Of a DNA stretch of 64,000 nucleotides, positions 1 through 64,000 are shown piece by piece. Every line of letters starts with the position of its first letter. Positions within the stretch are counted from its first letter, which is position 1. Origin of the DNA: Polytrichum commune (lineage: Eukaryota; Streptophyta; Polytrichopsida; Polytrichales; Polytrichaceae); contig OX485805.1 in assembly GCA_950295325.1 (NCBI GenBank), forward strand, positions 49,934,758-49,998,757, read 5' to 3'. A program made the translations under genes and the position numbers. The notes under the pieces are model-generated. The model was not told the origin of the DNA, ran no database searches, and worked only from the letters and a program-made list of their open reading frames with translations.

Positions 1-3000
1 TTACGGTACTCGAGCTATGTTTGGCTTCGATTGGCGCAGCTCTAACTCTTGTGCACTTCCAAGAGAAAACAAATGATGGCCTTGTCACGTGCTTTAAAAT
101 GTTTGAGTGGATTATCCATAATAAATATCTTCATGTGCCCTTTTAATAGCATTTATCACTCAAGCGAACCTATTCTCATTAGAGGAAAGTAATAATAATG
201 TACTTGTGAGGGTTAAAAAGTTAAAAGGTTTGGAGTTATATCCTTCGTGTATTTACTAGGGAATCAATGCGATCGAGACATGAATCTTTAATGTCATATG
301 TTTACCTATCTATGAGGTGTGAAAGTTACTAAGGTACTCCATGACCCAATATAATTACATCACTTAGGGGCTCATCAAAATGGGCAGTGTCTAACTTAGT
401 GCTCGAGCTTGTGTTGTGTAAGCCAATTACAAAGGCAAGGGATAGACACTCGCCTCTTTGAGCTCGGCCCCCCCCCCCCTCCTCAACATTACCCAAGGTG
501 AACCCTAAATTTATCATAGAATAGCATGTAACTAAAGAGGAATTAGCATTAGAAGTATTGAATTAGTTTAGAGAAGCTCACTTGAGATGAATTAACCGCA
601 AAATTTTGAGATCCATGTTTATAGTAGATCCCCTATACCTCGGTAATAGTGGTGGAGCCAACTCAAACATGTAGGTGTCTAGCCCTCTGTCAATTTCATG
701 TAGCTTATACAAAACTCAATGACTAGACCTTCTCCGTTTTCTACAATTTATCGTTGGGGGGGGGGGGGGTGGACTTTTCATATCATGTATGAACTAACGT
801 GAGTGTAAACTGGGGTATTATTCGAGGCATCAACTTCATATAGTATACATAAGGGAGGCGCATCATTTTTCTCTAGTGTGTACATTTAAAAAGGCTCTTA
901 AGAATTTACAAGCAAAAGAAGACGTGCAATAGGGATCCCTTAGGTCTAGAGATAAAATTGACAAGAGGTGTGCTAGTTTCATCCAATCTACATTTTCATC
1001 CAAATGACATGTGTTTTAAGGTCCTCTTATTATCAATTACATCCTATGGATGAAAAACATACAATGACTTTCTCATCGGAAGTGAATGTAATAAAGGTCT
1101 ACTTATTTCATGATTTCTATCTTGTGTATGAAGTGGTGGCATTTATCACATTAAATTGAATAATTTAGTATACACACACAAGTCCAACCTCTAGCTATTG
1201 TTAGTACATATACATTTATTTTCTCGTTAAATCTCTTGTATACATGGGGTTTATTTCAGTGGTATCCATGATCATCATTTAGGTTTCCAATGAAGAACCC
1301 ACCCCCTGGGCAATCTACACATCAAAAGTAAGTGATTGTTCAAGAGCATTCATTGTCATTGGCACCTCTGTTATTTGTTTTCTTCGTTTGTCTTCACGTC
1401 ACAACCAAACCCACACACGTCGTGTTATCGAGGATTGTCTTTTTCCACATCGTGTTTGGTGAAAAGTTGTTGGATGTCCACCCACATCATGGTATGCACC
1501 AATGTTGGGTGGGTATCTACATCAAAACGGCAATGAAAAGGGTATTGATGAATGAGGAAACCCTAACTTTAGAATATAATCATTGTGGGCAATTTTTGCC
1601 ATGCATTCTAACCTCCCAATATTTGCTATCCGTTATCGGTTACCATATCCGTTACCCGAGGGGTATAACTTTTGGTCAAGGATGTTTTTATTTGTTACCA
1701 AGTGGATTCTTTTTAAGAATTGTTCACATTAAGGTATTCTTCCATCCAACACAACACATGCATCACTAAAGCTTTGCGTCCTCCAAAACAATGAGTTTCT
1801 CTTCTTCTTTCCAAGAGGTCTTCTTCACTCTCATCGCCTATGAAATTTGGTGAGTTGGCATTGTAGGTTGTATGTGTGTTTCCCCTACTGGATATGCATT
1901 GTGGGTGTAATGTGAATCATATATCATTCAATGGTAATTTGAGGTAGACACGTGCATCTTGACATGAAGATGCTAATAGTCCTTGTTTTTTTTCTTCAAC
2001 TAACCTTCAAGATCTCGTCAATATCAAACTCTTCGATGGATTTTAAACTAGGATTTAAGCATATTTGGATTTATGCATGAATTTTGGACAACTTCAATTT
2101 TCAATATGACATACACTAGATTGCAAAGCCACACAAATATGGTGGTTGGCGAACATGGAATACAAACATTCGAAGTTGTGGTTGTTGTGTGGTTGTTTTT
2201 GTTGTTGTATTTTGTTGTATTTGTCCTCGCAAGTGCACACCCCCTATTAATTTTAAACAAGTGGTTTGTACATATATATATATACTTAAATGCCAGTTCT
2301 TAATAAGTGGGACCTCATTGCAAAAAATATATAGGATAGCTTACATCGCTCCATAAATCTAGAAGTCTTCAATAAGGATGAAGAAAACAAATTGAAACTC
2401 TAGATGCTTAGTATCCTCCCGATGATGTGAATGCACATAAGGAAGAAATAATACAAGATTGGGATGATTAAGTCCTAGAACACCCTTTATTTTATGTGAT
2501 TATTTTGCAAATCTCACCCAAAATTGATATATATGAGACCTTGTATTTTATCGCACATAGTTCCTACATTTTTGACTTGTGCCCTCTCCAAGATATAAGT
2601 AAACCACCTCTAACTACTTGTTCAAAACCAATCCCATTTTTGCCCAAAATCAACCCCATATTCTCCGAAAACCATCCCACTTTTCATCCAAATCCGTCCA
2701 TGCTTTGCACCATAAACATCCATATGGTTTGAGGTGTGTTCCAATTACGGGATTAGAAAGCATGCATAAGTGTTGATTTTGGGTTGGGATTTGGTTATAG
2801 CACACTCTATCTTACATACCACTTTTTAATTTCTTTTTAATTTTAATTTTAATTTTTTGGGTGTGTTGGAAAGAATTGGAGTAAATTCATAAAACCAAAA
2901 GAGGAAGCACACAATATCTAGGCCATGGGAAAATGAGCCTTCATGATTGGGAGCAAAAAGGGGGATCTCGAGAGTGATCCCAGTGATAATTTTATAAAGA

Positions 3001-3177
3001 TACCCTCTCTTTTGCTCAAAATTTCCCAACCTCACAAAAAAATTCTCCAAACTTTTCTTGGAATCTTACAATCCATGAAGCAGCGATGAGAGGTTTCAAT
3101 GATGTTGTAAAGTAGAAATACCATAACCCGTGAAAATAAGGTGATTCGCATCGAAGGTATGGTCTTACAATCATTAG
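1..3177. other. Intergenic, no gene recognised
   Basis: AT-rich DNA. The open frames on both strands are short, low in complexity and match no family I recognise. The longest (1332-1769, +) starts from a non-ATG codon and has no domain-like pattern. A C-run near 470-480 and a G-run near 757-768 are the only marked simple repeats. I see no RNA gene, terminal inverted repeat or splice-consistent coding series. Confidence 0.6.
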
Positions 3178-5637
3178 ATAATTTTTCACATTCATATCAA
3201 TGAATGCAACCCAGATAATGACATTGAATGCACACAACACACCATTCAAAGCCAATATGGCGCATCACACATCTATGACGATGACGGACGCCACCTAATT
3301 ACCATTCCCGAACTAAGACTACAATGGCTATGGGAACAATACCAAAATGCATTAAACAAACCACACAACTTAGAACCCCCCATACAATCCTTTGAAAAAG
3401 AAGTGGCATGGTTATATCAAAGATACAAATATAGAATGCCCAAAAACGACCCCCTCAAACTCTCACAATACACCCTCCCAAATGCCATCATAGAAAACAT
3501 CATTGACTCCTTCCACATCACCCATTCCTACTTCTCATCACCAATCACATGTCCTACTACATTGAAACAATTCTCCTCCCCATTTTCTAGGGACAAGGTA
3601 TTCGGGTCAATAGGCACAACATTCCAACATAAATGGGCAGGGGTGGGATATGCCCACCCGCACACAGAAAAAGACACTCAACAAGCCCTACATTGGGCTA
3701 GACTTGCCGCCAAACATAACCCAGACACAATCACAATACTCATAACAACTGACCCAAATTGGTACCACAACCTCAACCCCCATGAAGGCCCTTTCCCAGA
3801 TTCTCACGTTATCTCACATTTCAAAGCAGACACCATTGCATATGATGAACCCACAATACCCCCGGAATTACGAACTAACCCACGAACAGAAAATCATGAC
3901 ATCCGCATATTATGTATACACCACAAACACACGTCCCCCAGATCATGTGAATATGCGAATCGTATGGACACTATTAGCACTACCCTCCAAATACCCACAT
4001 CATTTCACACACCGGCACCGCCTACACCTATAAACACCTTAGTAAATAGAAGCAAGAAATGGTCCCAACTTATATACCTGCCCCCCCATCCACTTACAAA
4101 CCAAACTTCTAACACTCCCATATACACGAATCGAGACATATGCCTACCCCTCAAATACCACCCACAATTTTGCTATTATACGGATGGATCATTCATGCCA
4201 CCCAAAGAAATAACCCGAGGACATTGGAGAAGAGAAAAAGCAGGGTATGGTATATATAACCCTTTCAAAAACCTCAAAATCACAGAAAGACTACCCGGAC
4301 TCCAAAATATACTTAGGGCAGAACTTATGGCTATACACCACACCCTCCACCTCCTCACTACCACATACCGGAATGAACCGGCACATATCTTTACAGATTG
4401 TCTCAATGTCTTATACCTCCTGAACACGCAAACTAAACACCCAACACTACACAATAGCCACCCGGATAAAAAGATACTAGAATCCATAGTTAAGATGTTG
4501 CAATCCCGCACACAAACCACCACACTACACAAAGTCAAAGCCCACACAAACATTCAAGGTAACGAACAAGCCGATAAATTAGCAAAATTGGGTTGTGAAT
4601 TAGAACATAGAGACGCTATAGCCACACATGAGCATGCGCACCCCACGCCATACTACCTCCAAAAAGATTGGTGGCATTCAATGCAAGAAACACCAGACAA
4701 AGGCCCCATCCGACACCTTGGCAAATACATCGTCAAACACGATAAAAAACACAACCTATCCATTCTAGCAACCCAAACACATCAATTACATAAATGGCTT
4801 GATAACAAAGATATCGACAAAACATTATCAAATGACTTTTGGACCAACCCGGCTATCTCCGACAAGCAAAAAACGTGCCTAGTAAAATTCCGAACCGGAC
4901 AATACATGGGACAAGCTAGAAAACAACTCTTTTTTGGTAGAATTGCATACCCATCCCATACATGTAACATTTGCAACTCATTAGAAGCGGATACATGGCT
5001 ACATATACTCCTTAAGTGCAAACAACAACACATCCACGCACTAATTACAAAAAGACATAACAAAGCGGTATGGGAAATACGCAAACTTCTTGTCTCAAAT
5101 AAAATAACAAGACACTACATACTTATGAACGCAGGTACATATAATGAACTACCCCAAGACAACACAGTACCAACATGGTTGCTACCCTGCACATGTGGTA
5201 CCCAAAGATGTCATTGTAACGCTAGACTCAAACCCGACATTCTATGCATTATAGGGCACCCTTACAATTCCCCGCCACCAGAAGCACCCACACCAGAAAT
5301 TACAGTTCAATTTATAGAATTCACATACTGTAATGACAGATTCTCTACTGAAACCATAAATCAAAAAATCACAAAATATCAACCACTCATAAATAATATC
5401 ATCACAAGGGGTTGGAACGTAGCCCCACTTATTGTATTAGCCTCTGGTGCTCGAGCCACAACTCACATCCCCTCAATGAACGAACTTGAAACAAAGCTTA
5501 AACTCCCCACATCACAAATTAGGAACACATTCAAACAACTTAACATAATTGCCATACAATATGCACACTCAATATTAATCCACAAAAGACGAATAGAAAA
5601 TAGACAACCCATCACAGACCTACAAAATCCTAACTAA
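3178..5637 (+). CDS. Retroelement ORF (5'-truncated): methyltransferase-like region, RNase H, CCHC finger, restriction-like endonuclease
   Basis: Uninterrupted frame of 819 codons plus a TAA stop. The first ATG is at 3436, but protein-like sequence runs back to 3178, just after an in-frame stop, so the 5' end looks truncated rather than like a true start. Domains in order: (1) about 3500-3950, a segment resembling the PCIF1/Dam-like adenine methyltransferase fold (FGSIGT at 3601, then AHPHTE at 3652 where NPPF/NPPY is expected, then a hydrophobic strand ending in DPNWYH). (2) 4170-4620, RNase HI with all four acidic residues in place (YTDGS, Asp at 4183; AELM, Glu at 4321; FTDC, Asp at 4396; EQADK, Asp at 4573) and the HKVKAH motif. 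(3) 4963-5019, zinc finger C-x2-C-x9-H-x4-C. (4) 5188-5220, a second Cys/His cluster. (5) from 5230, an R2-type restriction-like endonuclease (KPDI with Asp at 5236, E-F-T with Glu at 5317, then a KITKYQPL helix). No reverse transcriptase domain is visible upstream, which fits a 5'-truncated target-primed insertion. The RNase H, finger and endonuclease calls are firm. The methyltransferase call is tentative. Confidence 0.72.
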   Translation: MIFHIHINECNPDNDIECTQHTIQSQYGASHIYDDDGRHLITIPELRLQWLWEQYQNALNKPHNLEPPIQSFEKEVAWLYQRYKYRMPKNDPLKLSQYTLPNAIIENIIDSFHITHSYFSSPITCPTTLKQFSSPFSRDKVFGSIGTTFQHKWAGVGYAHPHTEKDTQQALHWARLAAKHNPDTITILITTDPNWYHNLNPHEGPFPDSHVISHFKADTIAYDEPTIPPELRTNPRTENHDIRILCIHHKHTSPRSCEYANRMDTISTTLQIPTSFHTPAPPTPINTLVNRSKKWSQLIYLPPHPLTNQTSNTPIYTNRDICLPLKYHPQFCYYTDGSFMPPKEITRGHWRREKAGYGIYNPFKNLKITERLPGLQNILRAELMAIHHTLHLLTTTYRNEPAHIFTDCLNVLYLLNTQTKHPTLHNSHPDKKILESIVKMLQSRTQTTTLHKVKAHTNIQGNEQADKLAKLGCELEHRDAIATHEHAHPTPYYLQKDWWHSMQETPDKGPIRHLGKYIVKHDKKHNLSILATQTHQLHKWLDNKDIDKTLSNDFWTNPAISDKQKTCLVKFRTGQYMGQARKQLFFGRIAYPSHTCNICNSLEADTWLHILLKCKQQHIHALITKRHNKAVWEIRKLLVSNKITRHYILMNAGTYNELPQDNTVPTWLLPCTCGTQRCHCNARLKPDILCIIGHPYNSPPPEAPTPEITVQFIEFTYCNDRFSTETINQKITKYQPLINNIITRGWNVAPLIVLASGARATTHIPSMNELETKLKLPTSQIRNTFKQLNIIAIQYAHSILIHKRRIENRQPITDLQNPN

Positions 5638-5683
5638 AATTAGAGAGGGGTAGTGGTCAGACCACTAGTTATTAAGTTACCAC

Positions 5684-5890
5684 CTATAGCTCAGAAAGGC
5701 GGGGAGTAGCCGGCTGGTTGGTATAACTTTCCTGCCTATGATTAACTCACTTGTAGCACCAAGTCATAGTGTATTGCACTAACACGCTCAGACGGATTCA
5801 ACGTGAATCGAACCCGGACCGTATTAATACAACACGCACGTCCTTATCCAACCAACCTTGGAACCATGACTTGGCGACCAACAACACAAT
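5684..5890 (-). repeat. tRNA-like segment downstream of the retroelement ORF
   Basis: On the minus strand there is a pol III B-box-like GGTTCGATTC (around 5811-5825) preceded by an A-box-like TTGGTTGGATAAGG (around 5845-5860). The stretch is closed by complementary 9-mers (ATGACTTGG type) near 5760 and 5870. On the plus strand a second A-box-like sequence, AGCCGGCTGGTTGGTAT, lies at about 5707. The T-arm does not pair well, so this is not a functional tRNA gene. It could be the structured 3' tail of the retroelement or an old SINE head. Confidence 0.4.
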
Positions 5891-6133
5891 CAACCATCAT
5901 TTATACTCAAACAAATACGCACGCTTCTCGTCTCAAACAAAATAGCAAAACCCACACAATTCTAAATTAAAACTCATGCACCCTACACACCACCCTCCCC
6001 CCCCCGGTTCAACCAGTTAAAACATCAGTTACTAACATAGTGTCTACTCCCTGCAAAGGGTGAAGTAGTATTACACCCAACGCCGCTACCATGGGGTACG
6101 GCCACGGTTGTCCTACGAACATACACTTTATTC

Positions 6134-6174
6134 ACTCCGGTCCCTAGTAGGGACCGGAGTTCTTCTTCTTCTAG
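6134..6174 (+). other. Perfect 12-bp hairpin followed by CTAG (Helitron-like 3' end)
   Basis: Arms at 6134-6145 and 6149-6160 are perfectly complementary around a 3-nt loop. Ten pyrimidine-rich bases follow, then CTAG at 6171-6174. A short GC-rich hairpin about 10 nt before CTRR is the signature of a Helitron 3' terminus. The next base is A, not the T expected at a Helitron AT target site, and no matching 5' TC end was identified. It may instead be the 3' end of the neighbouring retroelement. Confidence 0.35.
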
Positions 6175-7200
6175 ATAATTTTTCAAGATAGACGAGAAGG
6201 ATTCATGAAGAATGCAAGTTGTTTCATATTTTTCTGCCCTATACAAAAAAATCTACAATTTTTCAAAGTGGAAAGTTGTCCAAACCCCTACTCGTTCACT
6301 AGACTCTCCCTACACCAAACACGGTAATCCGCATTTCCATACTGAACATCACCTAAACCGGTTAACTCACGAGTACATTAAACATGACTCCCATTGGCTA
6401 CACTAAGTGTAAGTTACACGCATTGAAGTTACCAGTCTCACCATGATCGGTTTCAGAATTGGCACTTCACTATTATGACAGCGGTCTACTGCACGGGTAG
6501 AGGGTGGTTAACCAGTGTGGGTATTTCTACCTTACTTGCACTTTTGACAATAGCCTTCATAACCCATACAAGTGCTCCAAGGGCCCACAGGAGACCGCCC
6601 ATGTTGAGTTGCCACATGGACACTTGGATTTTCTTGGTCTTGGTTTCATGCCACATGTTGTCAAGAGTTTTCTTCTTTCATTGTGAGCAAGACCAAGTAT
6701 CGTCCATTTCTCGAGGACTCCGCTCTCCTTGTTGTTGGCTTTTCAAGCCAATGGTGTACCCAAATCTAGTGGTAATTTTATTCTATTCTTAAAAGAAAAA
6801 AGAAAGAAAAAAACTCCTTCATTGATGCCAATGGGGTCCCATTTCCAATTGAAAGGGTCCCATTTGAGGTTCTCGATAGGCCCCATATTCCATTGAGTGG
6901 TTGTATCACCACCTTTTAAGAGTGCTTAAAGGTCCTTAGCATAATCAACCATAGGTTTGTTAAGAGTGATGACCTTGATCCATTCAAGGGTGAACTTACT
7001 AATACTATGCTTATTATTTTGTATAAAGAAGGAATTGCGGGTCCATTTTGCTAGCCCGAACTCATGTGTCAATTTCATCAAACTTGAGGCTCATTAGAAT
7101 CATCGGGGATTGATCGAGGTTATTTGAAATAATCCAGTCGCCTCTAGTCAAGGGGGGTATGTTATGGCGCCACCATTATAGAGAGACAATGTTACTGACA
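6175..7200. other. No gene recognised
   Basis: No convincing coding series, repeat termini or RNA gene. The overlapping frames around 6475-6792 have no family resemblance. The lower end may contain decayed sequence of the LINE fragment that follows, but I cannot read it. Confidence 0.5.
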
Positions 7201-7476
7201 TTATTCTTTTTTATATGGCATCTCTAGCCCTATCATTTTAATGAAATCCTCAAGGTTCTTCCAATCACGATTGTCTTTGTTCCAAAGGTCTATGATTGTG
7301 AGGATATTTCTCTTAGTCCATTTTCTACCGTAAGCTAAGGGTTGGTCTCCAAGCACGAGCCCTACTTTGTCAAGGATATGAGAGTTAAGGAATATGGGTT
7401 GCCTGACAATTTCCTCCTTGCATTTAGGTCGGGTATGGTTAAGGGTCCAACCATGACAAGGTGTTTTACTAAGCAC
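7201..7476 (-). pseudogene. LINE-type ORF2 C-terminal fragment
   Basis: A 91-codon minus-strand frame whose middle part (QPIFLNSHI, then a G-rich turn, YGRKW, then ILTIIDLWN and LEDFIKMIGL) follows the pattern of the post-RT region of plant LINE polyproteins. There, a 'P-L-W-x-N-x-x-I' strand precedes 'W...GI..I.DL' and a 'F..F...Y/GL' helix. Frame is lost on both sides and no RT catalytic block was found nearby. Assignment rests on pattern resemblance only. Confidence 0.4.
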
Positions 7477-10400
7477 TAAATAGAAAGGAGTCCTTAGATT
7501 TTCTAAGGACTTATGTTTGAAGCAATATAATCAATTAAAATTTAAACCATTAATCAAATATGATGAAAATATGATATAATTGTGCTAAGGCTTGATTATA
7601 AACCTATGTAAACTTCAAAATAAAAGCATGATAATTATTTAAAGGAGTGTCAAGGACTCTGCCAAAAACGGTAATGCAAGACATAATTTGGGTACACCTT
7701 ATCGTTGGTTGGACCCTCAAGGTGGTGTCAAAACATGGTCCCAACTTTCCAAACCCCCACCAAAGATCATAATATGTGCTTTGTGAAGATCGATTTAGGG
7801 TCTTTCAAGCTAATTCCGGTATCAAATCAACTAGAAAAAAACCCCTAGGATATACTATTTCAAGGTTTTAATGTTGGATGAATGATAGATACACTATGTA
7901 TACGATATCTATCTATATATGTACATTTCCCTGTATTTTGATTCCTACTCTTTTTCGTTATGTACTTGTTCTTAACATTCCTAGTTGAACTAAAGTAAAT
8001 TGGTTTTATGCGGTCCCCTCTTATTTTAGGTGGTGCTTGAAGACACCAACCTCCCACCTTACCTATTTGTACTTGTAGGTGTGATTGTAAGAGTGGGTTT
8101 TTAAAGCAATGATGTTCATTTTGGGTGTATTCTCTTATTTAAGTGGGTTGGTCCAATATTTTTAGGTGTAGAAATGCATTAGTTACTTCAAGTGTAATAT
8201 GTTTCAATGTTAATCATCTTATATGTGTGCAAACTCGTTTAATTTTGGTGTACATTGATATTTAAGAGTGTTGGTGCAAAACTTGTTGGCTTAAGATGTT
8301 GCCAAGTGCTTTCAATGTATGATATGCGCATGTTGATCCTCTCATACATTTGCAAACTAGTTGAACTTGGAAGCCTCTAGAGGTTTAAGGGGCTAGTGCA
8401 TTTTTATTAAACACATTTGGGTATCTATAACGAGGATGCCACGTTATTTGATAGCAATGACATACATGTATTTGACGGTATTCTTGTTTTCGATACCATT
8501 CATGCAAGAACCTTCATACTTAGGTGAAATTGTACTAGTATCAATATGGTTTAGAATGATATTACACCCATAATAACTCGGGTATACAAAAATTCTCTCA
8601 CCTTGACACACCTAATAAAAATCAATAATTGATTGGTATTACAATTTTGATACTTGCGGTTAGGTTCTTTGCTAGCATTGTTAATATTGATTAATGATAC
8701 CATGCATTCACTTATATACCGATCCAACATTGGTTATAACCCTACAACATGTGACTATGCACTTTTGCCCTTATTTGTCTACCATGTTTACTTCTAGCTC
8801 CCTAACTTAGTCTACATTGACCAAGATTATTGCACTATATTATAGAAGGTGGGTCACTAGCTGATAGTGATATTGAGGCGTTGACCAACTGAGTACTCTT
8901 AACTTTGACACTAATGTGGTATATACTTCTTGTTATTAGGGGAAAATAAAGGGAAGACATACATAAGTCTCGTCTCTTCAAGACTTCTTGGAAGTAAATG
9001 ACAAGTTGTACAACAACCACAAACAAGTTAGGAAGCCCTTCCAACCCAAATACTAATATTCCAAGGACCAACTTTATTACATTCATCGGCAAGGTCGCAC
9101 ACCGCAAAACTTCAACACTCCCATGTACTTCTCACATGTCTTTAAAAAATTCTAAGTGAATACTAGGATTTGTGGCCTAGGAAAACCCTTAGTTCACTAT
9201 GCTAACCACCACTACTTATGCGGTCATCCTAAGGATTTACAAGCACCACTCTTTATATTTATCCTTCATAAATCTTCTTCCTCACCAATAGTTGTGGTTA
9301 CTTTCTCAAAAACAACCTAATTATACCTTTGGCTAATTACTTAGTAAAGCACACCTCTTTGCCATACGAGGGCCATTTGTAAATTAGTAAAGAAAGAGAA
9401 AGAATGTGTGACCAAAATTAATTTCCATTTTGTTTCATTCAAATCCATTTCTTGAATATTATATATTATCTAGAATTTGAGCATTTGAAAGACGCAACCA
9501 TGGCGAATATTTAAAGGATAAAACCACAATTTCATGCCATGGGTATGATAGCAAATAATGTACAATACGCATGGTTGATTGTTGTGATACACAATATGAA
9601 GATGTCGCAACCCAACTATGATTTGGATAACTCTCTATGATCAAGATCAACCAACACCACATGTAATTGTTGTTGTAGTTTCAACACAAAAAACATGCAA
9701 GAATTAGATGTACATATTACAATGGAGGATGTTAAAATATATTACTCTGTTGATGATTGTATTCTAGTGTGGTCACAAATGAAGGCTTCCACGATCTTTC
9801 AAAACAATTGAGATTGTGGCCTTTCTATTACATACGATGAATTGATCACATGCTCTAGGTATGTTCTTAGGAAGGACAACTAATACGGTTGTGGTATTAA
9901 TTGAAGTAACCTTGAAGATAAGAGTTCATTGGCAACTGAACATTTGGACAAATTAATCAGTAGTAAGGTAACTCGCCTTGTTATAGAGTTCTACATCTTG
10001 AGTATTTTTTGCTATTTATGTACATTGGCATTTGGTATGAATTTTTCCCCCATGTATGGGAAGTGAATAAGAATATTCCATAAATTGTTTTGAATCAAAT
10101 TTATCATTAGTTATGAATTTGTAAAGTTTTGTGCTAAAGTGTTCTATGATACTTCAAAAGGTCTCAGTTTAGAATTCAATGACTCCTATCATAGAATCAA
10201 ATCTTGTCTATCTATTACCTCTTAGGTTATCTTTACACACTCATCACATGTCTTCGAACCAACACCTAATGAGCTAATTGCACACTAACTTTGGCTCTAA
10301 ACATCCTCACCAAGTGTCCAATAGACTCAATTAAATATACAACACCTTATTAATGCGACACATTTCCCATCAACCAAACTTTCTAGTGTTAATATATCCC

Positions 10401-10590
10401 CATATTATGACCACAACACTCATGATACAACATTTTGCAGGCCCAATTTGTCATAAAATAGAGGTAATTAATATGCATATATGATGGGACCTACACTATG
10501 AACATGCCTTGGGATTGGGGAGTTGTTTCAAGTACAAAACGAATTCATCGGTGGGTTAACTTAACTTTACTCAAGTTAAATGTTTTAAAC
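7477..10590. other. Intergenic, one dispersed repeat segment
   Basis: No gene seen. About 7810-7910 (from 'atcaaatcaact' through 'tgttggatga' to 'gtatacgata') is similar to 22580-22680, so this is part of an unclassified dispersed repeat. The remainder is AT-rich with short meaningless frames. Confidence 0.5.
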
Positions 10591-10591
10591 C

Positions 10592-10775
10592 TTCCAGATT
10601 CTTGAGATGATAGCTTTGCGTTTTAGTACGAAACAAGCTCATGCCAAGATAGTAATAAACGCACTGGAATGTCAGGTGTCATGAGGTGACACTACTAGTA
10701 AAGTTGTTGATCATTAGTGTAACCTAGCATAGGCCTCAAAATAGGGTGACACGAAATACCAAAAACAATTTAGTG
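10592..10775 (-). repeat. Family H MITE fragment
   Basis: Matches the reverse complement of the family H elements at 18201-18668 and 50900-51667. The shared blocks are the pair of GTGTCA/TGACAC stretches around 'catgaggtgacact', 'gttgttgatcattagtgtaac' and the end piece resembling 'gtgacacgaaatacc'. Only one end is present, so the copy is truncated. Confidence 0.6.
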
Positions 10776-12184
10776 ATTTAGAACTCAATTATCATGCATT
10801 ACACTCACACTTGTTCTATTCTACAAATGAACATGCCAAATTTGTTTCAAAACTTGCAATCTATACTACGTGGATACAATAAAGTGTGTACTATCATGAA
10901 CATCTTGGTTTCAAGTTGTTACATGGAACATGTGAACATGTGAAATGTATGAGCGGACCATTAACCTATCAATTGAGGACCAAATCGTTTGCAACTATCT
11001 AACATGGGCACACACTTCCCAAAAGTGGCGACAACGGTATTTTCTTAATTGATTTACGAAGCTTGATTCATAGGATGTGATGGAAACACAAATACCTCAC
11101 AAGATAGTGATTGTGCATCTAACTTCTACTTACCAAATAGTCCATTGAATTATGAGTTAAATTGGTGAAAATCCTCTTATTTAATGAGCGTAGGGTTTGC
11201 TTAGGAAAATAACATGTGAAGGTCAAGCAAACGACATGTGACAACCTATTTACTCGTCTATTGAGCCATTCATTCACATATCTCCTTGTCATTATCTAGC
11301 ACAAATATAAGGGTGCATAGAGGTGTCATAAAGGTAAGACATGGGTCATGCTACAAATTTGGTAAACATCAAACTAGAACTCTTGCCAATTCATAATCCA
11401 ATATGCATAATTTGACACATGCCAAACCAATACGTACTGAACATTCTATGAAGTATTCAAAATTTTCTAGATAGCATGGATTCCAAATAATTTGAAATTC
11501 AAAATAACTACAAATAAATGAACGACACGTGTTGGAGTGTTTAAGGAACATAACAAAATCTACTCCAACTGCACATCTATGTGGGGCCGTGAATGTATTG
11601 GGTGTTGTGCCCAAAGCAAGTGGAACATTTGTGGGAGGAGTCCATATGCATTGTTGGACATGATATCTACTCCTACTTGTGATCTACCACTTATGTGCAA
11701 CCTCACAAACTTGAAACCATCATAGTTATACGAAAGGAACATCCTTAAGGGGCGGAGTGAATGTTCTTTTCAATAGGGTTATCCTTAGAAAATTTTGACA
11801 GAACGGTGGAATACAAGAAAAATTCATGAGCTTCAATGTATTCCTTATTGTATAGATTACCTTTGTTGTGTTAGAACCTTTGAAATAAACCCAAGAGTCG
11901 GAGAGTTTACCTCCTATACTTGTCCTCACCATACTTTACCTAGTCTTGAGTTTGATCAAGTTCTCTTGGTAATATGAAACATAGCTTGGAAACTTCTTGG
12001 GAGTTGTGAGGTTGGTGGACCTAGCATATCTATATTCAGAGTACCTATTCGTTGGAACTAGACCAAGTTTTGGACCAATTTGATAGACCAATAACAAGAT
12101 GAATCTCCAAACACCGGATAGTTGCTCCCAACCTCCAAAATGGACAACTCTAACATAATTATGCGAAAATCCCCTTAAAAAGCG
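10776..12184. other. No gene recognised
   Basis: AT-rich spacer. Overlapping frames on both strands around 11369-11977 are mutually shadowing and show no domain pattern. No repeat termini or RNA genes were detected. Confidence 0.5.
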
Positions 12185-12560
12185 ATGGAACCGTGGGTTT
12201 GATCTTTCTCATTGGTTAGCTCATTGTGCACTTGAACCTTCTTTTGAAAGTTGGGTGAAACTCCTTGAAGGCTTGTACCTCCTCTTGCTGTCCTAAAAAA
12301 CTTTAAGAGAACTTTAAGATCTAGAACAAGGTTTGTCCCATGGGACCCACGACTGAATCCTGGATCAGCCTCAATAGGGTTACCTCATCCCACCTGTCCT
12401 AGTATGACAAGCTATAAAACCGGATTTTAATAGCCCGACACCACTCTTTGAGCATGTTATTTTAAGCCTTTAGCAAACCTGGATGATTTTTTGGATACGC
12501 TCTCAAACTTACGTTTTAGCAAACTCAACGGGAGTTTGATCCCAAGACTTTACGCAAAAC
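12185..12560 (+). repeat. Dispersed repeat family I, copy 1
   Basis: Diverged copy of the segment at about 37860-38250. Shared landmarks in the same order are 'gaaagttgggtg', 'gagaactttaagatctaga', 'cctggatcagcct', 'cccacctgtcctag' and 'gacaagcta'. No open frame or terminal inverted repeat is visible, and the class is unknown. It ends just before the presumed promoter of the SET-domain gene. Confidence 0.5.
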
Positions 12561-12937
12561 TTTAATGTGAATATGTTATCTTCAAAATTTAGGAGGGAGT
12601 GGGCCCCACCACACACTCTCTCTCTCTCTCTCTTCCCTGTTTCTTATCCGCAACTGTTGGGCCGTCGAAGCTTGGCACCATCGTTGCCATCGGACCAAAT
12701 TCGGAGCATGCTCTTTCGTTAGAGCACACATCTCTATCATTCTGTCTGTCTCTGGGCATTTGTGGGAATAGTTATAAGCATCTTCTGCAAAGTTTCTCCA
12801 AAGTATGTGTGCCTCTGTGTTTCGAACAGGTTGAGAATTGTTATTTATCCTCCATTGAGCCGCAACTGTTTGGGTTGTGCAACTTTGCAGTTAGTTTGTG
12901 AGATTGCTGCTGCTGTGAGGGTTTAGGGTTTATCAAA
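12561..12937 (+). promoter_or_regulatory. Presumed promoter and 5' UTR of the pTAC14-like gene
   Basis: The 377 bp before the ATG contain a (CT)n tract at about 12613-12634, a Y-patch-like pyrimidine stretch common in plant core promoters and leaders. Local GC content rises toward the start codon. No clear TATA box at a fixed distance was found, and the transcription start is not determined. The upstream boundary is set by the family I repeat. Confidence 0.4.
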
Positions 12938-13579
12938 ATGCAGGTCCTGCGGCTCCCTGGAGGGCCCCCCTGCCTCACCCACCTCGTCGAAGGCCGAAAA
13001 TTGGGCGATGTGGGTCAAAATGTGAATGGGAGGGTAAGCTGGAGGCGAACCGATTTTCAGGCTTCCATGCAATCCCAGCCTTTTAGGGTTTCAGGAGTTG
13101 TTGCCAATGCAACCAGTGCGACCCTCCGGGCACTTGTCGAGGACGAGGATGAGGATGAGGAAGAGGAAGAGGAAGAGGACGATGCACCTGAGGTTTTACT
13201 CTCTGTTTTCTACCTCATATACACAGGCACATATAATCTTCATGCTTGCATCATCTCAAGTAGCCATAAGAATTTGTTCGAACTCTGAAGGCATTCGGCT
13301 CGACAATTCTTTTGTAGAGCATAAGTTAGGCATAAGCACATTTTCTCAGGTTCAGGTACCCGAGGGTTCTACTTATCCCATATTTTAAGCAGAATATTTT
13401 CTAAATGCAATGTTGATTTCATGGTCTGGAATTCGCTATGTGATGCTAATTTCAAGAGCAATTGGGATGCCTGTAGGTTCTTTTTTGTTTGGGCTTTGGT
13501 AAACCCTGAACCCTGATCTTCAACCCTGAACCCTATACCCTACTCCCTGAAAGAGGAAGGGGACGATGTACCTGAGGTT

Positions 13580-13610
<31 letters not shown>

Positions 13611-16600
13611 AGCACATACAATCTTCGTGTATTTGCATCTTCTCAAGTAGCCATACGAATTTGTTTGAGCTCTGAAGGCATTCAGCTCAAGGAATCTTAT
13701 GTAGAACATTACTTAGGCATAAGCACATTCTCTGAGGTTTTAGGTGCTCTCTTTCTCCTACCTCATCTTCATATTTTTGTATCTTCTTACGTAGCCATAA
13801 AAAATGTTTGAACTTTGAAGGCATTCAGCTCAATGGATCTCTTGTAGAGCGTAAGTTAGGCATATGCACACTTTCTCAGGTTTAGGGACCTGGGGATTTT
13901 CAATTACGCAATTATTAAGCAGCATAATTTCTGAATGCATGTTGATTTTGTGGTCCGGAAGTCGTTCAGGTCATGCCAAATCATACCATTTGAGATGCCT
14001 GTAGGTTCTATTTGTTTCGGCTCTGATAAACCCTGATCCTATCTGCAACCCTTAAACCCTATGCCCTATACCCTGCTCCCTGAAACCCAGCTAGAAGTTT
14101 GTGTGGGTTGCTAACATAGCGTCCATCAATTTATGTAGACGAAGTTAGTGGGATTTGTTAATCTCTCGACATTAATTTTCAATCCTTAAACCCTATGCTC
14201 TGCTCCCGGAAACCTTACATTGAGAAGAGGAATTTTGACGGGGTTGAAGAACAAGGTAGTGCATTTTTGCATTGATGATTCTCTGTGGTGGTGAAAATTG
14301 AGAATTGGAAGTTTGTGTGGATCATTAACATAGTGTCCATCAATTTTTGTAGACAAAGTTGGTGGAATCTGATAAACTCTGGACCCAATCCTTAATCCTT
14401 GTACCCTTTTCCGTTTACACTGCTCCCTGAAACCTTACATTGATTAGAGGATTTTGACAGGATTGAAGAACAAGGTTGTGAGCTGCAGATTTCTGTTTGG
14501 TGGCTAAAGTTGAGAACTAGAAGTTTGTGTGGATTGCTGACATAGTGTCCATCAATTTGTGTAGACAAAGTTAGTGGATTCTCATGAACTTTGGACCCCT
14601 AGATTTTAAGTCTTAAACCCTATTCCCTACTTGAACCCTCACATTGAGAAGAGGAAGCTGACATGATTGAGGAAGTTGAGCATTAGAAGTCTGTCTGAAT
14701 TCCTGACATAGTATTGGCCATTGATTTGTGCAGATGGAGTTGGTGGAACCGGATTTTTACAGGATGGGGTACATCCGACATGTCCGTGCCTATGGAGTGG
14801 AGTTCAGAGAGGGCCCAGATGGTATTGGAGTGTATTCCGCAAAAAACATCCCTTGTCTAGAGAAACCAAGGGTATGCAATTGTACAAATTCAAGCTCTTC
14901 CATGCGTTTAAAAGTTGAAGTACAGCTTTGCAGCATTCCAGGTTTGCTATAGTTGGGTGGGCTCCACAGTGAGAGAAATATTGGTTTCTTAAAAGACAGA
15001 CTAGAAGCTGATGTGAACATGAGTCAAGAATTTAGACATGTTCTGGATTGATTACGACCTCCAGGATTTCAGATGACTCTCAACTTTGATTATGGACTTT
15101 CCATGCACTTTGGATGAACTGGGTGGAATAGACTCATTACCTTATGCAATATTGCTTCGAAATTGTGTAGATTATCATGGAAATTCCTATGGAGATAATG
15201 GTGTCTGTGAGCAAAGAGCATCCATGGATGTTCCATCCTGATATCGTGCCACTAGGCCACCCAATATTCGAGGTCATAAATGCAACAAATCCAGAGGTAG
15301 GTGAGACACTTTACCCTTGGTGATTTGGTTCAATCTCCAGCTACTGGGTTGGTTGTGATCATTGTGGGCATTCCTATTCTGGCCCAGAGATTTGACATTT
15401 GGGAGCTAAATGTGGAAGCTTATCTCTTGTTTCTGTACTCAAGACATATCAATTATGGTGCATCATGGGGCAGTAAGAGCAACTCCCATGGTTACTTTAA
15501 AATGATTCTCTCAATAAATCGGCTTGCAATGTTATTCGGTCCAATGTTGCATTCTCATCCCTCCCATAGAGTCCATATATACCATAAATCTTCATTTGCC
15601 ACCGATTATTGAGAGAGAGATAACCCTCTAAGTCCTTGGTCACTTGAATTTCAAGGGTGGGTAGGGGTTTAGAGGGTTGCCTCTCTCAATAATTGGTGGT
15701 CACTAAAGATTTGGATAACTTTTGGGCTTTGCTCCGAAAAAACTGAAAAAGGTGGTTACTTAGAGAACAATTTTGCAGTGATTGTTGGAGATGCTCTACA
15801 TGTTCTCTACCATGTGATTTTAGAGCTGAGGGTATTCTATTTATGCCCTCAATCAGTGCAGTGAAGAAAACTGGGGTGTGGTTTTTGTCATGTGCAGACA
15901 GACTGGGATATTCGGTTAGCAAGTCTTCTACTGTTAGCTCTGGATCAAGATGACAACTTCTGGCAACTCTATGGTGATTATCTGCCTGGCCATGATGACA
16001 GCAGCAGCCTACTTCTTGCCTCCGAGGTTAGTCGTGTCCCTTTCAATTGCATGTTCTATGCAATAGTTGACAATGAATTGTAAAGAATATATTGATGGAG
16101 GTTACCTGCTGGAGGTTAAGAATGAACCGATATTATTACATTGGAACATTCGGTATGGATATAGTCGTTAGATCATGAAAGCTTTGGAAAGTTCAAACTT
16201 GCCATTGTAGTGAACCTGAAATTGTGCATATACTGCTGAGGTTCTTTAAGAATTGGAACTGGAGGTGGATACTTTTACATAATGGTATCGACCAAAGTCA
16301 TTGCATGGAAGTCCATCACTTCTCTGAGTACCTGCATCCATTTCTTGTACTAAACTGATTCAAATATTCAGGATGAATTGGTGGAGCTTCAAGATGCGGA
16401 GTTGGCACAGCATATAACTGAGATGCAAGAACGGTGTGAGACCACATGGCGGACATATTGGGTATACTTCTAGTCCTGTATCCTGTGCAAAAGCTTCATC
16501 ATATTTTCTAATTTCCTTCCAATATTCATTAGAGCCAGGAGCATACCTTTACATCCAAGTTTGCAATACAAAGTGCAGATCCCACTTATTAGAATCCTAT

Positions 16601-19600
16601 GTGTAACTTCCTTGAAAACATCACTGGCGGCCCTGCAAGTTTTTACTTTGTTTCTAAAGCCTTGATAGACCCACATTGGAAGCTGCCATTCAATTGTACA
16701 TAACAATGGTGCTTGTCTATTTTGTGTTTGCAATAGAGTTATCCTTTAACTCAACATGACTTTTGTTGGGAGTTGGTTGTTTTGCATACAAGACCTTTCA
16801 TGTTCAGTAAAGTTTTAAGTGCATGCTTGAAGGTAGCGTGGAGGTTTGCACAAAGAACATTCTATATCAGTTCATTGAGGGTCAAACTCAATTTAGCATG
16901 CCGAGAGGTGCTGAATTGGGTTTGGCCCTCAATAGAACCAAAGTAGGTTGCTCTTCATTCAAATTTAAACACTAACTCCAAGCATGCACCACAAGTGGAA
17001 AGAAGTTATGATTCTGTATGTAAAACAACCAATGAGAAATCTAAGGTGAGCAACTTCTGTTGTAAAATCCCATTGACTTAAAGGATAGCTCTATCATACT
17101 TCTGACTTTAGCCCTAATTGACTTGCCTTCAAGGTTTGCCCGTTTATTTTAGAATGGGCAGTTTGTCACAAAGTGTTGATCAGTGCTGCTACCCTACATG
17201 TGGGTCAGAATATGTGTTAATAATTCATTTTGCCAAAAGTGCCACATGTTATCATGTAGTTGGTTGACAAAAGTTGACGTGGAAATTGAATTTAGGTGGA
17301 GACAGACCCAATTACACCTGAGCGTACAGTACAATTGATGCTAAACTGTGTGTTGTACTGCAGCCATCAAATGTGGTGCTGAAGCTGAGGAGGTTGGCAC
17401 GGGAGCCTGGGAGGTTAAAATGGGCTATAGGAACTGCTTTATCTCGGAGCTTCACAATGACATTGACAGTAGGTTCTCTAGTCCAGGATGCACACATGCT
17501 GATCCCATATGCTGGTAAGCCCTGACCTGGTTGCTCAATAACTAAATTCATCATAAACTCACAACCTCAACTGATAGGGGCTAATTGCTTTTATTTTTCA
17601 TTCACCTACATTGATGCATATGATGTTTATCACTGTTCTTTTTCCTTGATTAGTTTCTTCACCTAACAGAATAGGAAACATGGGCGAGCTGGTATTTTGC
17701 AGATATGCTAAACCACTCTGTGGAACCAACATGTTCATATCGGTGGCGGAAAAGAGACCGCATGTTGGAAGTGGTGATCAATGCTGGTCAGACTATCAAG
17801 GAAGGAGATGAGGTCAGACTTCCTTTGATGATCAACAGTCATTGTGATGGAATGTGTCAATTATTGTGATTTTTATTTATTTATTTAATTTTAATTTTAA
17901 TTTTTCACTTTTATAAGGATCATTTGCTGTTTGGCTATCTTTTTTGTTTGTTAATATTTATGTTTCCATCTACTTGCAATGACAAGTCTGTTTCTGATGT
18001 ATCATTACTGTTTTCTGAATATGTGCAGATGACATTCAACTATTTGGATAAATGTCCAAACAATAGATTTATGCAACTCTATGGGTTTTCCACACTGGCG
18101 GTAAGAACACGTTCTAATTTTCTTCACTATTTTTGTTTCAATCTAGAACAGTGCATCTCTGAAGGCCATCCTGCATCTAGACATGAATCTTTTTGAAACC
18201 CACTACACTTTTAATGGTATTTTGTGTCACATGCGTGATAGTGCCACTTATTCTATTCTGAGGCGTATGCTAGGTTACACTTATGGTCAACAACTTCATC
18301 ATAAAGTGTCACCTCATGACACTTGAGGTTCAAATGCACTTACTAATATATTGCTATGAGTATGTTCAATAGTGTCATGAGGAGTATGCCTATGTTACAC
18401 AATGGTCTACAAAGTTGACATAAGTGTACACAAATGGCACTTGGCATTAGTATGCTCAAGAATATCTTCCTCTTGCATACTAAAAAGCAAACACATGACA
18501 CTTGCCATTAGTATGCTCAATAATTTCTTATCCTATATATTAAACCGCAAAATTATCATCTCAAGTATCCCAATGTGTTAGACGTGACACCTTGAGACCT
18601 CTAGGCATCTCGTTTAGGCCCTTCGCAAAGAGTGTACGTTGACATGAAATACCATAAGCTGTGTACTGCAGTTCTGGCATATATTAAGAAAGTTTCATGG
18701 TTTGATGGTTTCATACTGTAAATTGGAATATGACATGATGGGTTCGCACTAGGCCATGTTATTGTTAAGGGCAATGTATTTGTGAGATCTTGGTATACTT
18801 TATTCACCTGGAAATAGTGCCTCTTAATCTCATCAGATTTTTCTTTTAAACAATGATAATGCAAAGAAAGCTTAGTGACAATGTGATGAGATGGTTTTGG
18901 AACCTGCAGAATCCCTGGGACACGGTGAAGTTTTCAGGCAACTCAAGAATACACCTAGATTCATTTTTGTCTTCATTCCATATCAGTGGGCTGGTTGATG
19001 AGTACTACTACAACGGTACGTAACTTGGTCACATGTACACAATTTGTCGCATATTAGAGTAATCCTTCAATTTGACAGGGACTTTTCGTCGGGAGTTGGT
19101 TGTTTTGCATACAACACCTTCCATGTTTGGTAAGTTTTCAGTGCATGCTTGGAGGTAGTGTGGAGGTAGTGTGGAGGTTTGAATGAAGAACATTCTACAT
19201 TGGTTCATTTTGGTATGCCAAGAGGTGCTAAAATGAGCTTGGCCCTCATTGAATTGAAATAAGTTGCTCATAGATTCAAATACACACACTACCTCCAAGC
19301 ATGCACCACAATTTGAAAGAAATTAATGACATTGTATGCAAAACAACCAAAAGAAAATGTTAGGTGACCAACTCCTGACGAAAAGTCCCCGTTAATTAAA
19401 GGATAGCTCTAATAACATAATCGGCTGTGATTATTCACCTCTTTTTTTCCATCAATATGACATAACCTTGACATTGTGTACTAAGTCTAAATTGTATCCT
19501 TATTCTGAAGCAAAGCATGTGTATACAGAAGCAGCAGCTGAGGAGGTGGACCCATTTGTTGACGGAGCAATAATTGCTGCTGCACGCACACTGCCCACGT

Positions 19601-20934
19601 GGACGGACAAGGACCTACCGTACATTCCAAGCACAGAGATGCGGTCTGCATGTGAAATTCAACATGAATGCGAGCAGCTCCTTGACGCATTTCCCACCAC
19701 TTTAGAAGAAGATATACAATTACTAGGTGTGTTTTTGCCTCCTCATAGATGGCTGTCTTGTGAAGGATTATTGTTTGGCTCAAGGATCCTACCAGTATTG
19801 TGCGGGTATCAATTTTTTTCATATATCAGCTGGTAAGATTATCAAAAGAAAACCAAAAACTTGATACCCAATAGGTCATGGTATTAAACATGTCCATACA
19901 ATGTCCAAGGAGATTGATCCTAGCATTCGTTAGTAGCAGTTATGCTCTAATTCCATCACTTAGAGAATCATTGTCCAATATATGAGAATCCTAGCTTTGC
20001 AAGAGACTTGACCCTCATTAGGTAGCTAATTTTCACAAAAGGTAACCCAGGAATTAAGATACCTTTCCAAGTGGCCTTACAAGCCAAGATAACCTGCGGA
20101 AATAAGTCACATATGAGACTGTACTAGCTTCAACTGTATCTTCTCACTTATGTTTGTGGTACTTGTCGATGCAGCTAATCATTCTGAAGGGAAGAGCCCA
20201 CGATGGAAAGCAGCTATCCAGTAAGCGCTTCTTTCTTAATTGTACAACCCACACAATTGTTTTTGTTGCACTTTCAACCCCCAAGTGCTTGGGGTGGGGG
20301 GGGCACTCTTGAAGCTTGTGTAATTTTATCTGGAGATTCATGACACATTTTTGGGGATTCAATTGTACAGATTTGGAGAAAAAAATTATTATATTTGGAT
20401 CCGGTGGGGAGAAATATGGTCCTATTAGCATTCAAGGCTTAAGATTTCCCTTTCAATTCTGTTTATGTGAATCAGTGGTTTTTTTTAAAAAAATCATAAT
20501 TTTAATTTTTGTTTCCTGTAGCCAGTGTGGCACTAGTACACTTGTAATAGTAGACAAACTGGCCACAATCTGTGCTTATGATCATAACATGATAATTTCC
20601 TTTACAAGTACTGGCTATCAATATGAATTTTATTAAAAAAATTGGTCACCATATCGTTCATTTTACCTCTATCTAAGGGCCATGTCGAAATGTTTGTGGC
20701 CTCTCTGGCCCTATAGGGGCCACCAATCAAAATTTCTGAGCAGAATTTAGACCGGGGGGGGGGTCACGCTGACATGGCATTTCTGCATGAAATTGCTTGT
20801 GTCACCAGCAATATTCCAGTCAAAAGTATTGACCTCGATGTGTGGCATGTTTCAGGTACAGGGTACACCGAAAGTCTTTCATCAAGAAGATGATCAAGTC
20901 CTTAGATATGTACATGGATAGGATATTATACTAG
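12938..20934 (+). CDS. SET-domain plastid protein, pTAC14/PAP7-like, 12 exons
   Basis: Predicted exons: 12938-13192, 14734-14871, 15171-15296, 15898-16026, 16372-16461, 17364-17514, 17703-17812, 18029-18100, 18910-19015, 19529-19726, 20175-20220, 20856-20934. They total 1500 nt (499 aa plus TAG); every junction is GT..AG and phases agree. The N-terminus (1-85) ends in an acidic run and plausibly holds a plastid transit peptide. The SET domain starts about residue 104 (RAYGVEF, GIGVYSAKNI). It continues with HPWMFHPDIVPLGHPIF (exon 3), the pseudoknot motif DMLNHS at 297-302 and LYGFSTLANPWD around 350-361. The Rubisco-LSMT-like C-terminal region follows (FVDGAIIAAARTLPTW in exon 10) and ends in a basic DMYMDRILY tail. 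Arabidopsis pTAC14 (PAP7), about 480 aa, is a component of the plastid-encoded RNA polymerase complex, interacts with pTAC12/HEMERA and is needed for chloroplast gene expression. Methyltransferase activity is inferred from the fold only. All motifs are intact, so I read the gene as functional. Confidence 0.9.
13193..14733 (+). repeat. Intron 1: tandem copies of the exon-1 end and exon-2 start
   Basis: Two repeat series fill this intron. The first repeats the last ~30 nt of exon 1 plus the intron start: 'gacgatgtacctgag' followed by GT at 13577 copies the real donor at 13193. Following blocks ('aagtagccata', 'gaaggcattc', 'ttaggcat', 'cctgtaggttct') recur around 13260, 13640, 13790 and 13980. 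The second repeats the acceptor region: 'catagtgtccatcaattt...gtag' recurs with AG at about 14138, 14352 and 14564 before the real acceptor at 14732-14733. Each is followed by a copy of the exon-2 start ('acaaagttggtggaatct' against 'atggagttggtggaaccg'). Short 'aaccct' runs also occur. Confidence 0.8.
15476..15797. mobile_element. MITE in intron 3 (GAGCATCTCC-type ends) with an inner hairpin
   Basis: Ends are imperfect inverted repeats: 'gagcaactcccatggttac' at the left, and at the right a sequence whose complement begins 'agagcatctccaaca', a terminus seen in many plant MITEs. Inside, about 15601-15632 and 15667-15702 form a second imperfect inverted repeat (around TTATTGAGAGAG and CTCTCTCAATAAT) with a ~35-nt loop. 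A target-site duplication is not clear. It lies wholly between exons 3 and 4. Confidence 0.6.
16734..17093. mobile_element. Family G MITE, copy 1 (intron 5)
   Basis: About 360 bp whose ends are imperfect inverted repeats ('tagagttatcctttaa' and, at the right, the complement of 'tagagctatcctttaa'). The pairing continues inward (AGCATGC blocks, 'gggagttggttgttttgca' against 'aaaacaacc'), so the whole unit can fold back. It is similar along its length to 19055-19411 in the same gene. No transposase is encoded. Confidence 0.65.
18201..18668. mobile_element. Family H MITE, copy 2 (intron 8)
   Basis: Begins CACTACACTTTTAATGG and ends with the imperfect complement of that sequence ('ccataagctgtgtactg'). 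The interior matches 50900-51667 in order, for example 'gcgtatgctaggttacact', 'gtcacctcatgacact' and 'tagtatgctcaa'. It is non-coding. The CACTA-type ends suggest a nonautonomous CACTA-like element, but a 3-bp target duplication was not established. Confidence 0.6.
19055..19411. mobile_element. Family G MITE, copy 2 (intron 9)
   Basis: A 357-bp foldback unit. Left end 'tagagtaatccttcaattt' and right end (complement) 'tagagctatcctttaatt', with arms continuing through the 'gggacttttcgtc' block, about 45 bp in all. A TA dinucleotide on each side is compatible with a TA target duplication. The interior carries a short local duplication ('gtgtggaggta' twice, about 19157-19180) absent from copy 1. 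It lies just upstream of exon 10. Confidence 0.65.
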
Positions 20935-21430
20935 CTGATGGTATCCACAGATTGGCATACTGGAGGGTTAATTTCTTAGTGTTAGTTGCTAGATGAGAGG
21001 ATATTTTAGAAAGCCCACTTGTAGGTCGTACTTGCCACGAGGTTCTCGAGATGAGGAAGAAAAGTTTCTCTGAAGAAGAATCTAAATTGTTAAATGCATC
21101 ACAAAATGCGTCTCATCTTGAATTCTCTAGGATCTTATGGGTACTTTTTGTTGTTTGCTACCTTATACTACTCGGATTCCTGGGTTTGAAATTTCTGTCC
21201 ATCCACAAAATGTATCTAAAGAGGCCAGGATCAATCCCCGACAGATTTGGAGCTCATCTCGAATTGGTATGAATTTCAAAGTTGACAGATAGTGGGCCAT
21301 AAGAAGGCAACATTGGTCCCCCCAATGATGCTGAGTATTGAGCCTACAATAAATTTCAAGCATGCTCTTCAGTCTCTGTTACACATGTCTTTAATTTCGC
21401 TGAGAACTACTACATGAAAAATTAGTGATA
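20935..21430 (+). other. 3' flank / 3' UTR of the pTAC14-like gene
   Basis: No other gene is recognised here. Frames at 21051-21272 (+) and 21163-21363 (-) overlap and have no recognisable domain. No canonical AATAAA close to the stop was identified, so the transcript end is not determined. Confidence 0.4.
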
Positions 21431-22960
21431 CACCATCAAAAGAGCTTTGTGATGATAATGTGAACTCGTCTATCACGGATGAAGAGGCTTTAGTAAAATC
21501 AAGTGTCCTATAAGTTGAGGGCCGAATCATTCAACAAACTTAGTTGAGTGATTTGAAGACAATGATCTGAAATTCTAAATCATCCACTAAACTAATTCAA
21601 GTTCTTTTAAGCCATTTCCAAACTCAGCTCATCTAAAAATATTTAAGTTATTATTTAGGGCTATAGAATCATGAGTTGCGTTCATCACCTAGTGGATGAG
21701 TTATGTAACATAGAGTAGACTGACCGACATATGAGTTGTTACATATGTGAATATGAGTTGGGAGAGAATCTTGCCTTTGAAAATCTACGATTAGTTCAGA
21801 ACTTGGAAATAAATTATGATTTTTTTGGGTTAAACGTTGTGATATTAATTTCCAAACCTATGAGAAATCATCTCAATATCACACATGTACCAAACTTATG
21901 CAAAATTGCTTAAGTGAACGGAATAGGTTGGTCTACTCTAGATATGCCTAATCCGGTCACTATGTGAATTGGACGCCTCTATTTTAAGTGGTATGTAATT
22001 GTGGTGGCTGCAAGAACGAACACCAAAAAGACATGTGCTTAAATGAGATTGGACTAAATGTTTGAAAATATGATAACCATTCCAAGCTTAGTAGTCAACA
22101 TAATTGAGGAAGACATGTATGATCATTTAACGAGCACGAGAATCTTCACTAAGATAATAAGTAACAAATTGTATGAGCTCCAAACACTACGAAAAAAATG
22201 TCCACAACCTTGATCTAGGTTTGCTAACCATCTCGTACCAAATGCATGTTTCCAAATCCTAGGAGAAGTGGGTTGGTCAGAAGAAAAGTAACTATTTAAG
22301 ACCCATCTACCTCAAACTAATTCAAGGTTTTTGATGCTATTTTTAGACTCAACTCCTCTAGAGAAGTTGTTTCTTTCTGGCTATACAATGATTTCTTGCA
22401 TTTTCACCTAAAGGATGAATTTACATGGACTCCATAGAAGAGGGAGGGGGAATTAGTGCATATGGGCATACCTCACATCCATCCAACATGAAAACTTGAC
22501 CCCCCATAGATTTTATTGCCGATTCATCTCAAATGACCCTGAGTACACTAATTCAGGGTTTGCAAAGATGATTATGGTGTCAAATCAATTCCAAAAAAGT
22601 AACCTCAAGGTTTGCATACTATTTTAAGGTTTTCATGTTGGATGTCGAACGAGAGGTACGCTTGTATACGATAATTCCCTCTCTCCATTGAAGAAGCCCA
22701 AGCCAGCAAATGGGATGGCTTGAGATTCGTGGCATCCACGTAAACTCATCGATTGTGGATGAAAGGGGTTTCAATCAAAGAAAATCCCCTACAAGATTGA
22801 GGAACCAATTCATCCCAATTCGACTCTAGTAGACTAATTTTGCGTCTTTGATTCCATTTCCAAAGTCAAATTGTGTAACCATAGTCATTCATAGATTATA
22901 ATATAATTCACTACATTTTCACATTCTCAATGGATGACTTTATGTAAGGTATATGGATGT
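21430..22960. repeat. Loose tandem of a diverged repeat
   Basis: Three related segments can be aligned by eye: about 21465-21710, 22270-22435 and 22735-22930. They share blocks such as 'actaattcaag', 'ccatttccaaactca' and 'ggatga(g/a)t'. A further piece at 22500-22690 is related to 7810-7910 and, in its 'cgattcatc' part, to 62045 and 50878. No coding capacity or termini found. Confidence 0.4.
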
Positions 22961-23250
22961 TCACGTCCTCCAACTTCTATTGGTTAGATTTACATGATAA
23001 AACCCGTGTCGCATTAGCAAATCCATAACGAAACATATATATATATATATATATATATATAAACGGATTTCAAATCGAACCTCTAAATATCTGAATTCAT
23101 GGTCCAATCTCTTTCAAACATGTGTCTATATGATGTGTGCTCTTTGATCACCACCGGACCACATACCAACCAAATCTAGGCGTCCGATTAAGAAAACGAG
23201 CCACTTAACACCCCATCTACCTTAGACACCACAAATCTACGGCCAAACGA
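22960..23250. repeat. Dispersed repeat family B, copy 1, with (AT)n
   Basis: Contains 'ttacatgataaaacccgtg', related to the monomer of the 229-bp satellite at 31758-32896. It is followed by an (AT)n tract at about 23033-23062 and then the family B core ('ggtccaatctctttcaaaca', 'tttgatcacc', 'gattaagaaaa', 'taacacc'). The same core occurs at 25745, 32905, 33625 and 60020. Confidence 0.5.
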
Positions 23251-23264
23251 GATAGCCCCTTGTA

Positions 23265-24300
23265 CGAGCTGGGGCGAACCATCTTGTATACCTAGTTCCT
23301 TGGAGGCAAAGGTTTAAGATTTAGGGTGTAGTGAACAAAAGGGTTGGGGCGTACCAACCCGCACACTAGTTCCTTGGAGGCAAGGGTTTAGGATTTAGGG
23401 TGTAGTGGACAGAAGGGCTGGGGCGAACCAACCCGTACACTAGTTCCTTGGAGGCAAGGGTTTAGAGTGTAGTGGACAAAAGGGTTGGGGCGAACCAACC
23501 TGTACATTAGTTCCTTGGAGGCAAGGGTTTAGGGTTTAGGGTGTAGTGGACAAAAGGGCTGGGGCGAACCAACCCATATACTAGTTCCTTGGAGGCAAGG
23601 GTTTAAGATTTAGGGTGTAGTGGACAAAAGAGTTGGGGTGAACCAACCCGTACACTAGTTCCTTGGAGGCAAGGGTTTAAGGTTCAGGGTGTAGTGGACA
23701 GAAGGGTTGGGGCGAACCGACCCGTACACTGGTTCTTGGAGGCAAGGGTTTAGGATTTAGGGTGTAGTGGACAAAATGGCTGGGGCGAACCGACCCGTAC
23801 ACTGGTTCCTTGGAGACAAGGGTTTAGAGTGTAGTGGACAAAAGGGTTGGGGCGAACCAACCTGTACACTAGTTCCTTGGAGGCAAGGGTTTAGGGTTTA
23901 GGGTGTAGTGGACAAAAGGGCTGGGGCGAACCAACCCATATACTAGTTCCTTGGAGGCAAGGGTTTAAGATTTAGGGTGTAGTGGACAAAAGAGTTGGGG
24001 CGAACCAACCCATACACTAGTTCCTTGGAGGCAAGGGTTTAGGGTTTAGGGTGTAGTGGACAAAAGGGCTGGGGCGAACCAACCCATATACTAGTTCCTT
24101 GGAGGCAAGGGTTTAAGATTTAGGGTGTAGTGGACAAAAGAGTTGGGGCGAACCAACCCGTACACTAGTTCCTTGGAGGCAAGGGTTTAAGGTTCAGGGT
24201 GTAGTGGACAGAAGGGCTGGGGCGAACCGACCCGTACACTGGTTCCTTGGAGACAAGGGTTTAGGCATCCAACAAGAAACGAGTGTATGGGTTGGTTCGC
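23265..24300 (+). repeat. Minisatellite, ~74-bp monomer with telomere-like motif and higher-order structure
   Basis: Fourteen markers of the type 'ttccttggag' occur at about 23297, 23370, 23444, 23510, 23585, 23659, 23733, 23806, 23872, 23947, 24021, 24095, 24169 and 24243. The spacing is 73-75 bp, except for two 66-bp steps (23444 to 23510 and 23806 to 23872) caused by an ~8-bp deletion. Monomers carry 'ggggcgaaccaaccc' and one or two TTTAGGG units. Variant monomers recur in the same order (23510-23660, 23872-24021, 24021-24169), showing a higher-order arrangement. A short inverted piece ('tgggttggttcgccca') closes the array near 24288. Confidence 0.9.
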
Positions 24301-24621
24301 CCAAATCCCCCTCTACGGTGGTTGTTTCATGAAGTGCACATGTACACATAGAAATTATACTATGTAACATAAAGAAAATTTATTTTGTAGGTGAAGCTTT
24401 CAGACCAACAGGCAGGCATGCAGACTGGTACTATAATGGGAGTTGGGTGCAGGGGAATTATCACCAGCGGTGGGCAATCAGGGGCTTATAGTCAGTGTCG
24501 AATTCAGTGCTGTACTAACTTCCACCCTTTGCAGCTTATTGGGTGGAACCTCACCCTCCACGATGATGCACAAAATTGGATGGCCAACTAGCTACTTGGT
24601 TTTATTTCTACCGGCTCATAA

Positions 24622-25474
24622 GGGCCACTTCACACACGAGCCAAGAGCCGTGACCATGGAATTGTGAGGGCCCAAAAGAAAGTGTCCAAAGGCCGTCCCA
24701 ACACACCCTCCAAACTCATGTAGTGTGGTCACGGACCTTCAAGTGTAGTGTGACCGGGCCCTCAACCAAATGCCATTTCAATGAATTCCTACTTCACACA
24801 TGAGCCACTTCACACACGAGCCAAGAGCCGTGACCATGGAATTGTGGGGGCCCAAAGAAAGTGTCCAAAGGCCGTCCCAACACACCCTCCAAACTCATGT
24901 AGTGTGGTCACGGACCTTCAAGTGTAGTGTGAAGCCATATGTGACCGGGCCCTCAACCAAATGCCATTTCAATGAATTTCCACTTCACACATGAGCCACT
25001 TCACACACGAGTCGTGACCATGAGATTGTGAGGGCCCAAAAGAAAGTGTTCAAAGGCCGTCCCAAGGTCATGTAGTGTGGTCACGGACCCTCAAGTGTAG
25101 TGTGAAGTCCTATGTGACTAGGACCTCAACCAAATGCTATTTCAATGAATTTCTATTCATGCGGGGTCCTCACACATGGTAAAATAGAATAAACCAACGG
25201 TTGTGAGTGTTCGGAGTGCCACGGTCTCCCGCTTTTGTGTCAAGCCTACCTCCAAGAGGTGGTTTTTGAAAATAGTCCAAGTGGCCATGAAACATGACCC
25301 ATTCGATGCCATGTAGGAATCCGTGTAGACTTTGCATCCATCTTGCATTCACATACTCTGTTGGTCCCTCAAGCGTAGTGTGAAGTGAACTTGGACCAGC
25401 TCCGCCTTTTCCACCAATGAGAGTGCTTGAAGTGTAAATGGTCACGGGCTCTCAGTCTCATGTGTGAAGTGGCC
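24622..25474 (-). mobile_element. Family A element, PIF/Harbinger-like MITE, copy 1
   Basis: Begins GGGCCACTTCACACACGAG and ends with the complement (GTGTGAAGTGGCC). It is flanked by TAA at 24619-24621 and 25475-25477, a 3-bp duplication typical of PIF/Harbinger. The terminal ~190 bp is repeated three times at the left (starts at 24622, about 24801 and about 24990). The right part carries the family's internal open frame on the minus strand (25157-25348, overlapping 25170-25445). No transposase was found. Orientation is given by the internal frame. Confidence 0.8.
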
Positions 25475-25694
25475 TAAGATATATGGGTTTTAAATGGATG
25501 CTTTGTTTCTTACTAAGATAACCCACTTTCTCCTAGTAGGTTACGAGACACGTGATTAGCACAAGATGGTTAACAAATCCAAATTGAGGTTGTAGCCGTT
25601 TTCCTCATAATTTACAGAGCACATGTGAATGCCATAGTCATTCTCACAATGGAGATCCTCGAGCTCATTAAATGGTCATATGGGTGGTCCCCCA

Positions 25695-25930
25695 AGTTAT
25701 GTTGATTGTTGAACTTAGAATAGTTAAATCATATTTTTTTTAGCATGCAGTCCAGTCACTTTTTTAGACATGTGTCTTTTTGGTATGAGTTTTTGAAGCC
25801 ACTCCAGACCACATACCACAGAAATACAAGTGACTTGATCTATAGGTGCCCTATAGATGAATGCATGGTATCAATAATCAACACTAATAAACGTATGAAA
25901 GAACCTACCCAAGGTAGTGATTTGTAATTC
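25695..25930. repeat. Dispersed repeat family B, copy 2
   Basis: Starts near 'ttatgttgattgttgaa' and includes 'gcagtccagtca', 'agacatgtgtctttttggta' and 'gaccacataccac'. It resembles 59985-60110 most closely and the cores at 23100, 32905 and 33625 more distantly. No termini were resolved. Confidence 0.5.
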
Positions 25931-26855
25931 TTAAAATAGATACGGGAATAATGTATTATTATTCCATGATAGTTTGGATGAAATAGTCAAAATAATCCCT
26001 AAATATCAAGGTCAAGTTTGTTTGTTAGGTGAGTTTCCATGTAGGTAGCTTGCCCACTAGATTATAGTGTGAATAAGTACAAACCCTCCCAAATGTAGAG
26101 GGAATGTAGTGGGGTAGGGTTCGTATGTGCCAACGAGCTCTTCTCCCATCTTTTCAGATTTGGGCCCATCTACTAACCTCTCCCTGCAAGTTAAAACCTC
26201 CTTCTCCTCCTAAAAGCGATCTTTCAATCCTTCGGTGACCAACACTTGTAGGTCAAAGATTCTTTAGTGAGGGCATGGACCTCTAGCGGCCCGTGTCCAC
26301 GACCCTCCACATTATAGCGGACATTGGACCCATCCATCCACAAATCCCTAGTCCAACGTCCGATAAAAAAAAAAAAAAAAAAACAAGGAACGTCAATGTT
26401 TTTACACTGATATGTGGTGTCCGTTCACCGCCTCCTTCCCATGCCCAATGTGAGATGTACTACCCACACGGGCAACCCCGTAATAGAAGATATGTTAATG
26501 AAATGCCTTGCCTTGAACATAGAGCAAGCAAAAAGGATTGGAACTTGTTTTTGTTGTAAAATAGAATATAAATGGAGAGAAGTTAGTAACCACAACAATG
26601 AACGGGGAGAAGCGACCACTAGTTACAAATGAACTAGCAGAGTTTGAGAAATAAGCGGTTCAAGTATCAAGACTTTAGGAAATCTAGCGATCATTTTAGA
26701 GGGATTTATAGATTATTATACCTCAAACTAATAAAGGAAAACCAAAGGATGTCAACATGTAACCAGTTCGACTTGGAAACACTACTAGGATCTCGACCGA
26801 TAATAGCAATTTTTTTGAGAAGAATCGGTTTCTCTTGTGCACTGTCCATATAGTT
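25931..26855. other. No gene recognised
   Basis: Contains a poly-A run at about 26365-26382. The frames at 26293-26559, 26414-26632 and 26425-26619 overlap each other and have no family resemblance. No repeat termini were identified. Confidence 0.45.
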
Positions 26856-27319
26856 TCACCAACACTAATTGTAAACTTAACATTATTTTTCATTCGTCGT
26901 AAAAGATTTTGGGTGCTCTAGACTTATAATGTTGCAATTATTGACACTTACTAAGTGGATTTTTCATCCGGATTTCAATCATCCGTGACACTATTTCATT
27001 ACAAACATGTTAGGATGCAGAATATACGAAGCTTTGTTTCAATAATTGACATGGATTTCATCAAATTTCAATCATCCGAGATAATATGGTTCACCGGTTC
27101 CACCGAATACTCTATTGATGTCAAGACATAGGTGTGATGTCCTTATTGGACTCAGGCCCCCCATTTGTTCATGATACGCTTTGTTCACACTTCGTTTTTT
27201 TAGGTCATTGTCATTTTTATTGTTAAATTACATAATGTATTCATAAGAATTGTCATAAGAAAAGTTACCACAGTGACATAAAATATCATATGACACTAGA
27301 TACAATATTTAGTGTAGTG
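26856..27319 (-). mobile_element. Family C MITE, copy in reverse orientation
   Basis: Ends at 27319 with 'atatttagtgtagtg', the complement of the CACTACACTAAATAT terminus. The interior ('gttaccacagtgacataaaat', 'tcatccg', 'ggatttcatcaaatttcaat') is the reverse complement of blocks in 33236-33613 and 55426-55690. The opposite end is weak and may be truncated. Confidence 0.6.
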
Positions 27320-28102
27320 GTAATGAGTCAATGTCCAATAGGGCAATAACAAACATAAGCAACATCTAGCGTCTGCACCATAAGGTGTGTGTGGCTTATG
27401 TGGTCACTTGTCTTATATTACAGGATTACATTAAAAGTGTAAGCACACATAAATCGACTAGATTTCGACAATACGCATACCATAAGTGCCTACGTCATTT
27501 GAAGCACAACCTTGGAGTAAACATCCACTACCATCAATGGAACTTGTTGCCGATAATGAAAGGAAGAGCATAACCGCTTTTATGCTACTTCCCAATGGAA
27601 GAAGGAGCATAGACTTATTTTGCAACCACTTTGAGACCGCTTCCACATATTCAACATGAGCCTCACCGGCAAAGTTCAAACTCAAAGCGTGATTTTTTTT
27701 GAATTTAAAGAGAGACTATTTCTTTTACAAGTTGCCTAATAGTTACCCAAATAGGCACACACGAGTGCCTTGTAAACTCATTGAACCTTAAAATGATTCC
27801 TCCTACACAAGCTTCACACAACCACTTTACGGATCATGGAATTTGTGCTTTGACTAGAAAGTGTAGAAAAGTGTGCAAACTTTGCTTGCAAAAGTAGTTT
27901 CACCGACATTCGTCCCCGTTCAAAAAAATGCTTGCATAATGAACTCTTGAGCTCCGTAACCCAATGACCAAGATAGAATGTGGAGTTCGAAAGGGCCCAC
28001 GATACCTTACGTCATGCCACTTTTTCACGAATGTCACTTAAATAGTGAACGAGGACAACCAATTTGTATTTCCAAATTCCCGCTTCAAAATCAACCCTCT
28101 AA
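27320..28102. other. No gene recognised
   Basis: AT-rich spacer with short unsupported frames on both strands. No RNA gene or repeat terminus seen. Confidence 0.45.
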
Positions 28103-28479
28103 GGGCCACTTCACACACAAGCCAAGAGCCGTGACCATGAAATTGTGAGAGCCCAAAAGAAAGTGTCCAAAAGCCGTCCCACCACACCTCCAAAATCATG
28201 TAGTGTGGTCATGGACCCTCAAGTGTAGTGTGAAGTCATATGTGACCGGGCCCTCAACCAAATGCTATTTCAATGAATTTTTATTCATGCAGGTCCTCAC
28301 ACATGATAAAATAGAATAAACCAACAGTTGCGAGCATTTGGAGTGCTATGGTCTTCCAATTTTGTGTTAGGCCTACCTCCAAGAGATGGTTTTTGAAAAT
28401 AGTCCAAGTGACCATGAAACATGATCCATTTGATGTCATGTAGGAATCCATGTAGGGTTGCATCCATCTTGCATTCACA
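28103..28479 (-). mobile_element. Family A element, copy 2 (truncated)
   Basis: Starts GGGCCACTTCACACAC after a TAA at 28100-28102 and follows copy 1 through the 'aagccgtccca' and 'tcatgtagtgtggtca' blocks into the internal frame (minus strand from 28281). It stops near 28479 at 'gcattcaca', where full copies continue to the second terminus. The internal frame then fuses with unrelated flanking sequence. Confidence 0.75.
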
Positions 28480-29595
28480 AGGGAATGTTGATATTTCATA
28501 TTAGCCTCAACGTTCATGGGGTTTATCACTTTTTCATTGGCATTTTTCTCAATCAACCACTTGATTAATGAACCCATCTTCATAATGATGAACATATAAA
28601 ACTTGAAGTGATAATATTTGTGATTCGTAATTGCACATTGAATGATGAGATAACTTTAGATGAGCCAATCCAACAATTGTAATTATATCTAGTGTTGGAA
28701 CTACCACATGTTAAGGCCACATACCTTAAGAAAGAGTTACCACATAAGGTCCGTAATTATGTTGCTTATGACATTGTTAGTGCTTGTTTCAAATGTGAGT
28801 GCAATGGTGAAAGTTAATTTCAATAAATATATAAATAAAAATAAATAAATAAATACACACACACACATATGTGTGTGTGTGTGTGTATATATATATATAA
28901 GCGCGTAATGTTGAACCAAAATCCAACACTACACACTGTGATTCGTTATGGGACATGAGGTAGATGGTTCTAAGACTTTGAACCCTTCATACATCTACAT
29001 ATGGAAATTAAATGAGGCATACTTTGGTGCATTGGAATCCTTTGTCAAATGCTAAGGATAACCATTTAATATGAACATAATAATAATAATAATAATAATT
29101 TATGTTCTACACTTCGATTTAATTGATAAATCTAGCACTCTCAGTGCATAAAAGGAGAGGGAGGACCCACCTTATGTTTTGTATACATGTGCGTTAGCAA
29201 AGTTGTATTGTGGGGATATTATGTTAGATTTTAGAAGTTATTAAGACAATTGGGTTATAAATTATTAGAATCGAACACATTTTTGGTTACCCTTTGATTA
29301 TTTATCAATCTTAGGGTCCTTGTTTTTGAGCATAATACAATACTTATAAGTAGAGAGGAGAAACAAGTATGACCCTCTAATGTTATTTTGTTTTTGTTTT
29401 CTAGCCTAATTTGGAATTCAATGGGAATATGATAATAGTTGAACTGGAAAACCCCTAAATTGTTTATGTTTGAGTAGGCTATTGTTTTGAGGTATCAAGG
29501 AGTAGTGATTGGCAGGACCATAGTAGTATGATAGAAAGGGACGTATATGCTAAAATTTGCACATCTTAATTGAAGGGTATATAGGCTAGCATGTG

Positions 29596-29640
<45 letters not shown>

Positions 29641-30787
29641 CAAAGGCTTTGATAGTATCCTTGATTTTGTAAAACCCAAACTTTTTGAAGAAGCAATTAA
29701 AACTTATTTTTTTGGTACTAGAGGCATGATGCCCAAGTTGCAAGATCATTGATTGATAATATGAGTAATTGAAGGGCGTCCAAGGTGGTTTTTATGGGTA
29801 GTCAGACTTATATTTCCATTTGTATTCTTTGTGTGATTGATTTGAAATGTTTGGATGAGAGGAAGAATACATTTCTTGCGATACCAAAACTTTGTGAGAG
29901 TCTGAATTGTTTACAATCATACTGAATCGATAATCAAATAGAGTTCTGACCTATGTGAAACACTACCATTGCTTTAATTGTTTAGTGTTTGGAAATCGGA
30001 ATCGCATCCGGGAGGATTGAATTGGATTGCAAGTTGCTTATTTTGTTTGAACAATGAATCTCACATACAATCAAATTTGTTAGTCCATCACGGAGTGGTT
30101 TCTTCGCCTTGAATGTTAGTAGCTTTGATGAAACCAAACCTGGCCACACATGGTAACAATACCTCGCTCCTCAAAGTGGGGTCTAGCTACAAGTGGCTCT
30201 TGATGTAAAGTGGCCTCTAAAACGAGCCACAACCTGATCTTGGTCGGACAACCAACCAACCAACCAACCAGAACTGGCCACGTGTGCAAAACAATACTAG
30301 AACAAAACAACTCTTATGACTACATAGCCGCTTGAGTTTAGAGATATACCTACCGTAGTTGCCAATCACTCGATTTAATCGGTCAAGTTTATCACTCAAG
30401 TTAATTGTAACTTGTACATGAGGTGACTTTGAGAGTAAGGCAAGGGAGAGATCGGGTGACTCAAAGGGACACAAGGAGTACTCTCAAGTTTTCTTACCGC
30501 AAGTAGTGGGCCTCATGATTGCTAAGGGAATTCGGGCTCCACAGAGTTAGCTTCAAATTCATTGCAAAGCAAAGGACTTTGACCCAAATCGAATCGTCAA
30601 CGCACAAAACATGACCAATTGCTGGGTCCAAGTGCAATAATGGGAAGAAATTTGAGCCGTTTTCAGTGGATATTCCTACTTCGTAATTATCAATCGGTTA
30701 ATCATTGAATTGTTTTGATTATTTCTTGCATTTTTTTTTAACTTGGAATAGTGAAATCTTCTAGAGTATGGGTTGATTGATTTCTTA
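28480..30787. other. Intergenic with microsatellites
   Basis: Holds (CA)n/(GT)n with (AT)n at about 28857-28898, (AAT)n at about 29078-29099, (CT)n at about 29599-29637 and a short (CCAA)n at about 30248-30270. The low-complexity frames across these tracts are artefacts. No gene recognised. Confidence 0.5.
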
Positions 30788-31274
30788 GGGCCCTTCACAC
30801 ACGAGACCGAGAGCCCGTGACCATTGCATTTCAAGCACTCTCATTGGTAGAAAAGGCGGAGCCGGTCCAAGTTTGCTTCACACTACGCTTGAGGGACCAA
30901 CGGAGTATGCGAGTGCGAGATGGATGTGAAGTCTACATGGGTTCCTACATGGCATCGAATGGATCGTGTTTCATGGTCACTTGGACTATTTTCAAAAACC
31001 ACTTCTTAGAGGTAGGCCTAACACAAAACCGGCAGACCATGGCACTCCGAACACTCACAACCGTTGATTTATTCTATTTTACCATGTGTGAGGACCTGCG
31101 TGAATAGAAATTCACTGAAATAGCATTTGGTTGAGGGACGGTCACATATGACTTCACACTACACTTGAGGGTCCGTGACCACACTACATGATCTTGGGAC
31201 GGCCTTTGCACACTTTCTTTTGGGCTCTCACAATTTCATGGTCACGGCTCTTGGCTCGTGTGTGACGTGGGCCC
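30788..31274 (+). mobile_element. Family A element, copy 3 (full length, TTA duplication)
   Basis: A 487-bp unit flanked by TTA at 30785-30787 and 31275-31277. It begins GGGCCCTTCACACACGAG and ends with the near complement (GTGTGACGTGGGCCC). The internal frame (30817-31107, 96 codons) is open and aligns with frames in the other copies around the motif SNGSCFMVTWTIFKNH. It contains no transposase, so mobility would depend on a PIF/Harbinger source elsewhere. Confidence 0.8.
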
Positions 31275-31757
31275 TTAGTATCAAATTGAATCGAGAATAT
31301 GGACAACAAAAGCCCCCTCTATCGTTGACTAATGTTATGTAAATATTCAATATTTGCAAAACCAAATACTCGAAGATATGAAGAGCATATATTAGATTAA
31401 ATTGCACATGGGGTGGGGTGAGGTGGCACTCTCACACGAGGGATGTGTGTCAAAAATTTTGAGTCCATCCCAAATGTAATTAAAATAATAACCTTGGGAA
31501 CGGGCTCAAAGGGATCGTGGGTGTAGCTTACTTAATAGACAACTGGGTGGGTGTCAGACTTAAGAGTTATTACTACAGAGTCCCATTTGAGCTTCTGAAC
31601 CCTGAAGCCGAAAACGTAAGGTGGAGTCCGGGCCCTCTAAATTTTTTGTCGTTACTTCACTTACACCAATTGCTCCATGTGCACCCAAAGAACCCAAAGC
31701 CTACAATACTCTACCACCGTTTCTAAAGTTAAGGTGCGTGGGCCTCATTTGGGGTTT
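31275..31757. other. No gene recognised
   Basis: Spacer between the family A copy and the satellite. Frames at 31517-31726 and 31621-31860 overlap and lack any recognisable domain; the second runs into the satellite. Confidence 0.45.
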
Positions 31758-32896
31758 TTTCTTCACGCTCTTCGATTTTCTACCTTTAGATTTACACAAC
31801 GACACTTGTGTGGCGTTTGCAAATTTTCTAATGAAGCATCAAACAAAAAAAATTGATTGAGAATCGGACCTTTCCTGATTTAGTTATGGGTAGAATCAAA
31901 AGTGCATGTTTGTTGGTTCTATAACTACATAGATATTAGGTGCTCCTAACTGTGTTCGTTATTGAGTGTGGCGTACATGTTAGCATTTCTTCACGTTCTT
32001 CGAATTCCTACTATTAGATTTACACAACAAAACTTGTGTGACATTAGCAAATTTTCTAATGAAGCATCAAACAAAAAAACTTGATTGAGAATTGTACCTT
32101 TCCTGATTTAGTTATGGGTAGAATCGAAAGTGCATGTTTGTTGGTTCTATAACTACGTACGTATTAGGTGCTCCTAATTGTGTTCGTTATTGAGTGTGGC
32201 GTACGTATTAGCATTTCTTCACGTTCTTCAAATTCCTACTGTTAGATTTACACAACAAAACTTGTGTGACGTTAGCAAATTTTCTAATGAAGCATCAAAC
32301 AAAAAAACTTGATTGAGAATCGGACCTTTCCTGATTTAGTTATGGGTAGAATCGAAAGTGCATGTTTGTTGGTTCTATAACTACGTACGTATTAGGTGCT
32401 CCTAATTGTGTTCGTTATTGAGTGTGGTGTACAGATTAGCATTTCTTCACGTTGTTCGATTTTCTACCTTTAGATTTACACAACGAAACTTGTGTGACGT
32501 TAGCAAATTTTCTAATGAAGCATCAAACAAAAAAAATTGATTGAGAATCGGACCTTTCCTGATTTAGTTACGGGTAGAATCGAAAGTGCATATTTGTTGG
32601 TTTTTTAACTAGATACATATTAGGTGTTCCTAACTGTGTTCGTTATTGAGTGTGGTGTACAGATTAGCATTTCTTCACGTTCTTCGAAATCCTACTGTTA
32701 GATTTACACAACGAAACTTGTGTGACGTTAGCAAATTTTCTAATGAAGCATCAAACAAAAAAAATTGATTGAGAATCGGACCTTTCTTGATTTAGTTATG
32801 GGTAGAATCGAAAGTGCATGTTTGTTGGTTTTTTAAGTAAACACGTATTAGGTGCTCCTAATTGTGTTCGTTATTGAGTGTGGCGTACATATTAGA
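31758..32896 (+). repeat. Satellite, about five ~229-bp monomers
   Basis: Copies of 'ttcttcacgttcttcga' start near 31758, 31987, 32212, 32441 and 32670, so the period is about 225-229 bp. Each monomer also carries 'gatttacacaacgaaact', 'agcaaattttctaatgaagc', 'cctttcctgatttagtta' and 'gtgttcgttattgagtgtg'. The first monomer is the most diverged at its left edge and the inner ones are nearly identical. The array leads directly into a family B core at 32897, and a single related monomer piece lies in family B copy 1 near 22985. Confidence 0.88.
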
Positions 32897-33060
32897 ATTT
32901 GAAGATGTAGTCCAATCTATGTCAAACGTGTGTTCTTTATGGTGTTTGTACTTTGATCCTCACCAAACCTCGCACCACTCACATGCATGTGTTTGATTGA
33001 GAAAAGTAACCAGATAACACCTACATACTTAATGCGAGTATTAAGTGGCTTGGTTCTTCT
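32897..33060. repeat. Dispersed repeat family B, copy 3
   Basis: Family B core: 'gtagtccaatctatgtcaaa', 'tttgatcctcacc', 'tttgattgagaaaagtaacc' and 'taacacctacatac'. It is contiguous with the satellite on its left. A diverged extra copy of the satellite start may follow at about 33055-33140. Confidence 0.55.
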
Positions 33061-33235
33061 TGTTCTCCACTTTCTATTGATCAATTTTACCTCTTGAAGT
33101 TTATAGTCCGTTAGTAACGTAATAATGATGAAACATGAACAAAATTTAAATTGAAAATTGGACCTCACTTTATCTACTTTTGGTTATCGGAAGTTCAAGT
33201 ATGTTGAAAGATTGTGTTGAGTATTGAGTGAAGAG

Positions 33236-33613
33236 TACACTAAATATGATATTTAGTGTCATATGGTATTTTATGTCACCGTGGTACCTTTTCGGATGAT
33301 GCTTCTTGTGAATAAGTGAACAAACACTGCCATGGATGATGGATGAGTTCATCCATTGGCCAGAACCCTACCTTCTCTTGTCAGCAACTTGTGATGAAAT
33401 ATTGTCATGCATGATTGAAATTTGGATGAAAAATCACTTGGTAAGTGACAGTAATTGCAACACTTTAAATCCATAATCCCCCCAAATATCCTACAAGGAA
33501 TGACAAATAATGTTGGGTTAACATTTAGTGTTGGTGATACTATACCATGGTTTACAATTAGTATTGAGCAAGACGATTAGAAGTGGTGACACTAGATATC
33601 ATATTTAGTGTAG
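33236..33613 (+). mobile_element. Family C MITE, copy 2
   Basis: About 378 bp. The left end 'tacactaaatatgatattta' is inverted at the right ('gatatcatatttagtgtagt'). It has the interior blocks shared by family C ('tatttagtgtcatatggta', 'ttttatgtcaccgtgg', 'tggatgaaaaatcact'). It sits between two family B cores, which suggests insertion into a family B unit. Confidence 0.65.
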
Positions 33614-33760
33614 TTGATAAGATTTGAAGATACAGTCCAATCTCTTTAAAATATGTGTCCTTATGGTGTATATTATTTGATCCTCACCTAAGTACAACAT
33701 AGTTGATATACATGTGTGTGATTAAGAAAGGTGACCGAATAACACCCGCATACCCTATAC
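33614..33760. repeat. Dispersed repeat family B, copy 4
   Basis: Core blocks 'cagtccaatctctttaaaa', 'tatgtgtccttatggtgta', 'tttgatcctcacc', 'gattaagaaaggtgacc' and 'aataacacccgcatac'. It directly follows the family C element. Confidence 0.55.
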
Positions 33761-34130
33761 ACTATGGCCAAGGGCCATGACCATGATATTGGGAGGGCCC
33801 TTGTGACTGACATGAAGGCCGTACCATTGAAATTGGATTTAATGTGGTCATGGACTCTCAAGTATAGTATAAAGACATACGCGACGAGCATGGCTCTCAC
33901 TCTCACAACCCTTGATATATTATTTTATTTTATTTTATTTCCCCCGTGTAGAAGAGTCTACATGAATAAGATGACCATGAGATAACATTCAATTGAAGTG
34001 TCATGGGTTTCCTAGTTTTGTGTTATAAGTCTCCAGGAAATTTTGATAGACCATTATCCTTGTATGTCATGTAGGTCTTTCATCCATTCAAAATCCCTTG
34101 GTCCCTTGGGCCCTCAAGCTCTAGTGAGAG
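33761..34130. mobile_element. Family A element, diverged copy
   Basis: Blocks correspond in order to family A ('aagggccatgaccatgat', 'aatgtggtcatggac', 'ctcaagtatagtataaag', 'atgtcatgtaggt', 'ttggtccctt'), but with many substitutions. Clear terminal repeats and a target duplication are missing. The internal frame is broken. Confidence 0.5.
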
Positions 34131-35245
34131 GTGAAGTGGGATGGTTTTGGCATTTTTTCAACAACAAGAGCTTTTCGATCTCAATGCTCAAATGCCCTCA
34201 AGCTCTACCATATAAGTGCCCCTAATATCTTCGATTGTCAAGATATTGCAACACCATGGCACTTACGACACTACTTATTTTTCTCCAAAACGAAAATGCC
34301 ATGTGTCACACAAGCATTGACATATCCATGGCAAAGTTGATGTGGCACAAAGTTTAGTTCCAATTTGACTTTAAATATGCAAAAAAACAAAAATTGGGCA
34401 AGTTCAACTTCAAGTATGTGACATGTCCAAGTACCGATGGAGTCGGTTCATGCATTATTGTCACATATGGCCATGTTTATATCTCCTAGTTGTAATAGGT
34501 TGTGCTACATGTAAGTTCAATTGCATAGAGAATGTAGAGTTTGATTCTTGTTGGCACTCATACAAATTTCGATGTAGACCCTATAATAAAGCCACCCGTG
34601 GTCTTATAAGGGTTTAAAAATGGATCACATGGAGGTGGGTCAAGATGGAGAAATAACTTGTCCCTTTGACCCATGAATAGTGAACACCTCTATTGAACTT
34701 GGAAGTACGCCTTATAAGCTAGTGTGCCTCAATTAGATGCATATTGGTACGTATAATGGCACACCTTAATTAGTACAATGTTTTTTTCAAGCTAAAAAAA
34801 CATACATTGTGGAACCTCTAAAGAAGCTCTTAAACCTTCAAATACAAAGGGTGGACTCTCTTCACGTACTTGGACCTCCCTCTTTGGCTAAGTTTGTGCT
34901 CTTGCTAGAATGCATGGTACTTTGATTGCCCTTTTATGGAACACCCTAAGGAATGCGTAATTGGTTTTGAAGCTAAAAAAGGTCTTCTTTGAGCTTATGC
35001 GTCTATGTATTTGACTAAAGTACAAGTGTATATTCACCACTTTAAGGGTATTTTCAACTCCTAGTGTCATCGCAACTAATATTGGTCGCGACTACTTTTG
35101 AGTGGGTGTGTCCTCCGGTTATAGGGCCAACTTACTATTTATTTCTCAAGGGCCCCAAGTTGTTCCGAGAGGCTATCTATATAATCTCAAGTTCTAAAAG
35201 GGAGTTCTCGTATTAAATATGACTACACTATTTTCATTCTTGTAG
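34131..35245. other. No gene recognised
   Basis: AT-rich spacer with short frames on both strands, none with recognisable domains. No repeat termini found. Confidence 0.45.
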
Positions 35246-35253
35246 AGGATTTT

Positions 35254-35621
35254 TTATCCATGGGGTAGATCGCATCTTCATTTGGCTGAGCCCCGCCTCT
35301 CCCACGCCTCCCACGCCTCCTTCACTGCCTGGTCTTCCTGCCCGCACCTACGTGAGAACTCTTTTTCGTTGGGAACCAATGTGATAATGTCCGGTCACTT
35401 AAGCCATTAAGCTCCTTTAGCATGTGAAGGAACTCCATTAGTTAACTTGGGAGTGATGAAAGTGATGTCAACTTCAATACTTGTAATTTTAACCGAGTAT
35501 TGTCACATTGGTTCCCAACGAGGAAGAATTCCCACACAAGTGCGGGCAGGAAGACCAGGCAATGAAGGAGGCATGGGAGGGGCGGGACCCAACCGAATGA
35601 AGATGTGATCTAGCATTGAGC
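35254..35621. mobile_element. Foldback element with ~140-bp arms
   Basis: The left arm (about 35265-35400) and right arm (about 35490-35612) are inverted copies. Shared blocks include 'cgcatcttcatt', 'ctggtcttcctgcccgcac' and 'cgttgggaaccaatgtga'. The loop is ~90 bp. The element is flanked by AGGATTTT at 35246-35253 and 35622-35629, an 8-bp duplication. The arms are more GC-rich than the surroundings. There is no coding capacity. The duplication size suggests hAT-like or Mutator-like mobilisation. Confidence 0.75.
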
Positions 35622-35629
35622 AGGATTTT

Positions 35630-36560
35630 ACACACAATTTTCTAGATGTCTTGAGCTATGAGTTTTACATATTAATGTGTGCTAAACACTTGCAATGTAG
35701 TTGAGAAGAACATATATATATATATATATATAGTGTGTGTGTGGGGGAGGCACTTGATCTATGTACTTTAGGGTCAAAGCATGTAAGGTTTAGGGGTAAA
35801 ACCAATCTATTACAGGATGGATATTACAGTTATATTGTAGGTACATGAATAAACTACATAAGGCAAATGGATGATAATCGCAAGGAAAAGACCTAAAGTC
35901 GTAGAAGCTAAAGTCATGTATTTACCAAGGAATGCATATTTGTTTTTTAAGAAGAGGCTAAACGTGAATTTAGAGAAATAATTGATTGTTTGTTAGGGAG
36001 GCGGGGGCAGGGGAGAAGTACCGATAGTCAATAAACATCCACATCTATATAATGATACTACTAAGCGTGTAGTAGGAGCTAAATACACAAAGGATCGTTG
36101 TGCAACGAGGCTAGAACCCTTAGAGATTAGTACACATGTTCAACTAAAATCGATAAGTTCTTGGGAAATTGGACTAAATGAAAACACACTTATTTATATA
36201 TATTTGCGATTTTTTATTTTTGAAATTTTGTGTGTCGCTGAAAAGCAGGTGTAGAAACGTTGTTATGAACCCATTCAATATGATTTCCATGCCACCAATG
36301 CGACCAACAAAAGCGTTACTAAAGCACATAATTGCATAGACATGTTTGGATGGTTTTGGGACGACGATGTACTGTACATAGAGTCTTCTATAGTTGGGTA
36401 TCAAAAAATGGACGATTTATGGACTTCAAGTTTCTCAAGCACTTTGTCCACATGCCTCTCTTCTTTTCTTTTCCTTTTGGCACAACTTGAAAAAATAAAT
36501 CGATTGGAAGAAGGAAACCAAGTACACCCACGGGGAAGCCACCGCAATATCAAAAAGAAA
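35630..36560. other. Intergenic with (AT)n
   Basis: An (AT)n/(GT)n tract lies at about 35712-35742. Nothing else is recognised; the frames at 36174-36404 and 36342-36608 oppose each other. Confidence 0.45.
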
Positions 36561-37030
36561 TCAAGAAATATTGGCCATCCAGGGCGTAATCATCCAGGTA
36601 GCCATTAGGTTGTTACAAGTCACAATAGGACATTTGACCCTCCAAATCGAACCAAAATCGTTAAGGACATCTTTGTAGGCGACATCTGAAGCTTTTTTCA
36701 TATTATGAGAGGGTCTATTGCCACTCAATTCTACCATGATCATGTAATGTGTTCCAAACAGCTTGACGTCTTTTCTCAACATGTCATTGCAAAGCATTGA
36801 AAACTCGATCATTTTGTTGGCACCAAATAATCCACGGAAGGCCGTTTTTGTTGAGAAGAACCAAATGTGGTTGAATTGTTTCAGTGTCTTGCAAAGAGGT
36901 TGATCGAAGTGTCATTGCATCATTGAAAAGGACTTCTGAGGACCAAGGTTACCCTTTTTATGTAAAAGGTCGCCACATAATGCTAGTAACATACCGCTAG
37001 ACTTGTTGAGCAAGAGCACAGTTGAAGAAC
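36561..37030 (-). pseudogene. Unrecognised protein fragment
   Basis: The minus-strand frame 36812-36561 (84 codons) extends upstream to about 36905 without an ATG (residues such as CKTLKQFNHIWFFSTK and AFRGLFGANK precede the first Met). The composition looks protein-like (KLFGTHYMIMVELSGNRPSH, then DVLNDFGSIWRVK). One stop interrupts it near 36905, and a further readable stretch (GNLGPQKSFSMM) lies beyond. I do not recognise the family. It may be a decayed transposon protein or a captured gene piece. Confidence 0.4.
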
Positions 37031-37640
37031 CTATGTTCCAGTGATTCCATCCAGTGCAGGCCACAATGGGGGGCAACTCTTTTCAATCTCTGTCGAGATT
37101 TTTCCACGCCGTTCATTCACCACCACCGCTTTACCCACATGCCCTTATGTAACTACAAATTAATCATTCTTCATAATACATCTTCTATGCGAGGTCTAAA
37201 CCCCAAGACTTGTAGTGTCAAAAGTGCTAAACCTTCCGAACCTTTTATGACGTACTGCACACAACCTTAGACTTTCTAATTCTATTTTTTTGGGCCACGG
37301 CATGAACTAGTCGAATGTGCTTGTTAAAATGAGATGGATGAAATAAGTTATCCATCTCCATCCACTATGTCATCCAAATGGATGACCTTTTCGCTCTGCT
37401 AGGCTGTTGCGTACAGTTGGCTACCGAATTCACCTTCAATATATATTAAATAAATAAATACAAAAGATATATGTATATATATATATATATATATAAAAGA
37501 TTACTAGGGCTAGTCTGGCCATGATTTATCACATTGTTATAGGGGACAACTTGCAGTCATCCACTTTAACTAGGGTTCATTACTTTAGCACATGGTTCCA
37601 TTATTGGCGAGTATGAATGAACCTCCCACCAATGTCCGGG
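37031..37640. other. Intergenic with (AT)n
   Basis: An (AT)n tract lies at about 37468-37494. No gene recognised. Confidence 0.45.
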
Positions 37641-37850
37641 AAATTGTTTTAGGCCTAACCGGTCAAAATCCTAGTGTTTCCAAGTTCCAACCGGTTACAT
37701 GTTGTGATCTTTTGCTTTCCTTTTTATTAAGTTAAGGTGTATTTCATAGATCTCTCAAAATTTTCCTAAGGTCTTGACCTTCAACTGGTCATTTCTCAAA
37801 TTCAACCGGTTCATATGTGATTAGCGGTCGGTTCTTTCCCACATAGGTGC
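37641..37850 (+). repeat. Dispersed repeat family K, copy 1 (CCGGTT-rich)
   Basis: Similar in order to the insert at 51094-51320: 'aatcctagtg', 'ccggttacatgttg', 'aactggtcatttctcaaa' and 'ttcaaccggttcatatgtga'. Several CCGGTT motifs recur. No termini were defined at this copy. Confidence 0.55.
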
Positions 37851-37859
37851 ATATAATAG

Positions 37860-38250
37860 AGTTATCCGTAAGGAGCCTTAACGAGGGACAAAACTGTGGA
37901 TTTATTCTCTTTTTGAGAAAACTTTCTATTAAGATCTCATTAGTCCGTCGTGCATCAGAGCATGTTTTGAAAGTTGGGTGGAATTTTCAGGACTTCGTCT
38001 TTACACTTCTCGAGCTTTGAGAGAATTTTAGGATCTAGAAAAAGGTATGCGCATGGGAGCTGCCATTCTATATCCCGGATCAACCTATGTAAGGCTAGTT
38101 GCGCCCACCCGTCCTAATAGGACAAGCTAGAGACCTGGTGTGCAATAGCAATACATCATTCTTTGTGAATGGTAATTTAACCATTAAACGTGGGTGACTT
38201 TGTGTTAATCCTCGTAAACTTAATGTTTGGGAATAAAACCTATGATTTCA
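37860..38250 (+). repeat. Dispersed repeat family I, copy 2
   Basis: Diverged counterpart of 12185-12560. Landmarks: 'tttgaaagttgggtg', 'gagagaattttaggatctaga', 'cccggatcaacct', 'cccacccgtcctaatag' and 'gacaagctagagacc'. No coding capacity. Confidence 0.5.
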
Positions 38251-38604
38251 TATGATTTACTTAACAAATAACTCCAATATGACATATTTTAAAGCTTTGT
38301 ATTTCTCATTCCAAGGCATACATGGTGAGGCCCACATTTGAACCAACACTTTTGTGCACTATCAATGCCATGCCTTGGCATTTTTAATTTTGGAGTTTTC
38401 GATTCCTTTTCCCCTTTGTATGAGTATTGTAGTCTTTCAATATTGCGCTACACATACACTTGGGAAATTCAAAATATGCAATCAATGATGCACATGCCCA
38501 TATTATTTACTTGAATATCATTCTTACCATTGCTTTTGCCTTCGATTCTCAAAAAATTCATATCTTGACCTATTGGTTTGTCTTAAAGGTTAATTATATA
38601 CAAA

Positions 38605-38829
38605 CACTACACTAAATATTGTATTTAGTGTCGCTTACTATTTGGAGTTACACAATGTTATACATTTGTACTATTAATGTAAGTTTTTACCAAGTGAAGA
38701 TGTGAATGTTTTATAATGTCCAAACAATCATTGACATTTGTTGGTAAAAGACAATGTATATAGTGAATAGTTATAGGATTGCGAAATTCCAAATAGTAAG
38801 TGACATTGAATACAATATTTAGTGTAGTG
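38605..38829. mobile_element. Family C-type MITE, compact copy
   Basis: A 225-bp unit starting CACTACACTAAATATTG and ending with its complement. The inverted repeats extend about 45 bp ('cttactatttggagtta' against the complement of 'aaattccaaatagtaag'). This is the cleanest example of the CACTACACTAAATA terminus. A target duplication is not obvious (flanks 'tacaaa' and 'catacc'). Confidence 0.75.
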
Positions 38830-39702
38830 CATACCTATGTAAGCCTAGTGCATATAAACATTAATTGGGTTATCCTCTCATATGTCTCTGTACTTTATCC
38901 CTATTGGGTTCCAAGTGTATATTAAGTATGCCCTTTGGGACTTAGGGTTTGTGCCACTTATGTGAGGGTGTGCAATATAAACCTACATTCTATATGTTTG
39001 TGATTGAGTTTTTTCAGCTTGATTCATTGACTTAATTCATTTTCTGAACCATTTATTAACACTTTCAAACCTTGAGTTAGGGATTGAAATAGTCATTAAA
39101 GTCTTACAACCTTGTCCATATAAAGCAAAAAATGGATTACAACTAATATTGTTATGCAATCTTTGGTTATACACATATTCACAAAGATATAACCACTTGT
39201 CCCAAGATTGTTGTTTCTTATCAACATACATTCTAAGCATGTCCTAGATGGTTCTACTCATCCGTTTAGTTTGTCCATATGTTTTAGGATGATAAGCCAT
39301 GCTCATTTTAATTTTGGTTCCACACATCTTGAAGAATGTGGTCCAAAATTCACTCCAAAACTTAGAATCTCGATCATTAATGATATATGATGGCATTCCA
39401 TGAATCTTAAAGGCGTTATTCATGAATAGATTGGCGATGCCAAAAGCCATCATTGTTGTCATTGTTGGTATGAAATGAGCTATCTTTATTGATCAATCCA
39501 CATTCACAAGGTTGCTATGATAACCAATTAGGGTCTTGGGAAGACTTATGATAAAAATCATACTAATTGATTCAAATTTTGAATTAGGCACGTCAAGTGG
39601 TTGCAACAACTCGGGATTCTCAATATGTTCAACTTAAAATACTTGATTGTATAAGCAACGCTTAACATATTCTCGAATATCTCTCTTCATGCTTGACCAA
39701 TA

Positions 39703-40297
39703 CACGGGTAGATCACTTAGTGCATTTTTAAAACGACGTACGGGATAATATAGAGAGGATTAAAATAAATTGAAATAAAAATTATAAAAGAATTCCAAAT
39801 AATGAAGGGGCCATTAAATGTAGACAATCCCATTATAAGTAAGTTAGATGGACATAAAACGTGGGCCATTATTTTTTGTAAAATTAATATAGGGGCTAAA
39901 AATAAGGATCCTAAAAAATGATCCTATGTGTTTTCATCATAACAGTGTTTGCAATGATATTACTTTGCTATGGTCTCCTATGTGTTTTCTTCATAACTCT
40001 GTTTGCAATGGTATTATTGTTTGCACCCTTCTTTGTTTCCATGCTTTCCCTCAACACTCGTCAATTGCGTTAGGAAGTAGATTAGCTTTTATTACTTAAA
40101 AGGAATATAGAGTACAAAAAATTACAGTGACTTGGACAATGTAAGTAATGGAAGGGTGCAAACAAATGGGCCATTTTTAAAATTTAAGTAATTAAAGGGA
40201 GGCTTTAATTCAACCCTTGAAGGTAAATAGCCCCAAAACAAAAAAAAACCCCAGCCGCACGTGGTGCACAAAAATGCCTTAGAGTGATCTACCCGTG
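39703..40297. mobile_element. Family D hAT-like MITE inserted in the Gypsy integrase
   Basis: A 595-bp unit beginning CACGGGTAGATCACTTAG and ending CTACCCGTG. It is flanked by a perfect 8-bp duplication, GACCAATA (39695-39702 and 40298-40305). Inverted repeats extend about 40 bp into the CACGTGCGG block. Removing the unit plus one GACCAATA joins the Gypsy integrase segment. The interior is non-coding. The 8-bp duplication and CA..TG ends indicate hAT-type mobilisation. Confidence 0.88.
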
Positions 40298-43200
40298 GAC
40301 CAATAATAATGACATCTAATAGTCATGTATGTCATTTGGAAACCTAGATGGCTAGCTATTGAAATATCATGAAGATCATGTATGATATCATGTCTATAAT
40401 TCTCAACCTTGGCAATACATACTCCAACAATATAATATAAAATACAATTTCTCAAATCATAAGATTCAAATTGTTCTATCTCTTTAATGGATCTCAACTT
40501 TTTAAAATAGATTTTCAAACAATAAATCAAATGCGTTATCATTCGCATAATGAGTTTTAATCCCATATATCAAACATGACTTGATACATGAGACTACAAT
40601 TGCCATAGGTTGTTTAGACAATGCATCAAATACAATATTTTCTATGTCTTGAAATTATCCTATATCAAATTCCAATTCTTGAAGTAACTATATCCATTTG
40701 CATTGCCTTCTACTAAGGTATGGTTGAGTGGATAAATATTCAAAAGATTGATGATCAATTTCAATCTTTAATTCTTCCCCAACATGTAACGTCTCCATAC
40801 CTTTAAAGAGCAAACTCTTGCAAGCAATTTTTTCTCATGGATTTGATAATTTAGTTTTGCATAATTTAACTTACGAGATTTGTCAGTAAGTACCCGTCTC
40901 TCTTGCATTAGAACAACACCAATAGCTAAATCACTGACATTAGTACATAAACCACTACCTTCTTTCACATCATCCATGATTGTCAAACATGTGTTGAAAT
41001 TAAGGCATTTTTTAAGTTCAAAAAACTTGAATCGCAATCAAAAGTCCACTTAACATAGTCAAAATTTTATTCCAATAATGCAATCAAAGGAGTTGCAATA
41101 TAGGAAAATCTTTTGAAAACCTTCGATAATAGCTAGCAAAACCTAAGAAGTTGTACACTTTGATCTTATCCCTAAGCATCACCGTCTTAGTAATTATTTT
41201 CACCTTTTAAATGTTGACTAACATGCCTTTGTCTAAAATTATATGCCCAAGGTGTTCAACATACAATGAGAAGTTTTGACACTTGCTTCATTTGGCATAG
41301 AATACACTAGACCTCAGAAGATTAAACATTGGTCTAAGATGCTCTTTGTAAAAAGGTACCGTTTTAGAGTAAATCAAAATGTTATTCATAAATACCAACA
41401 TGAATGTACCCAAATGTTTATAAAACAAGATATTCATCAAGGTCATAAATGTTGTTGGATCGTTTGTGAGCCCAAAAGGTATCGCAACATTTTCATAGTG
41501 TCCTAGCTGCAACCAGAAGGTGGTCTTTTCAATATTTGATTTTTTCACTCGCACTTGGTGGCAACCACTCTTTAGGCTAAATTTAGAAATATGTTTTCTC
41601 CATAAAGATAATCAAACATGTCATTTGTCCATAGTAAAGGATATTTGTTCTTTATGGCAATTCATTTAATCCACAATAATCCACATACAACCTCAAAGAC
41701 AAGTCCTTTTTTTTTTAATATAAAGAGGAATGACGCATCCCACGGAGATTTACTAGATCAAATGTGGCCTTCGTTTAATAATTTGTCAATTAATTTTTCT
41801 AATTAATTTTTTGAAGCTAAAAAGGGACAATATGGAGCTTTTGAGACTCGTCTACAATAGCGATCACATCTATAGCATGATCAACGTCCTTTATTGGTGG
41901 TAATTCAATTTTTTTAGCAGGGAATACATCATTAAAGTCATCAAGAAATAGCATACCATCCAAAGCAACCTCCTATTCTCTATTGACTTTGATTTTCTCT
42001 TGCAATTTCACCACATGTACAATAAAGAAAACTTGACGTTTTCTAATAGACGTTTTCATTTGCAATTGAGAGAGCACATGAACCTTCGGTTATATTTGTT
42101 TTCCTCTAATGAAAATGATTTTCCATCTGAAAGTTTGTCATGTACTATACCATTTTTTACATGTGATATGTGTGTGCACTTGACATAGCCACACCGCTCC
42201 TAAGATGATATTGTATTGTGCTCCACTCCAAACCTCGAAGTTGGCTACAATGTTGACTACTTTAATGTCCACTAGCACCTTTAACATGTGGTGGTTAGTA
42301 GCACTAGACTCGTTGTTCAGTAGTAGCACAAAATACGCTTTTACTGGAACTAGGGGAAGTCCCAAATTCCTTGCAAATTCAACCATCATATTTTGTGTGC
42401 TTCCCGAATCAAGCAGATTCGTGCATGGATGGGAAGAGTTTAAATACCTTCTAACTTGAGCTACTATTGGATCTTACTCTACTTATATGTTCATTACATC
42501 ATCAAAAACTTGAACCGAGGCACCTCCATTATGCTATTGGGCCTCTGCTAAAATTTTCCACTTCCAAGGTTCTCGTTGATTGTTCTTTCTCTTGGGATGC
42601 TCAAAGGATCTATCTCCAAATTCATGGCAAACAAAACCTTTTTTTAAAATAAAAAATAAAAAAGTTCTTCTTCTTTTTCTTAAAGCCTTGCTACCTTCAC
42701 CGCCCTTACAATTTATACTACAAAATTTAGATGACCTTGAGAATTGGTCCTATAGGACTCTTTTTTAGTCGACCAAGCTTTGTTGTAGCCAAACAATATG
42801 CTTCACTTAATAAAAACAGGGGTGTAGACTTTAATTTTAAACCCAATAGAATCCCTCAAAAGCTTCCACGAAAACACTCAACTCAAAATCTCTTCGTCTT
42901 TGAAGGAATGTAGGCAAAATGTTCATCAGACTTAGATTTAAAGTATGCAACGGACATCCCTCCATGTCTAAGTTTGTAATTTTTTTTAACCAAATTTGTT
43001 ATTGAAAACCGATTGAAAGGTATTTATCGAGAAACAAGTCCTTAAAATCCGTCCACCTTCTAATACGATATAATCCACGCCCTTTATGATCTTTTGTAAC
43101 GGTGTCAGACGAGACACATGTTGTGTCCGTCAGAAAAAATGACTATTGCTCTTATTTATCCCTCTCTTAATAATTCTTAGAGAAAAGATCCTTGGCGATG

Positions 43201-43635
43201 GATAAAAATGACAAAGCCTCTTCATGCTTGAAATTACGCCTTCCAAAACTAGGTTTGATGGCGAATTTCCTCCCATCACTAATGACATCAATACATTTTC
43301 TATTGTTTTTTGATATACGAAACTTGGAAAAAGAAGCAAATAGGCCTCTCAATAGGATGACAAGGGCGATGGACCTTGATTTGTTGCCACGACAATTTTG
43401 TGGCAGGCTAGGACATTGTGAACACCTACTATAACTTCCTACCAAGGTTGGAGATGGTGGTTGTGATCATGTAATACTACTGCTTGATCACCATTAGTGT
43501 GCATGTTCTTATTTCCTAGTTCTTGAGCAATCACCTCCCAGATCATTCTCATAATATTTTCTCTCATTTCCATGATTTACAACCATGGTGGTTGCGGTGC
43601 CAACCATGATTTCTACAATCTTAATTCAATCTCTT

Positions 43636-43647
43636 GCTCTAATACCA
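43636..43647 (-). promoter_or_regulatory. tRNA-iMet primer-binding site of the Gypsy relic
   Basis: The plus strand reads GCTCTAATACCA, the complement of TGGTATTAGAGC. This differs by one base from the canonical initiator-tRNA-Met primer-binding site TGGTATCAGAGC. It sits at the expected 5' end of the minus-strand element, so the LTR should lie at higher coordinates from about 43650. Confidence 0.7.
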
Positions 43648-43652
43648 AATTT

Positions 43653-44520
43653 GTACGTTCCTCTTTTACACAAGAGTAATATAAGCATGAATACACATGA
43701 GATACCAAACTTTCAAACTTTGTACGTTGTTAAAGCTTTACAGCTTAAACACAATATTGTGATTGCTATGAGCTCGAACCACCCGACCAGAGGAAAGAAA
43801 TAAAAGATGATCCTCTCCCCTCCCCCGATCTCTCTCCTATACCTCAAAGGTACTCCTAATCTAATCCATCTCTATCCATAGTATTTAGGAGATGTCTTTA
43901 TAATTATAAATCCTTGCAAAATTTAGAATAAACATTCATTCTCTATATACATAGATTATTTCATTGTATGACCATTTCTTATCTTTTGGCTCAATCACAA
44001 TCCTATAGTTGGAACAATCTAATTCCAACTTGATGCATTCATTCATTCTTCTAATTGGAATTGTTTAATTTCAACTTTATCCAATCATCCATTCTTCTAG
44101 TTGGAACTATCTAATTCCAACTTGATTCATTCATCCAATCTTCTAGTTGGAATTATCTAAAATTACTAGATGTGTTCATTGAGAGTTGTCTAGCTCCAAC
44201 AAATAATATCCATCCATTGGAAGTTGTCTAACTCGGATTCAAATCTACAGTTGGAGTTGTTTAACTCCAACACAAAGATCGTCCAATGGGAGGTGATTAA
44301 CTCCCAGTTGGACTTGTCTAACTTCCAACAACATGGTATTATTAAAAATGCCACATGGCACGCAAAAAATACCACAAATGTCATTTTCTCAAATACAAGG
44401 AAGGTTGACTTGAAGTTCTCTTTGGAGGCAACTTTTGCCAATTACAATTGGATGTATTTACATAATGCTAGTAGCATGTGCAAGTGATAACGACTGAAGG
44501 AGTCTTTTATATCATGATTG
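43653..44520 (-). repeat. Probable 5' LTR remnant with hairpin minisatellite
   Basis: Adjoins the primer-binding site. About 43998-44340 repeats a ~50-bp unit in which AGTTGGAATT and AATTCCAACT pair, for example around 44040, 44100, 44150, 44215, 44250 and 44310. The result is a chain of small hairpins. On the minus strand TATAAAAGA (about 44503-44511) would be a TATA box in the right orientation. The far LTR edge and a matching second LTR below 39000 were not found, so the LTR call is inferred from position. Confidence 0.5.
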
Positions 44521-45600
44521 TTTTATATTTTTCATCGTTACTTCAAACAATCTTAATAGCAATCAAAGCATAGCATATATGATATGAAAAACTTTTCCTT
44601 TGCTCTTTGAACTTGTACCATAGTGCCCATACAAATTTAGTTTCAAAATGCAAAATTTTCCAAATTTGAAGTGCACTCCACAAGACTAGAAACTAAGTCG
44701 GCCTTGAAAAAGAAACATCACATGTGACTGTGTGTTTTCACAAATACTACATTCAACGCAAAAATCTTCGATCAAGATCTCTCTAACTATTGTGCACAAT
44801 TCCATCATGGGATGTCTAGCACTTGTGCATCAATGGAATATGAGTTCTCTTACCCAATTCTTTATTTGGAATTGTTTGGCTCCAAACATCATCTGCTCAC
44901 ATGGCTAAGTACAATAAAGTATGGTTAGTTTTCCTTTCTTGCATAATCCAACACCATGTCCCAAGTCTTGCCTCGCCTCCAAAAAGTGTGCCACATAGAT
45001 ATCCATGCCATACTTGGGACTTGGGACTTGGGACCATGTGTGAAGTGGTAAGTCCTAACTTTCATGCTCTCAACATTTGAGATGCACCCTAAACTCCGTA
45101 ATATCAACCTCCATAATGTCACTCACTCTCTTTTATCCCGAAACCCTAGGGAACGGATGTGCGTAGTTCAAATCTCACTCCTTATTGTCACATTCCTCTC
45201 CCTTATATCATAAATTTTGTCATTAATGCAAACCACCAAAGAAGTCAACCCACACCCTTGCATTGTGCCATGTGTCAATATGTGGAGTGTCACCTTCTTA
45301 TTCTTATTCTCCTTCTTCCTCTTATGCCACTTGTTGAATGTTGGTGCATGCATGTGACACATCGCCCAGGAAGGCCAAGTGGAGTGGACCACACCACACC
45401 ACACCATTAAAATGTTGCACTTTGTGTTATTCCATAGTGGCACATGCTACACTAAATATATAGTATCACGCATCCATGTTAGCACTACAAAACTCTGTAA
45501 TATCACGTGCACTTTGGTTGCCACATGTGTGATACTACATAGTTTAGAGTGTAGCAAAGGTTGACCTCAAGTAGCTTGGGTCTTAGGACTTAACACCCCA
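44521..45600. other. No gene recognised
   Basis: Spacer, possibly including the outer part of the LTR. Opposing frames around 45159-45443 overlap and have no domain pattern. Confidence 0.4.
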
Positions 45601-46400
45601 TGTGCACCGGCCTAAGAAACCGCAAATCAATTTAACAAGGTTCAGCCGGAACGGATTAACCACATACCTATAGAGCAGAGTTTGGGAAGTTTTGGAAGCC
45701 TTAGTGGCTAATTGCCGGTAGTTGCTACGAAGGGTCGGATTTTTCCCAATTTACATCGGCAACAGCCGGTCTTTTGTAAAATCAATCGGCCAATTGCCTA
45801 TATTTTCATATTTTCATTGGCCAATATCTGGTTAAATGGAATTCATATCGGCACTAATTGTTTAAAACATGTATGAAAAGTTATTAGAAATCATTTCTTA
45901 GTACAAAATCTTGAATAAGTGAAAAGAAAGGCATGTTCAAAACTTCATATTTGAAGAGTTAATATCCTTGGCAGGAATTGAACCTAGCAATGCCTTCACC
46001 GCTTGAAGGCCAAGGGTCTCCCAATTCTTCATAGAAGCAGTTGGATTTGGTCATGGAAAGGTTGCATATTTCAAAAAGTTTAAGGTTTAGGGTACTTTCT
46101 CAAGTGCATCATCAGATGCCCCAGACAAATAGCGCTCTGGATGCTTCCGACTGAAATCCAGTAACTCACAAGAAGATTCGGCTACATTTCCGGGACATTT
46201 TATGGTCCATCGGCTAATTGCCGGAGGATTGAAATTACAGTCGGATTGCCATCCGATGGTTGGAAATTTGGACCGGCCATGAGGGGAAATCCATCGGCTG
46301 ATAATGAACTAGCCGTCGGTTTTCCCCGAACATAGCTATAGAGGGCATTTTTACAATATTTTTAACGGGCTCCGTTTAAATGGCGGCCACGGATCCCAAG
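45600..46400. repeat. CGGC-rich segment with repeated CTAATTGCCGG motifs and a tRNA-like T-arm
   Basis: 'ggctaattgccggtag' (about 45712), 'cggccaattgcc' (about 45788) and 'cggctaattgccggagg' (about 46211) recur, with further CCGGC/CATCGGC pieces to 46330. The GC content is higher than in neighbouring DNA. On the minus strand at about 45973-46015 'ggttcaattcctgcc' resembles a pol III B box following 'caagcggtgaaggc'. A decayed SINE or tRNA-derived segment is possible. No gene seen. Confidence 0.35.
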
Positions 46401-47278
46401 GCACCCCTTTAGAATGCATGTCTTACGCCCTTTTGGATGTGTGAAGGCCCACCCGGGGCCGTTGAAATCCTTTGTGTTGCAATGGTGGTTGACATGTTGC
46501 CGTTCCTTTCCGATGAATCCGTGAATGTCCTAAAAGGCTTCCAAAGTACACTACAACTTGTACACCATTTATTGGGTTGAATAGCACGGACGTCCAAGTG
46601 TACCCATACATAATTGAATTTGATTGTGTGTCTAGTGTCATGAGGGTGTTGTAACAAACTTGGAAAGAAAAACAAAAGAAAAAGAAACACTACGTGTGGT
46701 CCTCCACACCAAATCCATGAAATAATTTCGGATGTCATTTTGCAAACAAATTAGCCCATGGAAGTTAAATCGTAAATGGGTTAAATGTTTCAACCACATG
46801 GTTTTGTGTATGTCATTTTGAATTGATTAAGAACCATGTGGTTCTTGTTAGACTAGTAGTCATACATTGTATTTTATGCAATGATCATTCATTAGTTGGT
46901 CAAGACCTTTTGTCACATGTCTCTTGGACAAAGTGGTGTCGTTCCACTAAGGTAGACGAGCCTATTGCATCTACTTTTAATAGACTTGGCTTCTTTGGAT
47001 GTGCATTGAATCTAGGACGGAAAAAAAATCTTGTACAAATCCATTGCATGAGAATGACATTGAAATGACTAAATCTCAATTTGCAACAATTTCAAGGACA
47101 ATAAACGCAATCTTCTAAAGGGATTAAATAGCGGGTGTTGATCATTGACTCTTTTTTTGCTATCCCAACCAATGATCCATTATGTTAATCCTTAGAATAG
47201 TGATAATGGTTTATGTGTGAAGATAATATTGAACCATCTATGTCTATAAATGGGTGATTGTTCAATAAGGTTGGCGCC
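46400..47278. other. No gene recognised
   Basis: Frames at 46409-46738 and 46423-46641 (minus, overlapping) and 46823-47068 (plus) show no known domain. No termini or RNA genes seen. Confidence 0.45.
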
Positions 47279-47690
47279 CGGGGGGGGTGCACTCCATTGT
47301 CAAGTTGAACACCACGTGCGATAAAAAAAATCCTATTTTTTACATAAAGCATCACCAAAATGAGTCAAAAGTTTATCAATTTTTTTTCAAGGGTAGATAT
47401 ACATAGTATCTATTACATAACAAAAAATGATAACCAAATTTTATGTTTTATTTTTTTTAATAAAACATACCGTTTCTAACTAGAATGACGCATAATTGAA
47501 CTAAAACAATTACTAAAAAAATGAAATGACTAAAAACTTCAAAAAAATATACAGAAGATATTTTCAATGGTTATGTATATGTAGAAAAAATATCATAATT
47601 TTCAAAATTATCTATGGCATATAATATAAGGTAGCAAAATTTTATTGCACGTGGTTATGAAACGTAAGGGGAGTGTGATCGCCCTGGTAT
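47279..47690. mobile_element. Family D hAT-like MITE, degraded copy
   Basis: The left end 'gcactccattgtcaagttga' with 'acaccacgtgcg' matches the family D terminus, and the interior ('cataaagcatcaccaaaatg', 'ctaactagaatgacg', 'tatgtatatgtagaaaaaat') follows the copy at 54571. The right terminus is mutated ('gcacgtggttatgaaacg') and no target duplication is visible. Confidence 0.65.
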
Positions 47691-48005
47691 TTGAATAAGA
47701 CATGTTCTATTGTGCATCATATATTGGCATCATTGTGGGTTGATGCATTGTTACATTTTGACATTTACAATACTATAATAATGATAATAATCTCTAGTGT
47801 TATTAATTTGTCATTTTGGTTTCCAATTTTTTTTTACATTGTACATGAATAGTGTTGGTCATGATAACCATTACACTCATAATTGGTGTGGCTGTTCTTA
47901 ATCAACATTACCAACATAATCAACATTATTCAATGTGTACACATACAAAAACATTTCCAATGCCATGATCCTTGGATCCCAATCCTCATGTAAATCTAAT
48001 GGTTT
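47691..48005. other. No gene recognised
   Basis: AT-rich spacer between two MITEs, with nothing identifiable in it. Confidence 0.45.
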
Positions 48006-48500
48006 GCCACTTCACACATGAGACTGAGAGCCCGTGAGCATTACGCTTCGAGCACTCTCATTGGTGGAAAAGCGGAGCCGGTCCAAGTTAGCTTTACACG
48101 ACGCTTGAGGGACCAACAGAGTATGTGAATGTGAGATGGATGTAAAGTCTACATGGATTCCTACGTGGCATCAAATGGATCATGTTTCATGGTCACTTGG
48201 ACTATTTTCAAAAACCACCTCTTGGAGGTAGACCTAACACAAAACTGGGAGACCATAGCACTCCAAACGCTCACAACCGTTGATTTATTTTATTTTATCA
48301 TGTGTGAAGACCCCGCATGAATAGAAATTTATTGAAATGGCATTTGGTTGAGGGCCCGGTCACATATGACTTCACACTCCACTTGAAGGTCCGTGATCAC
48401 ACTACATGATTTTGAAGGTATCTTGGGACGGCCTTTGAACACTTTCTCTTGGGCTCTCACAATTTCATGGGCACGGCGCTTGGCTCATGTGTGAAGTGGC
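48006..48500 (+). mobile_element. Family A element, copy 4
   Basis: Full-length copy with inverted ends GCCACTTCACACATGAG and CTCATGTGTGAAGTGGC. The flanks do not show the TTA duplication. The internal frame is open from the aspartate of DGCKVYMDSYVAS (about 48136) through SNGSCFMVTWTIFKNH to CEDP (stop near 48320). Confidence 0.75.
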
Positions 48501-48687
48501 CACGAGTCATGCTTCATTGAATTTCACCATGTTGATCCCTCTCAAAAACATTTTCTATTTCACTAGGTATCTATTTCCGCAAATTAAATCTAGCAAATGC
48601 CAATCATCACATCAACACATTTCACATGCGGAGATTACATTTTGGACACTCGATGTGAAGTTGAACCTAAATGTGAAGTACATCAAA

Positions 48688-48756
48688 TTCAAGGTCAGTT
48701 GGGACAATAGCTTTGAATCTATACTTCATTTCAGCTATTGTCCAAGCTTTATTGCA
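48688..48756. other. Short perfect-arm hairpin
   Basis: 'ggacaatagct' (about 48701) and 'agctattgtcc' (about 48733) are perfectly complementary 11-mers separated by ~20 nt. The arms are too short and unextended for a convincing plant microRNA precursor. Confidence 0.4.
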
Positions 48757-48779
48757 TAGTGGCATTATACGGAGAGGAC

Positions 48780-49010
48780 TAAATCCCTTGTAGTAACGCA
48801 CACCTGGCTCACGCGTGACCACCGTGGCACGTGGGCCCCGCGACAGTGCCTAGCCCATTTCTCCCCTCCAAGGTAACAAATACAGTCATAAAACGTTGAC
48901 GCCCAGGACACTGCGCAGTGTCCCGAACCCAAGTTGCAGGAACACTGCAACGCCGGAACACTAATGTGTGTGGGCATGGGTGGGCATGACTGGGCATGGC
49001 CGCTTGACTA
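48780..49010. other. GC-rich island with palindromes
   Basis: Contains the perfect 18-bp palindrome GGACACTGCGCAGTGTCC at 48906-48923 and, shortly after, 'gttgcagg...actgcaac'. 'gggcatgggtgggcatgac' is a short tandem of GGGCATG. Base composition contrasts with the AT-rich surroundings. No coding frame is convincing; opposing frames shadow each other. Confidence 0.45.
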
Positions 49011-49055
49011 CGAATCCCATATTGAGTGCACTTCACCTTCAAGGTCTAAAATCCA

Positions 49056-49059
<4 letters not shown>

Positions 49060-49134
<75 letters not shown>

Positions 49135-49168
49135 TGTGTGTGTGTGCGTGTGTGTGTGTGTGTGTGCA
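49060..49168. repeat. (AT)n(GT)n(GC)-containing microsatellite
   Basis: About 110 bp of TA then GT dinucleotides, with a TGCG-type segment at about 49117-49134. Cysteine/valine-only or threonine/histidine-only frames across it are low-complexity artefacts. Confidence 0.95.
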
Positions 49169-49690
49169 CTTTCAATTAGTACATAAGCAATTGATTGGGA
49201 TTTCATTCCGGAAGTGAAACCATCCATGAAGCACGTAATTAACTTGGAGGTCAAAAACATTACCAAATCCTTGTTAACATTGAGGTTATAATTTTTGTGA
49301 CTTACCATTTAAAATTGTCTTTGTCGTTCTAAAATGACTCTTAAATTAGTGTGTTGATTTAATATGCATATTTTATGATATTTCAGGTAATGTTGTCTAC
49401 TTTCACAAGTATTCAATTATATTGATTACGAGAATGTCATCAAAGTTAACATTAGACTCTTGCGTTGGTTTTGAATCATCTATCAATGAAATCTTGAACC
49501 CCAATAACTTTTGCATACGCAATTCAAATAAGACACACTCTAGTGCACCAGAATCCCCTATCAATTGCCAATGAAAAATTATATTAAATACACTGATTCT
49601 TATAATATCTTACACATGCTAGGCGCTCCAAGTGACAATTTTAGCACCATTTACCTTAAAGTAGCCCAAAGCCAAAACCCAACATGGCAT

Positions 49691-49890
49691 GGTCCGAGAT
49701 GACCTTAAACTACCGGATGATGGTGGAGAGATACCCAAATCTCAAGGAAGAGGTTAGCGGTTCGAATCCCGGATGTGAAATCTCCTCTCTACTTGACGGA
49801 AAACTTGCCAGGTGGTCAACTGCCTCCTGTGCTTTGGCGTTAACATGTCGGCCTTCTGTCTCAAAAAAATTAAAAATTAAAAATTAAAAA
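49691..49890 (+). mobile_element. tRNA-derived SINE
   Basis: A 200-bp unit flanked by ATGGCAT (49684-49690 and 49891-49897). The head has a pol III B box, GGTTCGAATCCC at about 49759, and an A-box-like 'gatggtggagagata' ~40 nt upstream, the usual tRNA spacing. The body ends in an A-rich tail of repeated TTAAAAA units (from about 49862). tRNA-like head, A-rich tail and a short direct repeat together define a SINE. It is non-coding and depends on a LINE for movement. Confidence 0.82.
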
Positions 49891-49897
49891 ATGGCAT

Positions 49898-50251
49898 CAA
49901 TTTGTCCGCAAAGAACTCTGTAAATCCAAATTTATGTTCTTTTTCTCAAACCCACATAGTTACGACAATGATTATCCCAATTAGAGAGGGAGGGCTCATA
50001 GCGCATGTGGCAAATTAGTGAGGGTGATACTAAATTTTCTTTACGCTATGAAATTAGCGCCACCAAAAGGAAGTATTGTTAATCCTCACTAAAATACCAT
50101 TCATTGAAACCACCAACACTATTCATCTTGACACTATTCATTAAAAAAGCGTGTATTTGCATATTATTTTTTTATCGCTCAACAAGCACCTTAGAACATG
50201 CACTCATCCTCTTAAAATTTATGCTGAACGAGCACGTGTTCATGAAGTTAG
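49898..50251. other. No gene recognised
   Basis: Spacer between the SINE and the Stowaway element. No supported feature. Confidence 0.45.
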
Positions 50252-50253
50252 TA

Positions 50254-50376
50254 CTCCCTCCGTCCCAAAATCATGGTCCTACTCCTTGGAGTTTAATATC
50301 CCAAAATGTTTGTTTGACAAACATTTTGGGCTATTAAACTCCGGGGAGTGGGACAATAACTTTGGGACAGAGGAAG
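50254..50376. mobile_element. Stowaway MITE
   Basis: A 123-bp foldback beginning CTCCCTCCGTCCCAAAA and ending with its near complement (TTTGGGACAGAGGAAG). It is flanked by TA on both sides (50252-50253 and 50377-50378). The centre is also self-complementary around CCAAAATGTTTG/CAAACATTTTGG, so nearly the whole unit folds into one hairpin. These termini are the canonical plant Stowaway (Tc1/mariner) ends. Confidence 0.93.
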
Positions 50377-50378
50377 TA

Positions 50379-50899
50379 TCACTTAATAAAAATTTCAGTT
50401 GTCACTAATTTTGAGACTTGACAAAATAGTGTGTGCTTCTAGAATTAGCACAACACACGCACATTGAGATAATCCATTTAAACATACGACCATGTGGTAA
50501 ATGAATCGAAGAAAGATGACAAACAATGGGGCCGTCCATAAGGCGACGGAGGCGATTCTATTGCAGCTCAATCGAGGTATTCGTTCCTTGACTATAAATA
50601 CACAATTTGTCGCTTCATTTTTGTGTCCGGAGAAACCTCCAAGCAACCTCGAGCTTTGTGACAACCACCAAATTCATCCAACATGGACACTATGTCATTC
50701 ATCCAAAATGGCATCGTTTTTTTTTTGTAAGGGGGGGGGGTCTCGCATTTGAAATCCTAGATTATGGACGAACTTATCTTTGCCATGTAATTGGGTACCT
50801 TTTGTTTTGATTTAGTTTCCTCACACCTACGGAGGAGGTAACTTAGTGAGTAAAACCCGACCCCTATAAATAGGTTGATAATTCATCCCAATTTTAGTT
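50379..50899. other. No gene recognised
   Basis: Opposing frames at 50395-50664 and 50501-50810 overlap. A G/T-run lies near 50722-50740. No supported gene. Confidence 0.45.
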
Positions 50900-51667
50900 C
50901 ACTATACCGTTTATGGGTATTTAGTGTCACTTATCCTATTTTGAGGCATATGTTGGGTTACACTAATGATCAACAACTTCACATTAGTGTCACCTTATGA
51001 CACTTGGCATTCCAGTACGCTTACTACTATCTTGGCACGAGCTTGTTCAATAGTGTTGAGATGTGTATGCTTATATTACACAATGATCTACAACAACGCC
51101 TGGGAAGTTTTTGGGCATAGTTGGTCAAGATCCTAGTGATTCTAAGTCCAGTCGGTTACATGTTGACATCTTCTGGTTTTGCTTTATTCATTTGAGCTAT
51201 TTTGTATAGCTTCCTCTTAAACTGATCGGTAATTCTCATAAAGTCTCCAACTTCAACCGGTTATTTCTCAAACTCAACCGGTTCATCTGTAACTAACCGC
51301 CGGTTCTCCCCGACCCCTAGTCTACAAGTTGATTAAAGTGTGAACAAATGACACTTTGTATTAGTATGCTTAAGAACATTTTACTCTTGCGTACTAAACA
51401 GGAGCCACATGACATTTTCCATTAGTTTGTTCAACAAGATCTTCCCCTTACATACTAAAACACAAAACTATCATCTCCGGTATCCCATTGTGTTACGCTA
51501 AATGTCATAATGTAAATATTTGACCACTTTAAAAAACAAATTATCATGTTGACAAATAGTATCATACTGACAATTAACGGATGTGACGTTTTGAAACCTC
51601 TAGACATCTAGTTTAGGCACATCGCATTTAATAGGGTACGTGACACTAAATACCATAAATAGTGTAG
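50900..51667. mobile_element. Family H MITE, copy 1, interrupted by family K
   Basis: Starts CACTATACCGTTTATGG with 'tatttagtgtcac' and ends with the complement ('gtgacactaaataccataaa', 'tagtgtag'). The interior matches 18201-18668. At 51094-51320 a family K repeat interrupts it between two copies of TCTACAA. Confidence 0.68.
51094..51320 (+). repeat. Dispersed repeat family K, copy 2 (nested)
   Basis: A 227-bp insert flanked by TCTACAA (51087-51093 and 51321-51327), at a site where the related family H copy at 18201-18668 reads straight through. It is similar to 37641-37850 and has multiple CCGGTT motifs ('aaccggttatttctcaaa', 'caaccggttcatctgta'). Confidence 0.7.
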
Positions 51668-51888
51668 GCTAACTTGTGGTCTAAAAGGTTTACATGTTTT
51701 AAAAAGAGAAATCATTGCGATGTCCATAATTTGCAACCCCATGATTTACACAAATAGTCAAAGTTTTCACCCTTCTCCCTCATTGTTCACTTGTGAACCT
51801 AGCACCTCCTTTGTTTTGGTGTGTTCACTAACTTAGCGGCAATGATTTTTGTTCTCCAAAATTTTAGGACAGCTGAATTGCCGACTTA

Positions 51889-52389
51889 GGGCCACTTCAC
51901 ACATTGAGACTGAGAGCCCGTGACCAATACACTTCAAGCACTCTCATTGGCGGAAAAGGTGGAGCCGGTCCAAGTTGGCTTCACACTCCACTTGAGGGAC
52001 CAACGGAGTATGTGAATGCAAGATGGATGTAAAGTCTACATGGATTCCTACATGGCATCACATGGATCATGTTTCATGGTCACTTGGGCTATTCTTAAAA
52101 ACCACCTCTTGGAGGTAGGTCTAACACAAATCCGGGAGACCATGGCACTCCGAATGCTTATAACCGTTGATTTAATCTATTTTATCATGTGTGAGGATCC
52201 GCATGAATAGAAATTTATTGAAATAGCATTTGGTTGAAAGCCCGGTCACATTATAACTTCGTACTACACTTGAGGTTATGTGACCACACTACATGATTCT
52301 CGAGGGGTGTTGGGATGGCCTCTAGAGACTTTCTTTTGGGCTCTCACAATTTCATGGTCACGGCTCTTGGCTCAAGTGTGAAGTGGCCC
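51889..52389 (+). mobile_element. Family A element, copy 5 (full length, TTA duplication)
   Basis: A 501-bp unit flanked by TTA (51886-51888 and 52390-52392). It begins GGGCCACTTCACACATTGAG and ends with the near complement. The internal frame 52016-52210 (64 codons) contains DGCKVYMDSYMAS and FMVTWAILKNHLLEVGL, colinear with the other copies. Confidence 0.83.
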
Positions 52390-52392
52390 TTA

Positions 52393-53994
52393 GTGTTAAT
52401 TGGAGTGATGTTGCCATCTTGTTGAGGAGAACACGTTTTATCCTAATTGTTTGATTATATCCATGAAAATGTGGATTTGAGATGGGATCTTTCAATTTAT
52501 CATTGAAACCAAAACATCACAAATATTCTTATTTTTTCCTTTAAATGTAAAACAATGGTTAGATGGTACTAGTTAACGTGGCGAACTCAACCATAGTAAG
52601 TTGATCACAAAATTAGAATGAAAAAAAAAACATCTTAAAGTCTAGGAAGCCAAAAGACTAGTGGGACTAACAATACATCAACATGGTGATAAACAATGGA
52701 ATCTCCATAACAACTTAGTTCAATGGTCTCTATGAGATAGAGGCTAACTAGCGTACACCATGATGTTGAGCACCATCTACTCTTTCCAATACCCCTTTCA
52801 TTCTCCTACTTGTTCTCACAACGATAGCTTTGTGGAATACCCTCATAGGCTCATAAAGCTTATTTCAAATTCATAACTTGTTTTGAAAATCTTATATAAT
52901 CATAAATGGTGGTTATACATTTTATCCTTCCCATTCCTATTCCACTTCCCAATAAAATTACAACAACCACTTCATGGAATAACCCCGTAGGCCCATAATG
53001 CTTATCTCAAACTTTGCTCACATATTGAACATCTCATGTAAGTTAATTGCACCTATATGTGGTTGACCTCTTTATCCTTCCCAATCCCGTTACATTTCTC
53101 AATAGTTTTACAATAGTTTCTCACCGCCTATAGGGCCCTTTACTATGATTGACGCATGCCCCACCAATGAAGTTTTAAAGTGGGTTAAATCATCTTCTTA
53201 GCTTTGCGAGTTCATTTCACACTTTCAAGTTCTTCGATAATTTGTCTAAAGTACTCCTAGAAAGTGAAATGTTCAAGTGTGAAATTAAGTTGGTTAATAA
53301 TGGTTAATAATATGATGTTGGTCCTAGACCTCTACAACTATCTTTTAGGGTTTTGGTTTTTTCTAAAATGAAAAATTACGATGTGAATTAAAATTTTCCA
53401 TGCCATATTGTTCGATATGGGATAGAAGGCTCATGAACACATCCTTTAAAAAATTGTTACTCAATTCCATGCAAATGTCATTTTTTGAGGCATTTTGTTG
53501 TGAGTTGTATGTCCTAAAAATGGAGAGAAATCCTTACATTAATACTTTTGAGTACTTTAATTACAAAATACGATTCCAAGACCCCGAGTTACCCAATCAC
53601 GTTGTCTTTCTTATGAATTACCCTTTATCCTAATTTACACAGTTTTCAATGCAATAAATTATCTACATCTTTTATCTTGTGTCCAAAGATTATGAATTCA
53701 AGCTAATGAACCCCTACTCTCCAAGGCTTTCCAATGGTACCAAGCACGGTCATGGTTTGTGAGATCTCAACATGACAAAACAACACAAACAAACCATCAA
53801 ACTTAACATATAGATATTGACTTGGCAACCCACTTGGAAGAAAACACTTGAGGTTGCCTAGTACTACAACCCAAAATAGGAAATGAGATCTATCTCTAAT
53901 GAAGTTGTAGAGGTGCACTCCAACATAAAGCGTGCCTCGTTTTTAACTGCATTGTAAGAGCAAAAGTGACATCGTTTTGTACCTCTAGGGTTGG
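52393..53994. other. No gene recognised
   Basis: AT-rich spacer. Frames at 53400-53633 (+) and 53703-54076 (-) show no recognised domain. Confidence 0.45.
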
Positions 53995-54002
53995 GATGGT
54001 TG

Positions 54003-54413
54003 CACGGGGAGGTCACTTCGTTGTCAAGTTGACACCACGTGCGGACAAAGTTTGCTACCCCTATATTACATGCCATATATAATTTTAAAATTTATGATAT
54101 TTTTTCTACATATACATAACCATTGATAGTATCTTTTGTATACTTTTTTGAAATTTTTAGTCATCTTTATTTTTTTTAAGTAATTGTTTTAGTTCAATTC
54201 TGTATCATTCTAGTTAGAAATGGTATGTTTTATGAAAAAAACAAATCATCAAATTTAGTTACCACTTTTAACTATGTCATAGGTATTGTGTATATCTACT
54301 CATGATAAAATTTTGATAAAATTTTGAACCATTTTGGTGGTGCAACTTACCAAAAGAAGATTTTTTTTGGCCGCACGTGGTGTTCAACTTGACAATGGAG
54401 TGATCTACCCGTG
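54003..54413. mobile_element. Family D hAT-like MITE, copy 1
   Basis: A 411-bp unit beginning CACGGGGAGGTCACTTCG and ending TGATCTACCCGTG. It is flanked by GATGGTTG and GATGGCTG (53995-54002 and 54414-54421), an 8-bp duplication with one mismatch. Terminal repeats run about 40 bp into the CACGTG block. The interior is AT-rich and in the opposite orientation to the neighbour at 54571. Confidence 0.82.
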
Positions 54414-54570
54414 GATGGCTGGCCACCAACCAATTCCATTGGCAAGTCTATGATTCGAAGTGCGGTGAGCAACAATGGTTTTGTGGTGGTGTTGATGGTT
54501 GCTTCAAGTACGATTCACATTCATAGTTGAAAAAGTCCTTGAGGTGAAGGTAACTTAGTTTCTATCTTGT

Positions 54571-54993
54571 CATGGGGAGGTCACTCCATTGTAAAGTTGA
54601 ACAACCACGTGCGAACACTTTACATGTAAAAAAATCCTACTTTTTATATAAAGCATCACCAAAATGGGTCAAACTTTTATCAAATTTTTTTTTGCATGAG
54701 CAGATATACACGATACCCATTACACAATAAAAATTTGTAACTAAAGTTGATGATTTTTTTTATATAAAACATACCGTTTCTAACTAGAATGACGTAGAAT
54801 TGAACTAAAAAGATTACTACAAAAATGAAGATGACTAAAAATATCAATAAAATATACAAAAGATACTATCAGTAGTTATGTATATGTAGAAAAAATACCA
54901 TAAAATTTTAAATTATATATGGCATGTAATACAGGGGTAGAAAACTTTGTTCACACGTGGTGTTCAACTTGACAATGGAGTGACCTCCCCGTG
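54571..54993. mobile_element. Family D hAT-like MITE, copy 2
   Basis: A 423-bp unit beginning CATGGGGAGGTCACTCCA and ending GTGACCTCCCCGTG. It is flanked by TATCTTGT and TATCATGT (54563-54570 and 54994-55001), an 8-bp duplication with one mismatch. It lies only ~157 bp from copy 1. No transposase was found. Confidence 0.82.
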
Positions 54994-55001
54994 TATCATG
55001 T

Positions 55002-55425
55002 GAGGTGGAAAGAGCTTCATCATCTAGCAAGAAAGGCATGCGTGAGACCATCAAATGTGATCTTTGGTGGTGTTGGGGTACCATAGGTTTCTCGTTGTGA
55101 TAGATCTCATGATGCCTTCCAAGTGGTTGTCTTTTTGTACTAAGTGTCAAATCCTATTTTAACCATGTGCCGAGAAAATGAGGTTACTTGACTAACCAAC
55201 CAAGAGGAGGGTTAGTGAATAAGTTGTTGTTGGAAACCAACAATTAGCTTAAGATTGTATGTCAATTTCATGGGAAGCTCTCCAAATTTCCCCAACAATA
55301 TATATTAGGATGTCGAGGAGCGCACTATGACGTAAATCACTAAATGTGTCCTCATGCCAACACCCTCCAAATGAAAATTTTCAATTGTGTCCTCAAATCT
55401 ATGCACCATATATAAAGGTTGCAAG
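55002..55425. other. No gene recognised
   Basis: Spacer with an overlapping minus-strand frame (54908-55150) that is partly inside the MITE and is not a gene. Confidence 0.45.
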
Positions 55426-55690
55426 CACTACACTAAATATCATATTTAGTGTCATATGGTATTCACTGTGGTAACTTTTCTAATTACGCTTCTTATGATT
55501 AAGTTTACAAGTAATGTCATGGATGATTGAAATTCAGATGAAATTGTTTCGGCCAGGTTGGTTGTATTTTGGGTTCAGACTGCAATTGAATTTTCAATTT
55601 GTGCCAAAAAAGAAAGAAAGAAATTTAGATGAAATCCATGCCAATTATCGAAACAAAGTTTGGTATTTTCTCATTTTTTGCTTCCAATTA
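55426..55690 (+). mobile_element. Family C MITE, truncated copy
   Basis: Starts CACTACACTAAATATCA, followed by 'tatttagtgtcatatggtat' and 'gatgaaatccatgccaatta', which match 27060 in reverse. The second terminus was not found. Confidence 0.6.
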
Positions 55691-55899
55691 TTAAACATCA
55701 TGCTCTAGATCATAGTTAGTATTTTCAACCCCCCTTGGGAGGTGTTGTGAATGCAAATACCCATTGGCTCAGATGATTTCATGGCAATTGGATCCGACTT
55801 TGCCAGAGCTACCGATTTTAAACAATCCTCTTGTCATTTCAAATTCATTTCGAATTTCTAGAAATGTGTAACATATTTTCATTAGCAGTCAGGTAGGCA

Positions 55900-56578
55900 C
55901 AACTACTACGTCCAATATGAAACATCCAAGGTCATCAGGATCCAAATTATTGCAACATAAAGAAATCATAATTAGTTGCACGCACCTGGATGGAATTGCA
56001 GCTCCCAAATGCTCCCAAGAACAGTTAATCCTGGCAACTTATATGAGCCTTGCAATAATTTTGGTGCAAAGAAATCGAAATGGAAATTCGAGCGAGCGCT
56101 CGCTTGATTGACTCAGATTCTGGTTGCAACGGATCGTCACCTCCAGATCCGATGCCTGGCAATGACAATGGCGACCATCACGATGACAACGTTGACGATG
56201 CTGTCGATGCAGCCAGCCAGCCAGCCACCCACCATCCATGCAGATCTGCCACCTCTGCTGCTCACCCTAAACCCTTATTCTAATCCATTCCGCTCGGGTT
56301 GTACGGGCCTCGTGATGGGATGCAGCTCGCTAACATATCACTCCCAAAACGGCCCACAACTTACTTACACATGAAGAATTGATGAATAAGTTAAGGAAGT
56401 TACATGCACCACGGTTTGCATGTGGTCACTTAAGATGCCAGTGTTCATCAAATTGACTGATTCTCGTGATGTTTCTGCGAGATGGTTAAGCTGATTCAAA
56501 GCAGCGGGCTTATAACGTGAGTAGTTTCGATGAGCAGACTCGAATTGTAGGTGAAGCTTGCTTACTTGGGAGGTTCAG
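55900..56578 (+). promoter_or_regulatory. Upstream region of the rhodanese gene
   Basis: GC content rises here. A perfect 14-bp palindrome AGCGAGCGCTCGCT lies at 56091-56104, and CAGC repeats occur at about 56210-56225. A 67-codon ATG frame (56080-56283) covers this GC-rich part but has no recognisable domain. It could be an upstream ORF or first exon. The sequence 'ggttcag' just before the ATG at 56579 could also be a splice acceptor, so a 5' UTR intron or an unseen leader exon is possible. Confidence 0.4.
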
Positions 56579-58038
56579 ATGGCGGTCACCGCAGTCGATG
56601 GTGACGAGAGAGGTCCCGCTGAGAAAGTTTACAAGGGTGCTGATATTTGCGGCGCTTGCGGGAGGTTGGGGAGTTGTAACCTGGAAGAACAGAGGACCAC
56701 AGTGCAGGTAGTTGTGGACTCTCGTGCAGAGGAAGATTTGAAGCCCAAGGATAATGAGGAGGACAGTACAAGCAAGAAGTTGGAGGAGGACGGCGACCGG
56801 GAGAGGAGGGAGGGGTTGCTGCAGAGTTACAGAGATCATTACAAGCAAGCGTTCGAGGGAGTGCCGGAGATTAGCAGTGAGGAGCTTCTGGAGCTTCTGA
56901 ACAACCGTGGAACATCCGATGTGTCCACCTTTGTTCTGGTAGATTGTCGGTCGGATGCAGAGCACTCGGTAAGTTGCAGGCCGGGACACTTAAACTTAAT
57001 GCTTCTTGTCCATTATGTACTGGAGCAGATCATAATGGAGGGGTTAGGTGAAGGTTAGGAAGAGGTTGCACTGGACCTTCTCGAAGAATTGATGTGGTGC
57101 AGACTTCATTGTCACAGCTCCCTTTGGAATGTTGATGATGTTTTGTTCAGGTGTCGATGATTCCTGGAGCAGTGACTATCGCCGAAGTGGAAGAGAATTT
57201 GGAAGTGTATAAGGACAAGGAGCTCGTCGCGTACTGGTAAACATTATTTCCTCTAACTTAATCTTGTCTATAACTAATCAATCTCTTCACCTCCGAGGTC
57301 ATGGCCACTTTCTTGGAGGAAAACCTCAAACGATGTAAACCTAAAACGATTCTCCACAATTAAGGCCACGACTGCCAATCATTGGATTTCTCAAAACTCT
57401 TGTCAGCGATCGAAATCACATTTGTCTGTTGGTTCTCGGAAAATTACTCTACAACAGGTAGTATTCCACGCTTCTTTTCTGCGCCATTTTTGTATAAAGA
57501 AATTTTCGCAAGCTAGCCTTCTTACTAAAAAATATCACACCGCCGAGCTGGTCACTCTCTTGCAAGAGTTCAAGGTCGAACGATATAAAATAAAAACCAG
57601 GCCACGATTTCAAATGCATAATCGTGCTCAAAAGTCCGTCATTGCTCGAAATCCGATACGTTTGCCCGTCATAGGAGAAAGTCACTTCATGTTAGGTAAT
57701 GTTCGACATCTGTAATGCGGGCGCATTTGTATGTGAAGTAGAAATTTGTACGGTGTTGATCAGTAACCTAGTTCCTGCCATGGCCACGCAGTGCGATAGG
57801 GCGGCGATCGGGTCTCTTCACAAAGAGAATGCTGGAAGAGCACCCGAGCATCGAAATCCGGAACCACGTCGGCGGCATTCTGGACTGGAGCCACGTGGAC
57901 GGGCCTCTCATCGATCGGACGAAGCAAACGGCGACCAACCGGATCTTCTTCACCGGAGGCGGCCACCTGAAACATCTTCCGAACCGCGGTAACCTCGACA
58001 TCCTGTTACCCGAAGATCTGCCTGTGGCTGCAACTTGA
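56579..58038 (+). CDS. Rhodanese-domain protein, 3 exons
   Basis: Exons 56579-56968, 57151-57236 and 57792-58038 give 723 nt (240 aa plus TGA), with GT..AG introns of 182 and 555 nt. The second junction splits the active-site Cys codon (TG|T). Residues 1-95 are hydrophilic, with a Cys cluster (C24, C27, C33, pattern CGAC then SC) and an acidic/basic low-complexity stretch. The rhodanese domain runs about 108-205: VPEISSEELLELL, a strand ending LVDCRS with the DxR-type motif, VSMIPGAVTIAEVEEN, then AYCAIGRRSG with the catalytic Cys159 loop (C-x-x-G-x-R-S), and the closing NHVGGILDWSH..GPLID. An intact loop suggests sulfurtransferase activity, though many plant rhodanese proteins act as scaffolds. 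No clear transit peptide follows the chosen Met, so either the protein is not plastid-targeted or an upstream exon is missing. The ATG is the first in frame after upstream stops. Confidence 0.85.
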
Positions 58039-58239
58039 CTCACGGAAAACTCAAGGTCGATAGCTGTAGATCTGTACGGTTTCTTGAAACGGACATACGA
58101 AGCATACGGACATCTCCGGCCTTAATTCGCGGAGTGCGTCAAGTACATAGTAGCCATTAGTCCCATATAGTTGCACGCTAGGTGATTAAGTATGTAGTTA
58201 GCATACATACATGGCAGACTGCCAAGCCAATGTTGTGGC

Positions 58240-59110
58240 AAGTCACGGACCTTAATTTCCAGCTGCCCCATGAGCGAAAGCTGAAACGAGTTTCTCGCGG
58301 CGAGGTTAATTACACTGCATTGATTACTTCAGAATCGTTGAATCGAAAGCTACTCCTACGAAGTTCTATCATACATAGAAGCAAATTCCTCGCGATGAAG
58401 TTACACATTGATCACTTCAGAATCGTTGAAACAAAACTGCTTCTGCGAAGTAGCTTAATCATTCATCTCTCTGCAGCCTAACCTACTGGAACAAGAAATA
58501 CTTGCGAAATCCTCAGAAGGTGCACGTATAATAAAGATGGGAACGCTACACCAACTCAGGATGCTTCCAAATCACTGAGAAGGACTCTTGAATCAGTGTT
58601 AGGGTTACTTACCGTCACCATCAAGATTTTATAACTACCTATTGTGCAATTTTTCTGCAATTATATCGAGAAGTTTTTCGTGAGGAGCAGATCACCTATC
58701 ACAGAATCATTTGAAAATTGGAAATAGGCTATACCTGCGAAAGCTATAGCTGCATTTTATGTCCGCAAGCAGACCTACTGGATTAACACTTGCAAAAGTT
58801 CAGAAGCTGCAACTAGTAAGTAACCTTGAGGACTCCACAGCCTCAGGATGCTTGCAAACCAGAAGTAACTTTGAAATTAGCTTGAACTTACCGTCATCGC
58901 CAAGATTTTTACTTACCTGCTCTGCAATGTTTCTACACATTTTACGAAGATTGCACAAAACCTACTCATTCCAAGAACAAACTTCTCCCGGTGAGGCTTG
59001 GTAATCGGAAGCACTCTCCAACTAGTGTTAACACTTGCCTACCCTCGCCGCCAAGGTACTTTTTAACTTATCCACTGTGCAATTTTTCGACGAGGTCATC
59101 GAACCAACAT
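58240..59110 (+). repeat. Diverged tandem repeats 3' of the rhodanese gene
   Basis: A ~95-bp duplication at about 58300-58475 ('acttcagaatcgttgaa' twice, 'gcgaagt', 'cgatgaagtta') is followed by ~280-bp units. 'acctactgga' lies at 58491 and 58772, 'cctcaggatgcttgcaaa' resembles 'actcaggatgcttccaaa', 'taccgtca(t/c)' lies at about 58611 and 58889, and 'gtgcaatttttc' near 58645, 58921 and 59079. Short frames here (58182-58481, 58759-59004) are not convincing genes. The transcript 3' UTR may extend into this area. Confidence 0.6.
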
Positions 59111-59984
59111 TATTGAGAGAAGCAGATACTTACGCACAACCTAACTCAATTAATCACTCGACGAACAAAAAGAGTTACTCCGCCAGCAAGAAGATTGGTC
59201 CATCCGTATCAGTCCAAACCTGCGATGTCACGCAATGTCACTGTTCCAGATGTGCAAATTGGTGCCGTAATCTTGACGAAAAGAGGACGGTCTGATCACA
59301 TGATACAGAGTGTCCGCTGTGCAATCATACACGGTATATTGATACAATATACATACATTGTAGAAAGAAACAGAAGAAGAAGGAATTGGTCAAGAATCTT
59401 TTATCACGAAGGAGCTGACCAGCCAAGATAGACGAGAAGAGTGATGATGATGAGGCTCCTCATCATTGTAGCAGTTGACCTTGACGAATTAAGTCACAGT
59501 TGCATGCACAGCGCTAGCTAGCGAGCCAGCAATAAAACAAGAATTCGTGTGCGGAGAACTTCAAGACCGCCTCGATGTAACTCCTTCCCTTTTCAGTGCC
59601 ACCAACCTCCTCAACTGCGCTGCTAAAAAATATATATATTCATATTTTTGTTGCGCAAAATCAAACTGGCACAGCAGCACACCGAATTGCAATGAATTGG
59701 AATCCTCGATTCAGTTTAAACAATTCGCATTCCTCAACGCACTTCAATGATGAGTGCGGCAAAGTAAGCAGGTATTTGATGGTCACTTTAAGCTCTGCAC
59801 CCAATTCTTGTAGAATTTTTTAGGGTGAGATGATTGCCAAATTGCAAATTGTGTGTCGATAGCAATTTTCCTTATTTTTTTTGGAGCTCCAATGAATGCA
59901 TTATTCATTGTAAAAGTGAAGATTGTCAATGGCATTTTATGCTCATATTGTATAGTCCCCTCGTATATACCCCACAATTATGTT
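59111..59984. other. No gene recognised
   Basis: Frames at 59035-59295, 59195-59431 and 59547-59823 overlap in different phases without domain patterns. The sequence is slightly richer in GC than the distal spacer and may be a decayed part of the downstream repeat region. Confidence 0.4.
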
Positions 59985-60250
59985 GATTGTTGAGTCCAGA
60001 ATGGTTAACATATTTTCAGCACGCAATCCAAATTTTTCATAAACATGTGTCTTTTTGGTGTTTGTTCTTACATCCACACCTGACCACACACCACTTACAT
60101 ATAGTTGTCATATTAGAAAGAAAAAAAGAAAAAAAGAAGCAATCATCAAAGGCCCACCCACCTTAAGGTATGTAGGCTTTACTTGGTTACTTCTCTTGAT
60201 TAGATACCTATGTTTTCATGAGGTAGATGGTGCCAACAACTATCATTTTA
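59985..60250. repeat. Dispersed repeat family B, copy 5
   Basis: 'ttatgttgattgttgagt', 'agaatggttaa', 'acatgtgtctttttggtg' and 'gaccacacaccac' match copy 2 at 25695. A short A/G-rich run follows at about 60116-60138. Confidence 0.5.
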
Positions 60251-62319
60251 AGCGTTGAACGTATCTATTGTTATTATATTGATATATTTTTTATGTAACC
60301 CTAAAGCAGTTGAAAGGATATTTCAACGTGCTAAAGGTTGACTTGTTTGATCTTTGTTTAATAGTTATAAAGGTTCAAGTTTTTATTGGTCGATGATCCC
60401 AAACCAATTTGGGAGCCTAATATTGAGGTGGTGGGCATTCTCATAATCCATGTGTACCTATTGTGCATTATTTTAGGGTGTCGGTTCAAGGCATGCTGTT
60501 GATTTCAACACAATCTACTTAAAGGTATGCATGCCCTATTAGGGGCACTTCCAACAGTAAACAATTTTGGCCAATGGATCATATGAAGAATTATCTCATT
60601 GAGTTAGCAACTGTGAATCACAAAGATTGTCACTGCAAATCGTTGAGTTTTAGAGTTAGAGTCGAGATGCAAAAATTATTGTAGGACAAAGTAAGAAAAA
60701 TGTGTATCCCTTTAAACGATCACATACGACCTCCAATTGTGTGTTTACCCTGGAACAATGTCTAACAATGCACATCGTCCAATCTCATCGTAATAATGCC
60801 CACATACCTTAAGCAGCAAGAGGAGAGTAGATGACAAATTGAGGTAGCAACATGACATCCGCCCACTCAAGCCATTTATTGGGTATAATCAGTTTGCATA
60901 TGGACAAACCCAAGAGGTTATGGACGAAGTGCTCTTTCTCTGAATAGAAAAAAACACATTGGAAGATTGTTTTCCACTTGGACGAGCGACCGAATAAGTG
61001 CCTACTAGTGGTTGTTGTGAATGACTTACGCTTCACCCTTAGGCATAGAGTGTGTGTCCTCATGAAGCCAATCTATTTATCCATCTATGTACAGTAATAT
61101 GTGCAACTAGGTTGACCCATGCAAACAACCATGGGCCAAAACCATATCGCCAAACCCTATAACGTTGTTTATTCATCCGTGTAACGAACACAATAGAAAA
61201 TTAAAAAGCATATTGTTATTGTGGTAATAAATACTCAAAATAGTGAGGAATATCAATAAATTAGCGTGGGTCAACCTAATTACACATAATCATTGTAGCT
61301 CATGTGGGAAGGGGGTTAGAGAGCCCAATAGGTGCGTTTAATATGTGGGGAGGAGGAAGAATTAGAATTTCGGAGATTTCTTGAGTTGCATGAGCTTGAT
61401 TGATAATAGAGCGACAATCAAATGTAAAGGAACTTCAATGATGGAAGTTGAAGAATGGTTAGATGATAATGATGTTTCCATGTTTCCTTGTTGGATAGGT
61501 TACATGCAAAAAACCAAGGGGATATGTAATATATGTTTGACAATCCTCTCATCTAGTAATACGGAGTTTGGGATCGGGTGAAGGCCCGCTTTTCCACATG
61601 ATTTGGATCCAAATGACTCAAATTCTTGATATTATGTTGAATATTCTGCATTTTTCAAGATCCCTTATAAAAGCGGGAGTTGCAATTTTCCCTTGCAAAA
61701 GTGTTAGGAAAAACGCAAACATAACATACATATGGCTGAAAATTTTATATAATGACATGAGCTCAAGCAAGTATAATATCCAAACAAATCATGATGTGTA
61801 TGGAGATGATCTTAGTTTGGGCAGATACTTTTTGAGCATGTTCGTCAAGTATAGAATATTGTCAAAACTTAGCATGCAATATACAACCATACAACCACTA
61901 TATGAGGGTTTAAAATCATAAATAAGAATTCCATATGGGAGTTTGTTACTAGGTGGTTGGCTATGACCTACATTTGGTGTCCTAACAACCTACCGAGGAG
62001 TAAAAATAAAAATGTGTCCCTTATAGATTGGTTGTCGATTCATCCCGGTTTAAGCTCACTAGCCTGATTTGGGGTTCCTAATCCCAATTTAGGAGTTACA
62101 CTTCATCGAAATAGCAACTCCTGCTCTACACTAGTAATCAATGTGTCCAACCTTCCCTCCCCTGGTTCATCCTCCCCATTAGTAGGTGTTGTGAACATTC
62201 ACCCCTATGACCTCAAACTGGAAGGAAAGTAATTATAACAACCCTCTCTATATATATATTTCCAACAAACCATTATAAAATAGAGAACATTACCATCCTT
62301 ACTTGGTAAAAAAATTACC
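60251..62319. other. No gene recognised
   Basis: AT-rich spacer. The longest frames (61381-61581 and 61568-61921, plus; 60809-61063, minus) have no recognisable domain. A piece near 62040-62090 ('cgattcatcccggtttaagc') resembles 22525 and 50880. Confidence 0.45.
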
Positions 62320-62395
62320 TTAACTGTAAAAATATATAGCACTCTATAACTCCAAATAATAAGTGACACTAAAAATCATATATTAGTGTAGTACT
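62320..62395. mobile_element. Family C MITE end fragment
   Basis: 'aactccaaataataagtgac' and 'actaaaaatcatatattagt' with 'gtagta' match the right end of the compact copy at 38605-38829. The other end was not located. Confidence 0.45.
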
Positions 62396-64000
62396 CAGCC
62401 AATTGACGTGACGATGTGGTCTCTACCAACATTGAGGTTCAACAACACGATCTTCTTTGCAACATAGAGGTTCTCAAGTTCGAGCTCCTTTGCATTTCAC
62501 CAACTCAAACCAAAAACCATAAAAAACCGGGACTCAAGATTCTATTTCCACCTCATTTGACACCTACACCAAGTGTACAACACGGCATCCACCAATGAGT
62601 AAAAACAACATATATGAGTTGTTACAAGGACACACACGGAAGGTGTCCTAGGCCCCACAAAGAGAAAGCGTTGTGGATGTTGGGGTGCACTTTTAAAGTT
62701 CGATTGCTCCGTTTTTCATGATTTTCATGAGAAATTTGGTCTTTGACGATAGAAGCACACAAAAAGCATGAAGGGATTGGAGTGTGGAGCATTATGTGAG
62801 TGACTTATGATGGGCTTTCCTTTGTCTTCACGCCGTCTTGGGAGTGGGACCAAAGAAGGCTTACTTGGCACAACCCGTTCATATTGTATCATTGCAAGGA
62901 TATGTGTTGGTGAATTGGGAGCAACTTGCATATTAGCATTCAACATGTAACTTAAGAAAAGGAGTCACCACAAGGTCTCAATAGGAACTTCAACAAATGA
63001 AATAACGTAATTCAACTAAATGAGATGTGTTCAATTGCCTTTGACTTCATATTCAGTTTGAAGCAGTAGGATTCTGGCATCTGGAGTCTTTATTCTCAAA
63101 TCTACTGTTGGGCCCGTAAAAACACAATTCATCAGCTGAGTAATGTTATGGATCCACCCTAGACTGTTTTATTCATATTTTTGTAATAAATGTTATTACT
63201 TCAAATACAAAATAGGAGTTCGGTAAAAAAAAATAGTAGGCTCAAGAGTAGGTTTGAGAAGCATTTCATTGAGCAAATAGAAAGTGACGATTCAATGATC
63301 TGAAATTACTATAAAGGTGATAGGTGTAGGAGAAAAGGCTTATAATAGCCTCGAGAGTGGAGTGCAAGAGATGTTTTCAACTAATGAATTGAAGGGTTGC
63401 GAGTTGCAAAGCCAAAGTGAAGATGGCAAAGTCTTCCAACGCGAGTCTTTGTCCATACAATCGGTGTTCCAAGCACCTTCATCTTCTCCATCCCTTCCCA
63501 ACCCTAAACCCTTACAACCTTGTGCTTTGCATATACCCATCTCTAAATCTAGCCACATTTGGGAGTTCATCTTTGCTTCTCTTCCCAATATCTTTTGAAA
63601 CCCATTGATGAGAATTATGTTTGTAAGGTCTTTATGCAATCATTTTCTCATTCATTTTTTGTTTGTCGCATATTTCAAAGACATGTCATTTGATAGGAGG
63701 TTCTCTCCTTTACAATGTGCAATAGAGAATATTCTGAACAAGGTGTTTTAATTTCCACACATCCCGGTGTGCACTTTCTTTATACATGAATCTCACCCCA
63801 GAAAAATGAAGAACCAAAGCACACAAGTAACATTCTTTCTTATAAGAAACTATACGGTTACTTCGTGTGATAAAGAATATAGGAAGTAGTATATCATCCA
63901 TTTCATAACATTATTAAGATCCATAACAATATTCCGTGGGATTGACAGTATTCCATAGAATAATTTTCATATTCAAACCAAACATAGGGAATATCCATGA
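62396..64000. other. No gene recognised
   Basis: Spacer to the window end. Opposing frames at 63317-63639 overlap each other and show no known domain. No RNA genes or repeat termini detected. Confidence 0.45.

Follow-up and report, generated by a model that had tools for sequence, protein, structure and literature searches.

A Dualen-type LINE with a PCIF1-like domain between reverse transcriptase and RNase H

Elements of the Dualen/RandI type are the closest known in layout to the retroelement considered here. Their reverse transcriptase (RT) is placed between the R2 type and the L1 type, and the first description of Dualen is said to have included a cysteine protease. DIRS elements, for their part, have a Dam-type methyltransferase domain and use a tyrosine recombinase rather than endonucleases. 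Dualen/RandI is defined by an APE together with a PD-(D/E)XK endonuclease (PMC3636483), Dualen possesses RNase H (PMC4640811), and green algae are the only hosts listed for these elements (PMC4438587), with reports from Chlamydomonas and its relatives (PMC8226300). For R2, PMC12222951 describes nicking by the restriction-like endonuclease (RLE) and binding of the 3′ untranslated region (UTR). The family described below shares much of this equipment and carries one further domain, which appears to be related to PCIF1.

The open frame and its insertion

The window, that is, the whole stretch of 64,000 nucleotides that was analysed, contains in its 64 kb just one frame that reaches 200 aa. It lies on the plus strand at 3178-5637 and runs, from stop to stop, through 819 codons. 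The first-pass annotation had singled out this open frame and had read in it, in order, a methyltransferase-like segment, RNase H, a CCHC finger and an endonuclease. Both the frame and the order hold up. The longest stop-free run reached 212 codons in 500 sequences simulated under a first-order Markov model based on the element and 167 codons in the rest of the window, which rules out a chance origin of the frame, and the domain order is recovered by Pfam and motifs, the RLE by motifs alone. The features are the following:

3175..3188, plus strand: 5′ copy of the 14-bp target-site duplication TAGATAATTTTTCA, an exact repeat of 6172-6185
3189..6171, plus strand: 5′-truncated LINE copy of 2983 bp, delimited by the target-site duplication and the common 3′ end
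3190..5637, plus strand: 3′ part of ORF2, truncated and without a start of its own, 815 element codons plus stop, recognised from longer frames in relatives
3355..3942, plus strand: PCIF1-like (m6Am methyltransferase-related) domain, residues 60-255, from Pfam PF12237 and a PDB profile, its end estimated
3652..3663, plus strand: AHPH replacing the catalytic NPPF of PCIF1, from alignment to PCIF1
4168..4596, plus strand: RNase H domain, residues 331-473, with the active-site D-E-D-H-D present (PF00075, E 4.9e-15)
4963..5019, plus strand: CCHC finger C-x2-C-x9-H-x4-C, from the sequence, invariant in 8 aligned copies
5053..5547, plus strand: RLE region with RHN, KPD (5230-5238), E-F-T (5317-5325) and K..KY (5365-5379), from motifs
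5638..6133, plus strand: element 3′ UTR, from the blastn match across copies
6134..6160, plus strand: 3′-terminal hairpin with a perfect 13-bp stem, an inverted repeat with variants across copies
6161..6171, plus strand: TTC-repeat tail, adjoining the 3′ copy of the target-site duplication
6172..6185, plus strand: 3′ copy of the target-site duplication TAGATAATTTTTCA, an exact repeat of 3175-3188

Since the first 11 bases of the frame (3178-3188) fall within the target-site duplication (TSD), the element-derived part begins at 3189-3190, its own start is absent and the copy is 5′-truncated. In other words, what the window retains is the final third of a longer frame. Within it, the RNase H residues D336, E382, D407, H456 and D466 do not vary among 8 aligned copies (that of the window plus seven others), and across the scanned frames the PF00075 match ranges from E 4.9e-15 to 1.2e-14; NCBIfam gave a weak ribonuclease H match and nothing else. 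The finger residues (C596-x2-C599-x9-H609-x4-C614) are invariant in the same 8 copies, as are P686-D687, E714-x-T and K730..K733-Y734 of the putative RLE, whose motifs are also found in a 7-copy alignment. Profile searches with the RLE region returned no match beyond a weak viral protein and, because they did not recover an endonuclease, the motifs carry this assignment. A SwaI-like match is weak (E 0.086, 12.8 bits against 27) and is located before the finger, outside the RLE region.

All 14 of the 14 TSD bases are identical between the two copies, and on this basis the insertion in the window looks recent. It had been suggested that either the insertion is recent or the frame is under constraint; both are supported, the former by the TSD and the latter by the low dN/dS described below. 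A TSD and 5′ truncation, seen in the window copy, and a common 3′ end with a tail, seen in 28 of 30 loci, make up the anatomy of a target-primed LINE insertion. The window copy alone gave a TSD; none was found in five longer copies, with 1.8 kb of extra upstream sequence included. There are no further copies of the element within the window, and Rfam and tRNA (ARAGORN) scans of it returned nothing. By reading, a stretch resembling the B box of tRNA genes, GGTTCGATTC, lies on the minus strand of the 3′ UTR at 5740-5880, where ARAGORN and Rfam are silent. Elsewhere in the window there are, again by reading, a Ty3/gypsy-like RT remnant (41288-41611, minus strand) and an open frame that resembles a rhodanese-type fragment (56555-57058), as well as tandem arrays at 23266-24265 and 31758-32900 with units of about 74 and about 228 bases.

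Longer copies and the family in the genome

The family was sampled in one genome, an assembly of 407.8 Mb in 64 contigs, seven of them of 42-78 Mb. A protein search of this genome found at least 54 further copies at 73-98% identity, and in many of these the open frame is longer. The count derives from 56 match rows less the window itself, with two rows at C1:53.76 Mb taken as halves of one copy, and it is a lower bound because scoring covered 55 of the 7067 candidates from the first look. Searches of viral contigs, plasmids and prokaryote genomes gave no relatives; a prokaryotic or viral origin was rejected on these grounds, phages having yielded weak RNase H matches alone, in 4 records.

RT lies upstream in the long natural frames, which consist, in order, of 2A-like peptides, APE, RT, the PCIF1-like domain, RNase H, the CCHC finger and the RLE motifs. 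One locus, L043, has all of these parts in a single frame (2446 aa in the fetched part). The 2A-like ribosome-skipping sequences end in NPGP and occur as two in tandem in L040 and L033 and singly in L034 and L043. APE (Exo_endo_phos_2) exceeds the Pfam cut-off in three of five frames, namely L043 (E 9.5e-8), L031 (5.3e-7) and L034 (3.3e-9); of the other two, the L040 frame has RT and no APE family, and the upstream frame of L033 has no Pfam family. A motif scan covered 11 long frames, with L035 and L041 left out. All 11 show the motifs of the PCIF1-like domain, of the CCHC finger and of the RLE as well as the first of the RNase H motifs; the glutamate motif of RNase H, in the form searched for, is present in 10 (L033 reads RAEIM), the RT motif AYADD in the same frame in nine, and APE motifs in the same frame, ahead of RT, in two (L031 and L043). 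The position of a methyltransferase-like module between RT and RNase H, which had been thought unusual when it was first proposed, is thus borne out in longer natural copies. Further upstream there is an ORF1-like frame of 599 aa in L051 and 460 aa in L052; such frames are also found in L053 and L055, and DNA similarity among L051, L052 and L055 is 65-74%. Three pieces of the ORF1-like region (L051-L053) gave no Pfam match above the cut-off, and no peptidase family, such as would correspond to a cysteine protease, was found in the frames scanned, the 5′ part being covered in pieces. A Ty1/copia-like frame was noticed, by reading, in L054; the host is probably a plant and may be a bryophyte.

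Of 30 loci including the window copy, 28 have the same 3′ end as far as the tail (27 of the 29 others). In these 28 the tail is a TTC-type repeat 27 times and a T run once (L023). L009 is without the last part of the element's 3′ end, L014 has no match there, and in L025, L026 and L030 the match is restricted to the final portion of the 3′ UTR. Beyond the tail, the flanks look unrelated between copies when compared by eye, hence there is no evident site specificity. The hairpin differs between copies and is mostly still paired: in L030 one pair is altered on both arms alongside one mismatch, and in L016 and L017 the stem is broken. L016 (contig C3) and L017 (C24) have identical scores and flanks and are possibly one copy assembled twice.

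The PCIF1-like domain and its possible role

The segment between RT and RNase H had been labelled PCIF1/Dam-like, and the first half of this label stands. Pfam PF12237 (PCIF1_WW) matches residues 60-176 with E 1.8e-9, scoring 37.8 bits where the cut-off is 31.1, and at E up to 1 it matches all 21 aligned family members, the best at 7.1e-14. In a comparison of the domain-alignment profile with all solved structures, the PCIF1 structures 6irx and 6irv ranked first and second (E 0.0032 and 0.024), with modest values per stretch (0.0095 and 0.089, respectively). Co-linear F-x-SP and FGS-x-G blocks align to PCIF1 and lead into the position of the catalytic motif. Judged by these matches, the methyltransferase-like segment is PCIF1-related. 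The Dam half does not stand, nor does any other type of methyltransferase, since PF12237 alone reached its cut-off in the region; the catalytic motif itself is missing. Sel1 (13 of 21 members, best E 0.031), SH3 (sem-5) and antibody matches in the same region are weak. AlphaFold2 gave a pLDDT of 37.0 for the domain alone from a single sequence and 38.3 with 21 aligned copies, and for this reason the fold assignment relies on sequence. Genome-wide, PCIF1-type domains exceed the Pfam cut-off in at least 150 places (150 of 150 scored, out of 697 candidates), as compared with none of 14 control genomes. No host PCIF1 gene stands out among these at least 150 places (best 55.6 bits), and introns could mask one; the eight places that were examined (L043-L050) all have the element's motif.

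There is a serious, if lesser, chance that such a segment belongs to the regular make-up of all Dualen/RandI elements, either unannotated or already annotated in earlier work. The element does fit the definition by two endonucleases, as given in PMC3636483. On the other hand, no title among the matches listed joins PCIF1 to a non-LTR element, the nearest by title being one on LINE-1 m6A and a review of RNA epigenetics.

NPPF is the catalytic motif of PCIF1 according to PMC8868631. At its place, AHP followed by H, P or D is found in 35 of 35 distinct sequences from 55 loci (identical 180-base stretches were merged, and the chance-frame row L025, reading GNGGND, was dropped from 36). Compared with NPPF, both the Asn and the Phe have changed, as has, in most cases, the second Pro; the position of the Phe is taken by T, N, K or S. 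Both the domain and the replacement motif are fixed in copies down to about 55% identity. Given the fixed AHP in place of NPPF and the strong conservation of everything else, the domain most likely acts in a way that does not involve methylation.

Selection was estimated from 9 of 22 distinct full-coverage frames, that is, the window and eight others at 82-87% identity (36 pairs); the 13 remaining frames, 97-98% identical, were left out. Median dN/dS is 0.114 (0.057-0.165) in the PCIF1-like domain, 0.073 in RNase H, 0.102 in the CCHC finger and RLE, 0.099 in the region from RNase H to the finger, 0.079 in residues 5-59 (34 pairs, two dropped) and 0.269 in the neighbouring spacer 256-330, all of these values being approximate because dS is high (median 0.81). 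The value for the PCIF1-like domain is near those of the nucleases, and therefore the domain appears to be kept about as strictly, without its catalytic motif. Such a low dN/dS fits any structural role and is not specific to binding. Accordingly, one may ask whether the domain is a mere spacer or scaffold that sets the distance between RT and RNase H, its methyltransferase ancestry being functionally meaningless today. The loss of the catalytic motif and the position between the two domains are in line with this idea; nevertheless, we consider it rather unlikely, as dN/dS is 0.11 compared with 0.27 in the adjoining spacer 256-330, and the invariant polar residues of the domain include H117, Q125, Q126 and H129 (alignment A1). 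Still less probable is an active methyltransferase with an altered motif, whose substrate would be the RNA or cDNA of the element, for example as a means of evading host defence: strong selection and a motif fixed at such divergence are what an active site would show, but adenine-N6 methyltransferases require Asp or Asn and an aromatic residue in this motif, and here the Asn is lost, the Phe has become T, N, K or S, and the second Pro, too, is usually altered.

The reading that we favour, with our confidence evenly divided, is that the element is a LINE of Dualen type which has captured a PCIF1-like module; placed between RT and RNase H, this module is probably non-catalytic and would bind the cap or RNA. 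From the domains present and by analogy with the R2-type mechanism, DNA would be nicked by APE and/or RLE, reverse transcription would be primed from the nick on element RNA, for whose recognition the 3′ hairpin and TTC tail would serve, and the RNA would be removed by RNase H. Its ancestry suggests that the PCIF1-like domain may bind the element's own RNA at its capped 5′ end, and this might help cis-preference or reaching the 5′ end of the RNA. That captured PCIF1 has become a non-catalytic or chemically altered reader of the capped 5′ end of the LINE's own RNA is a tentative proposal, on the doubtful side. If it is true, retrotransposition would be linked directly to m6Am-writer ancestry. 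By what means LINE proteins select their own RNA and gain access to its 5′ end is an open question, and a conserved domain derived from a cap methyltransferase within the polymerase protein would make it testable.

Comparison with known systems

With PCIF1/CAPAM, the cap-specific m6Am methyltransferase, the element shares PF12237 above the cut-off and the co-linear F-x-SP and FGS-x-G blocks. It differs in having AHPH, AHPP or AHPD for NPPF and in that the domain sits inside a retroelement protein; also, in contrast to PCIF1/CAPAM, Pfam found no WW domain in the element frames scanned. DIRS elements are likewise retroelements with a methyltransferase-like domain, but that domain belongs to another methyltransferase family and is accompanied by a tyrosine recombinase.

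Among solved structures the element's RT is nearest to R2 (E 6e-34), followed by L1 (2e-19) and by entries named 'reverse transcriptase-like protein' (2e-17), which we take to be R2 of silkworm. Together with the C-terminal CCHC finger and PD-(D/E)XK-type motifs, this RT is what the element has in common with R2 and also with R4, NeSL, HERO and Utopia; what sets it apart from them is the addition of APE and RNase H and the lack of evident site specificity. The ranking of the RT matches, as far as such sequence comparisons go, fits the intermediate place of Dualen.

The first-pass annotation had noted that RNase H together with an RLE recalls Dualen. This remains the closest known layout, all the more so as the longer copies also have APE: as in Dualen/RandI, APE, RT, RNase H and a C-terminal CCHC finger with PD-(D/E)XK-type motifs are combined in one protein. 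The layout thus matches Dualen and a cysteine protease was not found, hence we name the element Dualen-type rather than a proven member. It differs in the PCIF1-like domain between RT and RNase H, in the 2A-like peptides and in its plant-like host, as opposed to the green algae, the sole hosts that PMC4438587 lists for Dualen/RandI. The locus had also been put forward as a candidate for an undescribed system; in the strong sense this is not supported, as the element amounts to a Dualen-type LINE with one extra domain. If our reading of the host is right, dual-endonuclease LINEs, together with at least 150 PCIF1-type domains, would occur beyond the green algae, in a plant-like genome.
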